This document shows positions 1-64,000 of a stretch of DNA of 64,000 bases, one piece after another. Made by a program: the position numbers and the translations under genes. Position 1 is the first letter of the stretch, and each line of letters opens with the position of its first letter. Origin of the DNA: Amycolatopsis marina. GTDB taxonomy: Bacteria > Actinomycetota > Actinomycetes > Mycobacteriales > Pseudonocardiaceae. A model generated the notes under the pieces. That model made no database searches and was not told the origin of the DNA. It saw only the letters and a list, made by a program, of their open reading frames with translations. The stretch spans positions 186,001 to 250,000 of the forward strand of contig NZ_FOKG01000010.1 in the NCBI RefSeq assembly GCF_900111885.1, given 5' to 3'.

Positions 1-1101
1 ATCGATCAGGCGCAGACGAAGCCGATTCGCAACGTCAACCTGAACACCAACGGAATCCGGCTGGCGACGGACAAGCGGTTCGTAGCGGCGCTGGGCGAAC
101 GCAACGGCCGGGACAACAAGTCGATCAACATCTATCTGCAGTTCGACGGGTTCGACGAACGCACGCACCGGGAGATCCGGGGTAAGGACCTACGCGACCA
201 CAAGCGGCGGGCACTGGACAACTGCGCCGAGGCCGGGCTCACCGTGACGCTGGTGGCTGCGGTCGAACGCGGATTGAACGAGCACGAACTGGGCGACATC
301 GTCGAGTTCGGGCTGACGCACCCCGCGGTGCGGTCGGTGTCGTTCCAGCCGGTCACGCATTCGGGCAGGCACGTGGAGTTCGACCCGCTGACCCGGCTGA
401 CCAACCCGGACGTGATCGGGCTGATCACGGACCAGCGGCCGGACTGGTTCCGCAAGGACGACTTCTTCCCGGTGCCCTGCTGTTTCCCGACGTGCCGCTC
501 GATCACCTACCTGCTCACCGAAGGCACGCCGGGACAGCCGGACTTCGGTGTCGTCCCGATTCCCCGGCTGATCCGGGTGGAGGACTATCTGGACTACGTG
601 TCCAACCGGGTCGTGCCCGACTACGCGGTGCGCCAGGCGTTGGAGAAGCTGTGGAGCGCGTCGGCGTTCATGGGCACCGAGACCTCCGAGGAGCAGCTGC
701 GGATCACGGCGGAGGCGCTGGACTGCGCCGACGCCTGCGGAGTGAACCTGCCGGGCGCGCTGGCCGACTTGACCGGCCGGGCGTTCATGATCGTCGTGCA
801 GGACTTCCAGGACCCCTACACACTCAACGTCAAGCAGCTGATGAAGTGCTGTGTAGAGGAGATCACCCCGGACGGACGGATGATTCCGTTCTGCGCCTAC
901 AACTCGGTGGGCTACCGGGAGCAGGTACGGGAGCAGATGTCCGGGGTGAAGGTCGCCGGTGTCGTACCGAACGCGACCGAGCTCCAGTCACTGGTGATCG
1001 ACTCGCCGTACGGATCAAAGATCGCCGGCAACGGCAACGGCACGTGGCCGGTCATCGCGCCCGACGCCACCAACGTCGGCCACCTGGCAGTCGAGCAGTG
1101 A
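1..1101 (+). CDS. Radical SAM protein, Tes/MJ0619-like, 5' end outside window
   Basis: The open frame runs in from base 1, so the start and the N-terminal CxxxCxxC cluster lie upstream; 366 residues are visible. Seen directly: the YLQFDG motif early in the visible part, a CCFPTC cysteine cluster, and near the C-terminus MKCCVEEITPDGRMIPFCAY. In the Tes/MJ0619-like radical SAM family the QFDG stretch and a C-terminal cluster ending in PDGR-IPFCAYN are characteristic and probably bind an auxiliary Fe-S cluster. Known members include archaeal tetraether (lipid C-C bond) synthase; the substrate of actinobacterial homologues is not clear to me. The stop overlaps the start of a methyltransferase (GTGA), so the two are translationally coupled and probably act together. 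Confidence is high for radical SAM family and low for reaction. Confidence 0.8.
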   Translation: MDQAQTKPIRNVNLNTNGIRLATDKRFVAALGERNGRDNKSINIYLQFDGFDERTHREIRGKDLRDHKRRALDNCAEAGLTVTLVAAVERGLNEHELGDIVEFGLTHPAVRSVSFQPVTHSGRHVEFDPLTRLTNPDVIGLITDQRPDWFRKDDFFPVPCCFPTCRSITYLLTEGTPGQPDFGVVPIPRLIRVEDYLDYVSNRVVPDYAVRQALEKLWSASAFMGTETSEEQLRITAEALDCADACGVNLPGALADLTGRAFMIVVQDFQDPYTLNVKQLMKCCVEEITPDGRMIPFCAYNSVGYREQVREQMSGVKVAGVVPNATELQSLVIDSPYGSKIAGNGNGTWPVIAPDATNVGHLAVEQ

Positions 1102-1892
1102 ACAACACCCCCGCGGAGATCAAGGCATGCTGCGCGGACGCCTACGGCGGCGATGCCGTGGCTCTCCTGCTCGGCGAGTCCTACCATCCCGGCGGCCCGG
1201 CACTGACCCGGCGGCTCGCCGAGCGACTGCGGCTGCGCAGCGGGCAACAGGTGGTGGACGTCGCCGCCGGACCGGGTGCCAGCGCCCGCCTGCTCGCCAC
1301 CGATTTTGACGTCACCGTCGACGGCGTGGATCTCGGCGAGGCCAGCGTGGACCGGGCCCGCAAGCTGACCGACGAAGCCGGTCTCGCGGACAGGGCCCGG
1401 TTCCATCCCGGCGACGCCGAACGTGTCCCGCTGCCCGACGGTGAGTTCGACGCGGTGGTCTGCGAGTGCGCGTTCTGCACCTTCCCCGACAAGCACGCAG
1501 CGGCGAGCGAGTTCGCGAGGGTCCTGCGCCCCGGCGGCCGGGTCGGAATCACTGACGTCGTCGTCGCCGGAGCAGGCCTGCCCGAGGAACTGACCACCCT
1601 GACGGCCTGGGTCGCCTGCATCGCCGACGCCCGCCCGCTCGGCGAGTACTCCGCGATCCTGCACCAAGCCGGACTGCGAACCGTGCACACCGAGCAATAC
1701 GATGACGCGCTCACCCGGATGATCGACGAGATCGACGCCCGAATACGGCTACTCCGGATGACCGCGCCCGCACGTCTGGCTGAAGCAGGAGTGGATGTGA
1801 GCGCCGTGCTGCACTACACGACACTGGCCAGGAAGACCGTCCAGGAAGGACAGATCGGCTACGCACTGCTCATCGCCGAGAGACCGCGCTAG
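1098..1892 (+). CDS. SAM-dependent methyltransferase, arsenite methyltransferase-like
   Basis: 264 residues from the GTG at 1098, which overlaps the stop of the radical SAM gene by four bases (GTGA). A class I Rossmann methyltransferase is evident: motif I VVDVAAGPGASA, an acidic motif II (DGVDLGE), and motif IV-like FDAVVCECAFCTFPDK, followed by FARVLRPGGRVGITDVV. Two cysteine features stand out, an adjacent CC pair at residues 11-12 and the CECAFC segment. Similar thiols bind As(III) in ArsM-type enzymes, and database relatives of this type are often named arsenite methyltransferase-like. The tight coupling suggests it modifies the same substrate as the radical SAM protein. Arsenic as substrate is only one option, and no other ars gene is visible. 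Confidence 0.75.
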   Translation: MNNTPAEIKACCADAYGGDAVALLLGESYHPGGPALTRRLAERLRLRSGQQVVDVAAGPGASARLLATDFDVTVDGVDLGEASVDRARKLTDEAGLADRARFHPGDAERVPLPDGEFDAVVCECAFCTFPDKHAAASEFARVLRPGGRVGITDVVVAGAGLPEELTTLTAWVACIADARPLGEYSAILHQAGLRTVHTEQYDDALTRMIDEIDARIRLLRMTAPARLAEAGVDVSAVLHYTTLARKTVQEGQIGYALLIAERPR

Positions 1893-2151
1893 CCGCGGCG
1901 CCCGCCCCTGTGCTCAGCGCGAGGAGCACCGTCGGGGTGCGGCACGTGAAGCCGAGGAGGAATGACGGCAGGGCACCGAGCAAACCCCGGTACCCGGTCC
2001 GGCGGCAGGCGGTGTGGTGAGCGACGTACCGCGCGACGGCGAGGTCGCACCCGGCCAGCGCGGCGACGATCCCGCCGAGCAGCAGGTCGACGGGACTGTT
2101 CGACAGCCAAGGTATCCGGCCCGGTCCGTCATCCGCACCTCTCGGCGGCAT
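1870..2151 (-). pseudogene. Relic of a small integral membrane protein
   Basis: A 93-codon open frame on the minus strand in the gap after the methyltransferase. It encodes two hydrophobic stretches, VDLLLGGIVAALAGCDLAVA and LLGALPSFLLGFTC followed by PTVLLALSTGA. These look like transmembrane helices of a real protein rather than a shadow, but the frame ends abruptly inside the 3' end of the convergent methyltransferase and no full-length protein can be read. I read it as the truncated end of a lost membrane-protein gene. It could instead be chance composition. Confidence 0.35.
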
Positions 2152-2202
2152 CGTATGCGGACTCGGCTGCCCTACCCAGACGCGACTTGCCGCGCCCTGG
2201 TG

Positions 2203-2766
2203 TCAGCCGTCGGTGTGTTTGATCGCGGAGATGTCGATGTCCAGGACGATCTTGTCGCTGACCAGCACGCCGCCCGTTTCCAGCGGGGCGTTCCAGGTGA
2301 TGCCCCACTCCTTGCGGCTGACGGTGGTCGTGGCCTCCAGGCCGATCCGGTTGTTGCCCATCGGGTCGAGGGCGGATCCGGTGTACTCGACATCCAACGT
2401 GACCGGCTTGGTGGTGTCCTTGATAGTGAGGTCTCCGGTGACCCGGTAGCTGTCACCGCCCACCCGTTCCACCGCGGTGCTGGTGAAGGTGATCTCCGGA
2501 TAGTTGGGCATGTCGAAGAAGTCGTTGCTGCGCAGGTGCTCGTCACGTTGCTGCACACCGGTGTCGATGCTGGTCGCCGTGATCGTCAACTGCCCGCTGG
2601 ATTTCGCCGGATCCTGCCCGTCGATGTGCAACTGCCCGTCGAACTCGGTGAACGCACCGCGAACCTTGGTCACCATCGCGTGCCGGGCGACGAAACCCAT
2701 TCTGGAGTGCGCGGGATCCAGGTCATAAGTACCGGTGAGATCGGCGTCGGCCGTCGGTGAGGTCAT
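2203..2766 (-). CDS. YceI family protein
   Basis: 187 residues. The start at 2766 is preceded by AAAGGAG six bases upstream, which favours it over an upstream GTG/ATG. The sequence has the YceI lipocalin-like barrel pattern: YDLDPAHSRMGFVARHAMV at the start, GQLTITATSIDTGVQQRDEH with LRSNDFFD in the middle, then ITFTSTAVE, GDLTIKDTTKPVTLDVE and EWGITWNAPLETGGVLVSDK at the end. Family members bind isoprenoid or other amphiphilic lipids. No signal peptide is visible, so it is probably cytoplasmic like most actinobacterial YceI proteins. The gene stands alone, tail to tail with the relic to its left. Confidence 0.9.
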   Translation of the reverse strand: MTSPTADADLTGTYDLDPAHSRMGFVARHAMVTKVRGAFTEFDGQLHIDGQDPAKSSGQLTITATSIDTGVQQRDEHLRSNDFFDMPNYPEITFTSTAVERVGGDSYRVTGDLTIKDTTKPVTLDVEYTGSALDPMGNNRIGLEATTTVSRKEWGITWNAPLETGGVLVSDKIVLDIDISAIKHTDG

Positions 2767-2831
2767 GGCAGCTCCTTTCACGAAGACGTGCGATTGAACT
2801 CTCAAACTACGTCGTGGTCCGCGTCAGCGCA

Positions 2832-4271
2832 CTACGGGCGCAGACGCCGTAGGCGTAATAGTGCGCGGGTGATCTGGCGCAGGGGTGGGTTCTGTAACGC
2901 TGTGTTGGCTTCGGCGACGGCGGTGTTCCAGACGCTGTCGGTCCAGGCGGGGTAGGCGTGGACGATCGAGGCGAGGTCGCGCAGGCGACCGCGGCGGGTG
3001 ATGACCAGTGTGAGCTCGGCGATCATCTCGCCTGCTCTCGGGGCGGCGATGGTGGCGCCGAGGACTCGGTGATTGCTGTCGAGCACGACATGGGTGAAGC
3101 CACGGGTGGCGTGTTCGGTGATGGCGCGGTCCAGGCGGTCGTGCTCGAGCAGTCGCACTCGCACGGAGTCGCCGTGTCGTTGCCGAGCCTGGTCTTCGGT
3201 CAGGCCCACGTGGGCGATCTCGGGGTCGGTGAAGGTGATCCAGGGGATTTTCTCGTGATCGAGGCTGCGGGTGGGTACGAGCAGGGCGTTGGTGGCGGCG
3301 ATGCTGCCGTGGATGCCGGCGACATGGGTGAAGGGCAGTGTGCCGGTGACGTCACCGGCGGCGTGGACGGCTCGGTTGGTGGTGCGCAGTTTCGCGTCCA
3401 CGGCGACGTGGCCCCGCTCGTCCAGGCGGACGCCGGCCGCTTCCACACCGAGCTTGCCGGTGCTCGGGCGACGTCCTGTGGCCGCCAGGACCCGGTCGGC
3501 CGACAGGGTCGAGGCGGAGCCGGGGCCGGAGACCGACAGTGTGGTTCCGTCGGCGTTGCCGGTCGCGGTGGTGACCGTGGTGGAAGTGAGCACACGGACG
3601 CCATCGGCCGTGAGCGCGGCCGACAGTGCGTCGCCGGCTCGGGGTTCCTCCTTCGGCAGGAGGCGATCGGCCGCTTCGATGATGGTGACGTCGCTGCCGA
3701 GCCGGGCGAAGGCCTGCCCGAGTTCGCAGCCGATCGGGCCGCCGCCGAGGACGATCAGGCGTGCGGGCAGTTCGGTGAGGTCCCACACCGTGTCGCTGGT
3801 CAGGGGGTCGGTGTCGGCGAGTCCGGGGATCGGGGGCACGGCGGGGGAGGAGCCGGTGGCGATGATGGCGTGCCGGAACCGCAGCCTCTCGCCTTCGACC
3901 CGAATTTCGTCCGGGCCGGTGAAGACTCCGGTGCCGGTCACGACCCGCACACCGGCGGCGGCCAGGGCGTCCGGGGAGTCGGCCGGTTCGATACGGGCAA
4001 TCGCGCCGTGGACGTGGGCCATGACGGCCGCGAAGTCGATCCGCGGTTCGACGGGAGTGATCCCGAAGGCTGCGCTGGTGCGCATCCGGTGCGCGGTGTT
4101 GGCGGCGGCGATCAGGGACTTGCTCGGCACGCACCCGGTCCACAGACAGTCACCACCGGGGCGGTCACGCTCGACGAGAACCACCCGAGCCCCGAGGCGC
4201 GCGGCGGTGGTGGCCGCGATGATGCCCGCGGTACCACCACCCACCACCACCAGATCATGACGTCCCGGCAC
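2832..4271 (-). CDS. FAD-dependent pyridine nucleotide-disulfide oxidoreductase
   Basis: 479 residues from a GTG at 4271 that has GGGAGG five bases upstream; longer GTG starts exist but lack this site. Domains in order: FAD-binding Rossmann (LVVVGGGTAGIIAATTAARLG), a redox-active disulfide GGDCLWTGCVPSKSL, an NAD(P)-binding Rossmann (LIVLGGGPIGCELGQAFARLG), a second FAD motif (AVHAAGDVTGTLPFTHVA) and a C-terminal dimerisation domain. The layout is that of the dihydrolipoamide dehydrogenase / mercuric reductase family. The lack of an N-terminal HMA domain and of a C-terminal cysteine pair argues against MerA. The normally HPT-containing end here reads IVHAYPAWTDSVWN, with the His-x-x-Pro pattern kept. 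The physiological disulfide substrate is unknown. Confidence 0.85.
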   Translation of the reverse strand: MPGRHDLVVVGGGTAGIIAATTAARLGARVVLVERDRPGGDCLWTGCVPSKSLIAAANTAHRMRTSAAFGITPVEPRIDFAAVMAHVHGAIARIEPADSPDALAAAGVRVVTGTGVFTGPDEIRVEGERLRFRHAIIATGSSPAVPPIPGLADTDPLTSDTVWDLTELPARLIVLGGGPIGCELGQAFARLGSDVTIIEAADRLLPKEEPRAGDALSAALTADGVRVLTSTTVTTATGNADGTTLSVSGPGSASTLSADRVLAATGRRPSTGKLGVEAAGVRLDERGHVAVDAKLRTTNRAVHAAGDVTGTLPFTHVAGIHGSIAATNALLVPTRSLDHEKIPWITFTDPEIAHVGLTEDQARQRHGDSVRVRLLEHDRLDRAITEHATRGFTHVVLDSNHRVLGATIAAPRAGEMIAELTLVITRRGRLRDLASIVHAYPAWTDSVWNTAVAEANTALQNPPLRQITRALLRLRRLRP

Positions 4272-4319
4272 GCTGACCTCCCTCACCGACCGACTACCGG
4301 ATCCGTCCGGCACCAGCCT

Positions 4320-4390
4320 CGCACTTTCCCGTAAAAGTGCGGTTGGGGGTAGTCGGCGGCGTTGGTGATCTTGCTTGGTGGTACTTGCAG
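4320..4390. repeat. 71-bp intergenic repeat, copy 1 (begins with palindrome copy a)
   Basis: Bases 4320-4341 form a 22-bp near-palindrome (CGCACTTTCCC / GTAAAAGTGCG). The next roughly 50 bases match 33863-33933 almost exactly: 66 of 71 positions agree with no gaps by hand alignment. It lies between the flavin reductase start and the 3' end of the 172-residue gene, outside any coding frame I accept. The other copy lies next to an IS5-type transposase relic, so a non-autonomous mobile origin is possible. Confidence 0.75.
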
Positions 4391-4402
4391 ACGCACCATC
4401 GT

Positions 4403-4921
4403 CTAGTGCGTGGCTTCCGACTCGCGTAGCAGCGATTTGCCGTCCTGGACGAACCGCCTGCAGATCAGGACGTGCTCCCTGCGGTTGCGTGCCTGCGCCC
4501 GCTGGAGTTCCCTGTGCGCCCTCAAAACTTGGTCGGGCCGTCCCTCCTTCGTGGAACTTCCCGCCCGGATACGGTGGTGCAGTCGTTCGATGCGCCGCAG
4601 CATGATCGTGTGCTCTCGGCCGAACGCGGCGGAAAACCCAGGTGCCAGGAACGGCGGTTCCATCGAGGGCCGGACGACCTGGTTGTACATGTCGGAATCG
4701 AAGGCTGCGGCAAGAGCCATCGTCGCCGTCGCCCCGTTGTACAGCGTGCGGAGACGAACCAGATCGGACGTCAGATCGGCCCAGCGACCTTCTGCGCAGG
4801 CCTGGTCTGCCCTGGTGAGCAGGGTGTTCATGACCACGAGCTGGAGGTGGAAGGCGTGGTGGCCAAGCCGCCAGCGCCGCATGGCGATACGGGCGCTCTC
4901 CGGGGCGTCAGCGTCGGTCAC
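4403..4921 (-). CDS. Unknown protein, 172 residues, second gene of a coupled pair
   Basis: Not recognised. The GTG start at 4921 overlaps the stop of the upstream 98-residue gene (GTGA), so the pair is translationally coupled. The protein is charged, apparently alpha-helical and rich in His/Arg, for example RRWRLGHHAFHLQLVVMNTL near the start and a long basic helix with HRELQRAQARNRREHVLICRR at the end. The middle holds an uncharged helix-rich segment and a Pro-rich turn (PSMEPPFLAPGF). No signal peptide or membrane segment is visible. A helical bundle is likely, but that is inference. It lies divergent from the secreted protein/ATP-grasp/decarboxylase genes. Confidence 0.6.
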   Translation of the reverse strand: MTDADAPESARIAMRRWRLGHHAFHLQLVVMNTLLTRADQACAEGRWADLTSDLVRLRTLYNGATATMALAAAFDSDMYNQVVRPSMEPPFLAPGFSAAFGREHTIMLRRIERLHHRIRAGSSTKEGRPDQVLRAHRELQRAQARNRREHVLICRRFVQDGKSLLRESEATH

Positions 4922-5214
4922 TGATGCCGTTCTCCGTCAGCGGCGGACAGCCAGCTCTCCAGGGTCTCCTGGAGCACCGTCAACAGACCGTGTAACAGTG
5001 CGCATCGCTGTTCGTCGGAAAGCCCGCAATCCTCGAGTTCGGCGAGGACTCGCTCCTGGGTGTCGAGGCAGGACCGGCTCCACGAGACGAGGTCGGGACG
5101 GCCGCGGACAATGGCGAAGTAGCGGTCATACTCCGCCCCTCTTTCGGCGTCCCCATGGGGGCTGGGCAACTGGGAATCCGCCGGAACCACGATCGGGTCC
5201 ACCTTCGGGTGCAC
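4918..5214 (-). CDS. Unknown protein, 98 residues, first gene of a coupled pair
   Basis: Not recognised. The GTG start at 5214 has a perfect AAGGAGG six bases upstream, one of the best ribosome binding sites in the window, so this is a real and probably well-translated gene. The protein is acidic. Its C-terminal half looks helical (DEQRCALLHGLLTVLQETLE), and it has two Cys in SRSCLDTQERVLAELEDCGL. It has no signal peptide. It is coupled to the 172-residue gene downstream, and the two products may form a complex. The genes face away from the island that begins at 5576. Confidence 0.6.
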   Translation of the reverse strand: MHPKVDPIVVPADSQLPSPHGDAERGAEYDRYFAIVRGRPDLVSWSRSCLDTQERVLAELEDCGLSDEQRCALLHGLLTVLQETLESWLSAADGERHQ

Positions 5215-5575
5215 GCGGGCCCTCCTTGTGTCGGGACGTCATCAGCGAACGGAAGGGTATTCGTGGGCATCCTCAGGGTAGGTGGCAACCGATGCGTGCT
5301 CGGTCGCCGCGCGCGGTTCGACGTGCGAAGTCGCTACGGTGCGATCATGCGTAAATCGACGAGTAACCCGAAAGGGTGCTTCGCTGCTACACGAAAGTGT
5401 CTTGCGTAGTACGCAGAAGTGCCACGACGGTCGATCGCGAGGCAGATACTGCGCCGATCAGTTACAGCCGTGGAATTTTGGTCCAGGGCATATCGGAGCC
5501 GTAAACGCGGACGATAGGGTGATGGCCGGTAATCAATGGGGAAAGACTTAATCACTCGAAAGCGGTTGGCTGATC
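5215..5575. promoter_or_regulatory. Divergent intergenic region with a 13-bp palindrome
   Basis: About 360 bases separate the minus-strand pair from the plus-strand secreted protein, and no credible gene is present. An odd palindrome TGCGTA-G-TACGCA lies at 5403-5415 near the middle and is a candidate operator. The sequence is noticeably more AT-rich than the flanking genes near 5460-5575, which fits promoters for both directions, but I cannot assign -35/-10 boxes with confidence. Confidence 0.4.
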
Positions 5576-6145
5576 ATGGGCTCAATATCCAGCAATTCTT
5601 CCTTCGGTCGATCGGTCAGCATCCTGGGCGCGGCAGTTCTGGCCGGAATGCTCTCGGTAGCGGCGCAGAGCGGTGTCGCCAGTGCGAGCACCGGAAACCC
5701 TGGTGGGGCCGGGGACGTCGTGTGCACAACAAGTTCGACTTGGCAGTACTCACCTGGCGTCGTGCAGCGTCCTCGACCGATCACGACACGGGTACGTGAT
5801 GAGTACAGTTCGTGCGTCTCGTTGACGGACAGCACCTTGTCGTCCGGGTTGAGCAGCTTCACCGTTGAGCGGGAAGCGAGCTGTCTCGAGCCGATCGCTC
5901 CGTTCGAGGAAACCCGGGTGATCAAGTGGAACAACGGGACGTCGAGTACGTTCACGTACCTGGCGACAGTATCCTCGCTACCCGGTCTTGATGTTGTCAC
6001 CAAAACAGGCACCATTACCGGTGGCGAATTCAAGGGGAGCGGGGCGCAATCGACGCAGGTGGGTCCGGCGCTGAATCTGCTGGACTGTTTTTCGGTGGAG
6101 GGAATTCAAAAGCAGTCCGCGCTGGGCACATTTGCGATTATTTGA
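5576..6145 (+). CDS. Secreted protein of unknown function, four cysteines
   Basis: 189 residues with an N-terminal signal peptide: a short polar head, then VSILGAAVLAGMLSVAAQSG and an ASAS-type cleavage region around residues 34-38. The mature part has four Cys (VVCTT, SSCVSL, ASCLEP, LDCFSV), which probably form two disulfides, and many Ser/Thr, suggesting a small extracellular beta domain. I do not recognise a family. It ends 30 bases before the ATP-grasp gene on the same strand and may share its transcript. Codon use near the start is less GC-biased than in its neighbours. The ribosome binding site is weak. Confidence 0.7.
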   Translation: MGSISSNSSFGRSVSILGAAVLAGMLSVAAQSGVASASTGNPGGAGDVVCTTSSTWQYSPGVVQRPRPITTRVRDEYSSCVSLTDSTLSSGLSSFTVEREASCLEPIAPFEETRVIKWNNGTSSTFTYLATVSSLPGLDVVTKTGTITGGEFKGSGAQSTQVGPALNLLDCFSVEGIQKQSALGTFAII

Positions 6146-6175
6146 CTCGTCGCTCGGTGAAACAGAGGGTTATCG

Positions 6176-7525
6176 ATGTTTCCTGTGAGTGCGCCTGCTG
6201 TGCCCACTGCCGGTGAAGTGGAGATCGAGGGTGTCCCGGCGGACCTCGCCTCCACATGTCTCCGCGAGTACGCCCCGGAACTGTTCTGGTACGACCGATC
6301 CCCGTTCCTGAGCGAATCCGCGCGGTCCGTACTGCCCTGGTTGCGCTACGAGCATCGGGACCATCGCGCGGAAGGGGCGGCCAACGACGGACAGTTCGAT
6401 TCGGCCGTCCCGGAACCGACTCCTGCGCCCACTGGACGGATCGGTGTCAGCTTCGCTCCCGAAGACGGGGTGGGTGCGTACCAGTGGGCGGCGACTCGGG
6501 ACCTCCGGTTGCTCGCTCCAGAGCCTGCCGTCGCCGAGGTCGCCTCGGACAAGATCGACTCGCTGCGTCTGTTTCGCGAAGCAGGCGTCGGTACCCCCGA
6601 ATCCTGGGTGGTGATCGCCGATCCCGCCGATGCCACGCGGTGCTGGAAAGCTGCGGGCGGGCGGCCCGTCGTTGTCCAGCGTCGGTTCAACAACCTCACG
6701 GGAAAGGGCACTCGGCTGGCCACCGCCCCGGACGAACTGGGCTTGGCACTACAGGACTGGCGAGGCGAAACGCTCCGAGTTTCCGAGTACCTTCCTGGGA
6801 TCCCGCTGACGGTCAGTGGATGCGTCGCAGGGGACGTGACAGTGATCTCGGCGATCTCCCATCAGTTGGTCGGCCTGCCCGAACTCACGCCGTTCTGGGG
6901 AGCCCACTGCGGGAACCAGTTGGTGGCCGACCACACGCTGCCCGCGGGTGCTGCTGCCCGCTGCCGTCAGGCAGGGAGGCGGCTCGGTGACCGGCTCGGC
7001 GAGCTCGGCTTCCGCGGCGCGTTCGGGCTCGATCTCGTCGCGACCCCCGACGGTTCAGTCGCGGCCATCGAGATCAACCCCCGCTTCCAGACGGTGGTCT
7101 CCCTGGTGCAGGCGCAGGAGACGGCCGCGGGTCTGCTACCCATGCTCGGTACACATGCCCTCGCCACGCTGCTGCCCGCGATATCGGTCAGCCGGGTGCG
7201 CACGGCATGCCTGACGCTGAGTCAGCTCGTCGTGGCGGCCACGCGCCGCGGACGGCTCAAGGCGACCGTTGAGTCCGGGGCATATCGGCTCGAAGCGGGT
7301 GAACTTCGTCCGCTCGGTCCCGGCGAACTGACACAGCTTCGTCCCGGCGAGGCGCTGTTGTGGTGTCACGCCGCTCCAGGGGACCTTGTCCATCCCGGAA
7401 ACGAACTCGTACTCGTGCAGTTGCCGTGCCGCGTGGCCGAATCAACGGAACGTCCCGAGCTGAACGCAGAGGCGCGTAACTGGATCGACGCGATACGTCG
7501 TCGCCTGATCTCCGAGGATGTCTGA
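6176..7525 (+). CDS. ATP-grasp domain carboxylate ligase
   Basis: 449 residues, with GAGGG upstream of the ATG. A central ATP-grasp fold is seen: a lysine region at DKIDSLRLFREAGVGTPESW, then RPVVVQRRFNNLTGKGTRLA (nucleotide-binding loop), RVSEYLPGIPLTV, and the Mg-binding end FGLDLVATPDG followed by AIEINPRFQT (the E-x-N motif). A C-terminal region of about 120 residues may hold a biotinyl/barrel-like hammerhead (GEALLWCHAAPGDLVHPGNE). Such enzymes activate a carboxylate as acyl-phosphate and join it to an amine or thiol. The next gene, 5 bases away, is an amino acid decarboxylase. Together they could make an amine and couple it to a carboxylate, but the substrates are unknown. Confidence 0.8.
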   Translation: MFPVSAPAVPTAGEVEIEGVPADLASTCLREYAPELFWYDRSPFLSESARSVLPWLRYEHRDHRAEGAANDGQFDSAVPEPTPAPTGRIGVSFAPEDGVGAYQWAATRDLRLLAPEPAVAEVASDKIDSLRLFREAGVGTPESWVVIADPADATRCWKAAGGRPVVVQRRFNNLTGKGTRLATAPDELGLALQDWRGETLRVSEYLPGIPLTVSGCVAGDVTVISAISHQLVGLPELTPFWGAHCGNQLVADHTLPAGAAARCRQAGRRLGDRLGELGFRGAFGLDLVATPDGSVAAIEINPRFQTVVSLVQAQETAAGLLPMLGTHALATLLPAISVSRVRTACLTLSQLVVAATRRGRLKATVESGAYRLEAGELRPLGPGELTQLRPGEALLWCHAAPGDLVHPGNELVLVQLPCRVAESTERPELNAEARNWIDAIRRRLISEDV

Positions 7526-7530
7526 TCTCG

Positions 7531-9039
7531 ATGACGCAATCGCGGGAGCACGAGCTCAACCTGTCGGCGGAACAGATGCGCGCCCTCGGATATCAGGTCG
7601 TCGATCTGATCGTGGGGAACATGCACGGCCTGCGCGAGCAGCCGGTGCACCGCAGCGCTACACCCGAGCAGTTGTCCCATATCCATTCCGAGCCGGTTCC
7701 GGACCGCCCCACCGAGCCGGGCGAACTCGTCGAGTTCCTCGCCCGTGAGGTGCTGCCGTGGTCCCTGCGGCTCGGTCATCCCGGCTGCTTCGCATTCATC
7801 CCCAGCGCGAACAACTTCCTCGGCGTCCTCGGTGACTTCCTCGCATCCGGCTTCAACATCTCACCGGGGGCATGGCTGGTCGGCGCAGGCCCCGCGGCCA
7901 TCGAACAGGTCACGGCTCGGTGGTTGGCCGAACTGCTCGGGATGCCCGCGGGTACCGGCGGGTTGTTCACCCCCGGCGGCACGATGGCGAACCTGACCGC
8001 GATCGCGGCCGCTCGAAGTGACCGGCTCGGCGCGGACACCAGCCGGGCCGTGCTTTACTGCTCCGACCAGACCCACCCGGCGGTCCTGCGCGCCTGCCAT
8101 GTGCTGGGATTCGCGGCGGAGCAACTACGTTTCCTGCCGAGCAGGGGACACCGGCTCGATCACCACCTCCTACGGCGCGAGATCGAGGACGACCGGCGCT
8201 CCGGGCGCAATCCGTTCCTCGTGCTCGCCAACGCGGGAACAACCGGCACCGGCAGCATCGACCCGCTACCCGAACTCGCGGACCTGTGCCGAGAACACGA
8301 TCTCTGGCTGCACGTCGACGGCGCACACGGTGCGACAGCCGCGATGACCACGCGTGGACGGACCGCGTTGGCCGGACTGGCCGCCGCGGATTCGGTCGTC
8401 GTCGACCCGCACAAGTGGCTGTTCCAACCGTATGAGATCGGCTGCCTGCTCGTCCGGGACCAGGAAGCCCTGCACCGGGCGTTCGCGCTGGAGCAGTTCC
8501 GTGCGCAGGCAGGTTATCTCGATATCACCAGGATCGCCGGAAACGAGGTCAACCTCTCCGACCACGGGGTGCAGTTCACCAGCGCCGCCCGCGCGCTCAA
8601 ACTCTGGTTGTCGTTCAAAGGCTTTGGTGTCGACGCCTTCCGGGCTGCCGTCGACCACGGGCTGGACCTGTCGGAGCGGGCCGCGGCACTGATCGACGTG
8701 AGTGACGAACTGGACCTGGTCGCCGGGCCCAGCCTGGGCATCGTCTGCCTGCGCTACCGGTTACCGGACCACGATGCCTTCAGCTCGGACGATCTCGACG
8801 CCATCCATCGTGAGATCGCCGACACGGTGAACGAAGGCGGCCGGTTCCTGATCGCGACCACCACAGTGGACGGACAACAGGTGATCCGGCTGTGCACCAT
8901 CAATCCCCGCACCACAAAGCTGGACATCGACCAACTCGTCAGCGCCATTCGCCACGCAGGCCGGACGGTGAACCTCAGTTCGCGGTGGTGCGCTCCACGT
9001 GTGCGCGCGCGGCGTCGACCAAGCGGGCCTGCAGCGTGA
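7531..9039 (+). CDS. PLP-dependent group II amino acid decarboxylase
   Basis: 502 residues, starting 5 bases after the ATP-grasp stop. Fold type I PLP motifs: TPGGTMANLTAIAAAR (phosphate-binding), SDQTHPAV with the ring-stacking His182, HVDGAHGATA with the PLP-pyridine Asp263, and VVDPHKWLFQPYE with Schiff-base Lys295. These place it in the aromatic-L-amino-acid/tyrosine decarboxylase clade rather than the glutamate clade. Decarboxylation of an aromatic amino acid to the amine is the best family guess; transaldehyde-forming variants exist, and I cannot decide from sequence. The C-terminus (last 20 residues, Arg/Ser-rich) runs into the convergent PaaX relic and may be an extension gained when that gene decayed. 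Confidence 0.88.
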   Translation: MTQSREHELNLSAEQMRALGYQVVDLIVGNMHGLREQPVHRSATPEQLSHIHSEPVPDRPTEPGELVEFLAREVLPWSLRLGHPGCFAFIPSANNFLGVLGDFLASGFNISPGAWLVGAGPAAIEQVTARWLAELLGMPAGTGGLFTPGGTMANLTAIAAARSDRLGADTSRAVLYCSDQTHPAVLRACHVLGFAAEQLRFLPSRGHRLDHHLLRREIEDDRRSGRNPFLVLANAGTTGTGSIDPLPELADLCREHDLWLHVDGAHGATAAMTTRGRTALAGLAAADSVVVDPHKWLFQPYEIGCLLVRDQEALHRAFALEQFRAQAGYLDITRIAGNEVNLSDHGVQFTSAARALKLWLSFKGFGVDAFRAAVDHGLDLSERAAALIDVSDELDLVAGPSLGIVCLRYRLPDHDAFSSDDLDAIHREIADTVNEGGRFLIATTTVDGQQVIRLCTINPRTTKLDIDQLVSAIRHAGRTVNLSSRWCAPRVRARRRPSGPAA

Positions 9040-9608
9040 AGAAGAGATCCGCGGCCCGGAGCCCGACCCAGTTCGGCGGCAGGAGCTCCGTGGGCAGGCC
9101 GGGGTCCAGATAGGGCAGCCTTCGCCAGTCGGTGAGCAACCGGACATAGTCGACGAAGGCGTTCCGTTCGCCGACCTTTCGACGACGTTGCCAGCGGTAC
9201 CGGGTGGGGTTGTGTTCGGCGAGGAACTCCAGGTACAGCGATTCCAGTTCGTCCAGGTCCCACCACTGGCGCCCGGAGTCTGCGCAACATCTCGGCCGTC
9301 GGCTGGTGCAGATGCGCCGGGGCGATCCAGACGCCGGGAGCCGCGGTGCCGAACCCGAGTCTGACCAGTTGGGAGCGAAGCAGGTGGCGTTTGTTGCGTT
9401 CGGACTCCGGAACGGAGAACACCGCGAGGAGCCACCCGTCATCCAGTGTCGCCCGTTCCCGCCGGAAGATCCGGCGATCACCCTCGGCCAGTATCGCCAC
9501 CGCATCCTGGGACAGCGCGTATCCCGCGGCGCTCGGCTGGAGCGACCGGAGCCGCGGCTGCAACTCGTCAGGTCCGCCGGTGGCGGCCGGTCTTCCTGCA
9601 CGAGGCAC
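8975..9608 (-). pseudogene. PaaX-family regulator, N-truncated and frameshifted
   Basis: From 9608 downwards one frame reads typical PaaX core sequence: DRRIFRRERATLDDGWLLAV, FSVPESERNKRHLLRSQLVR and GTAAPGVWIAPAHL. Around 9262-9285 homology jumps to another frame, which continues QWWDLDELESLYLEFLAEHN and RYRWQRRRKVGERNAF to a stop at 8975. The N-terminal winged-helix portion (normally about 60-70 residues) is missing, because the amidohydrolase gene ends at 9608. Two independent lesions indicate a dead gene rather than only a sequencing slip. PaaX proteins repress phenylacetate-type catabolic operons. Confidence 0.8.
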
Positions 9609-10861
9609 TAGTGTCGTGCGGCGGCCATGGTCGATCCCGATAGGACCGACGTGCCGGGAGCGCCGCCGTTCGGCACGACGCGTCCGTCCTGATATACGGC
9701 GCGGATCCGCTCGCCGAGATTATTGACGTCCAGTGGGTTGCCCTCGACCACGACGATGTCCGCGCGTTTGCCGGGTTGGAGCGAGCCGAGGGTACGGTCC
9801 AGGCCCATCAGTTCGGCCGCCGACAGCGTGGCGGAATGCAGTGCATCGGCCGGGCTGAGGCCCCGTTCCACGAGCAGTTCGAGTTCCAGCAGATTCTTGC
9901 CGTGGGGATACAAGGGGGCATCGGTGCCCATCGCGATCCGTACGCCTGCCTCAACAGCTCGCCGGACGGTCTGATCGCCCTGGGACTCCTCGACCTTCGC
10001 CAGGATGTGGCTCGGGTACGGAACTCCCGATTCGATGGACTCGCGCAGACCCACGCCCGCGCTGAGCGTCGGGACGAGCCACGCGCCACGTTGAGCCATC
10101 AGCTCCAATGTCTCGTCATCGAGATGATTCCCGTGTTCGATGGAGCGCGCACCGTTGCGCACGGCCGCCTTCGCGCCCTCGCCGTGAGCGTGCGCCATGA
10201 CGTGCAGACCGGCGGCCTCCGCCTCGCGGACCATCATCGAGATCTCGTCGTCACGGAAGTGGGGGATCTTCGGCCCGGCTCCGCTGGACACGAGACCACC
10301 ACTTGTCGCGACTTTGATGACGTCGGCGCCCGCACGGACCAGCTCCCTGATCTTGCGCCGGATCTCGTCCGGGCCGTCGACGACGACCGGAGGCCGACCC
10401 GGGTGTGCGGGCAGGAGGTCCATGACGCAGGTGGACGGCCACCACGGGTCGCCGTGGCCGCCCGTCTGGCTGAGCATGTTGAGCGACACCTGCATGCGGG
10501 GCCCGGCAATCATGCCGCGCTCCTGTGCGACCCGCATCCCGAGATCGGCACCCGCGGCATCGCGGACGGTCGTGATGCCGCAGGCCAATGTCCTGGCCAT
10601 GTTCAGTGCGCCCTCGTAGAACTGCAGGGAGAACGGCTGCTGCGCGCTTTCGAAGAGATCCGTCCCGCTCATCGTCAGGTGTACATGGCAGTCGAACAGT
10701 CCTGGCAGGACCCCGCAACCGGTACAGTCGACCTCCTCGTCACCGTCCAGACCGGCCGCCACGTCGACGATCCAGCCGTCCTCGACCGCGATGTCGGCGG
10801 AGTCGGCGGTGCGGGACACCGCGTCGTAGAGTGTCCCGTTTCGAAATACGGTGCGTTTCAA
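9608..10861 (-). CDS. Metal-dependent amidohydrolase (imidazolonepropionase/prolidase-like)
   Basis: 417 residues from a TTG at 10861 with GGAG six bases upstream; the open frame continues upstream, but only into sequence antisense to the transporter. All amidohydrolase metal ligands are seen in order: CHVH, the carbamylated Lys in DVIKVATSGG, HVMAHAHG, SIEHGNH and MGTDAP. The C-terminal barrel-closing strand pair (GKRADIVVVEGNPL) is present. This subgroup includes Xaa-Pro and other dipeptidases acting on small peptides or N-acyl amino acids. It lies just downstream (62 bases) of a POT di/tripeptide transporter on the same strand, which supports a peptide or peptide-like substrate. Confidence 0.85.
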   Translation of the reverse strand: MKRTVFRNGTLYDAVSRTADSADIAVEDGWIVDVAAGLDGDEEVDCTGCGVLPGLFDCHVHLTMSGTDLFESAQQPFSLQFYEGALNMARTLACGITTVRDAAGADLGMRVAQERGMIAGPRMQVSLNMLSQTGGHGDPWWPSTCVMDLLPAHPGRPPVVVDGPDEIRRKIRELVRAGADVIKVATSGGLVSSGAGPKIPHFRDDEISMMVREAEAAGLHVMAHAHGEGAKAAVRNGARSIEHGNHLDDETLELMAQRGAWLVPTLSAGVGLRESIESGVPYPSHILAKVEESQGDQTVRRAVEAGVRIAMGTDAPLYPHGKNLLELELLVERGLSPADALHSATLSAAELMGLDRTLGSLQPGKRADIVVVEGNPLDVNNLGERIRAVYQDGRVVPNGGAPGTSVLSGSTMAAARH

Positions 10862-10923
10862 GGATGTCTCCGTGTTCGTCCGGCGGTCGGGTGTTCGGGT
10901 AGGGCCAGGGGTGGGTAGCGTCC

Positions 10924-12495
10924 TCATCGGAGGTGCGCGCCGGAACCGGCAGCGGTCGCGATCTGGCCGCCCGCGCCGTCCTCCTCGGTCAGCCGAGCCT
11001 CTGCCCGGTCCGCGGTCTCGGTCTGTCGCCGGATGAGCGGACCGCAGGCGAGCAGGAGAAGGCCGAGGACCACCGTTCCCGCTCCGATGGCGCCGAAGTA
11101 GATTCCGGCCGAGTCGGCGTCGTAGAACTTGACGAGCTGTGCCGCGATTCCCTGACCGGCGGCCCCGGACGCGAGCCAGAGACCCATCGTCTGGGTGGCG
11201 AACGCGGCGGGGGCCAGCCTCGCGGTCGCGGACAGCCCGATCGGGGAGAGGCACATCTCGCCGATGGTGACCAGTGCCAGGCTGCCGATCAGCCACAGTG
11301 GACTGCTCAGACCGCCCTGCAGTGCGGGAAGCACGAGCAGGAGGTACGACATGCCGGCGATGACCAGTGCGAAACTGAACTTGTGTGCCGTCGACGGCGG
11401 CCGGGCCGAGCGGTCCATCCTGAGCCACATCAGGGCGAACATCGGGGTCAGGATGATCAGCACGAACGACCCAACCGACTGGAACCAGGAAGCGGGCAGG
11501 GCGAAGCCGAACGCGTCGAGGTCGGTGCTCTGATCGGCGTACTGCGCGATGACGGTAGCGCCCTGCTCCTGGATGACCCAGAAGAAGACCGCGGCGATGA
11601 ACAGCGGAATGTATCCCCGCACCCGTGCGCGCTCGATGGAGGTCGTGCGCGGGCTACGCAGCATGACGGTGAAGTAGGCGACAGGGAGCGCGATCGCCAG
11701 CACGCTGATGGTGTTCACGACGGCCCCGACCGTCAGTACCCCGGTCGCGGCGGAAACCGCGACCAGCCCGATGAGGCAGGTGATCGCACCAGCGAGGCAG
11801 GTCGCCTTCGATCGGGAGACCTCGCGGAGCCGCAACGGGTTCTTCGGCCTGCTGCTGGCAGTGCTGAGATGACGTTGCGTCCACAGATAGACCACGAGGC
11901 CGAGGCCCATGCCGATGGCGGCGAGGCCGAAACCGAGGTGGTAGTCGTAGGTCTGGCCGAGCGTGCCGACGACGAGCGGTGCGGCCACGGCGCCGACGCT
12001 GATCCCCATGTAGTAGATGCTGAAGCCGGAATCCCGCCGCGGATCGTTCTTGGCGTACAGGTCTCCGACGGACGAGGAGATCGTCGGCTTCAGCAGGCCG
12101 GTGCCGGCCGCGATGAGCACCATCGACGCGAACAGTGCCCCCGCCCCCGCCGGAAGGGCGAGACAGCCGTGGCCGAACATGAGCAGCACGCCACCCAGCA
12201 GCGTCGCCCGCCGGTCGCCGAGTAGGCGGTCGCTGACCCAACCGCCGAGAATCGCCGCCATGTAGGTGGCCGAACCGTAGACCGCGACGAGGGACCGTGC
12301 CGTGTCGGCTGGAATGCCGAGGCCGCCGTTGCTCACCTGGTCGTACATGTAGTACAGCAACAACGCGCGCATGCCGTAGTAGGAGAACCGTTCCCACGCC
12401 TCGGTGAAGAACAGCCCCACCAGACCGCGTGGGTGCCCGAAGAACGCCCGGTCCGATGCACTTCCCACTGCGGGTGACGTTCTCCGCGGACCCAT
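10924..12495 (-). CDS. POT/PTR2 family proton-coupled oligopeptide transporter
   Basis: 523 residues from the ATG at 12495, preceded by CGGAGG. It is an MFS-type membrane protein with about 12-14 hydrophobic segments. The POT hallmark ExxERFxYYG is seen near the N-terminus as TEAWERFSYYGMRALLLYY. Further motifs are GGWVSDRLLGDRRATLLGG and DSGFSIYYMGISVGA. The C-terminal half keeps FWVIQEQGATVIAQYAD, with a Gln/Glu-containing helix 7 typical of proton-coupled peptide carriers. It imports di/tripeptides with protons across the cytoplasmic membrane. It is paired with the amidohydrolase downstream and faces an Lrp-type regulator across a short divergent promoter region, the usual arrangement for local control. 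Confidence 0.9.
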   Translation of the reverse strand: MGPRRTSPAVGSASDRAFFGHPRGLVGLFFTEAWERFSYYGMRALLLYYMYDQVSNGGLGIPADTARSLVAVYGSATYMAAILGGWVSDRLLGDRRATLLGGVLLMFGHGCLALPAGAGALFASMVLIAAGTGLLKPTISSSVGDLYAKNDPRRDSGFSIYYMGISVGAVAAPLVVGTLGQTYDYHLGFGLAAIGMGLGLVVYLWTQRHLSTASSRPKNPLRLREVSRSKATCLAGAITCLIGLVAVSAATGVLTVGAVVNTISVLAIALPVAYFTVMLRSPRTTSIERARVRGYIPLFIAAVFFWVIQEQGATVIAQYADQSTDLDAFGFALPASWFQSVGSFVLIILTPMFALMWLRMDRSARPPSTAHKFSFALVIAGMSYLLLVLPALQGGLSSPLWLIGSLALVTIGEMCLSPIGLSATARLAPAAFATQTMGLWLASGAAGQGIAAQLVKFYDADSAGIYFGAIGAGTVVLGLLLLACGPLIRRQTETADRAEARLTEEDGAGGQIATAAGSGAHLR

Positions 12496-12570
12496 GCCAA
12501 AACCTCCGAGGTGACCGGTGGGCCGGCGACCCGCGGTGGTGCGGGGCGTCCGGATCAATGAGCGCAGACG

Positions 12571-12596
12571 ATACAACTGTGTGAAGCGGCATACAA
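12571..12596. promoter_or_regulatory. Direct repeat ATACAA-N14-ATACAA upstream of the POT gene
   Basis: ATACAA occurs at 12571-12576 and again at 12591-12596, exactly 20 bases (two helical turns) apart, in the POT-lrp divergent gap. Lrp-family regulators often bind phased sites, so this is a candidate operator for the double Lrp protein encoded at 12713. On the minus strand the repeat reads TTGTAT and may also hold part of the POT promoter. Confidence 0.35.
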
Positions 12597-12712
12597 GAGA
12601 CGATTCGGCGGCAAGAACGCCCAGAACCGGCCGTATCACTCGTAGGGTCTCGTTCGGGAGGGCTGACCGTCGAGCGTCCGCGGTTCGGGCTGTGTGCGAT
12701 AGGTTGGCGCCG

Positions 12713-13678
12713 ATGGAGGCTCGGGCGAAGGGGATGCGCGTGGATCTGGACGACGTCGACGAGCAGCTCGTGCGCGCGCTGCAACGCGACGGACGCGCCT
12801 CCTACGAGGCGTTGGCCAAGCTGGTCGGGCTCGCGCGGTCGACCACGAAGGCCAGGGTGCGACGGCTGATCGACGACGGGGGTCTCCGCCTGATCGGCGC
12901 CATCCATCCTGCGGCCCTCGGCCTCCACCAACTAGGGCACGTCATCATCGAGGCGGAAGGTCCGGCACGGCCGGTCGCCGAGCGGGTCGCGGAACTCGAC
13001 GAGATCTCGTTCGTCACCACCACCGCGGGCCGCTTCGCCGTGACCGCGGAGCTTCGTACCAGGGACATGGAGGCGTTCTCCCGCGGGCTCGCTCGAGTGC
13101 AGGCCAGCGCCGGGGTGCGCGCCGTGCAGGCCATCACTTATCTACAGATCTGGAAGGACCCGTACTTTCCTCCCGGCCCCCTGGAAAGCACTGACACGCT
13201 CACCGAGGCCGACCTCGACCCGTCCGACCACGCGCTGCTCGAGCATCTGCGGGTGGACGGCCGCGCGTCGTTCGCCGACCTCGCCAGCGTGAGCGGCCTT
13301 TCTCCCGGAGCGACGCGCGCCCGGGTGCTGCGTCTGCTGGAGACCAGGGTGGTGCATGTCGGTGCGCTCGTGCGGCTCAATCCACTGAGTCGTACGCACA
13401 CGGTCGGATTCGCACTCACCCTCAGCGGCGAGACCGAGCCCGTCGCGCGCAAGGTCGTCGAGCTGGACGAGGTCGACTGCTTCGCCACCGGCATCGGATG
13501 GTGCAACGGCATCGGCACCATCCGTGCCGGATCACAGGAAGGCGTGTTCGCCACACTGGAGCACCTCCGGGGCCTGTCCGGCGTCCGGACCGTCGAGTCG
13601 TGGGCACACCTGCGCGCGATCAAGGAGGAGCACGATCTGGCCCGGCCGATCGCCGGCGCGGGGGAGCGGAGCCGCTGA
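12713..13678 (+). CDS. Lrp/AsnC family regulator with two HTH-Lrp units
   Basis: 321 residues, about twice the usual Lrp length. The first HTH lies around residues 10-60 (DDVDEQLVRALQRDGRASYE, then LAKLVGLARSTTKARVRRL). A second complete HTH starts near residue 170 (DPSDHALLEHLRVDGRASFA, then LASVSGLSPGATRARVLRL). Each is followed by an AsnC-like sensing domain (VAERVAELDEISFVTTTAGR and VARKVVELDEVDCFATGIGW). Tandem Lrp proteins of this kind are common in actinomycetes. An alternative ATG at 12734 would shorten it by 7 residues. Its divergent position suggests it senses an amino acid or amine and controls the POT/amidohydrolase pair. Confidence 0.88.
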   Translation: MEARAKGMRVDLDDVDEQLVRALQRDGRASYEALAKLVGLARSTTKARVRRLIDDGGLRLIGAIHPAALGLHQLGHVIIEAEGPARPVAERVAELDEISFVTTTAGRFAVTAELRTRDMEAFSRGLARVQASAGVRAVQAITYLQIWKDPYFPPGPLESTDTLTEADLDPSDHALLEHLRVDGRASFADLASVSGLSPGATRARVLRLLETRVVHVGALVRLNPLSRTHTVGFALTLSGETEPVARKVVELDEVDCFATGIGWCNGIGTIRAGSQEGVFATLEHLRGLSGVRTVESWAHLRAIKEEHDLARPIAGAGERSR

Positions 13679-13689
13679 CTGCCGAGTCA

Positions 13690-13890
13690 GTGTCAGCGGT
13701 CACCAGAGTCCACCCGGGAGGCAGTTCGGCCCACGCATGGAACGGCTTTCGGTCCAGTTTCGCGGCGTGCGCGAGTACGTAGACGTGTTCGGCGCGCCGG
13801 GCCATCAACTCCTTCAGCCGGGCCTGGCGCAGGTCTGTGGTGGCGAGCCGGACGATCTCGTCGTTCCTGCTCGGGCCCGGTGGCGCGTCG
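13690..13890 (-). pseudogene. Relic of a DeoR-family regulator C-terminus
   Basis: In the gap between the Lrp gene and the metallophosphoesterase, one minus-strand frame reads ARLKELMARRAEHVYVLAHA, AKLDRKPFHAWAELPPGWTL and VTADTD. This matches the C-terminal sugar-phosphate-sensing domain of DeoR regulators (K-x-MVARA-x-V-VLAD-x-KLGR pattern). The HTH and most of the sensing domain are absent, and no start is available. It is the dead tail of a regulator, possibly once linked to the neighbouring phosphoesterase. Confidence 0.5.
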
Positions 13891-13926
13891 ATCACCGGAC
13901 AGACGCTGGTGATCTGCGGTGGCGCG

Positions 13927-15126
13927 TCACTCTGACGCGGAGCGTGCGCTCGACCTGCGCCGGGGCAGGGGCAGCGGGTCCATGCTCTGGTCCGTGTTCG
14001 ACATGTCGATCCCGTAGTCCTTGGCGAACACGTTGTGCGTTTCGGCGAGGACTCCGTCGACGCTCTCGTCCAGGGTGAACACCCGGGCACCGCGGAGGCG
14101 GTGGTTCTCCTCGCCACCGAGGCCGTAGGCGCCGAACCCGGTGCCGGGGCCGTAACCGAGGAGCACTCCGTAGTAGTTGCCCATGTAGGTGTTGACGTGG
14201 TCGTGGCCGCAGAAGACACCGCGGACGTCGCCGCGGTGCTGAATAGCGGAGAACATGCCGGAGTTGAACGGTCCTGGGCACTCGTCCTCGTTGCGCTCCC
14301 CGACGATGGAATGCTTCTCGACGGCACGGGCATGGTCGCCGTCGGTCCGGCTGTCGACGCTCGCGAACCACATGAACCGGTGCTCCCACAGACAGATGTG
14401 CAGGAACATCAGGCTCGGAATCGGGGCCCCGGACCGGCGTTCCAGCTTCTCGGAGGTCTCGAGGTACCACCTGATCTGGTCGGCCCTGAGCCAGTCCCAG
14501 GTGGGGTAGCCCGCGAAGTCCTGACCGGCGATCTGTTTCGGCGCGTAACGTCCGCTGTCCAGCAACCAGACGTTGAAGACGGGTTTGCCGCCGTGGGAGC
14601 CGTTGATGAGCAGGTTCATGTTCCCGGTGCCGGTGACGTCCTTCGGGCCCGCCGTGTTCAGGTTGTTCGGATAGGTGCGGAAGAACCTGAGCATGTCGGC
14701 CTCGTCGAAGCCCGTGCTCCCCGTGGAGTCCTCGTCGTGGTTGCCGAAGGTGGCCGCCCAAGGGATGCCGCGTTGCTCCATGGGCTGGATTACGTTGTTG
14801 AGTGCCTGCCTGGCCTCGAGTTCGGTCTTCGGACCGCCGGTGATGTTGTCGCCCACCAGGACGACGAGATCGGGTCGCTCGTCGTCGAGGACGTGGTTCA
14901 TCAGCTCGATCGTGCGTCGGTCGATGCGATGGTCGTCCTGCGTGTCATTGAACTGCACGATCTTGAAAGTGCCGTCGCGGTTGAAGCGCAAGGGCGTGGC
15001 GGCGAGCGCCTCGTCGGCGTGCGCGACCGGCGGTACGACCGAACCGACGGTCATCGCCAGTGCACCCGCGCCGCCCGCCTTTATGACGCTTCGCCGGTCG
15101 ACTGCCGAGTTCCGCGAGTCCTTCAT
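13927..15126 (-). CDS. Tat-exported metallophosphoesterase
   Basis: 399 residues. The N-terminus has a twin-arginine signal (DRRSVIKAGGAGALAMTVGS) ending near an AHA-type cleavage site around residue 36. The calcineurin-like metallophosphoesterase motifs follow: IVQFNDTQDD (motif D-x-x-D variant), LVVLVGDNITGG (GDxx), ATFGNHDED (GNHD), LFLHICLWEH-type His segment, and VFCGHDHVN (GHDH). It probably folds outside the membrane with two metal ions and hydrolyses phosphomonoesters or diesters; relatives are annotated as purple-acid-phosphatase-like or ICC-type. It stands alone on the minus strand with hairpin-rich DNA upstream. Confidence 0.88.
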   Translation of the reverse strand: MKDSRNSAVDRRSVIKAGGAGALAMTVGSVVPPVAHADEALAATPLRFNRDGTFKIVQFNDTQDDHRIDRRTIELMNHVLDDERPDLVVLVGDNITGGPKTELEARQALNNVIQPMEQRGIPWAATFGNHDEDSTGSTGFDEADMLRFFRTYPNNLNTAGPKDVTGTGNMNLLINGSHGGKPVFNVWLLDSGRYAPKQIAGQDFAGYPTWDWLRADQIRWYLETSEKLERRSGAPIPSLMFLHICLWEHRFMWFASVDSRTDGDHARAVEKHSIVGERNEDECPGPFNSGMFSAIQHRGDVRGVFCGHDHVNTYMGNYYGVLLGYGPGTGFGAYGLGGEENHRLRGARVFTLDESVDGVLAETHNVFAKDYGIDMSNTDQSMDPLPLPRRRSSARSASE

Positions 15127-15247
15127 GTGCCACGCCTTCCGATCGAGTTGCCGGACCACGACGATCGGCGGCCGGTATGGCGGGCTCGTGAACTGGGCTC
15201 TGCGTCGACGTGAAGATGCGGCGAGGGCTGGGGTGTCTCGGGTCGGG

Positions 15248-15265
15248 CAACTGGGGAACCAGTTG
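15248..15265. repeat. Perfect hairpin CAACTGG-GGAA-CCAGTTG
   Basis: Seven-base arms around a GGAA loop, directly upstream of palindrome copy b. It is one of four perfect or near-perfect hairpins lined up between 15248 and 15368. Confidence 0.6.
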
Positions 15266-15284
15266 TACCCGCAGCCCCGTCCCT

Positions 15285-15306
15285 CGCACTTTCCCACAAG
15301 AGTGCG
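15285..15306. repeat. Intergenic palindrome family, copy b
   Basis: Sequence form CGCACTTTCCC / ACAAGAGTGCG, a 22-bp near-palindrome with the CACAA centre. The same centre occurs in copy f at 58938. It is paired with copy c 41 bases further on. Confidence 0.75.
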
Positions 15307-15314
15307 AAAAGCCA

Positions 15315-15330
15315 GCCCTGCGACCAGGGC
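15315..15330. repeat. Perfect hairpin GCCCTG-CGAC-CAGGGC
   Basis: Six-base arms and a CGAC loop, between palindrome copies b and c. Confidence 0.5.
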
Positions 15331-15346
15331 AGGAGCGCTTCCGGTC

Positions 15347-15368
15347 GGCACTTTCCCGGGAAAGTGCC
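15347..15368. repeat. Intergenic palindrome family, copy c
   Basis: GGCACTTTCCCGGGAAAGTGCC is a perfect 22-bp palindrome centred on CCCGGG. It lies immediately before the AraC relic. Confidence 0.8.
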
Positions 15369-15389
15369 CACCCCGGGGGTGAGGAATTC

Positions 15390-15575
15390 GACTGTCGGCC
15401 GCTCGACTGGGGCGACCTCGCCGGTGGCGCAGGCTACCTCGACCAGGCCCACTTCGGCCACGAGTTCCGGGCGTTCACCGGGCTCACGCCGACCCGGTAC
15501 ATCGAAGTCCGGCGGCGGTTCCTGCGCGAACATCCCGGCCACGTGCTGGACAGCTGGCCGCTGCCTGCCGATTGA
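15390..15575 (+). pseudogene. Relic of an AraC-family regulator (C-terminal HTH)
   Basis: The open frame to the stop at 15575 carries the second half of an AraC HTH domain: LAGGAGYLDQAHFGHEFRAF, TGLTPTRYIEVRRRFLREHP and a Pro/Ala-rich tail. This is the highly conserved DQAHF-H-F--F-G-TP--Y signature. The first HTH and the whole sensor domain are gone; upstream is the palindromic repeat block. The frame can be extended upstream, but only into repeat DNA. It has clearly decayed. Confidence 0.75.
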
Positions 15576-15641
15576 TTTCTTACAAGAGCGCCAGCTCACG
15601 ACACGCTAAGTTGGGGGCACCCCGAAGCAGAGGAGAGCCCC

Positions 15642-16223
15642 GTGGGCAAGGTGGTCATGTACAGCTCGGTGTCGGTGGACGGCTTCGTCGCGGACGAGAA
15701 TGACCAGCCCGGACCGCTGTTCGACTGGTTGTCCAACGGTGACGTCCCGTTGGACGAGAGCGGCGAGGTAAAGGTATCGCGGACGTCCTACGACTACACC
15801 CGGCCGTATTGGGACCAGATCGGGGCGACTGTCGTCGGCCGCCACGTCTTCGACATGACGGACGGCTGGGACGGGAAGCCTCCGGGCGGGATCGACCACG
15901 TGGTCGTCGTGACACACCGGCCGGAGCCCGAGGGCTGGGACCCCGAGACGCCGTTTCACTTCGTCGACGGCATCGAGGCGGCCGTGGCCAAGGCGCAGGA
16001 GCTTGCGGGTGACCGCATGGTCGAGGTCGCCGCCGGCGACGTCGGTGGCCAGGTGCTTGCCGCGGGCCTGATCGACGAGGTGCGCATGGACGTCGTACCC
16101 GTCGTGTTCGGGTCCGGCAAGCGCTACTTCGGGTCGGTCCACGCGCAGCACCTATTGGCGGATCCTGACGTGGTGATTCAGGGCGACCGGGTGCTTCACC
16201 TGCGCTATCGGGTGCGGCGTTGA
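15642..16223 (+). CDS. Dihydrofolate reductase-like protein (RibD C-terminal domain family)
   Basis: 193 residues from a GTG with GAGGAG upstream. The RibD_C/DHFR-like fold is shown by VVMYSSVSVDGFVADENDQP at the N-terminus, TVVGRHVFDMTDGWDG (NADPH-binding turn), VVVVTHRPEPEGW, and VEVAAGDVGGQVLAAGLIDE with VRMDVVPVVFGSGKRYF at the end. Stand-alone members reduce unknown small molecules with NADPH; some are annotated as bifunctional deaminase-reductase domain proteins. It has no deaminase domain and no riboflavin genes nearby, so riboflavin synthesis is unlikely. Confidence 0.88.
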   Translation: MGKVVMYSSVSVDGFVADENDQPGPLFDWLSNGDVPLDESGEVKVSRTSYDYTRPYWDQIGATVVGRHVFDMTDGWDGKPPGGIDHVVVVTHRPEPEGWDPETPFHFVDGIEAAVAKAQELAGDRMVEVAAGDVGGQVLAAGLIDEVRMDVVPVVFGSGKRYFGSVHAQHLLADPDVVIQGDRVLHLRYRVRR

Positions 16224-16270
16224 CCGATCTGAGCGGGTACGCGAAGACGTCCCGCGGCCGCCCTCTGCAT

Positions 16271-17281
16271 TTAATGCAATGGCGGCACTTTGGCCTCACG
16301 GGGTTCCTTGTCGGGACGTAGTCCGCGCCAGGCGGCGTGGCGGAGGCGGCGTTCGCTGTTTCGATTGTCGGTGAGCTTGCGGTAGACGACCTCGCCGACG
16401 ATGAGCGGTTCGACCCAGCGCGCGTGGCGTGCCCGGTCACGGGGAACGACGGTGTCGAACGGGCTCGTGGCACGGTGCAGGGGCTCGAGTCTTCGCTGGA
16501 GGTCTTCGAGTGCCCTTTCGGTGAAACCGGTGCCCACATGTCCTATGTAGACGAGTTGCCCGTCGTGGTCGTGCGCCCCCAGGAGCAGCGAGCCGATCAT
16601 GCCGTTCCTGCGCCCTTCGCCGGGCTTCCAGCCGCCGATCACTACTTCCTGGGTCTTGATGAGTGCGTGCTTGATCCAGTAACGGGAGCGCTTGCCGGGT
16701 TGGTATGGGGAGTCGAGGCGCTTCGCGACGACACCTTCGAGTTGCTGCTGTTCGACCACGTCCAACAGATCGGCCGGCGTGACGTCGCGATCGGTGTAGT
16801 AGGGCGGCACCGTGATACGCGGGTTGTCCCCGAGGTCGAGATCCGCCAGCGCGGCGCGCCGTTGCTCGTAGGGTGCCTGCAGCAGGGTTTCACCGCCGAG
16901 GTGGAGCAGGTCGAACGCGAAGAACGTGACCGGATTCGTCCGTAGCAGCGTGCTGTTCGGCCCACGCTGGTGCCGGGTCTGGATGCGCCCGAAATCCGGT
17001 CTGCCGGACTCGTCCAGTACGACCAGTTCGCCGTCCAGGACACCGGCCTGCCCGGCGAGGGCACTGGTGATCGCCTCGGCGACGTCGGGATACGTACGGG
17101 TGACATCGTTACCGAGGCGACTGGTGACCCTGACGTCCCCGTGCGCGGCGATCTGCAGGCAGGCGCGGAAGCCGTCCCACTTGATCTCGTATCCGTACCC
17201 GGCGGCGGGCAGTTCGCCGTCGACGGCCAGCATCGGCAGGACCGGATCGGGTAGACCTGCCCGCGCGGTGGATCCCGCCAT
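16271..17281 (-). CDS. ATP-dependent DNA ligase (LigC/LigD ligase-domain type)
   Basis: 336 residues, with GGGAG eight bases before the ATG. The nucleotidyl-transferase Lys lies in YEIKWDGFRACLQ (KxDG motif). Further ligase motifs are VLDGELVVLDESGRPDFGRI (motif III region), TFFAFDLLHLGG (motif IIIa), LEGVVAKRLDSPYQPGKRS (motif IV) and RYWIKHALIKTQEVVIGGW (motif V). An OB domain follows (GSLLLGAHDHDGQLVYIGHV). It lacks the polymerase and nuclease domains of full LigD, so it is a stand-alone ligase. Such proteins serve as back-up ligases in end joining or base-excision repair. No Ku gene is in the window. Confidence 0.9.
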   Translation of the reverse strand: MAGSTARAGLPDPVLPMLAVDGELPAAGYGYEIKWDGFRACLQIAAHGDVRVTSRLGNDVTRTYPDVAEAITSALAGQAGVLDGELVVLDESGRPDFGRIQTRHQRGPNSTLLRTNPVTFFAFDLLHLGGETLLQAPYEQRRAALADLDLGDNPRITVPPYYTDRDVTPADLLDVVEQQQLEGVVAKRLDSPYQPGKRSRYWIKHALIKTQEVVIGGWKPGEGRRNGMIGSLLLGAHDHDGQLVYIGHVGTGFTERALEDLQRRLEPLHRATSPFDTVVPRDRARHARWVEPLIVGEVVYRKLTDNRNSERRLRHAAWRGLRPDKEPREAKVPPLH

Positions 17282-17394
17282 CGTCAGCTCCCTTCTCCCA
17301 CCGCCATGTGCACAGTGGATGATCGGAGGCTAACCCGGACGGCCTGCCGTTGCCCGTTTGTGCAGCTTGTGGGTGAGGTTGGCGAGCGGTGTCA

Positions 17395-17422
17395 GGCCAG
17401 GTGATCGGCGGATCACCTGGCC
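17395..17422. terminator. Perfect 12-bp stem hairpin
   Basis: GGCCAGGTGATC (17395-17406), loop GGCG, GATCACCTGGCC (17411-17422). It lies upstream of both the ligase (minus) and the formyltransferase relic (plus). A short minus-strand frame ending at 17413 (AEVIRGLADLLRRMESAR) suggests the tail of a lost minus-strand gene that this hairpin once terminated. There is no T-run. Confidence 0.45.
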
Positions 17423-17473
17423 GACTCCATGCGCCGGAGAAGGTCCGCGAGTCCTCTGATCACCTCGGCCCTA

Positions 17474-17900
17474 TTGAGCAAGGGGAGTCTGGCGCTGCAT
17501 GCGTGCGACGTTGTGTCCGGAGTCGACGGCTGGACACTGTCGGCGGTGGTGCCGAACGACCTCGAGCCCGACTGGGACATGCGCCTGTCCGTCGAGTCGC
17601 CCAGACGCTGGCCCCGCGCTCGGCTCGTTCGCTCCGGCGATTGGCGGGAGTTGGTCGGCGACGGCCACGATCTGATTGTCAATGTGCTCTATAACAAGAT
17701 CATCGGGCGGAAGCTGATTGAGGACAGCGGAAGGATCATCAACTGCCACCCTGGCAGGCTGCCGGAGTATCGGGGCGTCCGCCCGGCGAGCTGGTCGCTG
17801 TTCAACGTGAGAGCTGCCATGAGGTGACCATTCACGAGGTCGACGAGGGCATCGATACCGGGCCGATCATCGCCCAGGTGGTGTTCCCGATCTGGCCAGC
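17474..17900 (+). pseudogene. Formyltransferase-family relic, frameshifted and truncated
   Basis: From a TTG at 17474 the frame reads LSKGSLALHACDVV, later DLIVNVLYNKIIG and the formyltransferase signature RIINCHPGRLPEYRGVRPAS. Near 17810-17825 the homology moves to another frame: CHEVTIHEVDEGIDTGPIIA. It then fades out around 17900, beside the MgtE stop. Methionyl-tRNA or GAR formyltransferases are longer (over 200 residues) and uninterrupted. The catalytic His-x-x-x-LP-Y-G core is intact, so decay is recent. Confidence 0.75.
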
Positions 17901-17922
17901 TCTGGTGTTCAGTGGCCGCCGC

Positions 17923-19260
17923 TCAGAGGTTGAGGACGGCGTGGGCGATGAGGAAGTAGATGATGAGTCCGGTGGCATCCACGAGGGTGGTGACCAGGGG
18001 AGCGGAGATCACCGCCGGGTCGATCCCCAGACGTTTGGCCAGCAACGGCATTGTGGCGCCGATCATGGCGGCCCAGGAGCAGATCAGGATCAGTGAAAGG
18101 GCAACCGTCGCGGCGACGGGCAGGTCGACCAGGATCGTGCCGACCACCAGGCCGACAGCGGCGAGCAGGACGCCGAGCAGCAAGCCGACGCGGCATTCGC
18201 GCCAGGCCACCCGGAGCACATCGGTCGTGCGGACCTCGCCGACCGCGAGGGCGCGTACCGCTGCCGTCGCGGCCTGGGCGCCCGCGTTGCCACCGGTGCC
18301 CACGAGCAGCGGGATGAAGAGGGCGAGCGCGGTGACCTGCTCGAGGGTGTCCTCGAATATCTGCAGCACGTTGACGGTGAGGGTGGCCGCGACGATGAGC
18401 AGCAGCAGCCACACCGCGCGGGAGCGGGCCAGCTGGGCCACCCCCGCCGACATGTAGTGGCCGGACCAGGGAGCGGCCGCGGACTGCCTGGCGACGTCCT
18501 CGGTGTCGGCGGCCTCGATCAGTTCCACCGCATCGTCGATGGTGAGCAGCCCCAGCACCCGGTCCTCGCTGTCGACGACGGGCAGGTCGAGCAGATTGGC
18601 CTCCTGCATGAGCCGGGATGCGTCCTCGGCGTCGTCGGTGGCGCGCACCCGGGGAATGTCGGTGTCGACGAGTTCGGTGACCGGCCGATCCGGAGGGCTC
18701 AGGACCAGCTCGCGCAGCGTGAGGGTGCCCAGAAATCGGCGCTGGTCGTCGATGACCGGCAAGGTGTAGACAGTCTCGGCCTCGCCGCCCCTGTCCCGCA
18801 CCACCTGCAGGGCCTGTTCCGCGGTGAGGTGGCGGCGGATCGCCACGGTCTCGGGACTCATCACGCGCCCGACCGAGCCCTCAGGGTACCCGAGCAGTGC
18901 GGCGGTCATGCTCCGTTCACGCGGGCTGAGTCCGGCGAGGACATGGCGGGCGAACTTGGCGGGAGCCTCGCCGAGCAGCCTGGCCCGGTCGTCGGGGTCC
19001 ATCGCCTCGACGACGTCGCCGAACGTCTGGTGCCGTAGCCCGGACAGCACCTTGTGCTGGTCGGCCGGATCGAGTTCCTCGAACACCGCCAGCGCCCGGT
19101 CCTTGCCCAGCAGGCGGAACAGCAGCACGGCGTTGAACTCGTCGAGGCGAGCCAGCTCATCCGCGACCCGGTACGGCGGGTGCCGGTCCAGCCATTCCTG
19201 CAGCTCGTCGATGTCGTTGTCGTCCAGCAGCCTGCGCACCATTGGCTCGGACGCCACCAT
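17923..19260 (-). CDS. mgtE: Magnesium transporter MgtE
   Basis: 445 residues from the ATG at 19260 with AGGAGG six bases upstream. The N-terminal MgtE_N superhelix (residues about 15-115: DIDELQEWLDRHPPYRVADE and later DEFNAVLLFRLLGKDRALAV) is followed by two CBS domains (VMSPETVAIRRHLTAEQALQ and VDTDIPRVRATDDAEDASRL). A C-terminal pore domain of five helices follows (AVWLLLLIVAATLTVNVLQI). It keeps the ion-path segment LLVGTGGNAGAQAATAAVRA. MgtE is a Mg2+-gated channel: the CBS/N domains close the pore when cytosolic Mg2+ is high. The gene stands alone. Confidence 0.93.
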   Translation of the reverse strand: MVASEPMVRRLLDDNDIDELQEWLDRHPPYRVADELARLDEFNAVLLFRLLGKDRALAVFEELDPADQHKVLSGLRHQTFGDVVEAMDPDDRARLLGEAPAKFARHVLAGLSPRERSMTAALLGYPEGSVGRVMSPETVAIRRHLTAEQALQVVRDRGGEAETVYTLPVIDDQRRFLGTLTLRELVLSPPDRPVTELVDTDIPRVRATDDAEDASRLMQEANLLDLPVVDSEDRVLGLLTIDDAVELIEAADTEDVARQSAAAPWSGHYMSAGVAQLARSRAVWLLLLIVAATLTVNVLQIFEDTLEQVTALALFIPLLVGTGGNAGAQAATAAVRALAVGEVRTTDVLRVAWRECRVGLLLGVLLAAVGLVVGTILVDLPVAATVALSLILICSWAAMIGATMPLLAKRLGIDPAVISAPLVTTLVDATGLIIYFLIAHAVLNL

Positions 19261-19419
19261 CACGTCCCTCCTGTCCCGGATCGTCGCGGGCCGGTCGCCT
19301 TCGATCCTTCACGCACGAGCCGATCACCGCACGGCGACGGGTCGTCACCCGTGCGGACGGACTGCTGGGCCGAGACCGGTGCGGCGGGCGCCCTACCACC
19401 GCACCGGTCTCCTGCCCGT

Positions 19420-20619
19420 CTACGCGAGGGGGCCGCTGATCTCGTTGGGTGCGGCGGGCAGCTTCGCGGTGGTCGTCTTCGTGCCCTCGTCGAGGTCCAC
19501 CGCGGAGATCTCGTTGTTGTCCGGGTCGGTGACGTACGCGGTGGCACCACGGACGAACAACGCGGGGCGCGCCTCCTGCCACTCCAGTGGTTCCTGCCAT
19601 TCGCCGATCACGGGAATCGTCTTGGTGACGGTCGCCCTGACCGGATCGATGACGTGGATGTGACCGTCGGTGCCCAGGACCAGGGCTTCACCACCGGGGC
19701 CACGTCCCAGTGAACGGAAGGTGTAGCTGGTGCCGATATCGACGAGGTCGAGCGTCCCGGTTTCCGTGTTGATCAGCGAAATCCGGGTGGGGCGCTCGAG
19801 TTCGGCGTCCTTGTCGGTCTTGTAGTCCCCGAGCGTGATCGGTGAGGATTCGGAGCCCGCCTGGTTCCCGATCCGGCCGTACTCGTCCGGGCTGCTCACC
19901 TTCGTGATCTTCCCGTTCTTGTAGATGAGAACCCCGGTTTCACACCCGATCACCACCGCTTCGCCCGCGGCCGTGGCCTCCCCGTGCACACCAGGGCAGT
20001 CCTCGTTGCGGGCGATCTCGTTGCCGTCCTCGTCCAGCACCACGATCCCCGGACGCTCGTCCTCATTGCCCAGTGTCGTCACGAGTTGACCGCCGTCGAG
20101 TTCGACCGCGACCCCGTGATGTGCCTCCGGAGTCCGGTGCACCTCAGTGGGCGGTAGCTCCGAACCGAGCGAGTCCGGGTCGAACACGGTGATCTCGCCG
20201 GTGCCGTCCGCGAACAGCACCGTCTTGCCCGCATGCCGGACCACGTGTCCGGGTTTGGCGGCCGCGAATTCCAGTTCGGTCAGGGCCGGGGCGCCCGCGT
20301 CGAGAACCCGGAATCCGGTGGAGGTGGACACCAGCACGTGCCGGTCGTCCCCCGCGGGGTTGAGCCGGTTGAATCCCGCCAACGGAATGTCCTCGACGAC
20401 GTCCAGGGTCTTCCCGTCCAGCACGAGAATTCCACCGTCGTAGGTGGTTGCGACCGGTTCGGTCAGTGTGGCTTCCGGTGCCTGGGCGCCATTCTGCCCG
20501 GACGGGCCGGCGTCGGATTCGGAACCGCAGGCCGCGAGCGGAAGTGCGGCCGCCGCGGCGATGGACAGCACCGCGAGCCGGGTGCTGTTTCGTCGCCTGA
20601 TACGCAACGACGCTGTCAT
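19420..20619 (-). CDS. aztD: AztD-like zinc metallochaperone lipoprotein (copy 1)
   Basis: 399 residues from the ATG at 20619, eight bases after GAAAGG; two upstream in-frame starts are too close to that site. The signal peptide ends in a lipobox (AAAALPLAACGS), so the protein is likely lipid-anchored on the outer face of the membrane. The mature part is a beta-propeller-like repeat protein (GGILVLDGKTLDVVEDIPLA; HVLVSTSTGFRVLDAG), with conserved His in HVVRHAGKTVLFADG, TPEAHHGVAVELDGG and CPGVHGEATAAG and a CPG/GCE cysteine pair. AztD proteins deliver zinc to the binding protein AztC. It is the last gene of the aztB-aztD2-aztC-aztD1 run, 28 bases after aztC. Confidence 0.82.
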   Translation of the reverse strand: MTASLRIRRRNSTRLAVLSIAAAAALPLAACGSESDAGPSGQNGAQAPEATLTEPVATTYDGGILVLDGKTLDVVEDIPLAGFNRLNPAGDDRHVLVSTSTGFRVLDAGAPALTELEFAAAKPGHVVRHAGKTVLFADGTGEITVFDPDSLGSELPPTEVHRTPEAHHGVAVELDGGQLVTTLGNEDERPGIVVLDEDGNEIARNEDCPGVHGEATAAGEAVVIGCETGVLIYKNGKITKVSSPDEYGRIGNQAGSESSPITLGDYKTDKDAELERPTRISLINTETGTLDLVDIGTSYTFRSLGRGPGGEALVLGTDGHIHVIDPVRATVTKTIPVIGEWQEPLEWQEARPALFVRGATAYVTDPDNNEISAVDLDEGTKTTTAKLPAAPNEISGPLA

Positions 20620-20647
20620 GATCATCACCTTTCGTCTACTTCTTTGG

Positions 20648-21598
20648 TCAGTTCTGCTGCCGAAGTCCCGTGGTGATCGCCTCGGTGTTGGCGCGCATCA
20701 TTTCCAGGTAGCTGGCGGCGCCCTGTCCCGGCTCGGTCAGGGATTCGGAGAACAGCGGGACAACAGCGACGTCGAGACCGGCCTGATCGGCGAGTACGCG
20801 GGCGAGCCTGTCGGGCTGGGAGGAATCGGCGAAGATGGTCGGCACACCGGTCGACCGGACGGTGTCCGCGAGCGATTTCAGATCCGCCGCGCTCGGCGAG
20901 GCGAGTGTGGTGCCGCTGGGCACCACCGCGCCGACGATCTCGAAGCCGAACCGTTTCGCCAGATAGCCGAACACGTGATGATTGGTGACCAGCTTGCGGC
21001 GCTCCCGCGGTATCTCGTCGAACCGCAGGCCCATCTCGGTGTCGAGTTCCTCGATCGCTGCGCGGTACCGAGCGGCGTTCCGCCGGATCACGGCCTCGTC
21101 CAGGCCATCGACGTTCGAGATCAGCTGTTCGGCGATGACGCCCACGGCGTCGTGCACCCGTTGGGGATCGGTCCAGAAGTGCGGGTCCGGCTGACCAGCC
21201 GACTCGTCGGTGGCGTAGCGAATAGGGTTCACCTGCTCGCCGACCGCCAGCGTCGGGACCCCGGCCTCCTCGGCGGCATCGACGTTGCGGAGTACACCTT
21301 CCTCCAGCCCGAGTCCGTTGTAGACAACCAGTCCGGCCTGCTCGATGTGGGCCGCCTGCTGTGCGGAGACGCCGAACGAGTGGGGATCGGCATTGGGCTT
21401 CATCAGCACCGTGACCTCGGCCTCGTCGCCGACGATGGCGCGCGTTATGTCACCGAGGATGTTGGTGGTGACCACCACGCCCTGGCGTGAATGCGTCGTC
21501 CCGGTGCATGCCATGACCGACATCGCGGTGGTGAGTGCGAGGAGCAGGGAGACAACGCGGCGCACTCCACGCGGGGTGTGCTTCCTTCGGGGGCTCAC
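20648..21598 (-). CDS. aztC: Zinc ABC transporter substrate-binding lipoprotein AztC
   Basis: 316 residues. The GTG start overlaps the stop of the upstream AztD-like gene (GTGA). A lipobox (SVMACTG) anchors it. It is a cluster A-I metal-binding protein: VVVTTNILGDITRAIVGDEA at the start, metal ligands His in NADPHSFGVS, His in QPDPHFWTDP, His in VTNHHVFGYL, and Asp in TIFADSSQPD. Unlike ZnuA it lacks a long His-rich loop, as expected for AztC, which depends on AztD for loading. It passes zinc to the AztAB transporter. It is co-transcribed with aztB and two aztD-like genes. Confidence 0.9.
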   Translation of the reverse strand: MSPRRKHTPRGVRRVVSLLLALTTAMSVMACTGTTHSRQGVVVTTNILGDITRAIVGDEAEVTVLMKPNADPHSFGVSAQQAAHIEQAGLVVYNGLGLEEGVLRNVDAAEEAGVPTLAVGEQVNPIRYATDESAGQPDPHFWTDPQRVHDAVGVIAEQLISNVDGLDEAVIRRNAARYRAAIEELDTEMGLRFDEIPRERRKLVTNHHVFGYLAKRFGFEIVGAVVPSGTTLASPSAADLKSLADTVRSTGVPTIFADSSQPDRLARVLADQAGLDVAVVPLFSESLTEPGQGAASYLEMMRANTEAITTGLRQQN

Positions 21599-22821
21599 CT
21601 GCCGGTCTCCACGGTGTAGCTGGCCCTGCCGTCGACGGCCAGGGTGCGTGCGCGCCGCAGGTCGTCGTTGTAGTCGATCTCGTAGAGCTCGCCCGCCGAA
21701 GGATTGTTGACGTAGGCACGGGTCGTGTCGACCTGGATGACAGGAGCGGGCGTGCCCTTCGCGACTTCCGCGGGCAGCAGGTTCGTCTTCGCGATCTGTT
21801 CGCCGGATTCGGGATCGTAGGCGTACAGGACACCGTCGTCGGTCAGCGTCAGTAGCGGCGCGCCCTCACCCACCGCGTTCACCGCGATCGTGGGCCCGGT
21901 CCGCACCTCGTTCCAGGCCTTGCGCGACACATCCAGCAACCAGACGCCGTCGTCACCCGCCTTCGCCGCGAGCGTGGTGCTCAACGGCCGGTGAGTGAAC
22001 TCCGTTGCGCGTTCCTCGTCGCCGACCGGGCGGGGATAACCGATCTTCTCGCCGTGGAAGGCCCCGTCCTCCCGCGTGACGAGCAACGCACCGTCCGCGC
22101 AGCCGAAGACCACTCCGCGCCGGGTCACTGCCGCGCCCCGCAGCGAGGGGCACGGCTCGTCGATGTTGGCGAAGGGCAGGCCGTCCCGGGTCCGGACCTC
22201 GACACCGCGTGCCAAGTGCTGACCGGCTTCGGCCACCGAGGTCAGGATGTGTTCCTTGTAGGGAACCGCCACGGCCTCGTGCGGATTGCCCGTGATCCGG
22301 TTCGTTTCCGCGATCGCGCCGTCGCCGAGCTGCGACTGGTCGAGCAGGGCCACGCTGCCGTCGGAGAACGAGAGGGCGGCCACCGCCGGATCGCTGTACG
22401 CGCCGGTGAGCTGCTTTCCTTGCACCGTCCCGACTTCGCGAGGTTCGGCTCGGTAGTAGTGCACGTGGTCTCCGTGATCCACCGTCCACGAGCCGCTGTC
22501 GGTGACGTGCACGAAATCTCCGACGGTGTCGAGGTAGCCGAACCTGCCGTCGCCCACGATTCCGTCCACGCCGTCGACCTGGCCGAGTTCGGTCACCTCC
22601 TCGGTTATCAGGTCGACGACCCGAAGCGCGCCGGTCGTGGCATCGGCGACGATCATGCGTGACTGTGCCTCCGCGGTCTCCTCGGCACCCTCGACGTAAC
22701 CGTGCGGAGTCTCCGCCGGGGATTCGGGCTCGGTTTCGGGGTTGCCACCACAGCTCACCAGTAGCCAGCAGGACGCTGCGGCGGCCGTGAGTCGGACAGT
22801 GCTGTCTTTCGGGAATCTCAT
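21595..22821 (-). CDS. AztD-like zinc-binding lipoprotein (copy 2)
   Basis: 408 residues. The start overlaps the aztB stop (ATGA) and its own stop overlaps the aztC start, so it is embedded in the operon. The signal peptide ends in a lipobox (CWLLVSCGGN). The rest resembles the beta-propeller-like AztD fold (SRMIVADATTGALRVVDLIT; YAYDPESGEQIAKTNLLPAE), with a metal-binding-looking HGDHVHYYRAEPR and NPHEAVAVPYKEHILT, plus one CPS/GCA cysteine pair. It is clearly paralogous in architecture to the gene at 19420 but strongly diverged. Possible roles are a second zinc chaperone or a regulator of loading. Confidence 0.75.
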   Translation of the reverse strand: MRFPKDSTVRLTAAAASCWLLVSCGGNPETEPESPAETPHGYVEGAEETAEAQSRMIVADATTGALRVVDLITEEVTELGQVDGVDGIVGDGRFGYLDTVGDFVHVTDSGSWTVDHGDHVHYYRAEPREVGTVQGKQLTGAYSDPAVAALSFSDGSVALLDQSQLGDGAIAETNRITGNPHEAVAVPYKEHILTSVAEAGQHLARGVEVRTRDGLPFANIDEPCPSLRGAAVTRRGVVFGCADGALLVTREDGAFHGEKIGYPRPVGDEERATEFTHRPLSTTLAAKAGDDGVWLLDVSRKAWNEVRTGPTIAVNAVGEGAPLLTLTDDGVLYAYDPESGEQIAKTNLLPAEVAKGTPAPVIQVDTTRAYVNNPSAGELYEIDYNDDLRRARTLAVDGRASYTVETGR

Positions 22822-23723
22822 GTCGCGTACTCGATCTGCTCGGGTGTCTTCACGGGATCTCGGTGACCTTCGTCGTTGTCGGTGCTCGTCGCCCGGTTCG
22901 GGCGCCGAAGTCGTCGGCGGATCGCGGCCAGTAGCGCGGAGAGGAAGAAGGAGAGGACGGCGACCGCGGCGATGGTGGCGCCGGTCGCGGTGCCCCAGTG
23001 CCAGGAGAGGACGAGCCCGACCGCGGTCGAGGTGGCGCCGATCAGCGCGGCGCAGGACATGATCACGGGGATCCGACCGGCCCAGACCATCGCGGCCGCG
23101 GGCGGCGCGATGAGCAGACCGAACACAAGCAGGGTCCCGACGACGTGAAATGACGCGACGATCGCCAGTGTCACCAGCGCGAGCAGCACCGCGTTGGCGA
23201 GCTTCGGGCGCAGGCCGAGAGTGTGCGCCTTACGGGTGTCGAAGGTCAGCGCGAGGAAGGACCGGTAGCCCAGCAGTGAGACGACCGCGGCGATGGCGAC
23301 GGCCACGGCGAGCGCGAGCAGATCCGCGTCGCGAACCGCGAGGACGTCGCCGAAGAGGAAGCCCGTCAGGTCGACCGCGAAGGACCTGGAGTGCGAGACG
23401 ATGATCACGCCGACCGCGAGCATGCCGACGAAGAGCAGCCCGATGCCGGTGTCCCTGGACAGCCGTGGCGAACGACTCAGCAGCGTGACTCCGCAGGCCA
23501 TGGCGCCGGCGCTGATCGCGGCCCCCAGCAGCAGATTGCCGCCGAGCAGTGATGCCAGCGCGATCCCCGGAAGCATGCCGTGTGCCATCGCGTCACCGAG
23601 GAAAGCCATGCCGCGCAACACGACCCAGGTGCCGACCAGCGCGCAGACAACGGACACGAGAACTCCGGCAACCAGGGCTCGCTGCACGAAGGACACCTCG
23701 AACGGGAGCAGCAGCCAGTCCAT
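22818..23723 (-). CDS. aztB: Zinc ABC transporter permease AztB
   Basis: 301 residues, about eight hydrophobic segments, ABC-3 (ZnuB/MntB) family: FVQRALVAGVLVSVVCALVG and the conserved MAFLGDAMAHGMLPGIALAS near the N-terminus, then SFAVDLTGFLFGDVLAV and LVFGLLIAPPAAAMVWAGRI later. The last 40 residues are a basic cytoplasmic tail. The start codon lies only 18 bases from the Zur box, with TAGAGT (23732-23737 on the minus strand) placed as a possible -10, so the message may be nearly leaderless. It is the first gene of the minus-strand part of the zinc locus. Confidence 0.92.
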   Translation of the reverse strand: MDWLLLPFEVSFVQRALVAGVLVSVVCALVGTWVVLRGMAFLGDAMAHGMLPGIALASLLGGNLLLGAAISAGAMACGVTLLSRSPRLSRDTGIGLLFVGMLAVGVIIVSHSRSFAVDLTGFLFGDVLAVRDADLLALAVAVAIAAVVSLLGYRSFLALTFDTRKAHTLGLRPKLANAVLLALVTLAIVASFHVVGTLLVFGLLIAPPAAAMVWAGRIPVIMSCAALIGATSTAVGLVLSWHWGTATGATIAAVAVLSFFLSALLAAIRRRLRRPNRATSTDNDEGHRDPVKTPEQIEYAT

Positions 23724-23740
23724 GATGGTTCACTCTACAG

Positions 23741-23761
23741 TGGCAATGACAATCATTATCA
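23741..23761. promoter_or_regulatory. Zur box between aztB and aztA
   Basis: The minus strand reads TGATAATGATTGTCATTGCC plus A, a near-palindrome with the core AATGATTGTCATT expected for actinobacterial Zur sites (TG-x-AATGAT-x-x-TCATT-x-CA pattern). It sits between the divergent aztB and aztA starts, 18 and 10 bases from them, so one bound Zur dimer could repress both when zinc is plentiful. Confidence 0.88.
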
Positions 23762-23771
23762 AGAAGGTGCG

Positions 23772-24485
23772 ATGCGCAACATTACCCCCACAGCGGTGAC
23801 GCTCAGTGATATCAGTGCGGGATACGGGCAGCGGGAAGTGCTGAGCGGGATCAGCGCCCGAGTGCCTCTCGGTCAGGTCAGCGTGGTGGTCGGCGCGAAC
23901 GGTGCCGGAAAGTCCTCGCTGCTCAACGTGGTCGCCGGAGTGCTGCGCCCGACGAAGGGCACGGTGACGACGACCGGGTCATGCCGCCCGGCCTATGTCG
24001 TGCAACGAAGTCATGTTTCCGACGCACTTCCGGTCACCGTGCGGTCGGTGGTGGCGATGGGCAGGTGGGCGCACCGCGGGCCGTGGCGCAGGCTGCGCGG
24101 ACACGACTGGGACGTGGTGGACAACTGCATGGAACGGCTGGGGATCGGCGCACTCGCCCGGCGGCAACTGGGTGCGCTTTCCGGTGGCCAGCGGCAACGC
24201 GTGCTGGTCGCGCAGGGGCTCGCGCAGGAGGCGGACGTGCTGATGCTCGACGAGCCGGCGGCCGGAATGGATCTCGACGCGCGAGCGCGCATCGATGACG
24301 CGCTCACCGTTGCTGCCCGCGGGGGAGTGACGGTACTACGCGTAACGCATGACCTCGAGGTCGCCCGGAAGGCCGACCACTGCCTGCTGCTGCGTGCCGG
24401 CAGGCTGATCGGCCAGGGCGCGCCGGGCGAGACCTTGACGGAGCGGGCGGTGCGAGAAGCGTGGGGCGTGCCGGAGTTGGGTTGA
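23772..24485 (+). CDS. aztA: Zinc ABC transporter ATP-binding protein AztA
   Basis: 237 residues from the ATG at 23772, with AAGAAGG just upstream; a longer upstream frame only reads antisense to aztB. Walker A VVGANGAGKSSLLNVVAG, Q-loop region VVQRSHV, ABC signature ALSGGQRQRVLVAQGLAQ, Walker B DVLMLDEPAAGMDLDARARI and H-loop VLRVTHDLEVA are all present. It energises zinc uptake through AztB. It is transcribed away from aztB/C/D under the same Zur box. Convergent with the next methyltransferase gene. Confidence 0.93.
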   Translation: MRNITPTAVTLSDISAGYGQREVLSGISARVPLGQVSVVVGANGAGKSSLLNVVAGVLRPTKGTVTTTGSCRPAYVVQRSHVSDALPVTVRSVVAMGRWAHRGPWRRLRGHDWDVVDNCMERLGIGALARRQLGALSGGQRQRVLVAQGLAQEADVLMLDEPAAGMDLDARARIDDALTVAARGGVTVLRVTHDLEVARKADHCLLLRAGRLIGQGAPGETLTERAVREAWGVPELG

Positions 24486-24496
24486 GCGGCCGCTCA

Positions 24497-25321
24497 CTAG
24501 GGCTTGCGGGCTACTCCGCCGGTCATGAAGCGCGCGGCGACCGTGGTGGCGTCGGTGACGATTTCGTCGGGCCGCCACAGTGGAAGTGGCACGAGACCCG
24601 GGCTGAGTAGTTCGAGTCCGTCGAAGAAGCGCGTGAGTTCGGCGGGGGTGCGCACCCGGCCGGTGCCGAGTTGTGACAGCAGGACCCGTTCCAGCTCCTC
24701 GCTTTCGGGAGCATCGCTGAGGCGAGTGAAGTTGGTGATGAAGAAGAACGATCCCGCGGGAACGGCCTCCCGCAGGGTGTCGACGATGCCCTGCGGGTCC
24801 TCGTCGTCGAGGAGGTGGTGCAGGATGCCGCAGAGCATCACACACACCGGCTTGTCGAAGTCGATGAAGCCCTGAACGTCCGGGTGCTCCAGCACTTCCT
24901 GTGGTTTGCGGATATCGGCGGTGATCACCCGCGTGTTCGCGTTGTCCGCCAGCAGCGCCCTGCCGTGCGCGAGCACGATCGGATCGATGTCAACGTAGAC
25001 GACACGCGCGTCCGAGTTGACGCCTTGGGCCGCCTCGTGGGTGTTCGCCGCGGTGGGAAGGCCGGATCCGAGGTCGAGAAACTGGGTCACGCCCGCGTCC
25101 CCGGCGAGATGGCGCACGACGCGATGCAAGATCGCACGGTTGTGCTGTGCGATCTCCTTGAGTTCCGGCATCACCGCGAGGCTCGCGTTCGCGACTTCCC
25201 GGTCGATCGCGTAGTTGTCCTTGCCATCGAGCATCACGTCGTAGACCCGTGCGGCAGTGGGTACGCCGTTGTCGAGCACCACGACCTCGGGATTCGCTTG
25301 CTCCGTGCCTTCAGCGGACAT
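24497..25321 (-). CDS. SAM-dependent methyltransferase, Methyltransf_19 (PF04672) type
   Basis: 274 residues. The family pattern is clear: an N-terminal ARVYDVMLDGKDNYAIDREV, the SAM-binding FLDLGSGLPTAANTHE, acidic VVYVDIDPIVLAHG, and VCVMLCGILHHLLDDEDPQG, then FFFITNFTRLSD. This group is very abundant in actinomycetes, usually beside XRE/DUF397 regulators, and its substrates are unknown. No such partner is next to it here. It is tail to tail with aztA, separated by 11 bases. Confidence 0.88.
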   Translation of the reverse strand: MSAEGTEQANPEVVVLDNGVPTAARVYDVMLDGKDNYAIDREVANASLAVMPELKEIAQHNRAILHRVVRHLAGDAGVTQFLDLGSGLPTAANTHEAAQGVNSDARVVYVDIDPIVLAHGRALLADNANTRVITADIRKPQEVLEHPDVQGFIDFDKPVCVMLCGILHHLLDDEDPQGIVDTLREAVPAGSFFFITNFTRLSDAPESEELERVLLSQLGTGRVRTPAELTRFFDGLELLSPGLVPLPLWRPDEIVTDATTVAARFMTGGVARKP

Positions 25322-25446
25322 TGGCTGTTGATCTCCTCACGATAGCCGGGGACGCCGTCATGGTAGCGGCATCGGTACGTGCCGTCACCAAGGCTTGCGC
25401 GAATGATCGTCGTGCGCGTGCGCAGGTGCGGCTATCGGCTCGGTGG

Positions 25447-26130
25447 TCAGCGCAGGTGCTGGGCGTGCCAGTGCCGCCCGCGTTCGGGACGCCAGTGTCG
25501 CCCTCGCTTGGGGCGAACCGGAGGATGTGCTGCGGTGAAGTCCGGGTGGAGCTCCGCGAACTCGTCCGCGGTGATGCTCATCAGCACCACATACCTGATG
25601 CCGCCGCGCTGCAGTTCCGTGTCGCGAAGGCGACCCTCTTCACGGAAGCCGAGCGCACCGTGCAACGACAGCGAGGCGAGATTGCCGCCGTAGATGCTGA
25701 CCTCACACTTGCGGTAGCGGCGCTGGCCGAACATGTGCGCGAGCAGGACGGTGATCGCGTCACCCGCGTAGCCACACCGCCTGTGCTGTGGCCCGATCCC
25801 GACGCCGTAACTGAACCGGTCGGAGAGCGGGTCGGCCTGAATCGTGCACATCGAGCCGACCAGCATCCGCCCGTGCAGCGTCTCGATCGCGAAATGGAGG
25901 TTGTCGCCGGAGTCGGCGGCACCCGCGCGGTGCGCGGCCCAGTGCCGGTATCCGCCTACCTGGGGGGAGCGGTTGCGGGCCGAGGCCCGGTCGAAGCCGA
26001 TCAATGTCCGGTGGTCGCCCGGGGCGATCTCGCGCAGCCTCACCTTCCGGCCCATCCAGCCCGGCGGGTTCGTCGACACCTGGATACGGCGGCCCGCCGA
26101 GCCTGAGCGGGGCGGGAACATCATCATCGG
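25447..26130 (-). CDS. GNAT family N-acetyltransferase
   Basis: About 227 residues; the start is uncertain, as three ATGs lie at 26124-26130 with only a weak ribosome site. GNAT signatures: KVRLREIAPGDHRTLIGFDR (beta1/alpha1), FAIETLHGRMLVGSMCTI (beta4), SYGVGIGPQHRRCGYAGDAI (the Q/RxxGxG/A acetyl-CoA loop, here QHRRCGYAGD) and LSLHGALGFREEGRLRDTEL (motif B, ribosomal-protein/RimJ-like). The C-terminus carries a duplicated RGRHW motif. It resembles RimJ/RimL-like or small-molecule acetyltransferases. The substrate is unknown. It sits between a methyltransferase and qcrB with no clear operon. Confidence 0.8.
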   Translation of the reverse strand, partial: PMMMFPPRSGSAGRRIQVSTNPPGWMGRKVRLREIAPGDHRTLIGFDRASARNRSPQVGGYRHWAAHRAGAADSGDNLHFAIETLHGRMLVGSMCTIQADPLSDRFSYGVGIGPQHRRCGYAGDAITVLLAHMFGQRRYRKCEVSIYGGNLASLSLHGALGFREEGRLRDTELQRGGIRYVVLMSITADEFAELHPDFTAAHPPVRPKRGRHWRPERGRHWHAQHLR

Positions 26131-26207
26131 CGACGACCATACCGCGCTCCTCCAGCGGCGCCGCACGGGTATGGGCCGCCGCGGTGGCCGCGCGGATCAG
26201 CCTGCCG

Positions 26208-27776
26208 TCACCGGCTCCGCTCGCGTTCCAACGCGCCGGTCTCCTCGGCGGGGTCGGGGGAGAGGAGACTGCCGGGCACCGCGCGGCCGGCAGCGCCGAG
26301 TGCGTTCGGCTTCTTCGGTACCGGTGCACCCTGATACTCCAGCGGCAGTGGGTGACCGTGCCCGTCGATCGGGCCGAGCGGCTGATGAATCTCGACGAAC
26401 CCGCCCTGCGGCAGGCGTTTGATGATCCCGGTTTCCATTCCGTGTTCCAGGACCTCCCGGTCGGCGCGCTGCAGGCCGAGGCAGATCCGGTACGTGACGA
26501 AGTAGGCCAGCGGCGGCACGAGCAGGACACCGATACGACCGGCCCACACGGTGGCGTTCAGGGAAATGTCGAACTCCGCCGCGATGATGTCGTTGAAGCC
26601 GGAGGCCTCGACCACGGCGAAGAACGAGAGGGCCATCATCCCGAGGCTGGTGCGGACCGGGGCGTCCCTGGGGCGCTGCACCAGGTTGTGGTGTGCGGTG
26701 TCGCCGGCCAGCCTGCGCTCGATCCATGGATAGGTCAGCAGTACCGCGAAGAGGGCTGACATGCCGCAGGCTCCGGCGAAGAAAACCGCGGGAACGGTGT
26801 AGCCGCCCAGATAGAGTTCCCATGGCGGGAAGATGCGCAGCAGCCCGTCGGCCCACGCCAGATACCAGTCCGGCTGGGACCCGGCGGACACCTGCGAGGG
26901 GTTGTACGGCCCGATGTTCCACACGGCGTTGATCTGGAAGAGCCCCGCCAGCAGGGTGAGCACGCCGGTGACCAGCACGAAGAACGCGCCGGCCTTGAGC
27001 GCGAAGTACGGCATGATGCGCACGCCGACGACGTTGGTCTCCTTGCGGCGCACGCCGGGGAACTGGGTGTGCTTCTGGTACCACACCAACCCGAGGTGGA
27101 CGGCGACCAACGCGATCATGATGGCGGGCACGACGAGGATGTGCAGCGCGTACAGCCGCGGGATGATTTCGGTGCCGGGGAACTCGGAGCCGAAGATGAG
27201 CCAGTGCAGCCAGGTGCCCGCAACCGGAACCGAGAGCACGATGCCGGACACGGTCGCCCGCAACCCCGTTCCGGAGAGCAGGTCGTCCGGCAGCGAGTAG
27301 CCGAAGAAGCCCTCGAACATACCCAGGATCAGCAGCAGTGCCCCAACGACCCAGGTCGCCTCACGCGGGCGGCGGAATGCTCCGGTGAAGAAGATCCGGA
27401 ACATGTGCACCATCATCGCGGCCACGAAGACGAGTGCGCCCCAGTGGTGCAGCTGCCGGATCAGCAGTCCGCCGCGGACCTCGAAGGAGATCTCCAGGGT
27501 GCTTTCCAGCGCCCGCGACATCTCGATGCCCTGCAGGTTCGGGTACGGGCCGTTGTAGACGACCTCCTCCATCGAGGGGTCGAAGAACAACGTCAGGTAC
27601 ACGCCCGACAGGATCACGATGATGAAGCTGTAGAGCGCGATCTCACCGAGCAGGAACGACCAGTGGTTCGGGAACACCTTGTTCAGCTGATGCCGCAACC
27701 CGCGGGCCAGCGGATAGCGGCGGTCCAGTCCGGTGGCTGTCCCGCCTGTCGTCGTCCCGATTCGTCTCGTCCCCAT
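26208..27776 (-). CDS. qcrB: Cytochrome b subunit of bc1 complex, orphan QcrB paralogue
   Basis: 522 residues, with a cytochrome b N-terminal domain of 4-5 helices and a C-terminal part. Heme ligands: [20 protein letters not shown] with HMFR, and [20 protein letters not shown] with [12 protein letters not shown], giving paired His 14-15 residues apart. The quinol-site motif reads [10 protein letters not shown], the actinobacterial variant of PEW. The usual actinobacterial neighbours qcrC, qcrA and cta genes are absent: left is a GNAT gene, right DNA polymerase IV. It is therefore probably a second copy, used under special conditions or in exchange with the main QcrB. The N-terminus is Gly/Thr-rich and short. 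Confidence 0.88.
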
Positions 27777-27896
27777 GCGGGCTCACCCCTCTGCTCGTGT
27801 GCCTCAACCACCAGACGTCACAGCGGCCGGAAATGTGACAGCCGACGGCGACATGGAGACTTCGAGTGCACTCGACGCGCTGGGCCGGGCAGGAGT

Positions 27897-29084
27897 TCAG
27901 TCGGGCAGCAACGGCACCGAGGGGCCGTCGTCGTGGCCCAGCAGTGTGGCGCGGGTGATGGCCGAGGAGCCGAACCGGCTGCGCACGCCGTCGAGGGCGT
28001 TGTCCAAGTCGCCCGCATCCGTGCCGTCGAACGGCAGGGTGAGCTGAACGGCGTCGTTGTCCAGTTGGGACAGTGCCACGCCGATGAGGGTGAGGCCCTG
28101 CCGTTCGATCAGCGGCCTCGCCGCGGCCAGGAGACGCCGCGCCGTCTCGAGGACGGTCTCGGTGTGCGCGGTGGGCTCGCGCAGTGTGTGCGACCTGGTC
28201 GCGCGCGTGAAGTCGGCGAAGCGCAGCCGGAGCGTCACTGTCCGGCACTCGCGCCCGGCCCCGCGCAGTCTGCGGGTGAGGCGATCGACGAGTGCGGTGA
28301 GGATCGCGTCGAGTTCCTGCGGCGACCTCTGCTTCCTGCCCAGAGCGCGCTGTGCCCCCATGGACCGGCGCCGTTGTCCCACTCGCACCGGTCGCGGATC
28401 GTGGTTGTTGGCGAGTGCGTACAGGTGACGGCCGGTGCCCCTGCCGAGCAGCGAGACGAGTTCCGCCTCACCGAGCCGGGCCACCTGCCCGACGGTCCTG
28501 ATCCCGCGTGTGTGCAGTTTGCCCGCGGTGACCTGGCCGACCCCCCACAGACGTTCCACCGGCAGTGGATGCAGAAACGCGAGTTCGCCGTCGTGTGGCA
28601 CCACGAGCAGCCCGTCGGGTTTGGCGACGCCACTGGCCACCTTGGCGAGGAACTTGGTCCTGGCCACCCCGACGGTGATGGGCAGCCCGACCTGCTCGGC
28701 GACCTCCCTTCGCAGCCGGGCGGCGATCCGGGAGGGGGTGCCCGCGAGCCGGGCGAGGCCGCCGACGTCGAGGAATGCCTCGTCGATGGACAGGCCCTCG
28801 ACCAGCGGCGTGGTCTGCGCGAACACCGCGAACACCGCCTTGCTCGCCGCCGAGTAGGCAGACATCCGGGGTGGCACCACCACCGCGCCGGGACACAGTC
28901 GTCTCGCCAGCCCGCCGCCCATCGCCGTCCGGACGCCGCAGGCCTTCGCCTCGTAGCTCGCCGCGAGTACGACGCCACCCCCGACGATCACCGGCCTGCC
29001 CCGAAGCCGAGGGTCGTCCCGCTGCTCGACCGACGCGTAGAACGCGTCGAGATCGGCATGCAGGATCGGTCCTTCGTTCGGCAC
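27897..29084 (-). CDS. dinB: DNA polymerase IV (Y-family)
   Basis: About 395 residues from a GTG at 29084 (29090 is also possible); longer in-frame extensions are antisense to other sequence. Catalytic carboxylates occur in ILHADLDAFYASVEQRDDP and in EGLSIDEAFLDVGGL. Also present are VVLAASYEAKACGVRTAM, the thumb HhH segment LWGVGQVTAGKLHTRGI, and a little-finger domain. Near the C-terminus QLTLPFDG fits the beta-clamp-binding motif QLxLPF. It carries out error-prone translesion synthesis. The downstream region (to 27777) is a 120-base gap before qcrB. Confidence 0.92.
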   Translation of the reverse strand: MPNEGPILHADLDAFYASVEQRDDPRLRGRPVIVGGGVVLAASYEAKACGVRTAMGGGLARRLCPGAVVVPPRMSAYSAASKAVFAVFAQTTPLVEGLSIDEAFLDVGGLARLAGTPSRIAARLRREVAEQVGLPITVGVARTKFLAKVASGVAKPDGLLVVPHDGELAFLHPLPVERLWGVGQVTAGKLHTRGIRTVGQVARLGEAELVSLLGRGTGRHLYALANNHDPRPVRVGQRRRSMGAQRALGRKQRSPQELDAILTALVDRLTRRLRGAGRECRTVTLRLRFADFTRATRSHTLREPTAHTETVLETARRLLAAARPLIERQGLTLIGVALSQLDNDAVQLTLPFDGTDAGDLDNALDGVRSRFGSSAITRATLLGHDDGPSVPLLPD

Positions 29085-29139
29085 GGACACAGAATGGCAC
29101 CGACCACCGACAGGAGTGCTCCAGGTCACACCTGGAAGC

Positions 29140-29461
29140 GACTTTGGGACGCGCTGCGACACGTCATGGCACACGCGGCGGCGTGGGGCGTAGATCCGGG
29201 ACTGGTCCGGCGCTCGTGGTGGTGCCCACCGTGGACCCGCTGGCCGACCACGGACGCCGCTACGCCGAACGGCTGCGCGAGTCCGGGACGCCTGCGCGGC
29301 TCCGCGAACATCACGGCGCCACACACGGTTTCCTCAGCACGCCGGGGGTGGTGCCGCAGGCCAGGGCCGCTCGGGCGGAGATCACCGGCTACCTCCGGGA
29401 TCGCCTTGGCACGGCGGGCCAGGTCACGACATGTGTGGTGAGCAGCGATGACCGCCACTGA
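29140..29461 (+). pseudogene. Alpha/beta hydrolase relic (HSL-like C-terminus)
   Basis: One frame reads LRHVMAHAAAWGVDPG, a typical stretch just before the nucleophile elbow in lipase/esterase HSL-type proteins. After about 29215 another frame reads VVVPTVDPLADHGRRYAERL, RESGTPARLREHHGATHGFL and ARAEITGYLRDRLG, the C-terminal part with the catalytic Asp (DPL-D) and His (THGF). The GDSAGG nucleophile segment and lid are deleted between them, so this cannot be functional. Confidence 0.7.
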
Positions 29462-29549
29462 CCTTGCCTCCGCGCCGGAACAGCGCAGGGCACGGCTGTT
29501 GCATGTCCGCGGGGCGGTCGTCCCGATGCCGATGAGGCCGAGGTGCGGG

Positions 29550-29644
29550 CGGCAGCGCCCATCGTGCTGCTGGACGAGGTGACCTCCGCGGTGGACCCGG
29601 TCAACGGGACAGCGGTCTGGAACATGTCCATGACGGCCGGATGA
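29550..29644 (+). pseudogene. ABC transporter ATPase relic (Walker B/D-loop only)
   Basis: A short open stretch reads PIVLLDEVTSAVDPVNGTAV and stops at 29642-29644. This is the Walker B and D-loop of an exporter-type ABC ATPase (LLDEaTSalDP). Nothing else of the domain is recognisable around it. It lies beside the hydrolase relic, so 29100-29645 is a gene graveyard. Confidence 0.6.
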
Positions 29645-29668
29645 GCACCCCGGCCCGTTCGCTCCTCG

Positions 29669-30016
29669 TTACTGCCGCAGTGCGGCGTCCAGTTCCGCCA
29701 GCAACCGGGCTTTCGGCTTCGCGCCGACGAATGCCCGAATTGGCCGGCCATCGCGAAACAGCATCAGCGTGGGCAGTGACATGACCTTGAACCGGCGCAT
29801 CGACTCCGGGTTCTCGTCAGTGTTGATCTTGCGGATCGCGAGTGTGCCCGCCCGCTCGTGAGCGATCTCCGCGAGCACGGGAGCGATCATGTGGCAGGGC
29901 GGGCACCACTGGGCCCAGAAGTCCACGAGGACCGCTCCGTCATGACCGAGCACCTCCCGGTCGAAGGTGCCGTCCGTGACCGTGGTGACCTCACCGGTCT
30001 GCTGTGTCTGGTGCAT
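29669..30016 (-). CDS. Thioredoxin with WCPPC active site
   Basis: 115 residues; the ATG at 30016 has GGAG five bases upstream. The thioredoxin fold is seen as AVLVDFWAQWCPPCHMIAPV, then IRKINTDENPESMRRFKVMS, LPTLMLFRDGRPIRAFVGAK. The active site is WCPPC rather than the canonical WCGPC of TrxA, a change that usually raises the redox potential and is common in secondary thioredoxins. It overlaps the 3' end of the MerR gene by 26 bases. This merR-trx pairing is frequent in actinomycetes and suggests redox-stress control. Confidence 0.92.
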   Translation of the reverse strand: MHQTQQTGEVTTVTDGTFDREVLGHDGAVLVDFWAQWCPPCHMIAPVLAEIAHERAGTLAIRKINTDENPESMRRFKVMSLPTLMLFRDGRPIRAFVGAKPKARLLAELDAALRQ

Positions 30017-30431
30017 CGAAGCTCCTTGGTTTCGTTGATCGCGCTGGTGACCGGTCGGCGACGCTGCACGGTCCCGGCGGCCTTTCCAGGGCACCGGCCA
30101 GCTTGGTGAGCAGGTTCGTCCGCACCGAGTTGAGCCGGTCGATACAGGCGTTCACCTCGGCGAGTTTGCGTTGGTAGACCTCGATCGAATCGGCGCAGGA
30201 GTCGCCGCTCTCGTGGCCGGCGCGCAGGCATTCCACGAACGGACGGGTGTCGTCCAGGCTGAGTCCCACGGTTTGCAGGGTCAGGATCTCGGTGACGAGC
30301 CGCAGGTCGTCCTCTTCGTACTCCCGGTAGCCGTTCGTCGAGCGGCGGGCCCGGAGCAACCCCTGTGCCTCGTAGAAACGAAGTGCGCGCGTCGTCGTTC
30401 CGGCCCGTCTGGCGAGCTCACCGATTCGCAT
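29991..30431 (-). CDS. MerR family regulator, SoxR-like
   Basis: 146 residues. The winged-helix start MRIGELARRAGTTTRALRFY is followed by EAQGLLRARRSTNGYREYEE and a dimerisation helix. Cysteines lie at VECLRAGHESGDSCADS and NACID, which may sense oxidants or metals; the spacing does not match the SoxR 2Fe-2S cluster exactly. The gene precedes and overlaps trx, and probably activates itself and trx. No Shine-Dalgarno is visible before the ATG, so the message may be leaderless. Confidence 0.85.
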   Translation of the reverse strand: MRIGELARRAGTTTRALRFYEAQGLLRARRSTNGYREYEEDDLRLVTEILTLQTVGLSLDDTRPFVECLRAGHESGDSCADSIEVYQRKLAEVNACIDRLNSVRTNLLTKLAGALERPPGPCSVADRSPARSTKPRSFDAPDTADR

Positions 30432-30448
30432 GTGCTCGAGCCTAGACG

Positions 30449-30464
30449 TTGACCTTTACGTCAA
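30449..30464. promoter_or_regulatory. Candidate MerR operator TTGAC-N6-GTCAA
   Basis: A perfect inverted repeat with five-base arms lies 18 bases upstream of the merR start codon. It is the right place and shape for self-regulation by this MerR protein. The TTGAC arm may also serve as the -35 element. Confidence 0.45.
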
Positions 30465-30615
30465 GGCAACAACGAATGCCGCGTTGCGCGGCCAGATGGC
30501 TGTATAACGGCCTATACGCCTCCACTGTGGAGGGTTCTGGTCATCGTGCGGCGCAGGCGTCCGCGCCATTGGTCTCGTAACGGGAAACCGCTCGGAGATG
30601 AGGAGATCACCACAG

Positions 30616-30966
30616 TCATCCGTCAACGGGCAAGGTGTCCAACTGGTCGCGTTCGAAGAAGTAGGAGCGCTCCACCTTCGCGACGTGGACCTCGTACGTT
30701 TCGTACCACTCCGCCCGCCCGCGGTTCCGGATCGGCGTGTGCTCTATGTGCCGCTTCCAGGCCGAGATCGACTCCTCGTCCTTCCAGTACGACACGGTTA
30801 TGCCGAGTTCGGGACTGCTGCGGGCCGAGTCGTGGCCCAGGTAACCGGGCTGCTGTGCGGCGATCTCGTCCAGTCGTGCGGCGCTGTCCGAGTAGCCGTT
30901 GTCGCCGGGAGTGCGTCGGGACGTGAAGACCACCACGTAGTACGGCGGGTCCGGGTAGGTTCGCAT
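30616..30966 (-). CDS. Antibiotic biosynthesis monooxygenase (ABM) family protein
   Basis: 116 residues. The ABM ferredoxin-like barrel signature is seen: YYVVVFTSRRTPGDNGYSDS, IAAQQPGYLGHDSARSSPEL, GITVSYWKDEESISAWKRHI, EHTPIRNRGRAEWYETYEVH. The WK-H--H motif is typical of the YdhR/ABM group, which includes heme-degrading IsdG-like and quinone-forming enzymes. The Asn/Trp/His set of IsdG is not clearly complete. It lies alone; the gap 30467-30615 shows nothing convincing. Confidence 0.85.
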   Translation of the reverse strand: MRTYPDPPYYVVVFTSRRTPGDNGYSDSAARLDEIAAQQPGYLGHDSARSSPELGITVSYWKDEESISAWKRHIEHTPIRNRGRAEWYETYEVHVAKVERSYFFERDQLDTLPVDG

Positions 30967-31047
30967 ACGGGCTGTATACAGGCGGCGAGATCAGCGAGCA
31001 ACGGGATTGCCACCGGGGCCGCGGGAGGCGCCGGAATCGAGGTGTGC

Positions 31048-32238
31048 TCAACGTGCGAGGGCGGCCGGGTCCGCGGAAGTCAGGTCCTTGATGAGCGAAA
31101 TGGACCTGCCCGCCAGGGTGGTGGCCACGATCCGGTTGATGACCGGCAGCCGTGCCATCCGCAGTACCGCACGTCTCAGCCACAACTGGGGTGTCGATGC
31201 GGGCAGGAACCAGCGGGCCGCTCCTCGGCCGGTCCGCTGCTTCTCCTCGGCCACCGGACGCCACACCTGTTCGTACTCCGCCAGCGCCTCGGGAATCGTC
31301 GGTGCCTTGGCGAGCCGGTCGGCCAGCACGAACGCGCCCGCGATGCCGAGCGAGGCGCCTTGGCCCGCGAGCAACGACACGGCGTACGCCGCGTCACCGA
31401 CGAGTGCGACCCTTCCCTTGCTCCACTTCGGCAGGTGGATCTGGGCAACCTGGTCGTAGTAGATCTCGGCCGACGCCGGACGTTTCTCGATCGCCTCGGG
31501 CACCACCCAGCCCAACCCGCCGAAGGCATCACGCACAGCCGCACTGGCGTCCGCCGGCAGTTCGGGGTCCGGGTTGCGGTACACGGCAAAGGCGGCGACG
31601 GCGCCGTCACGCAGGGCGTAGAAGCCCATCTGCCTGTCGATCGAGTCGGTCATGCAGGCGCGGCCACGAACGGCCCCGTGGATTCCCGGGGAGTCGAAGG
31701 TGAAGGCCGCCGTGTGAAATCCGAGGTAGCGCAGGAACAATGACTCGGGTCCGAACACCAGCCCGCGGACGGTCGAGTGGATGCCGTCTGCGCCGACGAG
31801 CAGGTCGGCTTCCAGTTCGGCGCCGTCTTCGAGAGTGACCCGCACCCCGTCGCCGCGGTCCTCGACAGCGCTCGGACCGGTGCCGAACCGCAGGTCCACC
31901 TCCGCGGGCAGCCGTTCGCGCAGTACCTGCTCGAGGTCGGGACGCATGATGTTCAGCAGCGGCCCATCGGCGAACTGTCGTGGCCGTATGTCGGCCCGGT
32001 GCCGGCCACGCTCGTCGATCAGCGTCGCCTGGTCCAGGTGAAACGCGACGTTGTCGAGCGCGGGCAGCAACCCCATGGCTTCTGCGGCGTCGAAGCCGGG
32101 GCCGAAGAAGTCGATCATGTATCCTTGTTGCCGGGGACCGGTTGCCCGTTCCAGCAGTACGACGTCGCCACCCAGTTCCGCCACCCGGATCGCGAGGGTA
32201 AGGCCGGCGATTCCCGCTCCACAGATCACGATCCGCAT
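31048..32238 (-). CDS. FAD-dependent monooxygenase (TetX/PHBH-like)
   Basis: 396 residues of class A flavoprotein monooxygenase. FAD-binding GxGxxG is in MRIVICGAGIAGLTLAIRVA, the DG motif in LLVGADGIHSTVRGLVFGPE, and the GD motif in GRVALVGDAAYAVSLLAGQG. There is no separate NADPH Rossmann domain, as expected for this class. Relatives hydroxylate aromatics or polyketides or inactivate tetracyclines. The adjacent TetR gene (63 bases upstream, same strand) probably regulates it. The C-terminal 60 residues are basic and amphipathic. Confidence 0.88.
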   Translation of the reverse strand: MRIVICGAGIAGLTLAIRVAELGGDVVLLERATGPRQQGYMIDFFGPGFDAAEAMGLLPALDNVAFHLDQATLIDERGRHRADIRPRQFADGPLLNIMRPDLEQVLRERLPAEVDLRFGTGPSAVEDRGDGVRVTLEDGAELEADLLVGADGIHSTVRGLVFGPESLFLRYLGFHTAAFTFDSPGIHGAVRGRACMTDSIDRQMGFYALRDGAVAAFAVYRNPDPELPADASAAVRDAFGGLGWVVPEAIEKRPASAEIYYDQVAQIHLPKWSKGRVALVGDAAYAVSLLAGQGASLGIAGAFVLADRLAKAPTIPEALAEYEQVWRPVAEEKQRTGRGAARWFLPASTPQLWLRRAVLRMARLPVINRIVATTLAGRSISLIKDLTSADPAALAR

Positions 32239-32301
32239 GGTGTTCCTCCCGTTGCGCTTTCCGAATCTCGTTCGCGGGGCAGGGCGCTGTGTGTTCCGGT
32301 G

Positions 32302-32862
32302 CTACTGGACAAGCCTGCGCAGGACCGCCGAAACGTGCGCCGGATCCGGTCCCGTCTCCAGTCCTCGGTGCAGGAGCAGCCCGTCGAGCGCGGCAACCAG
32401 CACGGCCGCCGTTTCGTCCGGGGCGGACACTCCGCGGTCGCCAAGCCAGCGGCCGAAACGCGATCGGAACGCCTCGACCAGTCCGCGGACCTGTTCGCGG
32501 AGTTGGTCGTCCCGCGTCGCTGCCAGGTATGCCTCCACCGTAAGCAAGGAGACCGGGTCGGCTCCCGTGTAACGGTCCACCGAGGAGAGCATCGCGTCGA
32601 CGGCCTCGGCAGGGGTTTCGGCGGACTCCAGGACACCGTCTACATAGGACAATATCTGTCGCATCAGTCCGACCACGGCTTCGTTCAGCAGGGCAGAAAG
32701 GGACGGGAAGTGATAGTGCACGACGCTGGGAGTCACTCCCGCACGCTCCGCCAGAATCCGCGTGCTGACCGCTGTCCATCCGCGTTCCGGTATGAGCTCC
32801 ACCGCGGCCGCGAGCAGTCGTTGCCGCACCTCGCGTCCGCGCGCGGCTGCCGGAGAGTTCAT
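32302..32862 (-). CDS. TetR family transcriptional regulator
   Basis: 186 residues from the ATG at 32862, seven bases after AAGGG. The TetR HTH is in the first 60 residues: RQRLLAAAVELIPERGWTAV, STRILAERAGVTPSVVHYHF, PSLSALLNEAV. The ligand domain carries GADPVSLLTVEAYLAATRDD. It precedes the FAD monooxygenase on the same strand and likely controls both genes in response to a small aromatic or antibiotic-like ligand. Confidence 0.87.
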   Translation of the reverse strand: MNSPAAARGREVRQRLLAAAVELIPERGWTAVSTRILAERAGVTPSVVHYHFPSLSALLNEAVVGLMRQILSYVDGVLESAETPAEAVDAMLSSVDRYTGADPVSLLTVEAYLAATRDDQLREQVRGLVEAFRSRFGRWLGDRGVSAPDETAAVLVAALDGLLLHRGLETGPDPAHVSAVLRRLVQ

Positions 32863-33012
32863 CGTCCACCCTTGCCAGGTCACTCATCCTGTACGGTCGC
32901 CCTGTACGACTGCCCCAACCGTAGCGCGTGACGTCCGGAAGGCAAGGCGGGGCGGACGACCATCGTGTTGTGGTGGGACTGACGTTGCTCCAGGAAGCGA
33001 AACGCCTTGCTG

Positions 33013-33048
33013 ATCCCTAGGGCGTGTGGATCAAGTCCGATCTGATCC
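33013..33048 (-). mobile_element. IS5-type transposase 3'-end remnant, copy 1
   Basis: The minus strand reads IWIRSDLIHTP followed by a stop. This parallels IWIETDLIHAA-stop of the larger remnant at 33590, in the same orientation, with roughly 28 of 36 bases matching. Nothing of the rest of the transposase remains. Together the two remnants bracket the P-loop kinase gene. Confidence 0.55.
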
Positions 33049-33118
33049 AGATTGAATGATGAGCGGAGCGTTGCGAGTCTCAACGTCAGTGGCGGAGCGT
33101 AACCTCGGCCCGGTGGCA

Positions 33119-33592
33119 GTGAACAAGACACGACGACCCCGCGTCGTGATGATGTGCGGGCCAGGTGGTGCCGGCAAGACTACCTACGCCAAGGGCCTGG
33201 AGCGCGAGGGCTGGACGCGTTTGTCGTTCGAGGTGGAGTTCTGGGATCGCGGAATCACGACGATGCCCTCCGCCGAAGTGGTCGCCGAGGTGGCGACAGA
33301 CCTGAAGGCGCGTTTGCTGCGCCATGTCGCGGCGGGGAACGATGTCGTGCTCGACTTCGGATTCTGGTTCCGGCGACAACGCGATGAGTTCCGCGCACTG
33401 CTCGCACCGCAGGGCATCCTGCCGGAAACTGTTTACATCGCGACGAGTCTTGAGACCATCCTGAGCCGGGTCGGTGACCGACACGGCAGGCGGGCGGACG
33501 ATTGGCCGCTCACCGAGCAGACGGCGACGGAGTACTTCGAGCGGTTCGAGCCGCCGACGCCCGAGGAGGGGCCGCTCGAGGTGGTCCGCTAG
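33119..33592 (+). CDS. P-loop kinase, zeta-toxin-like AAA family
   Basis: About 157 residues from the GTG at 33119; an in-frame ATG further upstream (33056) would add 21 residues taken from IS-flank DNA. Walker A is seen in VVMMCGPGGAGKTTYAKGLE, then a region RLSFEVEFWDRGI and VVLDFGFWFRRQRDEFRALL, a Walker B-like segment. This is the small-molecule/nucleotide kinase type often annotated as AAA ATPase or zeta toxin. No antitoxin gene is visible next to it. It sits exactly between two IS5 remnants and so may have been brought in by transposition. Confidence 0.75.
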   Translation: MNKTRRPRVVMMCGPGGAGKTTYAKGLEREGWTRLSFEVEFWDRGITTMPSAEVVAEVATDLKARLLRHVAAGNDVVLDFGFWFRRQRDEFRALLAPQGILPETVYIATSLETILSRVGDRHGRRADDWPLTEQTATEYFERFEPPTPEEGPLEVVR

Positions 33593-33778
33593 GCCGCGTG
33601 AATCAAGTCGGTCTCGATCCAGATCAGCGTGGCGGCGAGGGTGATCGCGGCACGGTGGGCGCGGGCGGTTTTGTCTGAGCGCATCGTAATGCCTCACCAT
33701 TGCTTGAGCTTGTTGATGCAACGCTCGACGACGTTGCGGCCCTTGTAGCGCTCTACCAAGTCCGCTGTCGGCAAACGG
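33590..33778 (-). mobile_element. IS5-type transposase remnant, copy 2 (frameshifted C-terminus)
   Basis: The minus strand carries DLVERYKGRNVVERCINKLK with QW and a stop, the conserved C-terminal R-N-x-VER-x-x-N-LKQW of IS5-family DDE transposases. After this frame shift it continues as SDKTARAHRAAITLAATLIW and IETDLIHAA to a stop at 33590. No N-terminal catalytic part is present. Upstream (33779-33933) lie palindromes d/e and the 71-bp repeat instead of transposase sequence. Confidence 0.75.
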
Positions 33779-33830
33779 TCACTCTGGTTCGATGAGCGGT
33801 ACAAGGCAAGCAGTTTCTCCCGCACGTCAA

Positions 33831-33850
33831 GCACTTTCCCGGGAAAGTGT
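33831..33850. repeat. Intergenic palindrome family, copy d
   Basis: GCACTTTCCCGGGAAAGTGT, a palindrome with one mismatch at the outer end. It is paired with copy e 13 bases on. Confidence 0.75.
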
Positions 33851-33862
33851 CGTGAGTGGACC

Positions 33863-33933
33863 CGCACTTTCCCGGGAAAGTGCGGTTGGGGGTAGTTGGC
33901 GGTGGTGGTGATCTTGCTTGGTGGTACTTGCAG
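33863..33933. repeat. 71-bp intergenic repeat, copy 2 (begins with palindrome copy e)
   Basis: The first 22 bases (33863-33884) are the perfect palindrome CGCACTTTCCC / GGGAAAGTGCG. The whole 71 bases match 4320-4390 at 66 positions without gaps. It lies between the IS5 remnant and the NAT gene stop. Confidence 0.8.
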
Positions 33934-33962
33934 GCGTTCCATCCCTGAATCCGGCCTCGGGT

Positions 33963-34811
33963 TCAGTGGCTTTCGGCGGGGTCGGGGTACAGCTGAAGGA
34001 GTGCGTCCAGTTCGGCTGGATCGAGCACGATGTCCAGCTCGCGCAGGGTGGCAGCTAACTGCTCAGGTGGCACCCTGCTCTCCTCGGTTCGCCCGTCCGC
34101 GTATTCGGTGATCAGCCGGTTGCCGAGGAGTTTGCGGCTGATCCCGTCGTCGAGTCGCATGACGACGAGCTGACCGGTGAACGGTGAGCGTGGATGTGTG
34201 GCCACGTAGTGGTTGAACACCTCGTAGTCGATCTGGTGTTGCGGGGTGTCGTCGAAGGCGTGCAGCGCACTCCAGCCGTCCGCGGTCTGCTTCTCCAGGC
34301 GCCAGTACCTGCCGTCCCTCGTGAGCCGGTGTTTCCAGCCGCCCTGGTCCACCACTACGCCGTCCCGCAACTGCATGGGCCGCAGCACTCCTGCCCCGAA
34401 CCCCACGTCTACGAGGTGGTCGGCCCCGTCGGCGCGAACCACCAGGTTGAGGTGCGTCTTCGGGCCTGGCTTGTCCGGATTCACCCGGGCAGCCAGCCGG
34501 GTCACCCGGTAGCCGAGGCGTTCGAGTGCTGCGGCGAACAACAGGCCGTGCTCGTAGCAGTAGCCGCCCCGGTCGCGCTGAACGAGTTTGGCGCTGATCG
34601 CCGTGAGCTCGAGTGTGGGACTCGTGCCGAGCAGCGGATCGATGTTCTCGAACGGAATGGTGCGCACGTGCGCCTCGTGCAGGGCCGTCAACGCGGCCGC
34701 GGACGGTTCGGAGCGGGACTGCCCGATGCGGTCGAGGTAGGCGTCGAGGTCGAGCTCGTCCACCCCCCACTCGTCGGATGCGGTTTCGGAATGCTGCGTC
34801 GTCGCGTTCAT
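33963..34811 (-). CDS. nat: Arylamine N-acetyltransferase
   Basis: 282 residues from the ATG at 34811; a TTG seven codons earlier is possible. The Cys-His-Asp triad is seen: Cys85 in RDRGGYCYEHGLLF, His120 in PGPKTHLNLVV, and Asp135 in HLVDVGFGAG. The N-terminal helix bundle contains HVRTIPFENIDPLLG (FEN motif). The enzyme transfers acetyl from acetyl-CoA to arylamines or hydrazines; in mycobacteria NAT sits in the sterol-degradation cluster, but no such genes surround it here. Length is typical (about 275-285). Confidence 0.93.
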   Translation of the reverse strand: MNATTQHSETASDEWGVDELDLDAYLDRIGQSRSEPSAAALTALHEAHVRTIPFENIDPLLGTSPTLELTAISAKLVQRDRGGYCYEHGLLFAAALERLGYRVTRLAARVNPDKPGPKTHLNLVVRADGADHLVDVGFGAGVLRPMQLRDGVVVDQGGWKHRLTRDGRYWRLEKQTADGWSALHAFDDTPQHQIDYEVFNHYVATHPRSPFTGQLVVMRLDDGISRKLLGNRLITEYADGRTEESRVPPEQLAATLRELDIVLDPAELDALLQLYPDPAESH

Positions 34812-34857
34812 ACAACCACTCTGGTACCTCAAGCATGGTAGAGGTCAAGAGTGCGTG

Positions 34858-36150
34858 TCAGCGGTACCGTGTCGCCTTCGTGCACAGGGCGACACAGACG
34901 AGACTGAGCGCGCTCACGCCGCCGAGGTAGATGCTGATCGGCACGCTCGACTGCCACGTCGCGTAGAGCCCCGCGGCGACCGTCGGTGCCAGACCGCCGC
35001 CGAGAATCGAGCCGAGCTGGTAGCCGAGGGACGCGCCGCTGTATCGGACATTGGCCGGGAACAGTTCGGCGAACAGTGCGGCCAGCGGACCGTAGGTGAT
35101 GCCCATGCAGGCGGCGAGGGCAATCAGCGCGGCGAGGATCAGCGCCGGATTCCTGGTGTCGACGAGCGGGAAAAGCACGGTCGCGCAGACGATCTGGCCG
35201 AGGTAGCCGATCAGTAGTACCCGCTCCCTGCCATGGCGGTCGGAAAGTGCCGATGCCCACGGTATGACCAGCAGCCAGGTGAGTGCACCGATGAGCGTGC
35301 AGGTCAGGATCAGGCCGCGCGCGAGGCCCAGGGCCGTAGTGGCGTAGGACAGTAGATACGCCATGAAGATGTAGCCGAGGGTGTTGTTCCCGACGAACGC
35401 GCCAGCAGCGAGCAGCACCTGCTTCGGGCTTTTCGTGAGAACGGTGACGATCGGCAACCGCTCCTGCGACTCGTCCTGCCTCAGTCGCTCGAAATCAGGA
35501 CTTTCGGTGATCCTGAACCGGATGACCAGGCCGATGATCACCATGACAGCGCTCGCGAGGAACGGCACCCGCCAGCCCCAGGCGAGGAATGCCGCGTCAC
35601 TGAGCGATGTGGACACCGCGAGGAAGACGAGATTGGCGAGGATGAGTCCGCCGGGCACGCCCATCTGGGGGAAGCTGCCGTAGAAGCCCTTCTTGTGCCG
35701 TGGCGCGTGTTCGACCGCCATCAGTACGGCGCCACCCCATTCGCCGCCGACCCCGATGCCCTGGAGGAAGCGCAGGGCCACCAGCAGGACGGGGGCGAGC
35801 GCGCCGATCGTCTCGTAGGTGGGCAGCAGGCCGATCCCCGTGGTGGCGACCCCCATCGTCAGCAGGGAGACGACCAGCATCGACCTGCGGCCGACGCGAT
35901 CTCCGAAATGCCCCATGACGATCCCGCCAATCGGCCGGGCGAGGAAGCCGACCGAGAACGTCGCGAAAGCGGCCATCGTGCCTGCGAGGGGGGAGAAGGA
36001 CGGAAAGAAGAGCGGACCGAAAACGATGGCCGCGGCCATGCCGTAGATGAAGTAGTCGTACCACTCGACGGCGGTGCCGACGAAACTCGCCAGTGCGACC
36101 TGCAGTGGACGGACCTTCCGCTGACCCGTGGAGGAGACCGGGGTTCTCGT
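34858..36150 (-). CDS. MFS transporter, metabolite:H+ symporter (MHS) family
   Basis: 430 residues (start at 36150 assumed; 36189 would add 13). About 12 membrane segments. MHS marks are seen: ASFVGTAVEWYDYFIYGMAA at helix 1, FLARPIGGIVMGHFGDRVGR with the R-MFS loop, LQGIGVGGEWGGAVLMAVEH and HAPRHKKGFYGSFPQMGVPG. Relatives import shikimate, benzoate-type acids, betaine or proline with protons. A MarR gene lies directly upstream on the same strand. A motif at 36196-36207 is shared with the MBL/hydroxylase promoter, which links this carrier to that aromatic module. Confidence 0.88.
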   Translation of the reverse strand, partial: TRTPVSSTGQRKVRPLQVALASFVGTAVEWYDYFIYGMAAAIVFGPLFFPSFSPLAGTMAAFATFSVGFLARPIGGIVMGHFGDRVGRRSMLVVSLLTMGVATTGIGLLPTYETIGALAPVLLVALRFLQGIGVGGEWGGAVLMAVEHAPRHKKGFYGSFPQMGVPGGLILANLVFLAVSTSLSDAAFLAWGWRVPFLASAVMVIIGLVIRFRITESPDFERLRQDESQERLPIVTVLTKSPKQVLLAAGAFVGNNTLGYIFMAYLLSYATTALGLARGLILTCTLIGALTWLLVIPWASALSDRHGRERVLLIGYLGQIVCATVLFPLVDTRNPALILAALIALAACMGITYGPLAALFAELFPANVRYSGASLGYQLGSILGGGLAPTVAAGLYATWQSSVPISIYLGGVSALSLVCVALCTKATRYR

Positions 36151-36195
36151 CATCGCTGACTCGCAGACTGCCGAGGCGCCATCGCCCATGTAGTG

Positions 36196-36207
36196 AAGAC
36201 TTTGATT
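36196..36207. promoter_or_regulatory. Shared regulatory motif upstream of the MHS transporter
   Basis: The minus strand reads AATCAAAGTCTT. The promoter region of the divergent MBL/hydroxylase operon has AATCAAAGTATT at 36924-36935 (11 of 12 identical). A shared MarR binding site is the likely explanation. Confidence 0.5.
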
Positions 36208-36270
36208 GAATGGCGGGCAGCGTAAGTGAGGTAGGGCACACCTGGCAAGGGGTGCGCCCGGCCTTGTAGG

Positions 36271-36810
36271 TCAGAAGCGCTTCTTGGGCTCGGCGTCGTC
36301 CGAGCCGTGCATGAGCTTCTCGAGCAGGCCGATGAGGATGGTCTGTTCCGGCTTGGAAAGGGCGCCTGTCCAGGCCTGTTCGCGCTCGTTGTGTGCCTGG
36401 AACGCGCCTGTGATCGCCTTGTGTCCGGCCTCGGTGAGATCGAGCTGCACGGCTCGCCGGTCATGCTCCGCCTGGTGCCGGGACACAAGCTCGTCACGTA
36501 CGAGCGTATTGACCAGTGCCGAAACCGCCGCCCGGCTCATGCCGGAGAGTTCGGCCACCCGCTTCGACTCCAGTGGGCCCGCCAGCCAGAGCACGAACAG
36601 CACCCGGAAACCCGGCCAGCTCCAGCCGTGGGGCCGGTGCACCGCCGACTCGAGGTCGTAGACGAGCGAACTGGTGACCCGGTGCAGCGTCAGCACCAGT
36701 CGCATCGCCGTCGGATCGACGGACGGCAGTTCCCGTGTTGTCCTGGCGACCGCGTAATCCACGAACGACAGGTAGTCGAGCCCGTCGGGGCCTGCCGGCT
36801 GCGTGGTCAT
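36271..36810 (-). CDS. MarR family transcriptional regulator
   Basis: 179 residues. The winged helix is seen: SWPGFRVLFVLWLAGPLESK, RVAELSGMSRAAVSALVNTL, VRDELVSRHQAEHDRRAVQL (wing with DRR) and DLTEAGHKAI. It lies between the MHS transporter (same strand) and the MBL/MhpA operon (divergent). It probably represses both until an aromatic acid or its CoA/hydroxylated product binds. Length is slightly above typical, with a 35-residue N-terminal helix. Confidence 0.9.
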   Translation of the reverse strand: MTTQPAGPDGLDYLSFVDYAVARTTRELPSVDPTAMRLVLTLHRVTSSLVYDLESAVHRPHGWSWPGFRVLFVLWLAGPLESKRVAELSGMSRAAVSALVNTLVRDELVSRHQAEHDRRAVQLDLTEAGHKAITGAFQAHNEREQAWTGALSKPEQTILIGLLEKLMHGSDDAEPKKRF

Positions 36811-36920
36811 CGGCCCAGCGTATGCGCACCGGCACCGGATTCCTCGGTGCCCCTGGTCTGCGCGCGTGGTGACGGAGGGGTTTCCGTTGTGCTGTGATGG
36901 GGGTTACTCTGCGAAGAGGA

Positions 36921-36938
36921 TATAATCAAAGTATTGAT
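36921..36938 (+). promoter_or_regulatory. Promoter -10 TATAAT overlapped by an ATCAA-N4-TTGAT palindrome
   Basis: TATAAT (36921-36926) is a perfect -10 box and stands out in this high-GC DNA. A palindrome ATCAA-AGTA-TTGAT (36925-36938) overlaps its end, so a bound repressor would block polymerase. It is placed 9-18 bases before the MBL-fold start codon. No clear -35 was found. Confidence 0.65.
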
Positions 36939-36946
36939 CAAATGGG

Positions 36947-37921
36947 GTGTTGGCGTTGACTCAGAAGGCATTCGCGTCGTCGGCGGACCTGGGGGAGAAG
37001 ACGCAGTCCCTGGAGGTGCTGGCCGACGGTGTCTATGCACTGACCGCGGAAGGTGACCCGAATGTCGGCGCCATCGAGGGGGAGGACTTTCTGGTCTGCT
37101 TCGAGGCCCTCGCGACGCCGGTGGCTGCCGGAGAATGGCTGGCGCGGTTGCGCGAGCACACCGACAAACCGATCCGTTATCTCGTGCTGTCGCACTACCA
37201 CGCGGTCCGGGTGCTGGGGGCGTCGGCGTTCGACGCCGAGGTGATCTTGGCGCACGAGAACACCAGGGCGCTGATCGCCGAGCGCGGCAAGGAGGACTGG
37301 GAGAGCGAGTTCGGGCGGATGCCGCGGCTGGCGAAGCAGGCTGAATCCGTCCCCGGGCTCACCTGGCCGACCATGACCTTCTCGGACCGGCTCACGATCG
37401 ATCTCGGCGGCGACCGTGGGGACCTCGTGCTGCGGTACTGCGGCAGGGGGCACACCGAGGGGGACATCGTCGCCTGGCTGCCGCGGACGCGGATTCTCTT
37501 CGCCGGCGACCTGGTGGAGGCGGAGGCCGCTCTCTACACCGGGGACGCGTTCCATCACGACTGGGCTTCGTCCACCCTGGACATGGTGCGGGCGTTCGAG
37601 GCCGAACAGCTCGTGGGGGGACGTGGTGCCGTCAGCCGCGGGCGGGGTGCCGTCGACGCCGCGGTCGAGCAGACCCGGCACTTTCTGCACGTGATGATCC
37701 GCGAGGTCGGCGCCGTCCACCGGGCAGGCGGCACGCTGAAGGAGGCCTTCGAAGCCACACACAGCGCGCTGTCCGGGACATACGGCCACTGGCCGATCTT
37801 CGAGCACTGCCTGCCGTTTGACGTGTCCCGGCTCTGGGACGAGCTGTCCGGCATCGAGCGCCCGGTCATCTGGACCGCCGCGCGGGACCGTGAGGTCTGG
37901 GACCAGCTGCAGGGCGGGTGA
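36947..37921 (+). CDS. Metallo-beta-lactamase-fold protein with altered metal motif
   Basis: 324 residues from the GTG at 36947; a TTG at 36956 has better spacing to GGGGTG and may be the true start. The MBL fold is seen, but the usual HxHxDH reads SHYHAVRVLGA, with Asp and the third His replaced by Val and Arg. The later ligands RGHTEGDIVAW and ILFAGDLVEAE are kept. That predicts at most one normal metal site. Such MBL proteins occur in aromatic catabolic operons, and here it is 7 bases ahead of an MhpA-like hydroxylase. Its reaction (perhaps ester or lactone hydrolysis) is inferred only. Confidence 0.8.
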   Translation: MLALTQKAFASSADLGEKTQSLEVLADGVYALTAEGDPNVGAIEGEDFLVCFEALATPVAAGEWLARLREHTDKPIRYLVLSHYHAVRVLGASAFDAEVILAHENTRALIAERGKEDWESEFGRMPRLAKQAESVPGLTWPTMTFSDRLTIDLGGDRGDLVLRYCGRGHTEGDIVAWLPRTRILFAGDLVEAEAALYTGDAFHHDWASSTLDMVRAFEAEQLVGGRGAVSRGRGAVDAAVEQTRHFLHVMIREVGAVHRAGGTLKEAFEATHSALSGTYGHWPIFEHCLPFDVSRLWDELSGIERPVIWTAARDREVWDQLQGG

Positions 37922-37928
37922 GCCACTG

Positions 37929-39611
37929 ATGGACAGGCGGTTGAACGCGGATCGCCGCGTCGCGGTGGTCGGCAACGGGCCGGTCGGGCAGACCACGGCG
38001 CTACTGCTCGCGCGCTGGGGCGTGCCCGTCGTGCTGCTGGACGCCCGTGCGGCACGGGACACGATCGGGTCGAAGGCCATCTGCCAGCAGCGGGATGTCC
38101 TCGACGTGTGGGAGTCGGTCGGCGCGGGGCGCCGGATCGCGGACGAGGGGGTCACCTGGACAACGGCACGCACCTTCTACCGCGATGAGGAACTGTTCGC
38201 CTACTCGCTACCGGATCCGGGCCGCTCGGCCTTTCCGCCGTTCGTGAACGTCTCGCAGGCCCGGACCGAGGAGATCCTCGACGAGCGGATCGCGGATCAG
38301 CCCCTGATCGACGTGCGGTGGGGTCATCGGGTGACCGCACTCGACCAGCGGGCCGACGGCGTGGTCTTCTCGTGCGCGACGACAGCGGGCTCCGTCGACA
38401 TCGAGGCCGCCTACGCGGTGGCGTGTGCCGGCGCCAGGGGCGAGGACATCCGGCGCATGCTCGGAGTCGGTTTCGCCGGGCAGTCCTTCGACGACCGGTT
38501 CCTGATCTGCGACATCGAGGCTGATCTGCCCGGCTGGGCGCACGAGCGGCGGTTCTACTTCGATCCGCGATGGAACCCGGGGAGGCAGGTGCTGATCCAC
38601 CCCTGCCCCGAATCGAGGTTCCGCATCGACTGGCAGGTCGCGGGTGACTTCGACCTCGACGAGGAGGAGGCCTGCGGCGCCCTGGACGCGCGCATCCGTG
38701 CGATCGTCGGTGAATTGCCCTACGCGATCGTCTGGAAGACGGTCTACCGCTTTCACTCCCGTCTCGTTGACCGGATGCGCGTCGGCCGGGTGCTGCTCGC
38801 CGGGGACTGCGCGCATCTGGTGTCCCCGTTCGGCGCGCGCGGGCTCAACAGCGGCGTCGGGGACGCGGAGAACGCGGCCTGGAAGCTGGCCTTCGTGCTG
38901 CACGGCTGGGCGGGGGAGGAGTTGCTGGAGAGTTACCACGACGAGCGGCACGCCGCGGCGAAGGAAAACCTGGACGTCACCACGGCGACCATGGAGTTCC
39001 TGGTGCCGCACGACGACAAGCACCGGCGGCGGCGGGTCGACGTTCTCACTCGCGCGGGCACTGATCCCTCCGTGCGGTCCCAAGTGGACTCCGGCAGGCT
39101 CGCCGAACCGTTCTGGTACGTGGACTCGCCCTTGACAACGCCCGATCCGAGCCGGCCGTTCGCGGGCAGGCCACCGCGCGGTTCCGTCCCGGCGCCGGCC
39201 CCCGGAGTGCTGGCACCCGACGTGCCGGTCCCGATCGCGGGGCCCACGTGCCGCAGGTTCCGCGAGATCGCCCGCGACGGCTTCCTGCTGCTCGCGGCAC
39301 CTCGCGTGGATCTGTGCGCGGTGCGTGCGGCGGCACGGCGAGCGGGCACCGGTCCGATCCGGGTTCTGGAGCTGGCCGGGATCGACGCCGGCGGAGCGCT
39401 GACCGAGGTGCTCGGAGCACGCGAGGACGAACTGTGGGTGCTCCGGCCGGACGCGTACGTCGCGGCGGTGCTCACCGCGCCCGGCGCGGCGGAGGTGCTG
39501 CACGCCCTGCGGCGCGCACACGGTGGATCCGGACCGCAGGTGATCAGGCGGACCTCTCCTGGCCGTCGCCGTGGCGCCCAGGCCGCTGTCGCGGCACCAG
39601 AGTGGGGTTGA
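37929..39611 (+). CDS. FAD-dependent hydroxylase, MhpA-like (3-(3-hydroxyphenyl)propionate hydroxylase family)
   Basis: 560 residues, seven bases after the MBL gene. FAD motifs: [20 protein letters not shown] at the N-terminus, and [20 protein letters not shown] followed by [22 protein letters not shown]-terminal thioredoxin-like domain (about residues 400-540) is typical of phenol/MhpA-type enzymes. They insert one oxygen into an aromatic ring using NAD(P)H. With the MBL protein, MarR and MHS importer this forms a small aromatic-acid uptake and hydroxylation module, but no ring-cleavage dioxygenase is in the window. Its 3' end overlaps the convergent clpX by 68 bases. Confidence 0.88.
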
Positions 39612-40839
39612 CGTTGTCGAGCACGGTGTCCCGGTCGATCACCACCGAAGCCACGTCGTCGCGACTCGGTACCTCGTACATCGTGTTCAGGAGGACCTCT
39701 TCGAGAATCGCACGCAGTGCCCGCGCACCGGTTCCGCGCAGTAGTGACTGCTCGGCGATCGCGGCGATCGCGCCCGAGGTGAACTCGAGTTCGACGTCGT
39801 CGAGCTGGAACAGCTTCTGGTACTGCTTGATCAGCGCGTTGCGCGGCTCGGTCAGGATGCGCACCAGCGCCGCCCGGTCGAGTGGAGCGAGGGTGGACAC
39901 CACGGGCAGCCGGCCGGCGAGTTCCGGGATCAGTCCGAAGTGCAGCAGGTCCTCGGGGCGGACATCGGCGACGGAGGGCGCCGTCTTGCACTCCCGCGGT
40001 CGGCCGTCTCCGGAACCGAAGCCGAATCCGTTGTCTCCGCATCGCTGCTGAACGATTCTTTCCAGTCCCGCGAACGCGCCACCGACGATGAACAGCACGT
40101 TGCCGGTGTCGAGCTGGACGAACTCCTGGTGCGGATGTTTGCGCCCACCCTGTGGCGGCACGTTCACGACCGCCCCCTCCAGAATCTTCAGCAGTGCCTG
40201 CTGGACCCCTTCACCGGAAACGTCGCGGGCTGTCGACGGGTTTTCGCTCGTGCGGGCGATCTTGTCGATCTCGTCGAGGTAGACGATCCCGGACTCCGCC
40301 CGCGTGACGTCGTGGTCGGCGGCGCGCAGCAACGCGAGCAGGATGCTCTCCACATCCTCGCCGACATAGCCCGCCTGGGTGAGTGCCGTGGCGTCGGCGA
40401 CGGCGAACGGGACGTCGAGGATCCGGGCGAGGGTCTGGGCGAGGTAGGTCTTGCCGCTGCCGGTAGGGCCGATCAGCAGAATGTTGGACTTGCCGAGCTC
40501 GACCGGTTCGTCGTCGGTCCTGTGTCGCCCCGCTGTCTGCTTCGCCCGAAGGATTCGCTTGTAGTGGTTGTAGACCGCGACGCACAGCGTGCGCTTGGTG
40601 TCCTCCTGCCCGACGACGTAGCGCTCGAGCGACTCGAAAATGTCCCTCGGCTTCGGCAGCTGCCGGGGTTCGCCGGAAGAGGACGGATCGGGCTCGTCGT
40701 GGATGAGTTCGTTGCACTGCTCGACGCACTCATCGCAGATGTGCACCGTGGATGGCCCCGCGATGAGCCTGCGCACCTGCTTCCGCGTCTTCGCGCAGAA
40801 CGAGCACCGGAGTTGGTTGTCACCAGCGTGGTGCTGCAC
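39544..40839 (-). CDS. clpX: ClpX-type AAA+ unfoldase, accessory paralogue
   Basis: 431 residues from a GTG at 40839, about nine bases after GAGGAGA. N-terminal zinc-binding domain [10 protein letters not shown] and [10 protein letters not shown]; Walker [21 protein letters not shown]; pore-1 loop [13 protein letters not shown]; Walker [18 protein letters not shown] loop [15 protein letters not shown]; sensor 2 [13 protein letters not shown]. The ClpP-docking loop, IGF in most ClpX, reads NGFGFG here, so Ile is replaced by Phe. The normal neighbours clpP and tig are absent, and the gene faces a TetR-type regulator. It is most likely a second ClpX, either with its own ClpP partner or acting as an unfoldase. 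Confidence 0.88.
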
Positions 40840-40878
40840 GTCGGCACGTCTCCTCAATCGAATGGACCGCGGGCAATT

Positions 40879-40910
40879 CAGATGTTCTTTCCAGATGATA
40901 TGAACATCTG
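40879..40910. promoter_or_regulatory. Operator-like inverted repeat between clpX and tetR
   Basis: CAGATGTTC (40879-40887) and GAACATCTG (40902-40910) are perfect 9-base arms with a 14-base AT-rich spacer. It sits in the divergent gap, 40 bases from the clpX start and 57 from the tetR start, so the TetR-type protein may control both genes through it. Confidence 0.7.
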
Positions 40911-40966
40911 CATGGTCAAGGTATCTTGATTCGGCACGAGCTGCAACGACAGTGGCGGGAGGACGC

Positions 40967-42079
40967 GTGGTCCGGCTCAGCAGGGCGGAGACGCAGGAGC
41001 GCAATCGCACCAAGGTGCTGTCCGCGGCCAGGGACGAGTTCGCCGAGCGGGGCTTTCGCGAGGCAAAGATCGATGTGATCGCCGAGCGAGCCGAGCTCAC
41101 CCGCGGCGCGGTCTACTCCAACTTCCCGGGTAAGCGTGCGCTGTACTTCGCGGTGCTGGCTGATCTCGCCGAGCAATGGACGGCGCCGGTGCGGGCGGAA
41201 CCCGGCCGGACCGCCCGCGCGGCGCTGGGCGCGCTCTCGCGAACGTGGATGGCGCGGCTCTCGCTCGACGACCTGGACGAACGGCACGGTGCGGGACGGC
41301 TCGGGTCGGAACTGATGTCCGAGATTCTCGCCGACGAGCGGTTCCGGCGGTCGTTCACACAGTTGATGAAGCTGGACGCGTTGCTGCTGGCGCTGGCGCT
41401 GGAGCAGTTGCGGCCGTCCGAGACGTCGCCAGACGGGCCGCCCGCGCGCCTGGGCAGACTGGCCGAGACGGTGCTGACGAACCTGCACGGCGCGAGCCAG
41501 CTGGCCGCCGCCGCTCCTGGCTTCATCGAGCCGTTCGACGTCGTCGGTGCCTGCGAACAGCTGGCAGGGCTTGCGCTCAACGACTGGTGGGCGCCCCCGC
41601 CGGTGGTTCCCCAAACCGTGGTGCTGGATCGGCACTGGTCCCCGCCTCCCGCGCTCGACGTGGTTCGGCGCGAGCCCGCGCACCTGACCGGGGGCGGTGT
41701 GGTGACTGTTCTCGGGCTGAACCGGCTGGCCGCGGCCGAGCAGGCGATTCGCGCCGCGCCCCGGGGATCGGCGGTGACCGTGGGCCTGGTGACGAGCGAC
41801 CGGGATGAACTCGCGCCCCTGGCCCGGTTGGTGATCGCCGATCTCGCGAGCTGCCTGCGCCAGGCCTTCCCCCGGTCGGCGTGGCCGCGCCTGCAGATCG
41901 TCTGTGACGAGAAGGGAGTCCTCGCGGCCGCGGCAGGCGTCGGGGCGATCAGCGACGAGACCGAGGTCGCGGTGCGGATCGAGGGCGGCAGACTCGTCGC
42001 CGCCGCCGAGGGGCCCGGCGCCGGTCATGCCGTAGCGGCCTCCACTGTGGACTCGCGGCCTTCGGTGACGAGTCACTAG
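40967..42079 (+). CDS. TetR family regulator fused to a peroxiredoxin/thioredoxin-like domain
   Basis: About 370 residues from the GTG at 40967, four bases after GGGAGG; a GTG at 40952 is also in frame. TetR HTH in the first 60 residues: [50 protein letters not shown] TetR ligand domain follows. From about residue 230 the sequence ([60 protein letters not shown]) resembles the AhpC/TSA fold with a lone Cys. This gives a total length almost twice normal TetR. Divergent clpX suggests stress-linked control. The fold assignment of the C-terminus is inference. Confidence 0.75.
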
Positions 42080-42101
42080 TTCAGGGCGAGCCCTCTGGCT
42101 G

Positions 42102-42494
42102 TCAGCCTCGGTACCGGGCGATGTAGCGCTCCATCGCGTCCTTGTCGAGTTCTGCCTTCGCCGCGGCGCGCAGGCGTTTCCCGGTGCCGCGCGGATGGCC
42201 GTTCTTCGCGAGCCGGTGTTCGATGCTCTCCTCGATGTAGGCGAAGGAGTAGAAGTAGCCGACCAGCGCAGCCAGGAGCACCAGCGGCAGGCGCAGGCCG
42301 AGCGGGCCGGGGAGCAGCAGCCAGATCGAGCACAGCGGGACGAGCAGCACCGAACTGCGCGCGGCGTGCCGCCAGACCCACGTCCGGGTGGTCGCGTCGT
42401 GCAGGACCCAGTCCTGGTACTTCGCGGGGAGGCGGCCGCCCACGGCGTACCACAGCCACCGGAGTGGACCGGGGCGCGTCAGCTCACTCGTCAT
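42102..42494 (-). CDS. DUF5313 family membrane protein
   Basis: 130 residues. N-terminal LRWLWYAVGGRLPAKYQDWV and LHDATTRTWVWRHAARSS are the DUF5313 signature found in actinomycetes. Two hydrophobic segments follow (VLLVPLCSIWLLLPGPLGLR; LPLVLLAALVGYFYSFAYIE), then a basic C-terminal tail in the cytoplasm. Function is unknown. It is divergent from an OhrR-like MarR gene, with a double palindrome between them, so it may be peroxide- or quinone-regulated. Confidence 0.8.
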   Translation of the reverse strand: MTSELTRPGPLRWLWYAVGGRLPAKYQDWVLHDATTRTWVWRHAARSSVLLVPLCSIWLLLPGPLGLRLPLVLLAALVGYFYSFAYIEESIEHRLAKNGHPRGTGKRLRAAAKAELDKDAMERYIARYRG

Positions 42495-42503
42495 ACCAAC
42501 AGG

Positions 42504-42524
42504 CTAACAGTTAGTGCCCTAACT
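42504..42524. promoter_or_regulatory. Overlapping palindromes, candidate OhrR/MarR operator
   Basis: CTAAC-A-GTTAG (42504-42514) overlaps AGTTAG-TGCC-CTAACT (42509-42524). They lie between the DUF5313 start (42494) and the MarR start (42542), close to both. They are AT-rich within GC-rich DNA, as expected for a MarR/OhrR site. Confidence 0.7.
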
Positions 42525-42541
42525 AAATTAGGATCGAGAAC

Positions 42542-42997
42542 ATGGAGATCGACCTGGGTGAGGACCCGCTGGCGCTGGACCGGCAGGTCTGTTTCGCGCT
42601 GTCCGTCGCCTCGCGAAGTGTCATCGGGATCTACCGGCCGCTGTTGAAGCCGTACGGTCTGACCCATCCCCAGTACCTGGTGCTGCTGGCGCTCTGGGAC
42701 TCCGCCCCGCGTTCGGTCAAAGACCTCTGCGACGTGCTGCGGGCGGAGCCCGCGACACTGTCGCCACTGCTCAAGCGACTCGAAGCCCTCGGGTACGTCA
42801 GCCGTCGCCGGGACCGAGCCGACGAGCGCACACTCGTCGTCGACCTCACCGAAGCCGGGCACGCGTTGCGTGCCGAGGCGGAGAAGATCCCGTACCGCGT
42901 GGTGGAGACCCTGGGGATGGAGGTCCGGGAGTTGGAAGAAGTGCACGCTGTGCTGGGCAGGGTGATCGCCGCGACCGACGGCCGGGAACCGCTGTGA
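42542..42997 (+). CDS. MarR family regulator, OhrR-like
   Basis: 151 residues. The N-terminus LALDRQVCFALSVASRSVIG carries the reactive Cys of OhrR (DxQxCFxLy pattern). The winged helix follows: LTHPQYLVLLALWDSAPRSV, LCDVLRAEPATLSPLLKRLE and RRRDRADERTLVVDLTEAGH. OhrR proteins sense organic hydroperoxides through this Cys and derepress an ohr gene. No ohr is adjacent here; the divergent partner is DUF5313. Confidence 0.9.
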   Translation: MEIDLGEDPLALDRQVCFALSVASRSVIGIYRPLLKPYGLTHPQYLVLLALWDSAPRSVKDLCDVLRAEPATLSPLLKRLEALGYVSRRRDRADERTLVVDLTEAGHALRAEAEKIPYRVVETLGMEVRELEEVHAVLGRVIAATDGREPL

Positions 42998-43072
42998 GTG
43001 CGCCGCCGGTGCTCCGCGTCAGGTCAGAACGAGGCCGAGCGAAGGGTTATCGGCGGTTGCGCCGCGGGAAGG

Positions 43073-44053
43073 TCACCAGCGGTCGTGGACCAGCGGGCGG
43101 ATCAGTTCGTCGTAGACCTCCCGGACACCGGCCTCTGCCTCGGCGGACACCGGCGGAAGGCCCGCGGCGACGGTGTTGGCCCTCGCCTGTTCAGGGTTCC
43201 GCGCACCGGGGATGACCACGCTGACCCCCTGCTGGTCGAGGATCCAGCGCAGCGCGAACTGCGCGAGTGTCTGCCCGGCCGGCACCAGTGAGCGCAGTCG
43301 CTCGACGGCCTGGAGGCCGACCTCGAACGGCACACCGGAGAACGTCTCCCCGACATCGAACGCCTCGCCGCCGCGGTTGAAGTTCCGGTGATCATCGGCA
43401 GCGAAGGCCGTGTCCTTGGTATAGCGGCCGGACAGCAGGCCTGATGCCAGCGGCACCCGCACGATGATTCCCGCGCCGGCTTCCAGCGCCGTGGGCAGCA
43501 CCCGCTCGAGGGGCTTGAGCCGGAGGCAGTTCAGGATGATCTGCACGGAGGCCACGTTCGGCCGTGCCATTGCCGTCAACGCCTCGTCGCAGGTCTCCAC
43601 GCTCACCCCGTACGCCCGGATCCGGCCGCGCTCGACGAGCGCGTCGAGCGCGTCGTACACGGTGTCCGTCGAGTACACCGGCGTCGGCGGACAGTGCAGC
43701 TGGACCAGATCCAGCGTGTCCATTCCCAGGTTCTTCCGCGACCGGTCGATCCAGGCATCGAAGTTGGCCGCGACATAGTTCTCCGGAACCTGGTCCAGGC
43801 GCCTGCCCATCTTCGTCGCCACGAACACGGTGTCGCCGCGCTCCGCGCGAAAGCGGCCGACCAGTCGTTCGCTGCGGCCGTCGCCGTAGACGTCCGCGGT
43901 GTCGAAGAAGGTGACCCCGGCGTCGGCGGCGGAGTGCAGGACCGCCAGTGCCTCGGTCTCGTCGACGTTGCCCCAGTCTGCGCCGAGTTGCCAGCAGCCG
44001 AGGCCCACGGCGCTGACGGCACGGTCGAGGCGGCTGATCCTGCGAGTCTCCAT
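43073..44053 (-). CDS. Aldo/keto reductase
   Basis: 326 residues, (beta/alpha)8 AKR fold. Catalytic tetrad segments: FFDTADVYGDGRSERLVGRF (Asp, Tyr), FVATKMGRRL (Lys) and DLVQLHCPP (His). The NADPH site is near VVIPGARNPEQARANTVA at the C-terminus. The sequence resembles the YajO/Tas-like group that reduces aldehydes or quinones. It is convergent with the OhrR-like gene; context gives no specific substrate. Confidence 0.9.
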   Translation of the reverse strand: METRRISRLDRAVSAVGLGCWQLGADWGNVDETEALAVLHSAADAGVTFFDTADVYGDGRSERLVGRFRAERGDTVFVATKMGRRLDQVPENYVAANFDAWIDRSRKNLGMDTLDLVQLHCPPTPVYSTDTVYDALDALVERGRIRAYGVSVETCDEALTAMARPNVASVQIILNCLRLKPLERVLPTALEAGAGIIVRVPLASGLLSGRYTKDTAFAADDHRNFNRGGEAFDVGETFSGVPFEVGLQAVERLRSLVPAGQTLAQFALRWILDQQGVSVVIPGARNPEQARANTVAAGLPPVSAEAEAGVREVYDELIRPLVHDRW

Positions 44054-44113
44054 GATCAGCAGATCCTAGGCGACGTCACCGCCGCGAGTTGTCGGCCTGC
44101 ATGCCGGGGTGGC

Positions 44114-44530
44114 TCAGGTTTCCTGTGGTCCGGTGATGTCGACCATCCAGGAAACCCCGAACCGGTCCACGCACATGCCGAACTCGTCGCCCCACATCTG
44201 CTTTTCCAACGGGACGGACACCTGGCCGCCGTCGGCCAGTTTCATCCAGCAGGCGCGCAACTCGTCCGCGTCGTCGCCGCTCAGACTCACCGACATGGTG
44301 TTGCCCGGACGGTATTCCATGCCGGGAGGCACGTCGGCGCCCATGATGGTGAGCCCGCCGCTGGTCTCGAGCATTCCGTGCATGATGTTGTCGGCCGCAG
44401 GCGAGTCCTGCTCACCGAATTCGCCGAAGGTGTTCAACACGAGATTGCCACCAAGGATGTTCTTGTAGAACTCCATGGCTTCCCGCGCGTTACCGTCAAA
44501 GCTGATGTAGGGATTGAGACGAGTGGCCAT
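44114..44530 (-). CDS. VOC family protein, PhnB-like
   Basis: 138 residues. PhnB/glyoxalase-fold pattern: LNPYISFDGNAREAMEFYKN, ILGGNLVLNTFGEF, MHGMLETSGGLTIMGADVPP, WGDEFGMCVDRFGVSWMVDI. The family was first named 3-demethylubiquinone methyltransferase-like, but members are small metal-binding or drug-binding proteins of uncertain role. It is 60 bases downstream of nothing obvious, divergent from the next gene. Confidence 0.88.
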   Translation of the reverse strand: MATRLNPYISFDGNAREAMEFYKNILGGNLVLNTFGEFGEQDSPAADNIMHGMLETSGGLTIMGADVPPGMEYRPGNTMSVSLSGDDADELRACWMKLADGGQVSVPLEKQMWGDEFGMCVDRFGVSWMVDITGPQET

Positions 44531-44636
44531 CGGTTGCTCCTTCCCCTTTTGGGAGAACGATCGTCGCAGACCGGATGGGACGAGACAATCCGTTCACCTG
44601 GTCGAATGGTCTCCGGCACCCGCTACCGTTGCCGCC

Positions 44637-45287
44637 GTGAGCGCCTCCGGTGAAATCCCGCCCCAACCCGTCACCGCTGACGACGTCGACCGCGCCGTTC
44701 AGCTCGCCGTCGAAGTCCTCCGGACCGTGCCCGGCACGGCGTGGGACACCAAGGCGGGCAGCCTGGAGTGGGACTGCTGGGAGACTGTCGAGCACCTCAG
44801 CGACGATCTGTTCGCCTACGCGGCACAGCTCGGACCGAGGACGCCGCCGGTGCACGCCTACGTCCCATTTCTGGTGGAGAGTCGCAGGCCAGGTGGGCCT
44901 GCGAACGCCATCCACGCGGACCGCGCGGCCGGGGCCACCGGGCTGTTGCAGGTGCTGGAGGCGAGCGGGGCGATGCTGGTCGCGATGGTGCGAACGGCGC
45001 CTGCCGATGTGCGCGGCTACCACGGCTTCGGGGTGGCGGATCCCGAGGGCTTCGCCGCGATGGGGGTGGTGGAGACCCTGGTGCACACGCACGACCTCGC
45101 CGAAGGGCTCGGGCTGACCTGGAACCCGCCCGCGGAGCTGTGCGCCCGGGCCCTCACGCGGCTGTTCCCACATGCGCCCGCGACGACGGAGCCCTGGCGC
45201 ACACTGTTGTGGGCCACCGGGCGTGCGAAACTGCCGGGCCATGAGCGCCGCACTTCCTGGCGCTGGTACGCCGAGCCCCGGCGGTAG
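44637..45287 (+). CDS. DinB/maleylpyruvate isomerase-like protein
   Basis: 216 residues from the GTG at 44637. Four-helix DinB/MDMPI features: VDRAVQLAVEVLRTVPG, SLEWDCWETVEHLSDDLFAY with a metal-site His, and VVETLVHTHDLAEGLGLTWN with the second and third His. In actinomycetes such proteins are mycothiol-dependent isomerases or S-transferases. The C-terminal 40 residues (LLWATGRAKLPGHERRTSWR) are typical of the group. No pathway partner is adjacent. Confidence 0.8.
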   Translation: MSASGEIPPQPVTADDVDRAVQLAVEVLRTVPGTAWDTKAGSLEWDCWETVEHLSDDLFAYAAQLGPRTPPVHAYVPFLVESRRPGGPANAIHADRAAGATGLLQVLEASGAMLVAMVRTAPADVRGYHGFGVADPEGFAAMGVVETLVHTHDLAEGLGLTWNPPAELCARALTRLFPHAPATTEPWRTLLWATGRAKLPGHERRTSWRWYAEPRR

Positions 45288-45305
45288 CGGTTTTCGCCGT
45301 GCCGC

Positions 45306-47138
45306 TCAGTCCTGCCCCGTGTCCGAGGCCAGCAACTCGCGCAGTTCGCCCACCGCGGCCCTGAGTTCGTCGGCGAACGCGTGCATCCTGTCGGCAACCG
45401 GCCGGGGCGTGCTCAGGTAGACGTTGAACCGGTCCGGAAGCAGCACATAGGCGACTCCGATGCACTGACTGCTGGTCGAGCCGAAACCGAAGAACCTGAT
45501 CCTGGTCGACGGTGCGGAACTCGTGCTCAGATAGTCGTTGCGCATGGTCAGCCAGCCGGGTGTTTCGTACAGGGCGAGCGGCTCGGCCGCTCCGAGCTCC
45601 TCGCCGTGGCGCTGCTGGATCAGCTGCAGTTCCCACAGATGTTGCTCTGGTGCCTGACCGGACTGGCATTCCTTGGCCCTGGCCACGTGCTTCTCCGCAG
45701 CGGCGCGGAACGCGCCTCGCCGGGTCGCGGGAGAAGCGGCTGAATCCTCCATCGCGTCGACGAAACGCACCACCTCCGGGGTCACGACCCGCATCGCCTC
45801 GGTACGCCCTCGGCGATACTGACGCGTCGCGATCGACTCGTACGTCGCACCGACGAAGCCCTTGGCGCGTCTGTGGGCAAGCTGGTAGGCCAGCTGCACG
45901 AAGGCGTCGGGGGAAACGCCGAGCGCCTTGGCGTCGTTCCCGCCGAAGTCCGCGAAAGACACCGTCGAGGTGGCGGTGTCGCCCGCCTGCTGGGCGAACG
46001 CGGCGGCAGCGGCGCGAACGTCCGCGCGCAACTCGTCGTCCAGGACGAACTCGACGGCCGCTGTGTTCGGCAGCCCCTGTGAGCGGGCGCCCGAGCGCCG
46101 GGAGTGTTCCTCGGGTGCCGAGCCCAGCATCGTGTCGACGAAGTTGAGGATCGTGGTGCCGTCCAGGCCGCAGTGCTCGACGTTGATTCCCGCCGTCCCG
46201 TCCTCGAAGACGATCAGGGACACGGCCTTGTCGAACCAACGGTTGGCACTGTCGCCGTGCAGCAACTGGTCGCAGGCCTGATGGGTGTCCTCAGGGGCGA
46301 AGTCCTCGAGGCACACGCAGAACAGGGCCGTTTCGATGGTGTCGAGGGCGTCGGTGTTGCCGGGATCGACCGTGGACAGCGCCTGCCTGCTCGCCGCCCA
46401 CTCCGCTCGCGCCTTGGTGGTGAGGTGCCCGACGGCGGAGTCCGGTGCGCAGCGTTCCGAGCCCGCTTTCCTGATCTCCAGCAGGCCGAGCGCGAGATCC
46501 TCCAGCGTATGCGGCACACCGTCAGGGCCCAGCACGTCGAGCCGGAACATGTTGCCGCGGAAGAACACCACGATGTGCCGGGCCGAGGACGGGCCAGGCC
46601 GCTCCGCGGAGTAGGGGACGCGGACGGTGTCCTGCACGGCCCCGGGAATGCGGGTGGCGGAGAACAGGTACTTGTTCTGCTCCATGGACAGCGCCTGTCC
46701 GCGCTGGATGTTCGGCGGGATCAGCTCCTCGTCGAGCAGCAGCTTGTAGTCGAGGGCGGCGGCGATCAGCCCCGCCGCCCGCTGCACCTGCTGCTGATCC
46801 GACTCCTCGAAGAGGAAGAAGAAGTTCGCGTTGAGTGCGATGCGATCGCGCCGGCCCAGGTAGCGCGCGGGCCAGAACGTGTCCAGCCAGCTGTGTACGC
46901 CCTCGGTCGTGTCGTACCGCTCAAGTGCGGCGTGGACGGTGCGAGCGGGACTGTCCGGCGCGAGGAACTCGGCGACGGCGTCCCGGGTCCGCGCCAGCTC
47001 TGCTTCCGTCAGCAGCGGTGCGGACCACTCGAGAAACCTCGCGCAGCTGTCCTCCAGTGTCGGCAACGGCACCCGGGGGAGACTGTCCTCGTTGCCGAAG
47101 GTGCGGGTGGACCATTCCTGCGTGCTGTTCACTGTCAT
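45306..47138 (-). CDS. Choline/carnitine O-acyltransferase family protein
   Basis: 610 residues. The ATG at 47138 overlaps the methyltransferase stop (ATGA); a GTG two codons later has GAGG well placed. Core motifs: LPRVPLPTLEDSCARFLEWS (first domain), ANFFFLFEESDQQQVQRAAG, ALSMEQNKYLFSATRIPG, catalytic His322 in GINVEHCGLDGTTILNFVD, and near the C-terminus the STS motif in DYLSTSSAPSTRIRFFGFGS then CIGVAYVLLPDRFNVYLS. Eukaryotic carnitine/choline acyltransferases are about this size. The enzyme should transfer an acyl group from acyl-CoA to a hydroxyl on a small, probably quaternary-amine, substrate. It is the last gene of a three-gene operon with an oxygenase and a methyltransferase. Confidence 0.9.
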   Translation of the reverse strand: MTVNSTQEWSTRTFGNEDSLPRVPLPTLEDSCARFLEWSAPLLTEAELARTRDAVAEFLAPDSPARTVHAALERYDTTEGVHSWLDTFWPARYLGRRDRIALNANFFFLFEESDQQQVQRAAGLIAAALDYKLLLDEELIPPNIQRGQALSMEQNKYLFSATRIPGAVQDTVRVPYSAERPGPSSARHIVVFFRGNMFRLDVLGPDGVPHTLEDLALGLLEIRKAGSERCAPDSAVGHLTTKARAEWAASRQALSTVDPGNTDALDTIETALFCVCLEDFAPEDTHQACDQLLHGDSANRWFDKAVSLIVFEDGTAGINVEHCGLDGTTILNFVDTMLGSAPEEHSRRSGARSQGLPNTAAVEFVLDDELRADVRAAAAAFAQQAGDTATSTVSFADFGGNDAKALGVSPDAFVQLAYQLAHRRAKGFVGATYESIATRQYRRGRTEAMRVVTPEVVRFVDAMEDSAASPATRRGAFRAAAEKHVARAKECQSGQAPEQHLWELQLIQQRHGEELGAAEPLALYETPGWLTMRNDYLSTSSAPSTRIRFFGFGSTSSQCIGVAYVLLPDRFNVYLSTPRPVADRMHAFADELRAAVGELRELLASDTGQD

Positions 47139-47995
47139 CCTCGGCGTCGGTTGGTGGGGGTTTCGGCGTTGGGTCGGGTCTGGCGCACGGGCCTCGAGAT
47201 ATGGAGCTGGGCGTAGAACCACCCTTCGGTCTCCAGGCCCGCCGGGTCGATGTCCTGGTCCGCCAGGGTGTCCAGGACGCGCATCTGCTCGTCAGGAGAG
47301 GCGAACCGGCGTTGCGGAAAGACGCGGTCGACACGGACGGTGTCGTAGCCGAGCCCGTCGAGATGCGCCGCGATCGGGTCGAACGGGAACATCCGCAGCA
47401 CGAAGTGGGCCATCCACGGCCGCCGTTCACCAGCGGCGGCGAGCACCCTGGCGATGGTCTTCACCGTGACGTAGCCGAGGCAACCGGTCGAGATGACGAC
47501 ATCGACCCCGGACAGCAGCTCGCGTTGCCGCTCGGTCGGTTCGTTGTCCTCCAGGTCGGCGTGCAGCACATCGTCGAGCAACCCGGCCTCGAGCGCGTAG
47601 GAGAGCGCGGGTTGTGAGCTGTCGAGCCCCACGAACCGGCTCCGCCGCTTCGCCCGTGCGTTTCGTGCGCCGAGCCAGGCCCGGTCGCGCGCCAGCAGTG
47701 CGCTCCTGGGTTGTTCGCGGACGTTGTCGTCACCGTAGCGGTCGTACAGTTCGTCCATCGTCACGTCATGTCCGACCAGTGCCGCGTTGATGCCGTAGGA
47801 ACAACCGACGTCGAGCACGGTGACGTCCGCGCACCCCCGCGTCAGGCGGTACTCCTCGATGAGGCCGGCGAAGTACGGCTTGGCCAACTCGGGAATCCGG
47901 TACTCGAAACCGCGCAGTGTGCGGAAGTACGCCCTCGGGTCCGGTTGCACGTAGATGTGGTCGAGCAGGACTTTCCCGGTGGCATCGGCGCGCAC
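47135..47995 (-). CDS. Class I SAM-dependent methyltransferase
   Basis: 286 residues from the GTG at 47995, with GAGGAGA eight bases upstream; an earlier GTG at 48082 would overlap the oxygenase stop. SAM-binding motif I is VTVLDVGCSYGINAALVGHD. Later come RFVGLDSSQPALSYALEAGL, DVVISTGCLGYVTVKTIARV and a C-terminal WMAHFVLRMFPFDP. An insertion of about 45 residues after motif I (DELYDRYGDDNVREQPRSAL) is unusual. No close family is recognised. Its place between a hydroxylase and a carnitine-type acyltransferase suggests N- or O-methylation of the shared intermediate. Confidence 0.82.
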   Translation of the reverse strand: MRADATGKVLLDHIYVQPDPRAYFRTLRGFEYRIPELAKPYFAGLIEEYRLTRGCADVTVLDVGCSYGINAALVGHDVTMDELYDRYGDDNVREQPRSALLARDRAWLGARNARAKRRSRFVGLDSSQPALSYALEAGLLDDVLHADLEDNEPTERQRELLSGVDVVISTGCLGYVTVKTIARVLAAAGERRPWMAHFVLRMFPFDPIAAHLDGLGYDTVRVDRVFPQRRFASPDEQMRVLDTLADQDIDPAGLETEGWFYAQLHISRPVRQTRPNAETPTNRRRG

Positions 47996-48062
47996 GAACC
48001 GTGTCTCCTCTGGGGATCTGGGGACGGACGAGGAACGGGTACTGGCGATCAGGGCCGCCGGG

Positions 48063-48932
48063 TCAGTCCAGCAGCCGGTCACCCCGCGTCGCGTGTCCCT
48101 CGGCGGCGAGGTGCTCGGGCAGCACGCGGCCGAAGAGCTGCTTCGTCCGCGATACGCTACCAATGACTCCCGGCCGCTCGCTGTAGGCGAAGATCACGGA
48201 GTGCCGCTCGGTCTCCCCGCGTACGGGACTCACCCGGTGCAGCGAGTAGCGGCCGGTGAACAGTTGCAGATCGCCTGGCCGTAGTGGCAGACGACGGATG
48301 AGGTCGTCACGGTGACCCGCCAGGACACCACTCACGTCGTCGAAGTTCTCCGCGTGCGCTGAGCGGATGTTGGGGCAGTACTCGAAGGCCCCGCCGTCCT
48401 CCGGTTCCTGGGTCAGCATGCTGACCGTGAACTCGTTCGTGTCGAAATGCCATGGATGCCCCCTTCCGGGAGTCACGACATTGAGGCACAGGGCGGACAA
48501 CGGGTCCGCCAGTTCGTGCACCTCGGGAAGATCGAAACAGCTGGCCACAAAATTCTGGAACAGATTATTCGTGTAAAGCTGGTGAATTAACAGATTGCCG
48601 GGAATCTGATCCCGTGCCACGAATGCGTTTCCGCGTTCCATCGTGGTTCGCCCCGGATGTCCTTTCGGCAACCGGGATTCCGTGGAGATGTTGTATGCGT
48701 TCACCACTTCGACGTCGAAATACGCCCTGGGTGCGACCTCGGCGCATTCCCGGCGCAGCCTGTCCTGCAGTGCCGGGCGGATGAAGTCGGGGAGTACGCT
48801 GCAGCCGAACTGGTGCAGATTCTGGCGAACCCGGGCCACCACGTTCTGCAGGGCCGCGCTTTCCGGCGCCCCCAGTGGATAGCGAACCGTATCGATGACG
48901 TCTTCGGCCACCTGGATGTCCACTGCGCTCAT
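48063..48932 (-). CDS. 2-oxoglutarate/Fe(II)-dependent oxygenase
   Basis: 289 residues. The facial triad is seen: His162 and Asp164 in GHPWHFDTNEFTV, and His232 in GRYSLHRVSPVRGE, with the 2-oxoglutarate Arg in ETERHSVIFAYSERPG. The jelly roll is preceded by a helical domain. Because the HxD is intact (not HxG/HxA) hydroxylation, not halogenation, is expected. It resembles proteins of the BesD/ArpA-like group that act on free amino acids; this is inference. First gene of the operon; the methyltransferase begins 67 bases later. Confidence 0.85.
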   Translation of the reverse strand: MSAVDIQVAEDVIDTVRYPLGAPESAALQNVVARVRQNLHQFGCSVLPDFIRPALQDRLRRECAEVAPRAYFDVEVVNAYNISTESRLPKGHPGRTTMERGNAFVARDQIPGNLLIHQLYTNNLFQNFVASCFDLPEVHELADPLSALCLNVVTPGRGHPWHFDTNEFTVSMLTQEPEDGGAFEYCPNIRSAHAENFDDVSGVLAGHRDDLIRRLPLRPGDLQLFTGRYSLHRVSPVRGETERHSVIFAYSERPGVIGSVSRTKQLFGRVLPEHLAAEGHATRGDRLLD

Positions 48933-49108
48933 ACGAGTCCTCTCGGCCGTCCCAGGATCACCACATCGGTCCGGGCTGTAGAGGGTTTAGCACATTCCGC
49001 GATCCGAGTTCATTACCTGCCGGGATTTGTGACCCGGGACACTCGCTCCATGGGGTCGATTAATGATCGTACTGCCGCAGCTATTGATACTTTCGGGTGA
49101 ATTGCATG
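48933..49108. promoter_or_regulatory. Upstream region of the oxygenase operon
   Basis: About 175 bases without a gene, and more AT-rich than its surroundings (48985-49090). It should contain the promoter of the minus-strand operon. I see no clear operator. The start at 48932 has CGAGAGGACTCGT just upstream, a fair ribosome site. Confidence 0.4.
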
Positions 49109-49135
49109 AGTGGCGCTGGAATTGCGGGCCAGCGC
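49109..49135 (-). terminator. Terminator hairpin after the TetR gene
   Basis: TGGCGCTGG (49109-49117) and CCAGCGCCA (49127-49135) form a perfect 9-base stem with a 9-base loop, 20 bases past the stop of the minus-strand TetR gene. There is no strong U-tract. Confidence 0.65.
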
Positions 49136-49155
49136 CATGTTCGCGGATTTCGCGG

Positions 49156-49857
49156 CTACGCCGGCGGGACCGGCGGTGGGGGGAGCGGTTCGTCGGGGTC
49201 GACGACGACGCCCGCTGCCCGGAAGACGTGGTCCAGCGTTCCCCAGATCCAGCCGGAGAGGTAGTCGGTGAGTTCGGTCTGGGTGAGTCCCCGGGGCTCG
49301 GTCAGCCACCTGTCGGTGGCCGACTCCACGAAGCCCACCAGGCCGAAGGCGATCGGATCGGCGATGCGGGTGCTGAGGTCGAACGCGGCGAGGTACCCGG
49401 CGAGCAGTGCGCTCAGTTGGGTGCCGAGAGTCGTCTTGATGTCGGCGACGACGTCGCGCTGTCCCGGTGGTCCCGTGCTGGCTCGCTGTGTGAGATATCG
49501 GTAGAGGTTGGCGTGGTCGGCGAGCCAGCGCACCAGTGTTCGGACCGCCTGGCCGATCATGTGTGACGGCGGGCCGCCGGGATGGGTGAGCAGTGGCGCC
49601 ATCTCCGCGATGATCAGCTCCGCGGCTCTGAGGCCGACCGCGTGGTGCAGGTCCTCCGCGTCCTGGAAGTGCCGGTACAGCTGGGGCCGGGCGACGCCGG
49701 CGTGCTTCGCCACCTTTTCGGTGGAGACGGCGGGGCCGTGCGTCTCGATCGCCGCGATGGCCGCTTCCACGAACTCGGCGCGTCGTTTGGCGCGCTGCCC
49801 CGTCCAACGGGACGAGCGCCGGTCCGGCAGTTTGGCTGTCGAGCTGCGGTCGGGCAC
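49156..49857 (-). CDS. TetR family transcriptional regulator
   Basis: 233 residues. HTH near residues 25-75: RAEFVEAAIAAIETHGPAVS, TEKVAKHAGVARPQLYRHFQ, DAEDLHHAVGLRAAELI. The C-terminus ends in a Pro-run (PLPPPPVPPA). It is divergent from the AurF-like oxygenase and FprB-like reductase and most likely represses them; its C-terminal domain resembles those in fatty-acid or xenobiotic-sensing TetR proteins (DYLSGWIWGTLDHVFRAAGV). Confidence 0.88.
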   Translation of the reverse strand: MPDRSSTAKLPDRRSSRWTGQRAKRRAEFVEAAIAAIETHGPAVSTEKVAKHAGVARPQLYRHFQDAEDLHHAVGLRAAELIIAEMAPLLTHPGGPPSHMIGQAVRTLVRWLADHANLYRYLTQRASTGPPGQRDVVADIKTTLGTQLSALLAGYLAAFDLSTRIADPIAFGLVGFVESATDRWLTEPRGLTQTELTDYLSGWIWGTLDHVFRAAGVVVDPDEPLPPPPVPPA

Positions 49858-49940
49858 CGCACCACCCTACGGCCGTCGTTCCCCTGGCCCCGGCCTGCCC
49901 GGATGCCTTGTGTGTTCTCGAACACGGCGCAGAGCCAGCA

Positions 49941-49978
49941 TGTGTTACATTAGTGTAGCTGTTACTTTGAGTAGCACA
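49941..49978. promoter_or_regulatory. Candidate TetR operator before the diiron oxygenase
   Basis: An AT-rich block in the divergent gap contains TACA-TTAG-TGTA (49946-49957), two copies of GTTAC (49944 and 49961), and TGTG/CACA ends (49941, 49975). It is the only low-GC stretch between the two starts. Symmetry is imperfect, so the exact site is uncertain. Confidence 0.4.
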
Positions 49979-50018
49979 TAAGTATGACCATCCGCGCCAC
50001 ACCGGAGGTTTCCCCGCC

Positions 50019-50927
50019 ATGACCAGTTCCGCAGCGCAGTACCAGGGCACGAGCTCGGACGAGGACGTCTCACGGCGCCTGCTGGACTCGGCCGCGATGT
50101 TGTCCTACGACCCGGCTACCGAGGTGGACTGGGAGTCGCCGCTGCCCGCCGACCTGTACGGGCTCAACCCCGAGTGGAGCACGCTGTACGGGACGCCGCT
50201 CTGGGATGAGATGAGCGAGGAGCAGCGGGTGACGCTCACCCGCCACGAGGTGTGCTCGATCATGAGCACGGGGATCTGGTTCGAGATGATCCTGCAGCAG
50301 ATGGTGCTGCGCGATCAGTACGCCAAGAACCCCGGTAACCCCGAGTTCCAGTTCGCGCTGACCGAGATCGCCGACGAGTGCAGGCACTCGATCATGTTCG
50401 CGCGCGCCTGCGAGAAGATGGGCGTGCCCGCGTACTTCCCCGGCCGGGGGACGATCGAACTCGGCCGGGTCTTCAAGACCGTGGCGTCGGCCGAGGTCGC
50501 GTACGGGGGAATCCTGGTCGCGGAAGAGGTTCTCGACGTCATGCAGCGGGACTGGATGCGCGGGGAGAACGTGCTGCCGGTGGTCCGGACGACGAGCAAG
50601 ATCCACGTCGTCGAGGAGTCGCGGCACATGAAGTTCGCCCGCCAGGAGATTCGTGAGCGGATGGAAGGGGTCGGCGCGACCCGCCGGTACACGAGCAGTG
50701 TGGCCGTCGCGGCCGGTGCGTACTTCATTATCAAGAACCTGGTGAACAAGGGAGTCTATGCCGCCGCGGGCCTGGACACCGAGCGAGCGCTGGATGCGGT
50801 GCGGCGCAACGAACACCACAAGTCGATGCTGCGATCCAGCTGCGCGCACCTGATGGATTTCCTGGCGCAGTCCGGGCTGCTGACGAAACCTGCGATCTCG
50901 ATCTACAAGAGCATCGACATGCTCTGA
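50019..50927 (+). CDS. AurF-like diiron oxygenase
   Basis: 302 residues. Diiron carboxylate ligands appear as HEVCSIMSTGIWFEMILQQM, TEIADECRHSIMFARACEKM (ExxxH), VAEEVLDVMQRDWMRGENVL and KIHVVEESRHMKFARQEIRE (second ExxxH). AurF oxidises p-aminobenzoate to the nitro compound; relatives act on other amines or on fatty chains. It is followed 40 bases later by a fused ferredoxin/ferredoxin reductase that can supply electrons, a good functional pair. Hydrophobic stretch VAVAAGAYFIIKNLVNKGVY near the C-terminus may touch the membrane. Confidence 0.85.
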   Translation: MTSSAAQYQGTSSDEDVSRRLLDSAAMLSYDPATEVDWESPLPADLYGLNPEWSTLYGTPLWDEMSEEQRVTLTRHEVCSIMSTGIWFEMILQQMVLRDQYAKNPGNPEFQFALTEIADECRHSIMFARACEKMGVPAYFPGRGTIELGRVFKTVASAEVAYGGILVAEEVLDVMQRDWMRGENVLPVVRTTSKIHVVEESRHMKFARQEIRERMEGVGATRRYTSSVAVAAGAYFIIKNLVNKGVYAAAGLDTERALDAVRRNEHHKSMLRSSCAHLMDFLAQSGLLTKPAISIYKSIDML

Positions 50928-50967
50928 ACTTCGAACAGGCGAACAGGACGAGGAACGGCACCGGCCC

Positions 50968-52671
50968 ATGGCATTCGCGATCACCCAGACCTGTTGCAAT
51001 GACGCGTCGTGCGTGTCGGTGTGCCCGGTCAACTGCATCCACCCGACTCCGGACGAGCCGGACTTCGGCACCACGGAGATGCTCTACGTCGACCCACGGA
51101 CCTGTATCGACTGTGGCGCCTGCGCCGACGCGTGCCCGGTGGACGCGATCTTCCCGGTCGACCGGCTGATGGGGCCGGACAGGGTCTACGCCGAGCTCAA
51201 CCGGCAGTACTACGACACCCATGACGTAATAGACACCGAAGACACCGAAGACACCGGCAGCGCCGGCAACACGGACAACGCCTGGGGGAAGCCGCGGTTC
51301 CCCCGGTCGCTGCCCCATGAGGTGGGCACGCTCCGCATCGCGGTCGTCGGTACGGGTCCCGCGGCGTCCTACGCGGCGCAGTCCCTGCTGCGGACCACCG
51401 GCGCCGAGGTGACGATGATCGACCGGATGCCGGTGCCCGGCGGCCTCGTGCGGTTCGGGGTCGCGCCCGACCATCCCTCGACCAAGAAGGTCGGGGACAG
51501 CTTCGCCGCTCTCTACCGGCACCCGAGGCTGAACCTGCAGCTGAACGTCGACGTGGGCACCGACGTCACCCATGCCGAGATCATGGCGCATCACCACGCC
51601 GTCATCTATGCCGTGGGCGCCGCGAACGACAGGACGCTGGGTGTTCCCGGTGAGGACAAGGCCGGCAGCATCTCCGCCACCGAGTTCGTCGGCTGGTACA
51701 ACTCCCACCCGGACATCGACCCGGACGCCGTCGACCTCTCGGCCACGCGTGCCGTGGTGGTGGGCAATGGAAACGTGGCGCTGGATGTCGCGCGCATCCT
51801 CGTCACCGATCCGGATCGGCTCGCGGCGACGGACATCGCGGACCACGCGCTGGCCGCGCTGCGCCGGAGCAGGGTGCGTGAGGTGGTGGTGCTCGGGCGC
51901 AGGGGGCCCGGGCAAGCCGCCTTCACCCGCCCCGAGTTTCTCGCGCTCCGGCAGTTGCCCGGCGTCGACGTGGTCGTCGACGACCACGTCGACGCCGGGC
52001 GTGCGGCGATCGCCTCGGCCGGGCCGGGCTCCAAGGCCGCTCTGTTCGGCGACGTACCCCTGGTGAAGGTGGACTGGTCGGCACCGCCTCCGGAGGGCAG
52101 GCGCATCGTGTTCCGGTTCCGCTCCGCGCCGTCGGCGCTGTGCGGCGACGAGCGGGTGGACTCGGTGCGGGTGGTGCGCGACGCCGGCTCCGGGCAGGAG
52201 TCGCATGTGGACGCCCTGCGGGCGGGACTGGTCATCAGGTCCATCGGCTACCGCAGTGCGCCGGTCCCGGATCTGCCGTTCGATGAGGCCACCGACACCG
52301 TGCCGCACAAGGCCGGCCGGGTGACCACGACGGTGACGGGGGAGCACCTCCCCGGCACCTACGTCGTCGGCTGGGTCAAACGCGGGCCGTCCGGCGGGAT
52401 CGGTGCCAACAGAACGTGTTCGGCCGAAACCGTCGACAGTCTTCTCGACGATGCCGCAGCGGGCAGGCTGCCGGAGCCTGCCGGTTCCGCACGCGAATTC
52501 GCCCGATTGGTCCGGCGCCGCCAGCCCGATGCCCTCGGCAGGCGGGAGATGCTGGCGATCGACCGCGCCGAGCGCAGGCGCGGCGTGGAATCCGGGCTGG
52601 ACAGGCCGCGCGTCAAGTTCGCCACGGTGCCCGATCTGCTCCGCGCGGGGCGGCGGTTCGGCGGGCGGTAG
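50968..52671 (+). CDS. fprB: Ferredoxin-ferredoxin/NADP reductase fusion, FprB-like
   Basis: 567 residues. Residues 1-75 hold two 4Fe-4S cysteine sets: CCNDASCVSVCPVNCIHP and CIDCGACADACPVDAIFP. A short acidic linker DTEDTEDTGSAGNTDN follows, apparently a small hexamer duplication. Then comes an adrenodoxin-reductase/FprA-like flavoprotein: RIAVVGTGPAASYAAQSLLR, GGLVRFGVAPDHPSTKKV, VVVGNGNVALDVARILVTDP, YVVGWVKRGPSGGIGANRTC. Mycobacterial FprB has the same layout. It transfers electrons from NADPH via the fused ferredoxin, likely to the AurF-like oxygenase upstream. Confidence 0.92.
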   Translation: MAFAITQTCCNDASCVSVCPVNCIHPTPDEPDFGTTEMLYVDPRTCIDCGACADACPVDAIFPVDRLMGPDRVYAELNRQYYDTHDVIDTEDTEDTGSAGNTDNAWGKPRFPRSLPHEVGTLRIAVVGTGPAASYAAQSLLRTTGAEVTMIDRMPVPGGLVRFGVAPDHPSTKKVGDSFAALYRHPRLNLQLNVDVGTDVTHAEIMAHHHAVIYAVGAANDRTLGVPGEDKAGSISATEFVGWYNSHPDIDPDAVDLSATRAVVVGNGNVALDVARILVTDPDRLAATDIADHALAALRRSRVREVVVLGRRGPGQAAFTRPEFLALRQLPGVDVVVDDHVDAGRAAIASAGPGSKAALFGDVPLVKVDWSAPPPEGRRIVFRFRSAPSALCGDERVDSVRVVRDAGSGQESHVDALRAGLVIRSIGYRSAPVPDLPFDEATDTVPHKAGRVTTTVTGEHLPGTYVVGWVKRGPSGGIGANRTCSAETVDSLLDDAAAGRLPEPAGSAREFARLVRRRQPDALGRREMLAIDRAERRRGVESGLDRPRVKFATVPDLLRAGRRFGGR

Positions 52672-52745
52672 CGATCGGGCCCTGGTTCACCTGGGAGGCT
52701 GGCTCTAGCGCGTGCCTGACGCGTGTGTGCACTTCGGTGGGGGAG

Positions 52746-54389
52746 TCAGGTCGTGACCTCCCGGCGCAGCACCTTGCCGGTGGCGTTGCGGGGCAACGGC
52801 CGGCCGGTGATGCGCCACCGCGCGGGCACCTTGAAGTACGCCAGCCGATCCCGGCAGAAGTCGGAGAGCCCTTCCGCGGTCAGTTGCGTGCCTGCCCTCG
52901 GCACGACCACGGCGAGGACCGCCTCGCCCAGATCGTCGTCGGGTGTACCGAGGACCACGCATTCGTCGACATCGGGATGCTCACCGAGCACACTCTCCAC
53001 TTCGGCCGGGTACACGTTCTCGCCGCCGCGCAGGATCAGGTCCCCACGCCTGCTGGTCAGGCGGATTCGCCCGTTCTCGAGCAGCCCGATGTCGCCGGTG
53101 TGCAGCCAGCGGTCATCGCGCAGGGCGCTCGCCGTGGCGTCCGGATCCTCCCAGTAGCCGAGCATGGTGAAGGGGCTGCGCACGGCGATCTCCCCTTCCA
53201 CGCCCTCGGGAACCGGTTCGCCGTTCTCGTCGCGGATCTCCACCCGCACTGTCACGATCGGCCTGCCGACGGTGCCCGGCGCCTCGGCCAGGTCCAGCGG
53301 TGACGCGACCGAGACGGCGGTCGAGGTCTCCGTCAGCCCATAACTGTCCACAAGGGATTGACGCGCGACCGGTAGTGCGGCGCGCAGCCGGTTCTTGAAC
53401 TCCGGGGAGGACGGGGCCGACGCCAGTGCGAAGGCGGTGAGCGAGGAGAGATCGTAGGCGTCGAGGTCTCCGTGTTCGACGAGGCGTTTGGCCATGGTGG
53501 GCACCGCCCCCCAGTTGGTGACCCGTTCGCTCTCGATCAGCCGCAGCACCCGGTCGGGCTCGAAGGGGCCCTCGTGCACCACGACGGCGCTGCCGGTCGC
53601 GAGCCGGGGTACGGCGAGGTTGTGCAGACCCGCGACGTGGAAGAGCGGGAGGGCCAGCAGGTACCTGCGGTCGGCCTGCGGGGTCGGGTCCCCGAGCGCC
53701 GCGACGATGGCGTCGTTGAACCGGTGGTAGTCGGCAACCGCGAGAAGGTTGCGGTGCGAGTGCACGACGCCCTTGGGTCGCCCTGAGGTTCCGCTGGTGT
53801 AGAGAATGACCGCCGGATCGTCCTCGGCAAGGCCGGCCGGTTCCGGGAGGTCGGCCGTGGCTGTCGCGTCGGACTTCGCCGTCGTGATCGGGGCCAGGTC
53901 TTCCTCGACGGTCAGCACGTCGACGCCGGGGCCGATTAGTGCCGCCCGCTTGGCGTCGGCCACCACCACCTTGGGTCGGGTGTGGCCGAGTGCGTGCTCC
54001 ACCTCGCGCCGCGACCACCAGGCGTTGTATCCGACGGCGATGGCGCCGATGGACACCGTCGCCCAGAAAGTGATGATCCACTCGGGGGAGTTGGCGGCCA
54101 GGATCCCGACCCGATCACCCTTGCCGACCCGGTACCGGGAGCGCAGTTCCGTGGCGAGGGCGGCGACCCGCGCAGCGTGCTCCCGGAAGCCGATCCTGCC
54201 CCGCTCGGTCACGATGTAGTCCGCGTCCCCGTAATGCGGGGACGCCTCGAGCACCTGCCCGAGTGACCGGTGGCGACGGGCGAAAACCGGCATCGTGCTG
54301 CCGAGGACGTCCTCGGCGGCCAACTCGAACTCGGCGCCGGGTGCGGTCAGTCGGGACATCGCGTCGAGCGCGGGGTTTCGCACGTTCAC
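52746..54389 (-). CDS. Acyl-CoA synthetase (AMP-forming), FadD-like
   Basis: 547 residues from a GTG at 54389 that overlaps the hydrolase stop (GTGA). ANL motifs: [20 protein letters not shown] (P-loop A3), [13 protein letters not shown] (A5), [20 protein letters not shown] with the hinge (A7-A8), [20 protein letters not shown], and the catalytic Lys near the end in [14 protein letters not shown]. It activates a carboxylic acid to acyl-AMP then acyl-CoA. The order FMO, TetR, hydrolase, synthetase recalls the mycobacterial mymA operon with FadD13. Final gene of that operon. Confidence 0.92.
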
Positions 54390-55324
54390 AACTGCGCCTG
54401 CTTTCGGTCGTGGCTGTCGGCAGCGCCGAGTCGACGGCGCAGGAAGGCCAGTTGATGCTCGACCGCGATCTCGTGCCATGGCTGGCCGGGCAACACGTCG
54501 AAGTGGTCGCAGGGGTAGTGCCGCACCTCGGCCCTGCCCGCCTCGGCGGCTCGTGCGGCGGCCCGCGGTGGACTGGTCCGGTCGAGGTCGGCGACCTGCA
54601 CCAGCAGCGGGCAGCGCACCTGTCCGGCATACCTCGCGGGCCGGTACCGAACGGTCTGCAGCGCGGCCCTGGCATTGATCTCGTTCCGCCAGGTGGGCCC
54701 GGCGATCGACTGGTAGGCCGTGCGATTGCCGGGCAGGGTCAGCGCGGCTCGCTGTCCCGGTTCGCCCGCGATCGGCAACAACGGCTCCCTGCGCCGCACG
54801 AGCCGTGCCACGCTGCCGCCCAGCGTGGTCACCGTGGAGCGCAGCAACTGGCCGGCGGTGTGCTGTCGCCACGCGTGCCGGGTGGCGGCGAGGCCGTCCA
54901 CGAACGGAACGAGCGCGATGACCGCGGCGATCCCGGACGCCCGCGCGCCGCCGACGAGGACATGGCCACCCGCCAGCGAGACACCCCACAGGACGATGCG
55001 TCCGGCGTCCACGCCGGGGAGCCGGCGGGCGGTCCCGATCGCGGCGGCGAAGTCGGCCTGCTGGCCGCGGATCGACACCGTCTGCCGTGGTTCGCCCCCG
55101 CTGGTGCCGAACCCGCGGTAGTCGAAGGTCAGCACGTCCAGTCCGGCCGCCGCGAACCGGCGGGCGAAGCCGTCGAGCCCGCAGTCCATCGTGGCACCGA
55201 ACCCGTGCCCCATCACCACACACGGACGTCCCGTGGTGGCGTCGGCGGCATCGCGATCGCCGGTGTAGTGCAGTCCGGCACAGGTGTCGCCCTCGACGGG
55301 AAAGGTGATCCGGGTGGGTGTCAT
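54386..55324 (-). CDS. Alpha/beta hydrolase
   Basis: 312 residues from the ATG at 55324, overlapping the TetR stop (ATGA). Oxyanion region [20 protein letters not shown], nucleophile elbow [13 protein letters not shown] (GxSxAG), acid in [13 protein letters not shown] and His in [10 protein letters not shown]. In a mymA-like operon the hydrolase would split the ester made by a Baeyer-Villiger-acting FMO, freeing an acid for the acyl-CoA synthetase next door. Confidence 0.88.
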
Positions 55325-55950
55325 GCGGTCTCTCCGTAAATCGTCCGCAACCACACGGTCACCAGTGCCGCGTGTAACTGCTTCCGTGGTATCGGGGTGC
55401 CGCCCGGCCGGGAGAGTCGTTCCAGCGCGCGGTCGTTGAGATCGAGCAGCACGGCGGCCAGTACGGTGGCCTCCGGGCCGGCCGGTGCCCGGCCTGCCGC
55501 GCGTTCACCCTCGATCATCGCCGCGATCGGCGCGACGAAGGACTCCCGGTCCCGGTCCCACAGCGCGCGCACCGCCGGGTCGGCGTCCCGTGCGTCGAGC
55601 AGTGCGCGGAACACGTGCCGATGTGCCGACCACGCCCGGAACAGACCGGTGATCATCCGGCCGATCCGGTCGGCGGCGGGGCCGTCTCCGCGTAACAGGA
55701 TCTGGCCCGCGGCCAGGGCGTCGGAATACATCTCGTCGCACAGGGCGGCCACCGCCGCGGCCTTGTTCTCGAAGTAGAAGTAGAAGGCGGACCTGGTCAC
55801 CTCGGCCCGCCGGGAGATGTCCCTGACGTTGATCGAGGCCAGCGACCCCTTGCGGAGCAGTTGATCGAGCGCGGCGAGCAGCGCTGTCCTACGCCGATCA
55901 CCTCGCTCGGATACGCCACCGTCCAGCAGACCTGCTTTCACCACGTTCAC
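55321..55950 (-). CDS. TetR family regulator, EthR-like
   Basis: 209 residues from a GTG at 55950 overlapping the FMO stop (GTGA). [63 protein letters not shown]. The [12 protein letters not shown] recognition segment is characteristic of EthR, the repressor of the mycobacterial Baeyer-Villiger monooxygenase EthA. It is embedded in the operon it presumably controls. The 34-bp palindrome upstream of the FMO is its likely target. Confidence 0.88.
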
Positions 55951-57293
55951 CCGCCGCGCCCGGTCAGTGCCACCGGACCCCGCTCGCGGACGCGGCGCAG
56001 CCCTCCCGGTAGTTCCTTCGTGCGGACCTCGTGCTCGTAGACGAAGTAGTCAACCTGCTGGGTGTGCCGCGGCCGGTCCGCGAAGTGGCCGACGAACCGC
56101 CGCTCGTCGGCGACGATCACACGTCGCATGACCTCGTCCGAGGGTGGGCGGTACAAACCGCCGAGCCACGCCGCGAGCAGCCGCGACTGGCATTCAACGA
56201 AGGGGAACAGGGTCGGCGTCGACTGGGCGAACCCGACGAACGCGAGGTCGTCGACGCCGGGTTTGAACATCCTCTTGTACAGCGGAAACCGGTTGTCCGG
56301 CGCGCTGATGAAATCCGGGTCGAAGAACGGAAAAGTGATGTTGTAGCCGGTAGCGTAGATGATCACGTCGAACTCTTCCCTCGTGCCGTCGGCGAACTCG
56401 ACAGAGCGTCCGGCGAGGCGGGAGACGTTCGGTTTCGCGGTCACGTCACCCGAGCCGAGCCGCAGCGGCAGCTCCTGCGACTGGGTCGGGTGGGCTTCGA
56501 GGAAGTGGTGATTCGGCGTCGGCAGACCGAACCGTTCGGGCCGTCCGGTCAGCAGTACCGGGCTCTTCCTGGAGAGCCTGCGCTGCCAGGACAGGGGAAC
56601 GTGCGGACTCGTCGCGAACAGCGTGTCGGCCGGAATGCCCATGATGTACTTCGGCACGATCCAGGCGCTCGACCGTGTTGAGAGCACGACCGTGTTGTCC
56701 AGCGCGCGCTGGGACAGCTCCACCGCGATGTCGGCGGCGCTGTTGCCGAGGCCGACGATGAGAATGCGTTGTCCGGTCAGGTCGAGGGGAGTCCGCGGGT
56801 CGATGTAGTGGTGGGAGTGCAGTGTGCGTCCTTCGAACTCGCCGGGAAAGTCCGGGAACCGGGCGTCCCAGTGGTGGCCGTTGGCCACCACGAGGGCGTC
56901 GAACCGGTGGACCTGCTCGTCCTCGGTCCGGATCTCCCAGCCGCCCGCGGGCAGCCGGCGGGCGTGCTGGACAGCGGTTCGGAAGCGGATGTTGTTCTTG
57001 AGCGAGAACGCCTCGGCGTACTCCTCCAGGTACTCCTTGATGTGGGAGTGGTGCGGAAAGTCGGGGAAGTGTTCGGGCATCGGAAAGTCCTTGAAGGACA
57101 GTCGATGCCTTGAGGAGTCGATGTGCAGCGAGCGGTACGCACTGGAGTGCCCGTTGGGGTTGCCGAAGGCCCAGTTGCCGCCGATCCGGTCGGACGACTC
57201 GAAACAGATGTACGGAATTCCGTAGTCGGACAGCATCTTGCCCGCGGTCAGCCCGCTGATCCCAGCGCCGATGATGCACGTTCTCGGACTCAT
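55947..57293 (-). CDS. Flavin-containing monooxygenase (FMO/MymA/Baeyer-Villiger type)
   Basis: 448 residues, with AGAGG eight bases before the ATG. First Rossmann CIIGAGISGLTAGKMLSDYG, FMO fingerprint FEGRTLHSHHYIDPR (FxGxxxHxxxY), second Rossmann ILIVGLGNSAADIAVELSQR, and ATGYNITFPFF (ATGY). Enzymes of this class oxidise ketones to esters or soft nucleophiles. The neighbours (esterase-like hydrolase, acyl-CoA ligase, SDR) favour ketone-to-ester chemistry, similar to the mymA locus. First gene of the operon. Confidence 0.92.
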   Translation of the reverse strand: MSPRTCIIGAGISGLTAGKMLSDYGIPYICFESSDRIGGNWAFGNPNGHSSAYRSLHIDSSRHRLSFKDFPMPEHFPDFPHHSHIKEYLEEYAEAFSLKNNIRFRTAVQHARRLPAGGWEIRTEDEQVHRFDALVVANGHHWDARFPDFPGEFEGRTLHSHHYIDPRTPLDLTGQRILIVGLGNSAADIAVELSQRALDNTVVLSTRSSAWIVPKYIMGIPADTLFATSPHVPLSWQRRLSRKSPVLLTGRPERFGLPTPNHHFLEAHPTQSQELPLRLGSGDVTAKPNVSRLAGRSVEFADGTREEFDVIIYATGYNITFPFFDPDFISAPDNRFPLYKRMFKPGVDDLAFVGFAQSTPTLFPFVECQSRLLAAWLGGLYRPPSDEVMRRVIVADERRFVGHFADRPRHTQQVDYFVYEHEVRTKELPGGLRRVRERGPVALTGRGG

Positions 57294-57351
57294 CGCGACA
57301 CCTCTCGGCGTTCTTGACGCGTGTCAACTCCTGTTCTCGGACGGTATCCCA

Positions 57352-57385
57352 TCACCACACAGAGAACAAGTTCTATGTGTGGTGA
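57352..57385. promoter_or_regulatory. 34-bp palindromic operator between FMO and ADC operons
   Basis: Arms TCACCACACA (57352-57361) and TGTGTGGTGA (57376-57385) with an inner AGAAC-AA-GTTCT (57363-57374). Only one pair of bases (57362/57375) and the AA centre break the symmetry. It lies 59 bases from the FMO start and 65 from the ADC-like start, central to the divergent promoters. The EthR-like TetR protein is the natural candidate binder. Confidence 0.85.
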
Positions 57386-57428
57386 AGTAGAGAGATTGTT
57401 GCGTATGTCAACTGGTGTCAGTCGAAGC

Positions 57429-57440
57429 AGAACGTGTTCT
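57429..57440. promoter_or_regulatory. Secondary half-site AGAAC-GT-GTTCT
   Basis: This repeats the core of the 34-bp operator (AGAAC-N2-GTTCT) exactly 66 bases downstream, 9 bases before the ADC-like start codon. A bound regulator here would block translation initiation DNA or early transcription of the plus-strand operon. Confidence 0.65.
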
Positions 57441-57449
57441 ACTTGGGTT

Positions 57450-58139
57450 ATGACTCATATTATCCTCGGTGAGCAGGTCCGGATGCCGGTCGAGGTGCGC
57501 TCGGCGAGTGCGTGCTCGGCGCTGTTCACCAGCCCGGTGGACGCGGCCCGCGGGCTGCTCTCCCACACCGGCCTCGAGCCGGTGCGAACGGTGCGAGGAC
57601 GTGCGTTGTGCTCACTGGCGTTCGTGCGGTACACCGACGGCGATCTCGGGCCCTATCACGAGTTCGCTCTCGCGCTTCTCGCCCGGCTGCCGGGTGAGCG
57701 GAAGAGTGTGGGCGCCTATATCCACTGGCTTCCGGTGAACCAGGGCTTCACGCTGCAGGCGGGCCGGTCGATCTGGGGCTTTCCCAAGGAGTTGGCCGAC
57801 ATCGACATCCGGTTCACCGGAAGGGCACACGTGTGTGTGGTCAGGAAGGACGGACAGCTCGTACTGGCGCTGCGGGTTCGGCGTGGACTGCCCGTGCCGC
57901 CGGGTACCGGCGGGACGTCGGTCGACGCCTACACACACCAGGACGGTGTGCTGCGCAGGACCCCGTGGCGGATGCGTCCGGCGAGAGTGCGCGCCAGGCC
58001 CGGGGGCGCCCGGTTGCTGCTCGGCGACCATCCCGCCGCTGACCCCCTGCGCGCGTTGCGGCTGTCCCGTTCGGCGCTCACGACCAGCGAGATCGGCATC
58101 CTGCGCATGACCTTCGACGACGCACGGGAGATCGGATGA
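57450..58139 (+). CDS. Acetoacetate decarboxylase (ADC) family protein
   Basis: 229 residues from the ATG at 57450. ADC-fold features: YHEFALALLARLPG, VGAYIHWLPVNQGFTLQAGR, SIWGFPKELADIDIRFTGR with a Lys in the position (GFPKE) where ADC carries its conserved turn, and a C-terminal barrel half. The Schiff-base Lys pair of true ADC is not obvious, so another ligand-binding or hydrolase-like reaction is possible. It overlaps the SDR start (ATGA) and is divergent from the FMO operon. Confidence 0.8.
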   Translation: MTHIILGEQVRMPVEVRSASACSALFTSPVDAARGLLSHTGLEPVRTVRGRALCSLAFVRYTDGDLGPYHEFALALLARLPGERKSVGAYIHWLPVNQGFTLQAGRSIWGFPKELADIDIRFTGRAHVCVVRKDGQLVLALRVRRGLPVPPGTGGTSVDAYTHQDGVLRRTPWRMRPARVRARPGGARLLLGDHPAADPLRALRLSRSALTTSEIGILRMTFDDAREIG

Positions 58140-58921
58140 GCGCGCGGGGCCGGGTGCGTACGGCACTGGTCACCGGTGCGGCCAGCGGTATGGGCAGGAT
58201 GGCGGCGCAACGGCTCGCCGCGGCCGGGGTGCGGGTGGCCGCCGTGGACCTGGACTCGTCCGGTCTGGCGGACACCGCCCTGCGCTCATCGAACACGCAC
58301 ACGTTCAGCTGCGACGTCACGGACGCGGCTGCGGTCACCGGCGTTGTCGAGCGCGTCACCGGGGAGCTCGGCCCGATCGACCGGCTCGTCCACGCGGCAG
58401 GGCTGTGCCGGATAGGTCCGGCCCTGGAGCACGCACTGCCGTCGCTGCGCCGGGTGGTCGAGGTGAACTTCCTGGGTACGGTGCACGTGACCAGGGCTGT
58501 CGTGCCGGGGATGCTCGACCGAGGTGACGGCGAGGTGGTGCTGTTCGGTTCGCTGGCGGGCTGGCTGCCCTCACCACGGCTGGCCGCGTACTCGGCGTCC
58601 AAGTTCGCGGTCACCGCGTTCGCCGAGGTACTGGCCCAGGAGGTCGCGGGAAGCGGGGTCCGGGTTCTGTGTGTCTGCCCGGGGCAGGTGGAGACACCGC
58701 TGGCCCAAGGGGTTCGGGCCATTGACCCCGGCGTGCTCGGTGGGCGCAGCGGAATGCCCCCGGAGGAGGCACTCGATGCCGTCGAGGCGGCCTTGGCCTC
58801 CCGTCGTGCCCCGCTCTTCGTCTTCCCAGGGAGAGGAACCAGCCAGACCGTACTGGCCCGCAGGCTCCTGCCGAACCTCCTGCGCAGACAAATAATCCGC
58901 CACGTCCGCCCAGCCCGCTGA
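58136..58921 (+). CDS. Short-chain dehydrogenase/reductase
   Basis: 261 residues, start overlapping the ADC-like stop (ATGA). Classical SDR: TALVTGAASGMGRMAAQRLA (TGxxxGxG), LVHAAGLCRIG (NNAG variant HAAG), FGSLAGWLPSPRLAAYSASK with Ser/Tyr/Lys (YSASK). An Arg/Leu-rich C-terminal tail (LARRLLPNLLRRQIIRHVRP) may be amphipathic and membrane-touching, as in Rv3085-type SDRs of the mymA locus. It may interconvert the alcohol and ketone handled by the FMO. Confidence 0.9.
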   Translation: MSARGRVRTALVTGAASGMGRMAAQRLAAAGVRVAAVDLDSSGLADTALRSSNTHTFSCDVTDAAAVTGVVERVTGELGPIDRLVHAAGLCRIGPALEHALPSLRRVVEVNFLGTVHVTRAVVPGMLDRGDGEVVLFGSLAGWLPSPRLAAYSASKFAVTAFAEVLAQEVAGSGVRVLCVCPGQVETPLAQGVRAIDPGVLGGRSGMPPEEALDAVEAALASRRAPLFVFPGRGTSQTVLARRLLPNLLRRQIIRHVRPAR

Positions 58922-58937
58922 CCAGTGCCACGCCAGT

Positions 58938-58959
58938 CGCACTTTCCCACAAAAGTGCG
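58938..58959. repeat. Intergenic palindrome family, copy f
   Basis: CGCACTTTCCC / ACAAAAGTGCG; the CACAA-centred form, as in copy b. It is 17 bases past the SDR stop. Confidence 0.75.
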
Positions 58960-58970
58960 AGACCTGTTCT

Positions 58971-58992
58971 CGCACTTTCCCGGGAAAGTGCG
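58971..58992. repeat. Intergenic palindrome family, copy g
   Basis: CGCACTTTCCC / GGGAAAGTGCG, a perfect 22-bp palindrome. Copies f and g again form a pair with one CACAA and one CCCGGG centre. Confidence 0.8.
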
Positions 58993-59020
58993 AGAGGCGT
59001 TGTGTCGCTTTGCGACGGGC

Positions 59021-59054
59021 GAGGGCCCGGCCGGGTGTGCCCGGCCGGGCCCTC
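59021..59054. terminator. Strong bidirectional hairpin, 15-bp perfect stem
   Basis: GAGGGCCCGGCCGGG (59021-59035), loop TGTG, CCCGGCCGGGCCCTC (59040-59054). It lies between the convergent SDR and sugar dehydrogenase genes and can serve both. No T-run, as is common in actinomycetes. Confidence 0.85.
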
Positions 59055-59103
59055 GGTTGGTGAGCCGTGCGTCAGTGCTGCGGAAACTCGCTCCCGCGCG
59101 ACA

Positions 59104-61422
59104 TCAGTGCCAGAAGAAGCGCAGGTACTGCTGCCAGATCGTGCCGGCGTCCGCGGACTTGTCCAGGAACATCAACGAATCCATCCGGCAGTTGCACGGA
59201 TTGCGTTCCTGGTTGTTCTGCGGGAAGCTTCCGCCGATCTTGATCCCACGCGGGTTGGTCGCGGTGGTGCCCGTCCCGTCGACCTGCCAGGGGTCGCCCG
59301 TGTTCGTGTAGAACCCGGGAATCGCCCTCCCGTTGCGGTAGAGGGCCATCTCGCCGGTCGTGTAGTCGAACGTCGCCGCTAGGTGCACCCACTCGTTCTG
59401 CGGGAGCAGCTCCTGCCAGTCCTGCCGAGCCGCGAACGTCTGCGAGCTGCCGCCGTCGATCCTGCGGCCGAGGGCGACGAGCCGTAGCTCACCATCCACG
59501 TTGATCAGCTCCAGCAGGGCCCGTACGCCGTGCCCTTCGGAGTCCCCGCTGAGGATCCCGGCAAGGCCGACGGCGTTGTAGCGGTCGTCGGGGTTCGCCG
59601 TGGTGGAGTTGGGGCTCGGGTTCTCACCGGTCATCTTGAACCAGCCCATCACCGTCGCGCCCTTGGCCCCGTTGAACGCCTTGAGCGACTCCACGCCGTC
59701 GGCGTCACCGTCCCAGACGCCGGCCTTCCAGTCATCGTTCCCGTTCTGGCCGGGGTTGACCTGCTTCAACTGGAGGGCGTTGTTGCTGCCGGGGAAGGCG
59801 CCGTCGTCGATCCGCATGTCCTCGCCGCCGTTGACGAGGTCCAGCAGGGTCCGCGACGAGCCCTGGTCGGACTCCTTGGCGTCATCGGCGGGGAACGGGT
59901 GCTCGAAGTCGTAATGCGCCACCAGGTCGCGCTCGACCTTCTTGGTGACCTCGGATCCCGAGCCCCAACGGGTGCCGGTGACCTTCCAGATCTTGCCGTT
60001 CGCCTTGGCGAGCAGGTAGAGGTCACCCTTGGCGTCCATGCCGAACCGCAGGTCCACACGTCCGTCACCGACGAAATCCGTCATCCGCATCCGCTTGCCG
60101 CTGGTGTCGAACAGCTGCAGCTCGTGCAGTGTCGCGGACTCGCGGCCCCGCTTCATCTGGTTCACCTCGGTGTAGAGCACCCGGCCGTCCACCAGGTCAC
60201 CGAAGATGTACTTGCCCCGCAGGAGAGGCAGCTCCGAGCCCCGGTAGACCTGTCCGCCGGAGATCGCGTGACCCGCGTCGGAGTTGCACGGCCAGTTGGC
60301 CGGTCGCTCGTGGTCGAACTGCGCGACCGGATAGGTGTAGCCGTACTTCTCGTCATCCTCCGGCAGCGGGTACAGGTAGCACTGGAACTCGGGCTCGAAC
60401 CTGAAATTGCCCTCGCGCTCGCTCCAGCCGAAGTTGTCCCCGGCCCGCACCTCGTACACCGCTTCGATCGCGCGCTGACCGATGTGGCCGAGATACATCG
60501 CGTTCTTGCCGCCACGGTCCCAGGCGAACCGGTGCGGGTCCCGCAACCCGATGGCATAGATCTCGCCGATCGCGTTCGGTTCACCGACGAACGGGTTGGT
60601 CTCGGGAATGCCGTACTGGCCGCCCGGTCCGTTGGTGCCCTGCGGATCGATTCGCAGGATCTTGCCTGCCGGGGTGCTCAGGTCCTGCGGCACATCGGTG
60701 TTCACGCCGATACCGCCGTCGCCGACCGCCAGGTAGAGCAGACCGTAGTCCTCGTCACCCGGCTCGGCCGTCGTGTTGAAGTCGATCTGCTGGATGGCGT
60801 GGATCTGGGTGGTGAACCCGAACCGGAAGAGTTCCCGTTGGGTGCCACTGAACTGATCGGCAGCGGGATCGTCCGCGGTCCACTCGGTCACCACGCTCTG
60901 CACGAACGCGTTGGGCTGGTTCGGGTAGGTCGGCTCCTTCTCGGCAATGGCGTCCCTGTCCTCGGTGTGCACCGTGTAGAGCTTGCCGTTGCTCTCGAAC
61001 TCCGGATGGAAGGTCGCGAAACCGAAGCCGCTGCCCAGGCCACGGCCGGAGAAGAAGTCCTCGAAGCGTTCCTTGAAATCCAGATAGACGTGCTGCTGCT
61101 CGCCGTCGATGAGATACAGGGGACCGTTGAGGTCGGGCACGTACATCCGGCCGGAGCCGTCGGGCATCTCGCCGATGTGGTTGATGCGGTTGTGCCGCGT
61201 CAACCGGCCATCGGTCGCAGGCGGGGTCGGTTCGGTCTCGGGGAGCTGCGCGTACTCCTCGAGTACCAGGCCGAGGCGGGACTGTTTCGGATCCTCCGGG
61301 ATCGGATCGATGATCGGTTGGTCTTCCGGCGCGGCGGCGACAGCCGTCACCGGTGGTGCCACCAGGGTCGCCGTGAGCACTGTCGCGGTGATCACGGGGA
61401 CCCACCATCTGTGTTTGTCCAT
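59104..61422 (-). CDS. Secreted glucose/sorbosone dehydrogenase-like protein with LamG domain
   Basis: 772 residues from the ATG at 61422, seven bases after GGAG. A signal peptide covers residues 1-31 (WWVPVITATVLTATLVAPPV). Residues about 60-510 form a PQQ-type six-bladed propeller: GRMYVPDLNGPLYLIDGEQQ, GFGFATFHPEFESNGKLYTV, LYLAVGDGGIGVNTDVPQDL, GKILRIDPQGTNG, IYAIGLRDPHRFAWDRGG. A C-terminal LamG/concanavalin domain (residues about 520-770: LVAHYDFEHPFPADDAKESD; WVHLAATFDYTTGEMALYRN) likely binds polysaccharide. It probably oxidises or senses sugars outside the cell. Whether PQQ is bound cannot be told. Confidence 0.85.
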   Translation of the reverse strand: MDKHRWWVPVITATVLTATLVAPPVTAVAAAPEDQPIIDPIPEDPKQSRLGLVLEEYAQLPETEPTPPATDGRLTRHNRINHIGEMPDGSGRMYVPDLNGPLYLIDGEQQHVYLDFKERFEDFFSGRGLGSGFGFATFHPEFESNGKLYTVHTEDRDAIAEKEPTYPNQPNAFVQSVVTEWTADDPAADQFSGTQRELFRFGFTTQIHAIQQIDFNTTAEPGDEDYGLLYLAVGDGGIGVNTDVPQDLSTPAGKILRIDPQGTNGPGGQYGIPETNPFVGEPNAIGEIYAIGLRDPHRFAWDRGGKNAMYLGHIGQRAIEAVYEVRAGDNFGWSEREGNFRFEPEFQCYLYPLPEDDEKYGYTYPVAQFDHERPANWPCNSDAGHAISGGQVYRGSELPLLRGKYIFGDLVDGRVLYTEVNQMKRGRESATLHELQLFDTSGKRMRMTDFVGDGRVDLRFGMDAKGDLYLLAKANGKIWKVTGTRWGSGSEVTKKVERDLVAHYDFEHPFPADDAKESDQGSSRTLLDLVNGGEDMRIDDGAFPGSNNALQLKQVNPGQNGNDDWKAGVWDGDADGVESLKAFNGAKGATVMGWFKMTGENPSPNSTTANPDDRYNAVGLAGILSGDSEGHGVRALLELINVDGELRLVALGRRIDGGSSQTFAARQDWQELLPQNEWVHLAATFDYTTGEMALYRNGRAIPGFYTNTGDPWQVDGTGTTATNPRGIKIGGSFPQNNQERNPCNCRMDSLMFLDKSADAGTIWQQYLRFFWH

Positions 61423-61528
61423 CGTTGGACTCCATCCCTCGCGGTGGGGTGTGGGATTGACACTCACTGCCGGTGCCGGCCGACAGCCTCACCGGCCCCG
61501 TGGTGCGCTTTCGGGGACCGGTGTGCTT

Positions 61529-62251
61529 TCAGGGGGCGTCCGGGCCCGGCCGGGCCCGGACGCCGGCCACGGTCACGTCGCGGATGCGGCCGTGGTTGTC
61601 GAACGAGCCGAAGCCCACCCGGCCGCCGGAGAAACTCTTGTCGGTCGCGGTCATCAGAGGCTCGCGCGTTTCGTCGACATACACCGCGATCCGTCCTGAC
61701 GGCGCGTCATAGTCCAGCCGGACGTCGTGCCATTCCGTGTCGTCGATGGCTGCCGGGGCGCCGAAATCGCCGTTCCACTGGTCGTCGATGCGTTCGCGGT
61801 CCGCGTTGTCGATTACGAAGATCCCGTTGTGCGGGTAGATCGTGTTGTCCTGGGACAGGTGCGCGTAGTAGAAGCGCGTGGGCGACTGGTAGTTGAAGAC
61901 CAGGATGACGTCCCGGTCGTTGCGGGTCACCGGTTCGTCGATGCGTACCTCGGCCCGATAGCGAAGCGAACCGAGCTCGGGTCCCTTCTCGACAATCGCG
62001 TACTCGAACGGTCGGCGCGGCCCGTCCGGTGCCTCGCCGCGTTCCGTCATGACGACCTGGCCGTCCTCGAACGCCCACTTGCCCGGCGTCAGCGGTTCCC
62101 AGTGCCGGTCGGTCGCGCGCGGCTTGACCACGGCGAATCCGTGGAATCCTGCGGGTGACGGCTCGGCAGCGGACGGCGTGGTGCCGGTCGCGGCCGTGCC
62201 CACGAGTACGAGCAGTCCCGCGGCCAGTGCGGCGGGCAGTCTTCGTTTCAT
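61529..62251 (-). CDS. Secreted LamG/DUF1080-like carbohydrate-binding protein
   Basis: 240 residues from the ATG at 62251. Signal peptide RRLPAALAAGLLVLVGTAAT with an SAAE-type cleavage. The rest is a beta-sandwich as in DUF1080 (3-keto-disaccharide hydrolase-like) proteins: WAFEDGQVVMTERGEAPDGP, VILVFNYQSPTRFYYAHLSQ, WHDVRLDYDAPSGRIAVYVD and GGRVGFGSFDNHGRIRDVTV. It lies in line with the sugar dehydrogenase and sugar isomerase genes, which suggests a role in extracellular sugar processing. Confidence 0.8.
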   Translation of the reverse strand: MKRRLPAALAAGLLVLVGTAATGTTPSAAEPSPAGFHGFAVVKPRATDRHWEPLTPGKWAFEDGQVVMTERGEAPDGPRRPFEYAIVEKGPELGSLRYRAEVRIDEPVTRNDRDVILVFNYQSPTRFYYAHLSQDNTIYPHNGIFVIDNADRERIDDQWNGDFGAPAAIDDTEWHDVRLDYDAPSGRIAVYVDETREPLMTATDKSFSGGRVGFGSFDNHGRIRDVTVAGVRARPGPDAP

Positions 62252-62294
62252 CGACGTGGTCCTTCCCAACTGAGGAAACCCGGGGGAGGAGTCG

Positions 62295-63218
62295 CTACAG
62301 TTGCGGCTCCACGATCTCGACGTATCTGCGCGCCAGAGTGGCCACGACGTCGGCGCCGGGGGCGGCCCAGACGTCGGCATTGAAGATCTCAACCTCGACG
62401 TCCCCGGTGTAGCCCGCGGCGGCCACAGCTCTGGTCAGCGCGCCGAAGTCGATGTGACCGTCGCCCATCATTCCGCGGCTGAGCAGGGAGTCCGCGGGCA
62501 ACGGGGTGATCCACTCGCAAACCTGGTAACTGACGATGCGGTCTCCGGCACGGGCGATCTGCGCCAGCACACCCGGCTCCCACCACACGTGGAACGTGTC
62601 CACCACGACACCGACCGCGTCCGCGGGATGCTGCTCCGCGATGTCCAGGGCCTGCGCCAGCGTCGAGATCACCCCACGGTCGGCGGCGAAGATGGGGTGC
62701 ATCGGTTCGATACCGAGACGCACACCGCGTTCGAGAGCAGGGGGCACGAGTGCGGCGACAGCCTCGGCGGCACGGGCTCGCGCGGCGGCGAGGTCCCGGT
62801 CGCCCTCGGGCAGCCCCCCGGGCACCAGCACGAGTGTGTCGCAGCCCAGTGCCGCCGCCTCGTCGAGGGCGGTGATGTTGTCCTCGTGTGCCGCGGCACG
62901 GGCGACCGGGTCGGCAGCGGTGAAGAACCCTCCCCGGCACAGCGACGACACCCGCAGACCCGCATCGCCGATCATCCGGACGGCGATGTCGAGCCCTACT
63001 TCGGCGACCGGTTCACGCCACACACCGATCGAGCCGATGCCGGCCGCCACACAGCCGTCCACCGCCTCTCGCAGCGACCAGCGAGCGGTGGTGCGCTGGT
63101 TCAGCGACAACCGTGCCAGCCGGGGGTCGCCGGGGCGCGGGGTGGCCACGCGGGCGGGCAGGCCGGACGGGACGTCCAGTTCCTCTGCCCGCGTCGAAGG
63201 GGTGTGTGTGCTGGTCAT
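62295..63218 (-). CDS. Sugar phosphate isomerase/epimerase (xylose isomerase-like TIM barrel)
   Basis: 307 residues from the ATG at 63218, overlapping the DUF993 stop (ATGA). AP_endonuc_2-type metal ligands: RLGIEPMHPIFAADRGVIST (Glu), VGVVVDTFHVWWEPG (Asp, His), IVSYQVCEWITP (substrate side), GMMGDGHIDFGALTRAVAAA (His) and YTGDVEVEIFNADVW (Glu). Members isomerise or epimerise keto-sugars and inositols. Coupled with the DUF993 protein, as in several uncharacterised sugar-acid or keto-disaccharide loci. Confidence 0.9.
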   Translation of the reverse strand: MTSTHTPSTRAEELDVPSGLPARVATPRPGDPRLARLSLNQRTTARWSLREAVDGCVAAGIGSIGVWREPVAEVGLDIAVRMIGDAGLRVSSLCRGGFFTAADPVARAAAHEDNITALDEAAALGCDTLVLVPGGLPEGDRDLAAARARAAEAVAALVPPALERGVRLGIEPMHPIFAADRGVISTLAQALDIAEQHPADAVGVVVDTFHVWWEPGVLAQIARAGDRIVSYQVCEWITPLPADSLLSRGMMGDGHIDFGALTRAVAAAGYTGDVEVEIFNADVWAAPGADVVATLARRYVEIVEPQL

Positions 63219-64000
63219 CGGCCCGCTCCCGCCGCCTCGAGCCACAGCCGCATGCGGTGCGCGGCGAACTCGGGGTCGGGCAGCAGCCGCGCTTCGTTGG
63301 CGAGTTCGAACACGCGTGCCAGATGCGGCACGCCGCGCGCCGACTGCAGCCCGCCGACCATCGTGAAGCCGGGTTGGTGGCCGCTGAGCCATGCCATGAA
63401 AGCGATCCCCGTCTTGTAGTAGAACGTGGGCGCGCTGAAGATGTGCCGCGAAAGGGGCAGGGTGGGAGCCATCTCCGCGTCATAGGTTGCGAAGTCGCCC
63501 TCGTCGAGCGCGGACAGCGCGGCCGACGCGGCTGGGGCGATCGCGGCGAACGCGCCGAGCAGTGCGTCCGAATGGTGTTCCGGGTCGCCGCGGATCAGCT
63601 CGGGATAGTTGAAGTCGTCGCCGGTGTAGAGCCGCACGCCGTCCGGCAGCTCGGCGCGCAGGCCGCGCTCGTGTTCGGCCGAGAGCAGCGAGACCTTCAC
63701 TCCGTCGATCTTGTCCGCGTGCTCGCGAACCAGGCCGAGGAACGTTTCCGTAGCGGTGGCCACATCCGTCGAACCCCAGTAGCCGGCCAGTTGCGGGTCG
63801 AAGGCCTCGCCGAGCCAGTGCAGGATCACCGGTTCGGCCACCTGTCGAAGAATCGTGTCGTACACCCGCCGGTAGTCCTCGGCCGAGCGCGCTTCGCGGG
63901 CGAGGTGACGCGAGGCCATCAGAATCACCTGTGAGCCGGTCGATTCCACGAAGGCGACCTGTTCCTCGTAGGCCGCGATGACCTCGTCGATACCACTGAT
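63215..64000 (-). CDS. DUF993 / dihydrodipicolinate synthase-like protein, 5' end outside window
   Basis: 261 residues are visible; the frame stays open to base 64000 (reading ISGIDEVIAAYEEQVAFVES), so the start lies further on. TIM-barrel aldolase features: QVILMASRHLAREARSAEDY, EPVILHWLGEAFDPQLAGYW, KIDGVKVSLLSAEHERGLRA with the Schiff-base Lys position (GVKVS), VRLYTGDDFNYPELIRGDPE. DUF993 proteins usually sit with sugar isomerase/epimerase and oxidoreductase genes in sugar degradation clusters. The aldol substrate is unknown. Confidence 0.85.
   Translation of the reverse strand: MSGIDEVIAAYEEQVAFVESTGSQVILMASRHLAREARSAEDYRRVYDTILRQVAEPVILHWLGEAFDPQLAGYWGSTDVATATETFLGLVREHADKIDGVKVSLLSAEHERGLRAELPDGVRLYTGDDFNYPELIRGDPEHHSDALLGAFAAIAPAASAALSALDEGDFATYDAEMAPTLPLSRHIFSAPTFYYKTGIAFMAWLSGHQPGFTMVGGLQSARGVPHLARVFELANEARLLPDPEFAAHRMRLWLEAAGAGR

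Follow-up and report, generated by a model that had tools for sequence, protein, structure and literature searches.

Linked oxygenase, methyltransferase and choline/carnitine-type acyltransferase genes of Amycolatopsis marina and other actinomycetes

The stretch of DNA analysed (the window) is 64,000 nt of Amycolatopsis marina (GCF_900111885.1, contig NZ_FOKG01000010.1, nt 186,001–250,000 of the forward strand). As described in an earlier, sequence-only reading, three genes lie head to tail within it, all on the minus strand and in the order OXY-MT-CAT. The features of the region, numbered by their positions in the window, are:

nt 49156..49857 (-): putative TetR-type regulator, directly upstream of OXY (ORF; name from sequence reading only)
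nt 48063..48932 (-): OXY, Fe(II)/2-oxoglutarate oxygenase of the HalD/BesD clan, hydroxylase type (289 aa; PF23169; AlphaFold pLDDT 91.7; H162, D164, H232)
nt 47135..47995 (-): MT, class I SAM-dependent methyltransferase with a two-helix insertion past motif I (start GTG 47995 inferred from alignment and DNA)
nt 47135..47138 (-): ATGA overlap of the MT stop and CAT start (seen in the sequence)
nt 45306..47138 (-): CAT, choline/carnitine acyltransferase (610 aa; PF00755; His322, STS at 538–540, Gln499 at the CrAT Arg518 site)

The putative regulator is outside the conserved OXY-MT-CAT unit, as among 81 loci only that of Amycolatopsis palatopharyngis (L036) has one likewise placed. NCBIfam gave no match for OXY, MT or CAT.

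The unit itself is clearly conserved, contrary to the lack of conservation that would have refuted the earlier reading. CAT is present in 103 of 297 genomes of the family Pseudonocardiaceae, to which A. marina belongs, and in 101 of these 103 OXY lies directly upstream on the same strand (Fisher p 2e-78 for co-occurrence, a test which, like the E-values given here, ignores the kinship of the genomes). Among the 194 genomes devoid of CAT, the best OXY matches were one interrupted by an inner stop (G158, E 3.2e-62), a fragment (G284, 7.8e-20) and weak matches in G154 and G002. These four, and the other weaker or partial rows (G265:C290, G280:C57, the second row of G237, G275:C46 and C202, G019:C1 and C38, the remaining part of G185), were left out of the linkage count, as were two MT fragments in G102. 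The same arrangement, OXY upstream of CAT on the same strand, was found across many actinomycete genera in 110 of 110 CAT loci, taken as the best 80 of 319 relatives plus the best 30 of the 103 (own locus included); these hold 100 distinct CATs, ten sequences being present twice, and all counts out of 110 below refer to this best-80-plus-best-30 set. OXY and CAT are thus a near-obligate pair. The two family genomes with CAT but no OXY (G040 and G074), whose existence runs against the main reading given below, have an amino-acid permease gene next to CAT, identified by Pfam in G040, while the neighbour in G074 starts with nearly identical residues.

MT is a looser member. In the 103 CAT genomes it lies between OXY and CAT in 58, past CAT in 12 and elsewhere in 3, and 30 are without it (no match at E 1e-10), of which 28 have OXY; a further 11 family genomes carry MT without CAT. 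The expectation that all three genes would co-occur therefore holds for the OXY-CAT pair but not for MT as an equal partner. The predicted ATGA overlap was confirmed, and such a 4-base overlap is found in 31 of 85 resolved MT/CAT pairs (own locus included), the remainder consisting of 43 gaps, 4 longer overlaps, 5 in-frame fusions (4 of them distinct) and 2 cases of MT past CAT; 6 of 91 pairs were left unresolved and stand outside the 85. Neighbours of the stand-alone MT genes showed no clear common gene.

Clustering of the neighbours at 81 loci showed that the cassette flanks vary from genus to genus. The largest common groups comprise 18 upstream and 12 downstream neighbours, all from Actinomadura by their record titles. 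Since the flanking genes differ between genera the cassette stands alone, and the idea that it is a piece of a larger cluster was rejected. A search of plasmids for CAT gave no match, and no description of the operon, or of bacterial carnitine acyltransferases accompanied by genes of this kind, was seen among the titles of the matches listed in the literature searched. Carnitine-type acyltransferases had been called rare in bacteria, and this is so for the phylum at large (PF00755 in 5 of 396 genomes, one match being partial with E 4.5e-5) and for the control genomes (0 of 14), but not for the family, given its 103 of 297; A. marina has a single PF00755 gene.

The open frame of MT spans nt 47135–48163(-). 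Relatives of MT with their own start begin at about codon 56 of this frame and AGGAGA precedes GTG 47995, so the gene most likely occupies nt 47135–47995. Some tblastn matches reach beyond this start, as far as codon 2 in L005 and L032 for example, but may just echo conserved OXY DNA, as the frame overlaps the OXY gene there; the start at nt 48163 was rejected on both grounds. MT scores below the cut-off against Pfam Methyltransf_12 (21.1 bits, cut-off 30; E 5.5e-4). Its AlphaFold model (pLDDT 88.7) aligns in VIA-align with many class I methyltransferases (Z up to 13.1) and with no single closest family, and the predicted Rossmann-like fold, together with motif I (LDVGCSYG), places it among the class I SAM methyltransferases. 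The unusual insertion noticed previously consists in the model of two helices (about residues 81–113 of 287), between the motif-I helix and the following strand, and alignment of relatives shows it to be common to the MT family.

CAT matches PF00755 over profile positions 1–573 of 574 (E 1.9e-162; 542.3 bits, cut-off 22.3). When aligned to carnitine acyltransferases (CrAT, CPT2 and COT), the catalytic His322 and S538-T539-S540 are found in 110 of the 110 best-ranked CATs, which agrees with the sequence-only reading of a full-length enzyme, and the same is true of Y93, Y433, T446 and F552. CAT accordingly resembles CrAT, COT, CPT2 and choline acetyltransferase in its full-length match, catalytic His, STS motif, alcohol-pocket Tyr and Thr, and one CoA lysine. 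It differs from the carnitine enzymes at three sites. Arg518 of CrAT, which we take to bind the carnitine carboxylate, is replaced by Gln499 in all 110 (100 distinct), while the CrAT, CPT2 and COT chains, and also the unlinked CAT of G435, have Arg. Met564 of CrAT, presumably the acyl-gate position, is Phe550 in 109 of the best-80-plus-best-30 CATs; a prediction of acyl-chain length from this change was dropped, as Gly551, the adjacent residue, might make room for a different pocket. Thirdly, of the CoA-phosphate lysine sites, K404 is invariant in the 110, whereas the K419 site of CrAT is occupied by A, S, T or G in 108 of them.

Because the arginine of the R518 site is Gln, the interpretation in terms of carnitine must change, and carnitine was rejected as the acceptor; the remaining residues of the carnitine pocket that were compared are retained. 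Ser554 and Phe566 of CrAT, which we assume to hold the trimethylammonium end, have their equivalents in S540 and F552 of CAT. For choline acetyltransferase we take the residue at the R518 site to be Asn, and the Gln of CAT differs from this also. Judged by these residues, CAT probably acylates an alcohol that resembles carnitine or choline but is not carnitine itself.

The site that is not kept, K419, suggests that the acyl donor may be something other than plain CoA. One such possibility is a carrier protein, with CAT off-loading its polyketide or fatty acyl chain to the small hydroxylated molecule in the manner of domains of fungal polyketide synthases; carnitine-acyltransferase domains do exist in such synthases, and PMC10153163 cites a paper on one of them. 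With the other lysine site, K404, invariant in 110 of the 110 best-ranked CATs and no neighbour common across genera, we regard this as distinctly improbable.

OXY matches the HalD profile of Pfam, PF23169 (56.6 bits, cut-off 26; E 3.2e-15), and the intact HxD...H triad attributed to it, H162-x-D164...H232, is invariant in 91 of 91 sequences longer than 250 aa. In VIA-align the model gave Z 20.4–21.2 to HalB, HalA, BesD, HalD and the lysine hydroxylase 7jsd, with a partial chain of the 7jsd hydroxylase at Z 17.7 and the next group at Z 16.3 and below. With these enzymes OXY shares the fold, the metal-site histidines and an aligned Arg taken for the 2-oxoglutarate contact, but identity is only 15–20% and OXY has a signature of its own, ADP...WHFD...FxGRxSLHRV, common to the Fae-, M24- and lyase-linked relatives described below. 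Unlike the aligned radical halogenase chains, which have Gly at this position, OXY keeps the hydroxylase-type metal-ligand Asp (D164, in 91 of 91), and a BesD-type halogenase was rejected on this ground. The residue past the metal Asp is Asp in the lysine enzymes, including 7jsd, and is Thr165 in 90 of 91 OXYs; in the lysine hydroxylase of the BesD clan this neighbouring Asp presumably contacts lysine. Residues in contact with the side-chain amine of lysine were sought in PMC13244439 and in passages of PMC10187165 and were not found there.

The relatives of OXY outside the cassette keep different company. In one other family, 22 of 22 loci have the OXY relative directly upstream of a gene for formaldehyde-activating enzyme (Fae), and these relatives are probably oxidative N-demethylases. 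Others adjoin DddP-like (M24) hydrolases or lyases without MIO. Two OXY paralogues (L123 and L124) adjoin genes of the aromatic-lyase family, and the lyases of L124 are devoid of the MIO triad, as is ergothionase (6s7j; PMC13405746), a member of this family without MIO. In sequence, however, histidine ammonia-lyases match both L124 lyases better than ergothionase does (best E 3.9e-77 vs 8.8e-40 for the first, 8.2e-50 vs 8.2e-35 for the second), and the lyase genes belong to the loci of OXY paralogues, not to the cassette. The lyase link is weakened by L125, which is closely related to the two lyase-linked OXYs but whose 15 kb contain no lyase match. Where measured, Fae- and lyase-linked OXYs are about 30–36% identical to OXY of A. 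marina. Overall, the wider clade suggests N-methyl or onium chemistry.

Near the 133 cassette loci (102 of them at least 8 kb in length) no match to Fae, M24 hydrolase or dehydrogenase was found, and a lyase match occurs at one (L031). In an arbitrarily rooted tree, from which locus-repeating rows, cassette loci L165 and L166, rows with inner stops and rows under 200 residues were left out, the 23 cassette OXYs included form a single clade (support 100/100), with the M24-linked OXYs as the group joined to it. Fae and lyase genes are linked to other OXY clades, an observation that counts against the main reading. Where the cassette clade has H159, T165 and E167, the Fae clade has L, Q/M and D and, as these active-site columns are unlike, the cassette OXY may act on a different substrate from that of the Fae clade.

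If OXY of the cassette were also an oxidative N-demethylase, CAT would acylate a pre-existing alcohol, the two enzymes would modify the same onium compound one after the other, and MT would oppose OXY. The Fae genes directly downstream of OXY relatives, at all 22 loci of their family, fit this idea, but the lack of a Fae match at the 133 cassette loci and the separate position of the cassette clade do not, and the rarity of CAT without OXY would be left unexplained; it seems improbable. A somewhat stronger, though still unlikely, alternative is that OXY hydroxylates a free, unmethylated amino acid, which CAT O-acylates and MT methylates on the carboxylate or another group, so that no quaternary ammonium is formed. 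Solved clan members among the structural matches are described as carrying a free amino acid (lysine, ornithine or glycine), the OXY-less CATs adjoin an amino-acid permease gene, and MT is often absent. To be set against these points are the retention in 110 of the 110 best-80-plus-best-30 CATs of S540 and F552, the counterparts of the CrAT residues taken to hold the trimethylammonium end, the occurrence of OXY relatives beside Fae and MIO-less lyases, and the Thr that stands in place of the Asp of the lysine enzymes.

From the gene identities, their linkage, the residue changes and the company of the OXY relatives, we infer an order of steps, an onium substrate, a role for MT and a product. 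The near-obligate pairing of OXY with CAT is best explained by a hydroxylation and then an O-acylation. The interpretation we favour, held tentatively and at a little under an even chance, is that of a self-contained operon in which an N-methylated substrate of amino-acid type is hydroxylated by OXY and O-acylated by CAT at the hydroxyl so made, with MT as the methylating enzyme. OXY, with Fe(II), O2 and 2-oxoglutarate, would act on a small amino-acid-type molecule, most likely a quaternary-ammonium (N-methylated) one, to give an alcohol with its hydroxyl placed as in choline or carnitine. CAT, using His322 as general base, would then acylate this hydroxyl at the expense of acyl-CoA, and MT, where present, would methylate the molecule as well, in the simplest case at its nitrogen. 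As MT is missing from 30 of 103 CAT genomes, N-methylation cannot always come from the operon. The product would be an O-acylated hydroxy-betaine other than acyl-carnitine. A fitting example is a beta-hydroxylated alpha-trimethylammonium amino acid, in which the N-C-C-OH of choline is kept and the carboxylate lies elsewhere, a placement that would account for the missing Arg of the carboxylate site.

The sequence-only reading had proposed an acylated, hydroxylated, N-methylated amino acid, and in outline this survives, with hydroxylation and O-acylation agreeing with the OXY-CAT pairing (101 of 103) and the N-methyl or onium character with the company of the OXY relatives. Its more literal form, in which the molecule is carnitine or closely resembles it down to the carboxylate, is not supported. 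A pathway to acyl-carnitine or a carnitine-like zwitterionic lipid would suit the family to which CAT belongs and the three activities, but the Gln at the CrAT Arg518 site in 110 of the 110 best-ranked CATs, and the position of OXY in the HalD/BesD clan, which we take to be distinct from the gamma-butyrobetaine hydroxylase type, make it very unlikely. In eukaryotes, trimethyllysine is converted to carnitine and this to acyl-carnitine. The cassette shares with that pathway the logic of methylation, 2-oxoglutarate-dependent hydroxylation and O-acylation, and differs in having an oxygenase of another clan, no acceptor arginine and an optional methyltransferase; the likeness is one of logic, not of shared operon origin.

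To our knowledge, the HalD/BesD clan has hitherto been known for the halogenation and hydroxylation of free amino acids. It is conceivable, though on balance doubtful, that it also has a large, so far unrecognised onium-betaine oxygenase branch, with one limb N-demethylating and coupled to Fae, and another joined to a refitted CAT and making a new class of bacterial O-acyl hydroxy-betaines. If so, the former, whose actinobacterial hosts belong to other families and in many cases have small genomes, would pass formaldehyde to Fae, and the latter, in soil actinomycetes, would yield counterparts of acyl-carnitine that serve a storage, membrane or signalling role of their own. CAT of actinomycetes gains a constant partner and so a route to its function, since the alcohol that it acylates should be what OXY makes. 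Should the onium reading be correct, a new class of acylated metabolites would be added in genera that drug discovery draws on, and through the Fae link a branch of the HalD/BesD clan would be given a role in oxidative demethylation.

Three adjacent genes on the minus strand of the window, in the order oxygenase, methyltransferase, acyltransferase, form the operon put forward in the sequence-only reading, and all three proved to be present:

48063-48932, minus strand: OXY, a HalD/BesD-type Fe(II)/2OG oxygenase (Pfam HalD)
47135 to about 47995, minus strand: MT, a class I methyltransferase (motif I)
45306-47138, minus strand: CAT, a choline/carnitine acyltransferase (PF00755)

In Pfam, OXY scores 56.6 bits against the HalD cut-off of 26, and the PF00755 match covers the whole of CAT (E 1.9e-162), in keeping with the full-length enzyme first proposed; MT displays class I motif I, with all Pfam scores under their cut-offs. 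An NCBIfam search with the three proteins gave no model for any of them. CAT is the only PF00755 gene of the A. marina genome. The ATGA overlap of MT and CAT is evident in the DNA, and the unusual MT insertion appears in the AlphaFold model (pLDDT 88.7) as two helices that follow the motif-I helix and precede the next strand. The three protein families are already known; no description of the operon was found among the matches listed from the open-licence PubMed Central literature. Elsewhere in the window are a diiron oxygenase-like protein (AurF-like, judged by eye) followed by a ferredoxin-reductase fusion (50019-52671, plus strand) and, amid unrelated genes, a ClpX-like ATPase with a zinc-finger N-terminus (39544-41100, minus strand; by eye), which could be a second ClpX.

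A scan of genome contigs for CAT, from which the best 80 of 319 loci were taken, spanned Actinomadura, Streptomyces, Nocardia, Frankia, Saccharopolyspora, Amycolatopsis, Actinokineospora, Micromonospora and others. With 30 further loci from the strain's own genome and the family sample, 110/110 loci (100 distinct CATs) have OXY upstream of CAT in the same orientation; the flanks of the cassette vary by genus, and at 5 loci (4 distinct) MT and CAT form a single in-frame fusion. Among 297 sampled Pseudonocardiaceae genomes, CAT occurs in 103, any OXY match in 105 and an MT match in 85. By coordinates, weaker or partial OXY rows and some MT rows having been excluded beforehand, 101/103 CAT genomes have OXY as the gene immediately upstream, in the same orientation. 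The expected co-occurrence thus holds for the OXY-CAT pair but not for MT as a constant member: in those 101 genomes MT lies between the two in 58, after CAT in 12, elsewhere in 3, and is absent from 28, so that 30/103 CAT genomes lack it. The other two (G040 and G074) have neither OXY nor MT matches; their CATs follow genes for an amino-acid permease and a ROK-type regulator (L127:4410-8889 and L128:4268-8741; in L127 the names come from Pfam, and the genes of L128 start with nearly identical residues). Only four CAT-less family genomes have any OXY match, one with an inner stop (G158, E 3.2e-62), one a fragment (G284) and two weak (G154, G002), and MT occurs without CAT in 11. The G284 locus, a short OXY end piece followed by MT (L129:7644-8720) in a genome with no CAT match, looks like a decayed cassette. 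Of 396 genomes sampled across the phylum, 5 have CAT; in three of them the cassette is complete, G435 has a divergent CAT but no OXY, and the fifth match is partial (E 4.5e-5).

The OXY model (AlphaFold, pLDDT 91.7) scores Z 20.4-21.2 against HalB, HalA, BesD, HalD and 7jsd, a lysine hydroxylase, though with low identity (15-20%), Z 17.7 against 9oet (a partial chain of that hydroxylase), and Z 16.3 and below against the next structural group; a profile search gave weak matches to HalD, HalB, HalA and lysine hydroxylase (best E 3.1e-4). The HxD...H triad is indeed intact, a metal site of the hydroxylase kind (H162-x-D164...H232) being found in 91/91 OXY sequences. Where the lysine enzymes have Asp after the metal residue, OXY has Thr in 90/91.

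CAT residues were placed by alignment to the carnitine acyltransferases CrAT, CPT2 and COT. The catalytic His322 and STS motif were correctly recognised from sequence: H322 (CrAT H343), STS 538-540, Y93 (Y107), Y433 (Y452), T446 (T465), F552 (F566) and K404 (K423) are kept in 110/110 CATs. The roles of CrAT H343, K419 and K423 are those given in an excerpt of PMC11852590. In 108/110 CATs the K419 position holds A, S, T or G; loss of this one CoA lysine site would favour a carrier protein as acyl donor, which we consider quite improbable. The remaining CrAT numbers and roles (Y107, Y452, T465, R518, F566) were fitted to the printed chains, and the arginine of the FDRHL stretch we take to be R518, the binder of the carnitine carboxylate. 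This arginine is replaced by Gln499 in 110/110 cassette CATs; the site is also Gln in the OXY-less CATs of G040 and G074, and Arg in the unlinked G435 CAT. Because the pocket residues are kept but the R518 site is Gln, CAT looks, from its sequence, suited to an alcohol that resembles choline or carnitine but has its carboxylate missing or in another place. The proposed parallel with the carnitine pathway stands as a likeness in logic, but not for carnitine itself as acceptor, and a literal carnitine version is highly improbable. The G435 enzyme (L164:7501-9204), an actinobacterial acyltransferase of the carnitine type that is divergent (28% identical) and keeps the carboxylate-binding arginine, in a genome without an OXY match at E 1e-30, is possibly a true carnitine enzyme.

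Fourteen genomes of the phylum sample carry OXY relatives (best E 9e-95 to 3e-37) without full-length CAT, beside several kinds of partner gene. Formaldehyde-activating enzyme (Fae) was identified in three such loci (PF08714, E 1.9e-43, 8.4e-46 and 1.7e-37); of two tested with NCBIfam one_C_fae, one was above the cut-off and the other scored 116.0 against 118.05. In the family of G506, OXY occurs in 22 of 100 genomes (E 1e-20), and at 22/22 of these loci a Fae match follows on the same strand, no more than about 0.3 kb downstream. In the family of G327, where 48 genomes have a match, the best 30 contributed one locus each: 6 have Fae as a neighbour, 6 a 3-hydroxyisobutyrate-dehydrogenase-like gene and 4 an M24 metallohydrolase, while 14 lack all three within about 1.5 kb. 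The OXY-Fae pairs, which come from actinobacterial families other than that of A. marina and whose genes overlap in some loci, are:

L168-L189 (22 loci): OXY relative directly upstream of Fae
L156, L157, L159-L161, L163, L167: OXY relative directly upstream of Fae (four are the same places as loci of the first set)
L212, L213, L216-L219: OXY relative directly upstream of Fae

A formaldehyde handler beside a 2OG oxygenase is a usual sign of oxidative demethylation, and the pair is a probable oxidative demethylase operon; no description of it was found among the paper matches listed. M24 hydrolases adjoin OXY relatives at L152, L153, L155, L191-L193 and L208; the NCBIfam model nearest to that of L155 is DddP, a DMSP lyase, yet the score is 239.7 against a cut-off of 600. 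In Pseudonocardiaceae, two loci, each with a LysR-type gene upstream (by eye), combine OXY paralogues with aromatic-lyase family genes:

L124:6898-12441: OXY paralogue with aromatic-lyase family genes
L123:53-3352: OXY paralogue with aromatic-lyase family genes

Ergothionase frees trimethylamine from a betaine. Both L124 lyases lack the MIO triad, as does ergothionase (excerpt of PMC13405746), although their sequences are nearer to histidine ammonia-lyases than to that enzyme. No lyase lies near L125, a close relative of the lyase-linked OXYs. Fae beside a 2OG oxygenase and the company of MIO-less lyases both point to N-methylated substrates for the relatives of OXY.

In an 84-row tree with an arbitrary root, the 23 cassette OXYs included form one clade (100/100), which groups with four M24-linked OXYs (99/91). 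Residues Y80, D143-P144, W161-H162, D164, R190, G227-R228, H232-R233-V234 and R243 are kept at at least 90% across all OXY groups; H159 is nearly confined to the cassette clade, and T165, N166 and E167 to that clade and its nearer kin. A demethylase role, probable for the Fae-linked relatives, is improbable for cassette OXY, at whose loci Fae, M24 and dehydrogenase matches number 0/133 and lyase matches 1/133 (L031). Since core residues are kept, while others are group-specific and these partners are absent from the cassette, its OXY may share the clan-wide chemistry, but the substrate need not be the same.

Several observations weigh against the reading we tentatively adopt, in which an N-methylated substrate is hydroxylated and acylated: the Fae, M24 and MIO-less lyase links belong to other OXY clades, L125 is without a lyase, one CoA lysine site is lost in CAT, and two genomes hold CAT without OXY. 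Where MT is missing, either the methylated precursor would come from elsewhere or the substrate would be unmethylated; a route in which an unmethylated amino acid is hydroxylated and acylated is possible, if on the unlikely side. Enzymes of CAT's family transfer acyl groups to alcohols that neighbour a quaternary nitrogen. As an alcohol-making oxygenase directly precedes such an enzyme, hydroxylation by OXY would come first and CAT would then O-acylate the resulting alcohol, with MT, where present, as the source of N-methyl groups. Given the pairing of the two genes, CAT most likely depends on the product of OXY, and the substrate may, on our tentative reading of the sequences, be an N-methylated compound of the amino-acid type.
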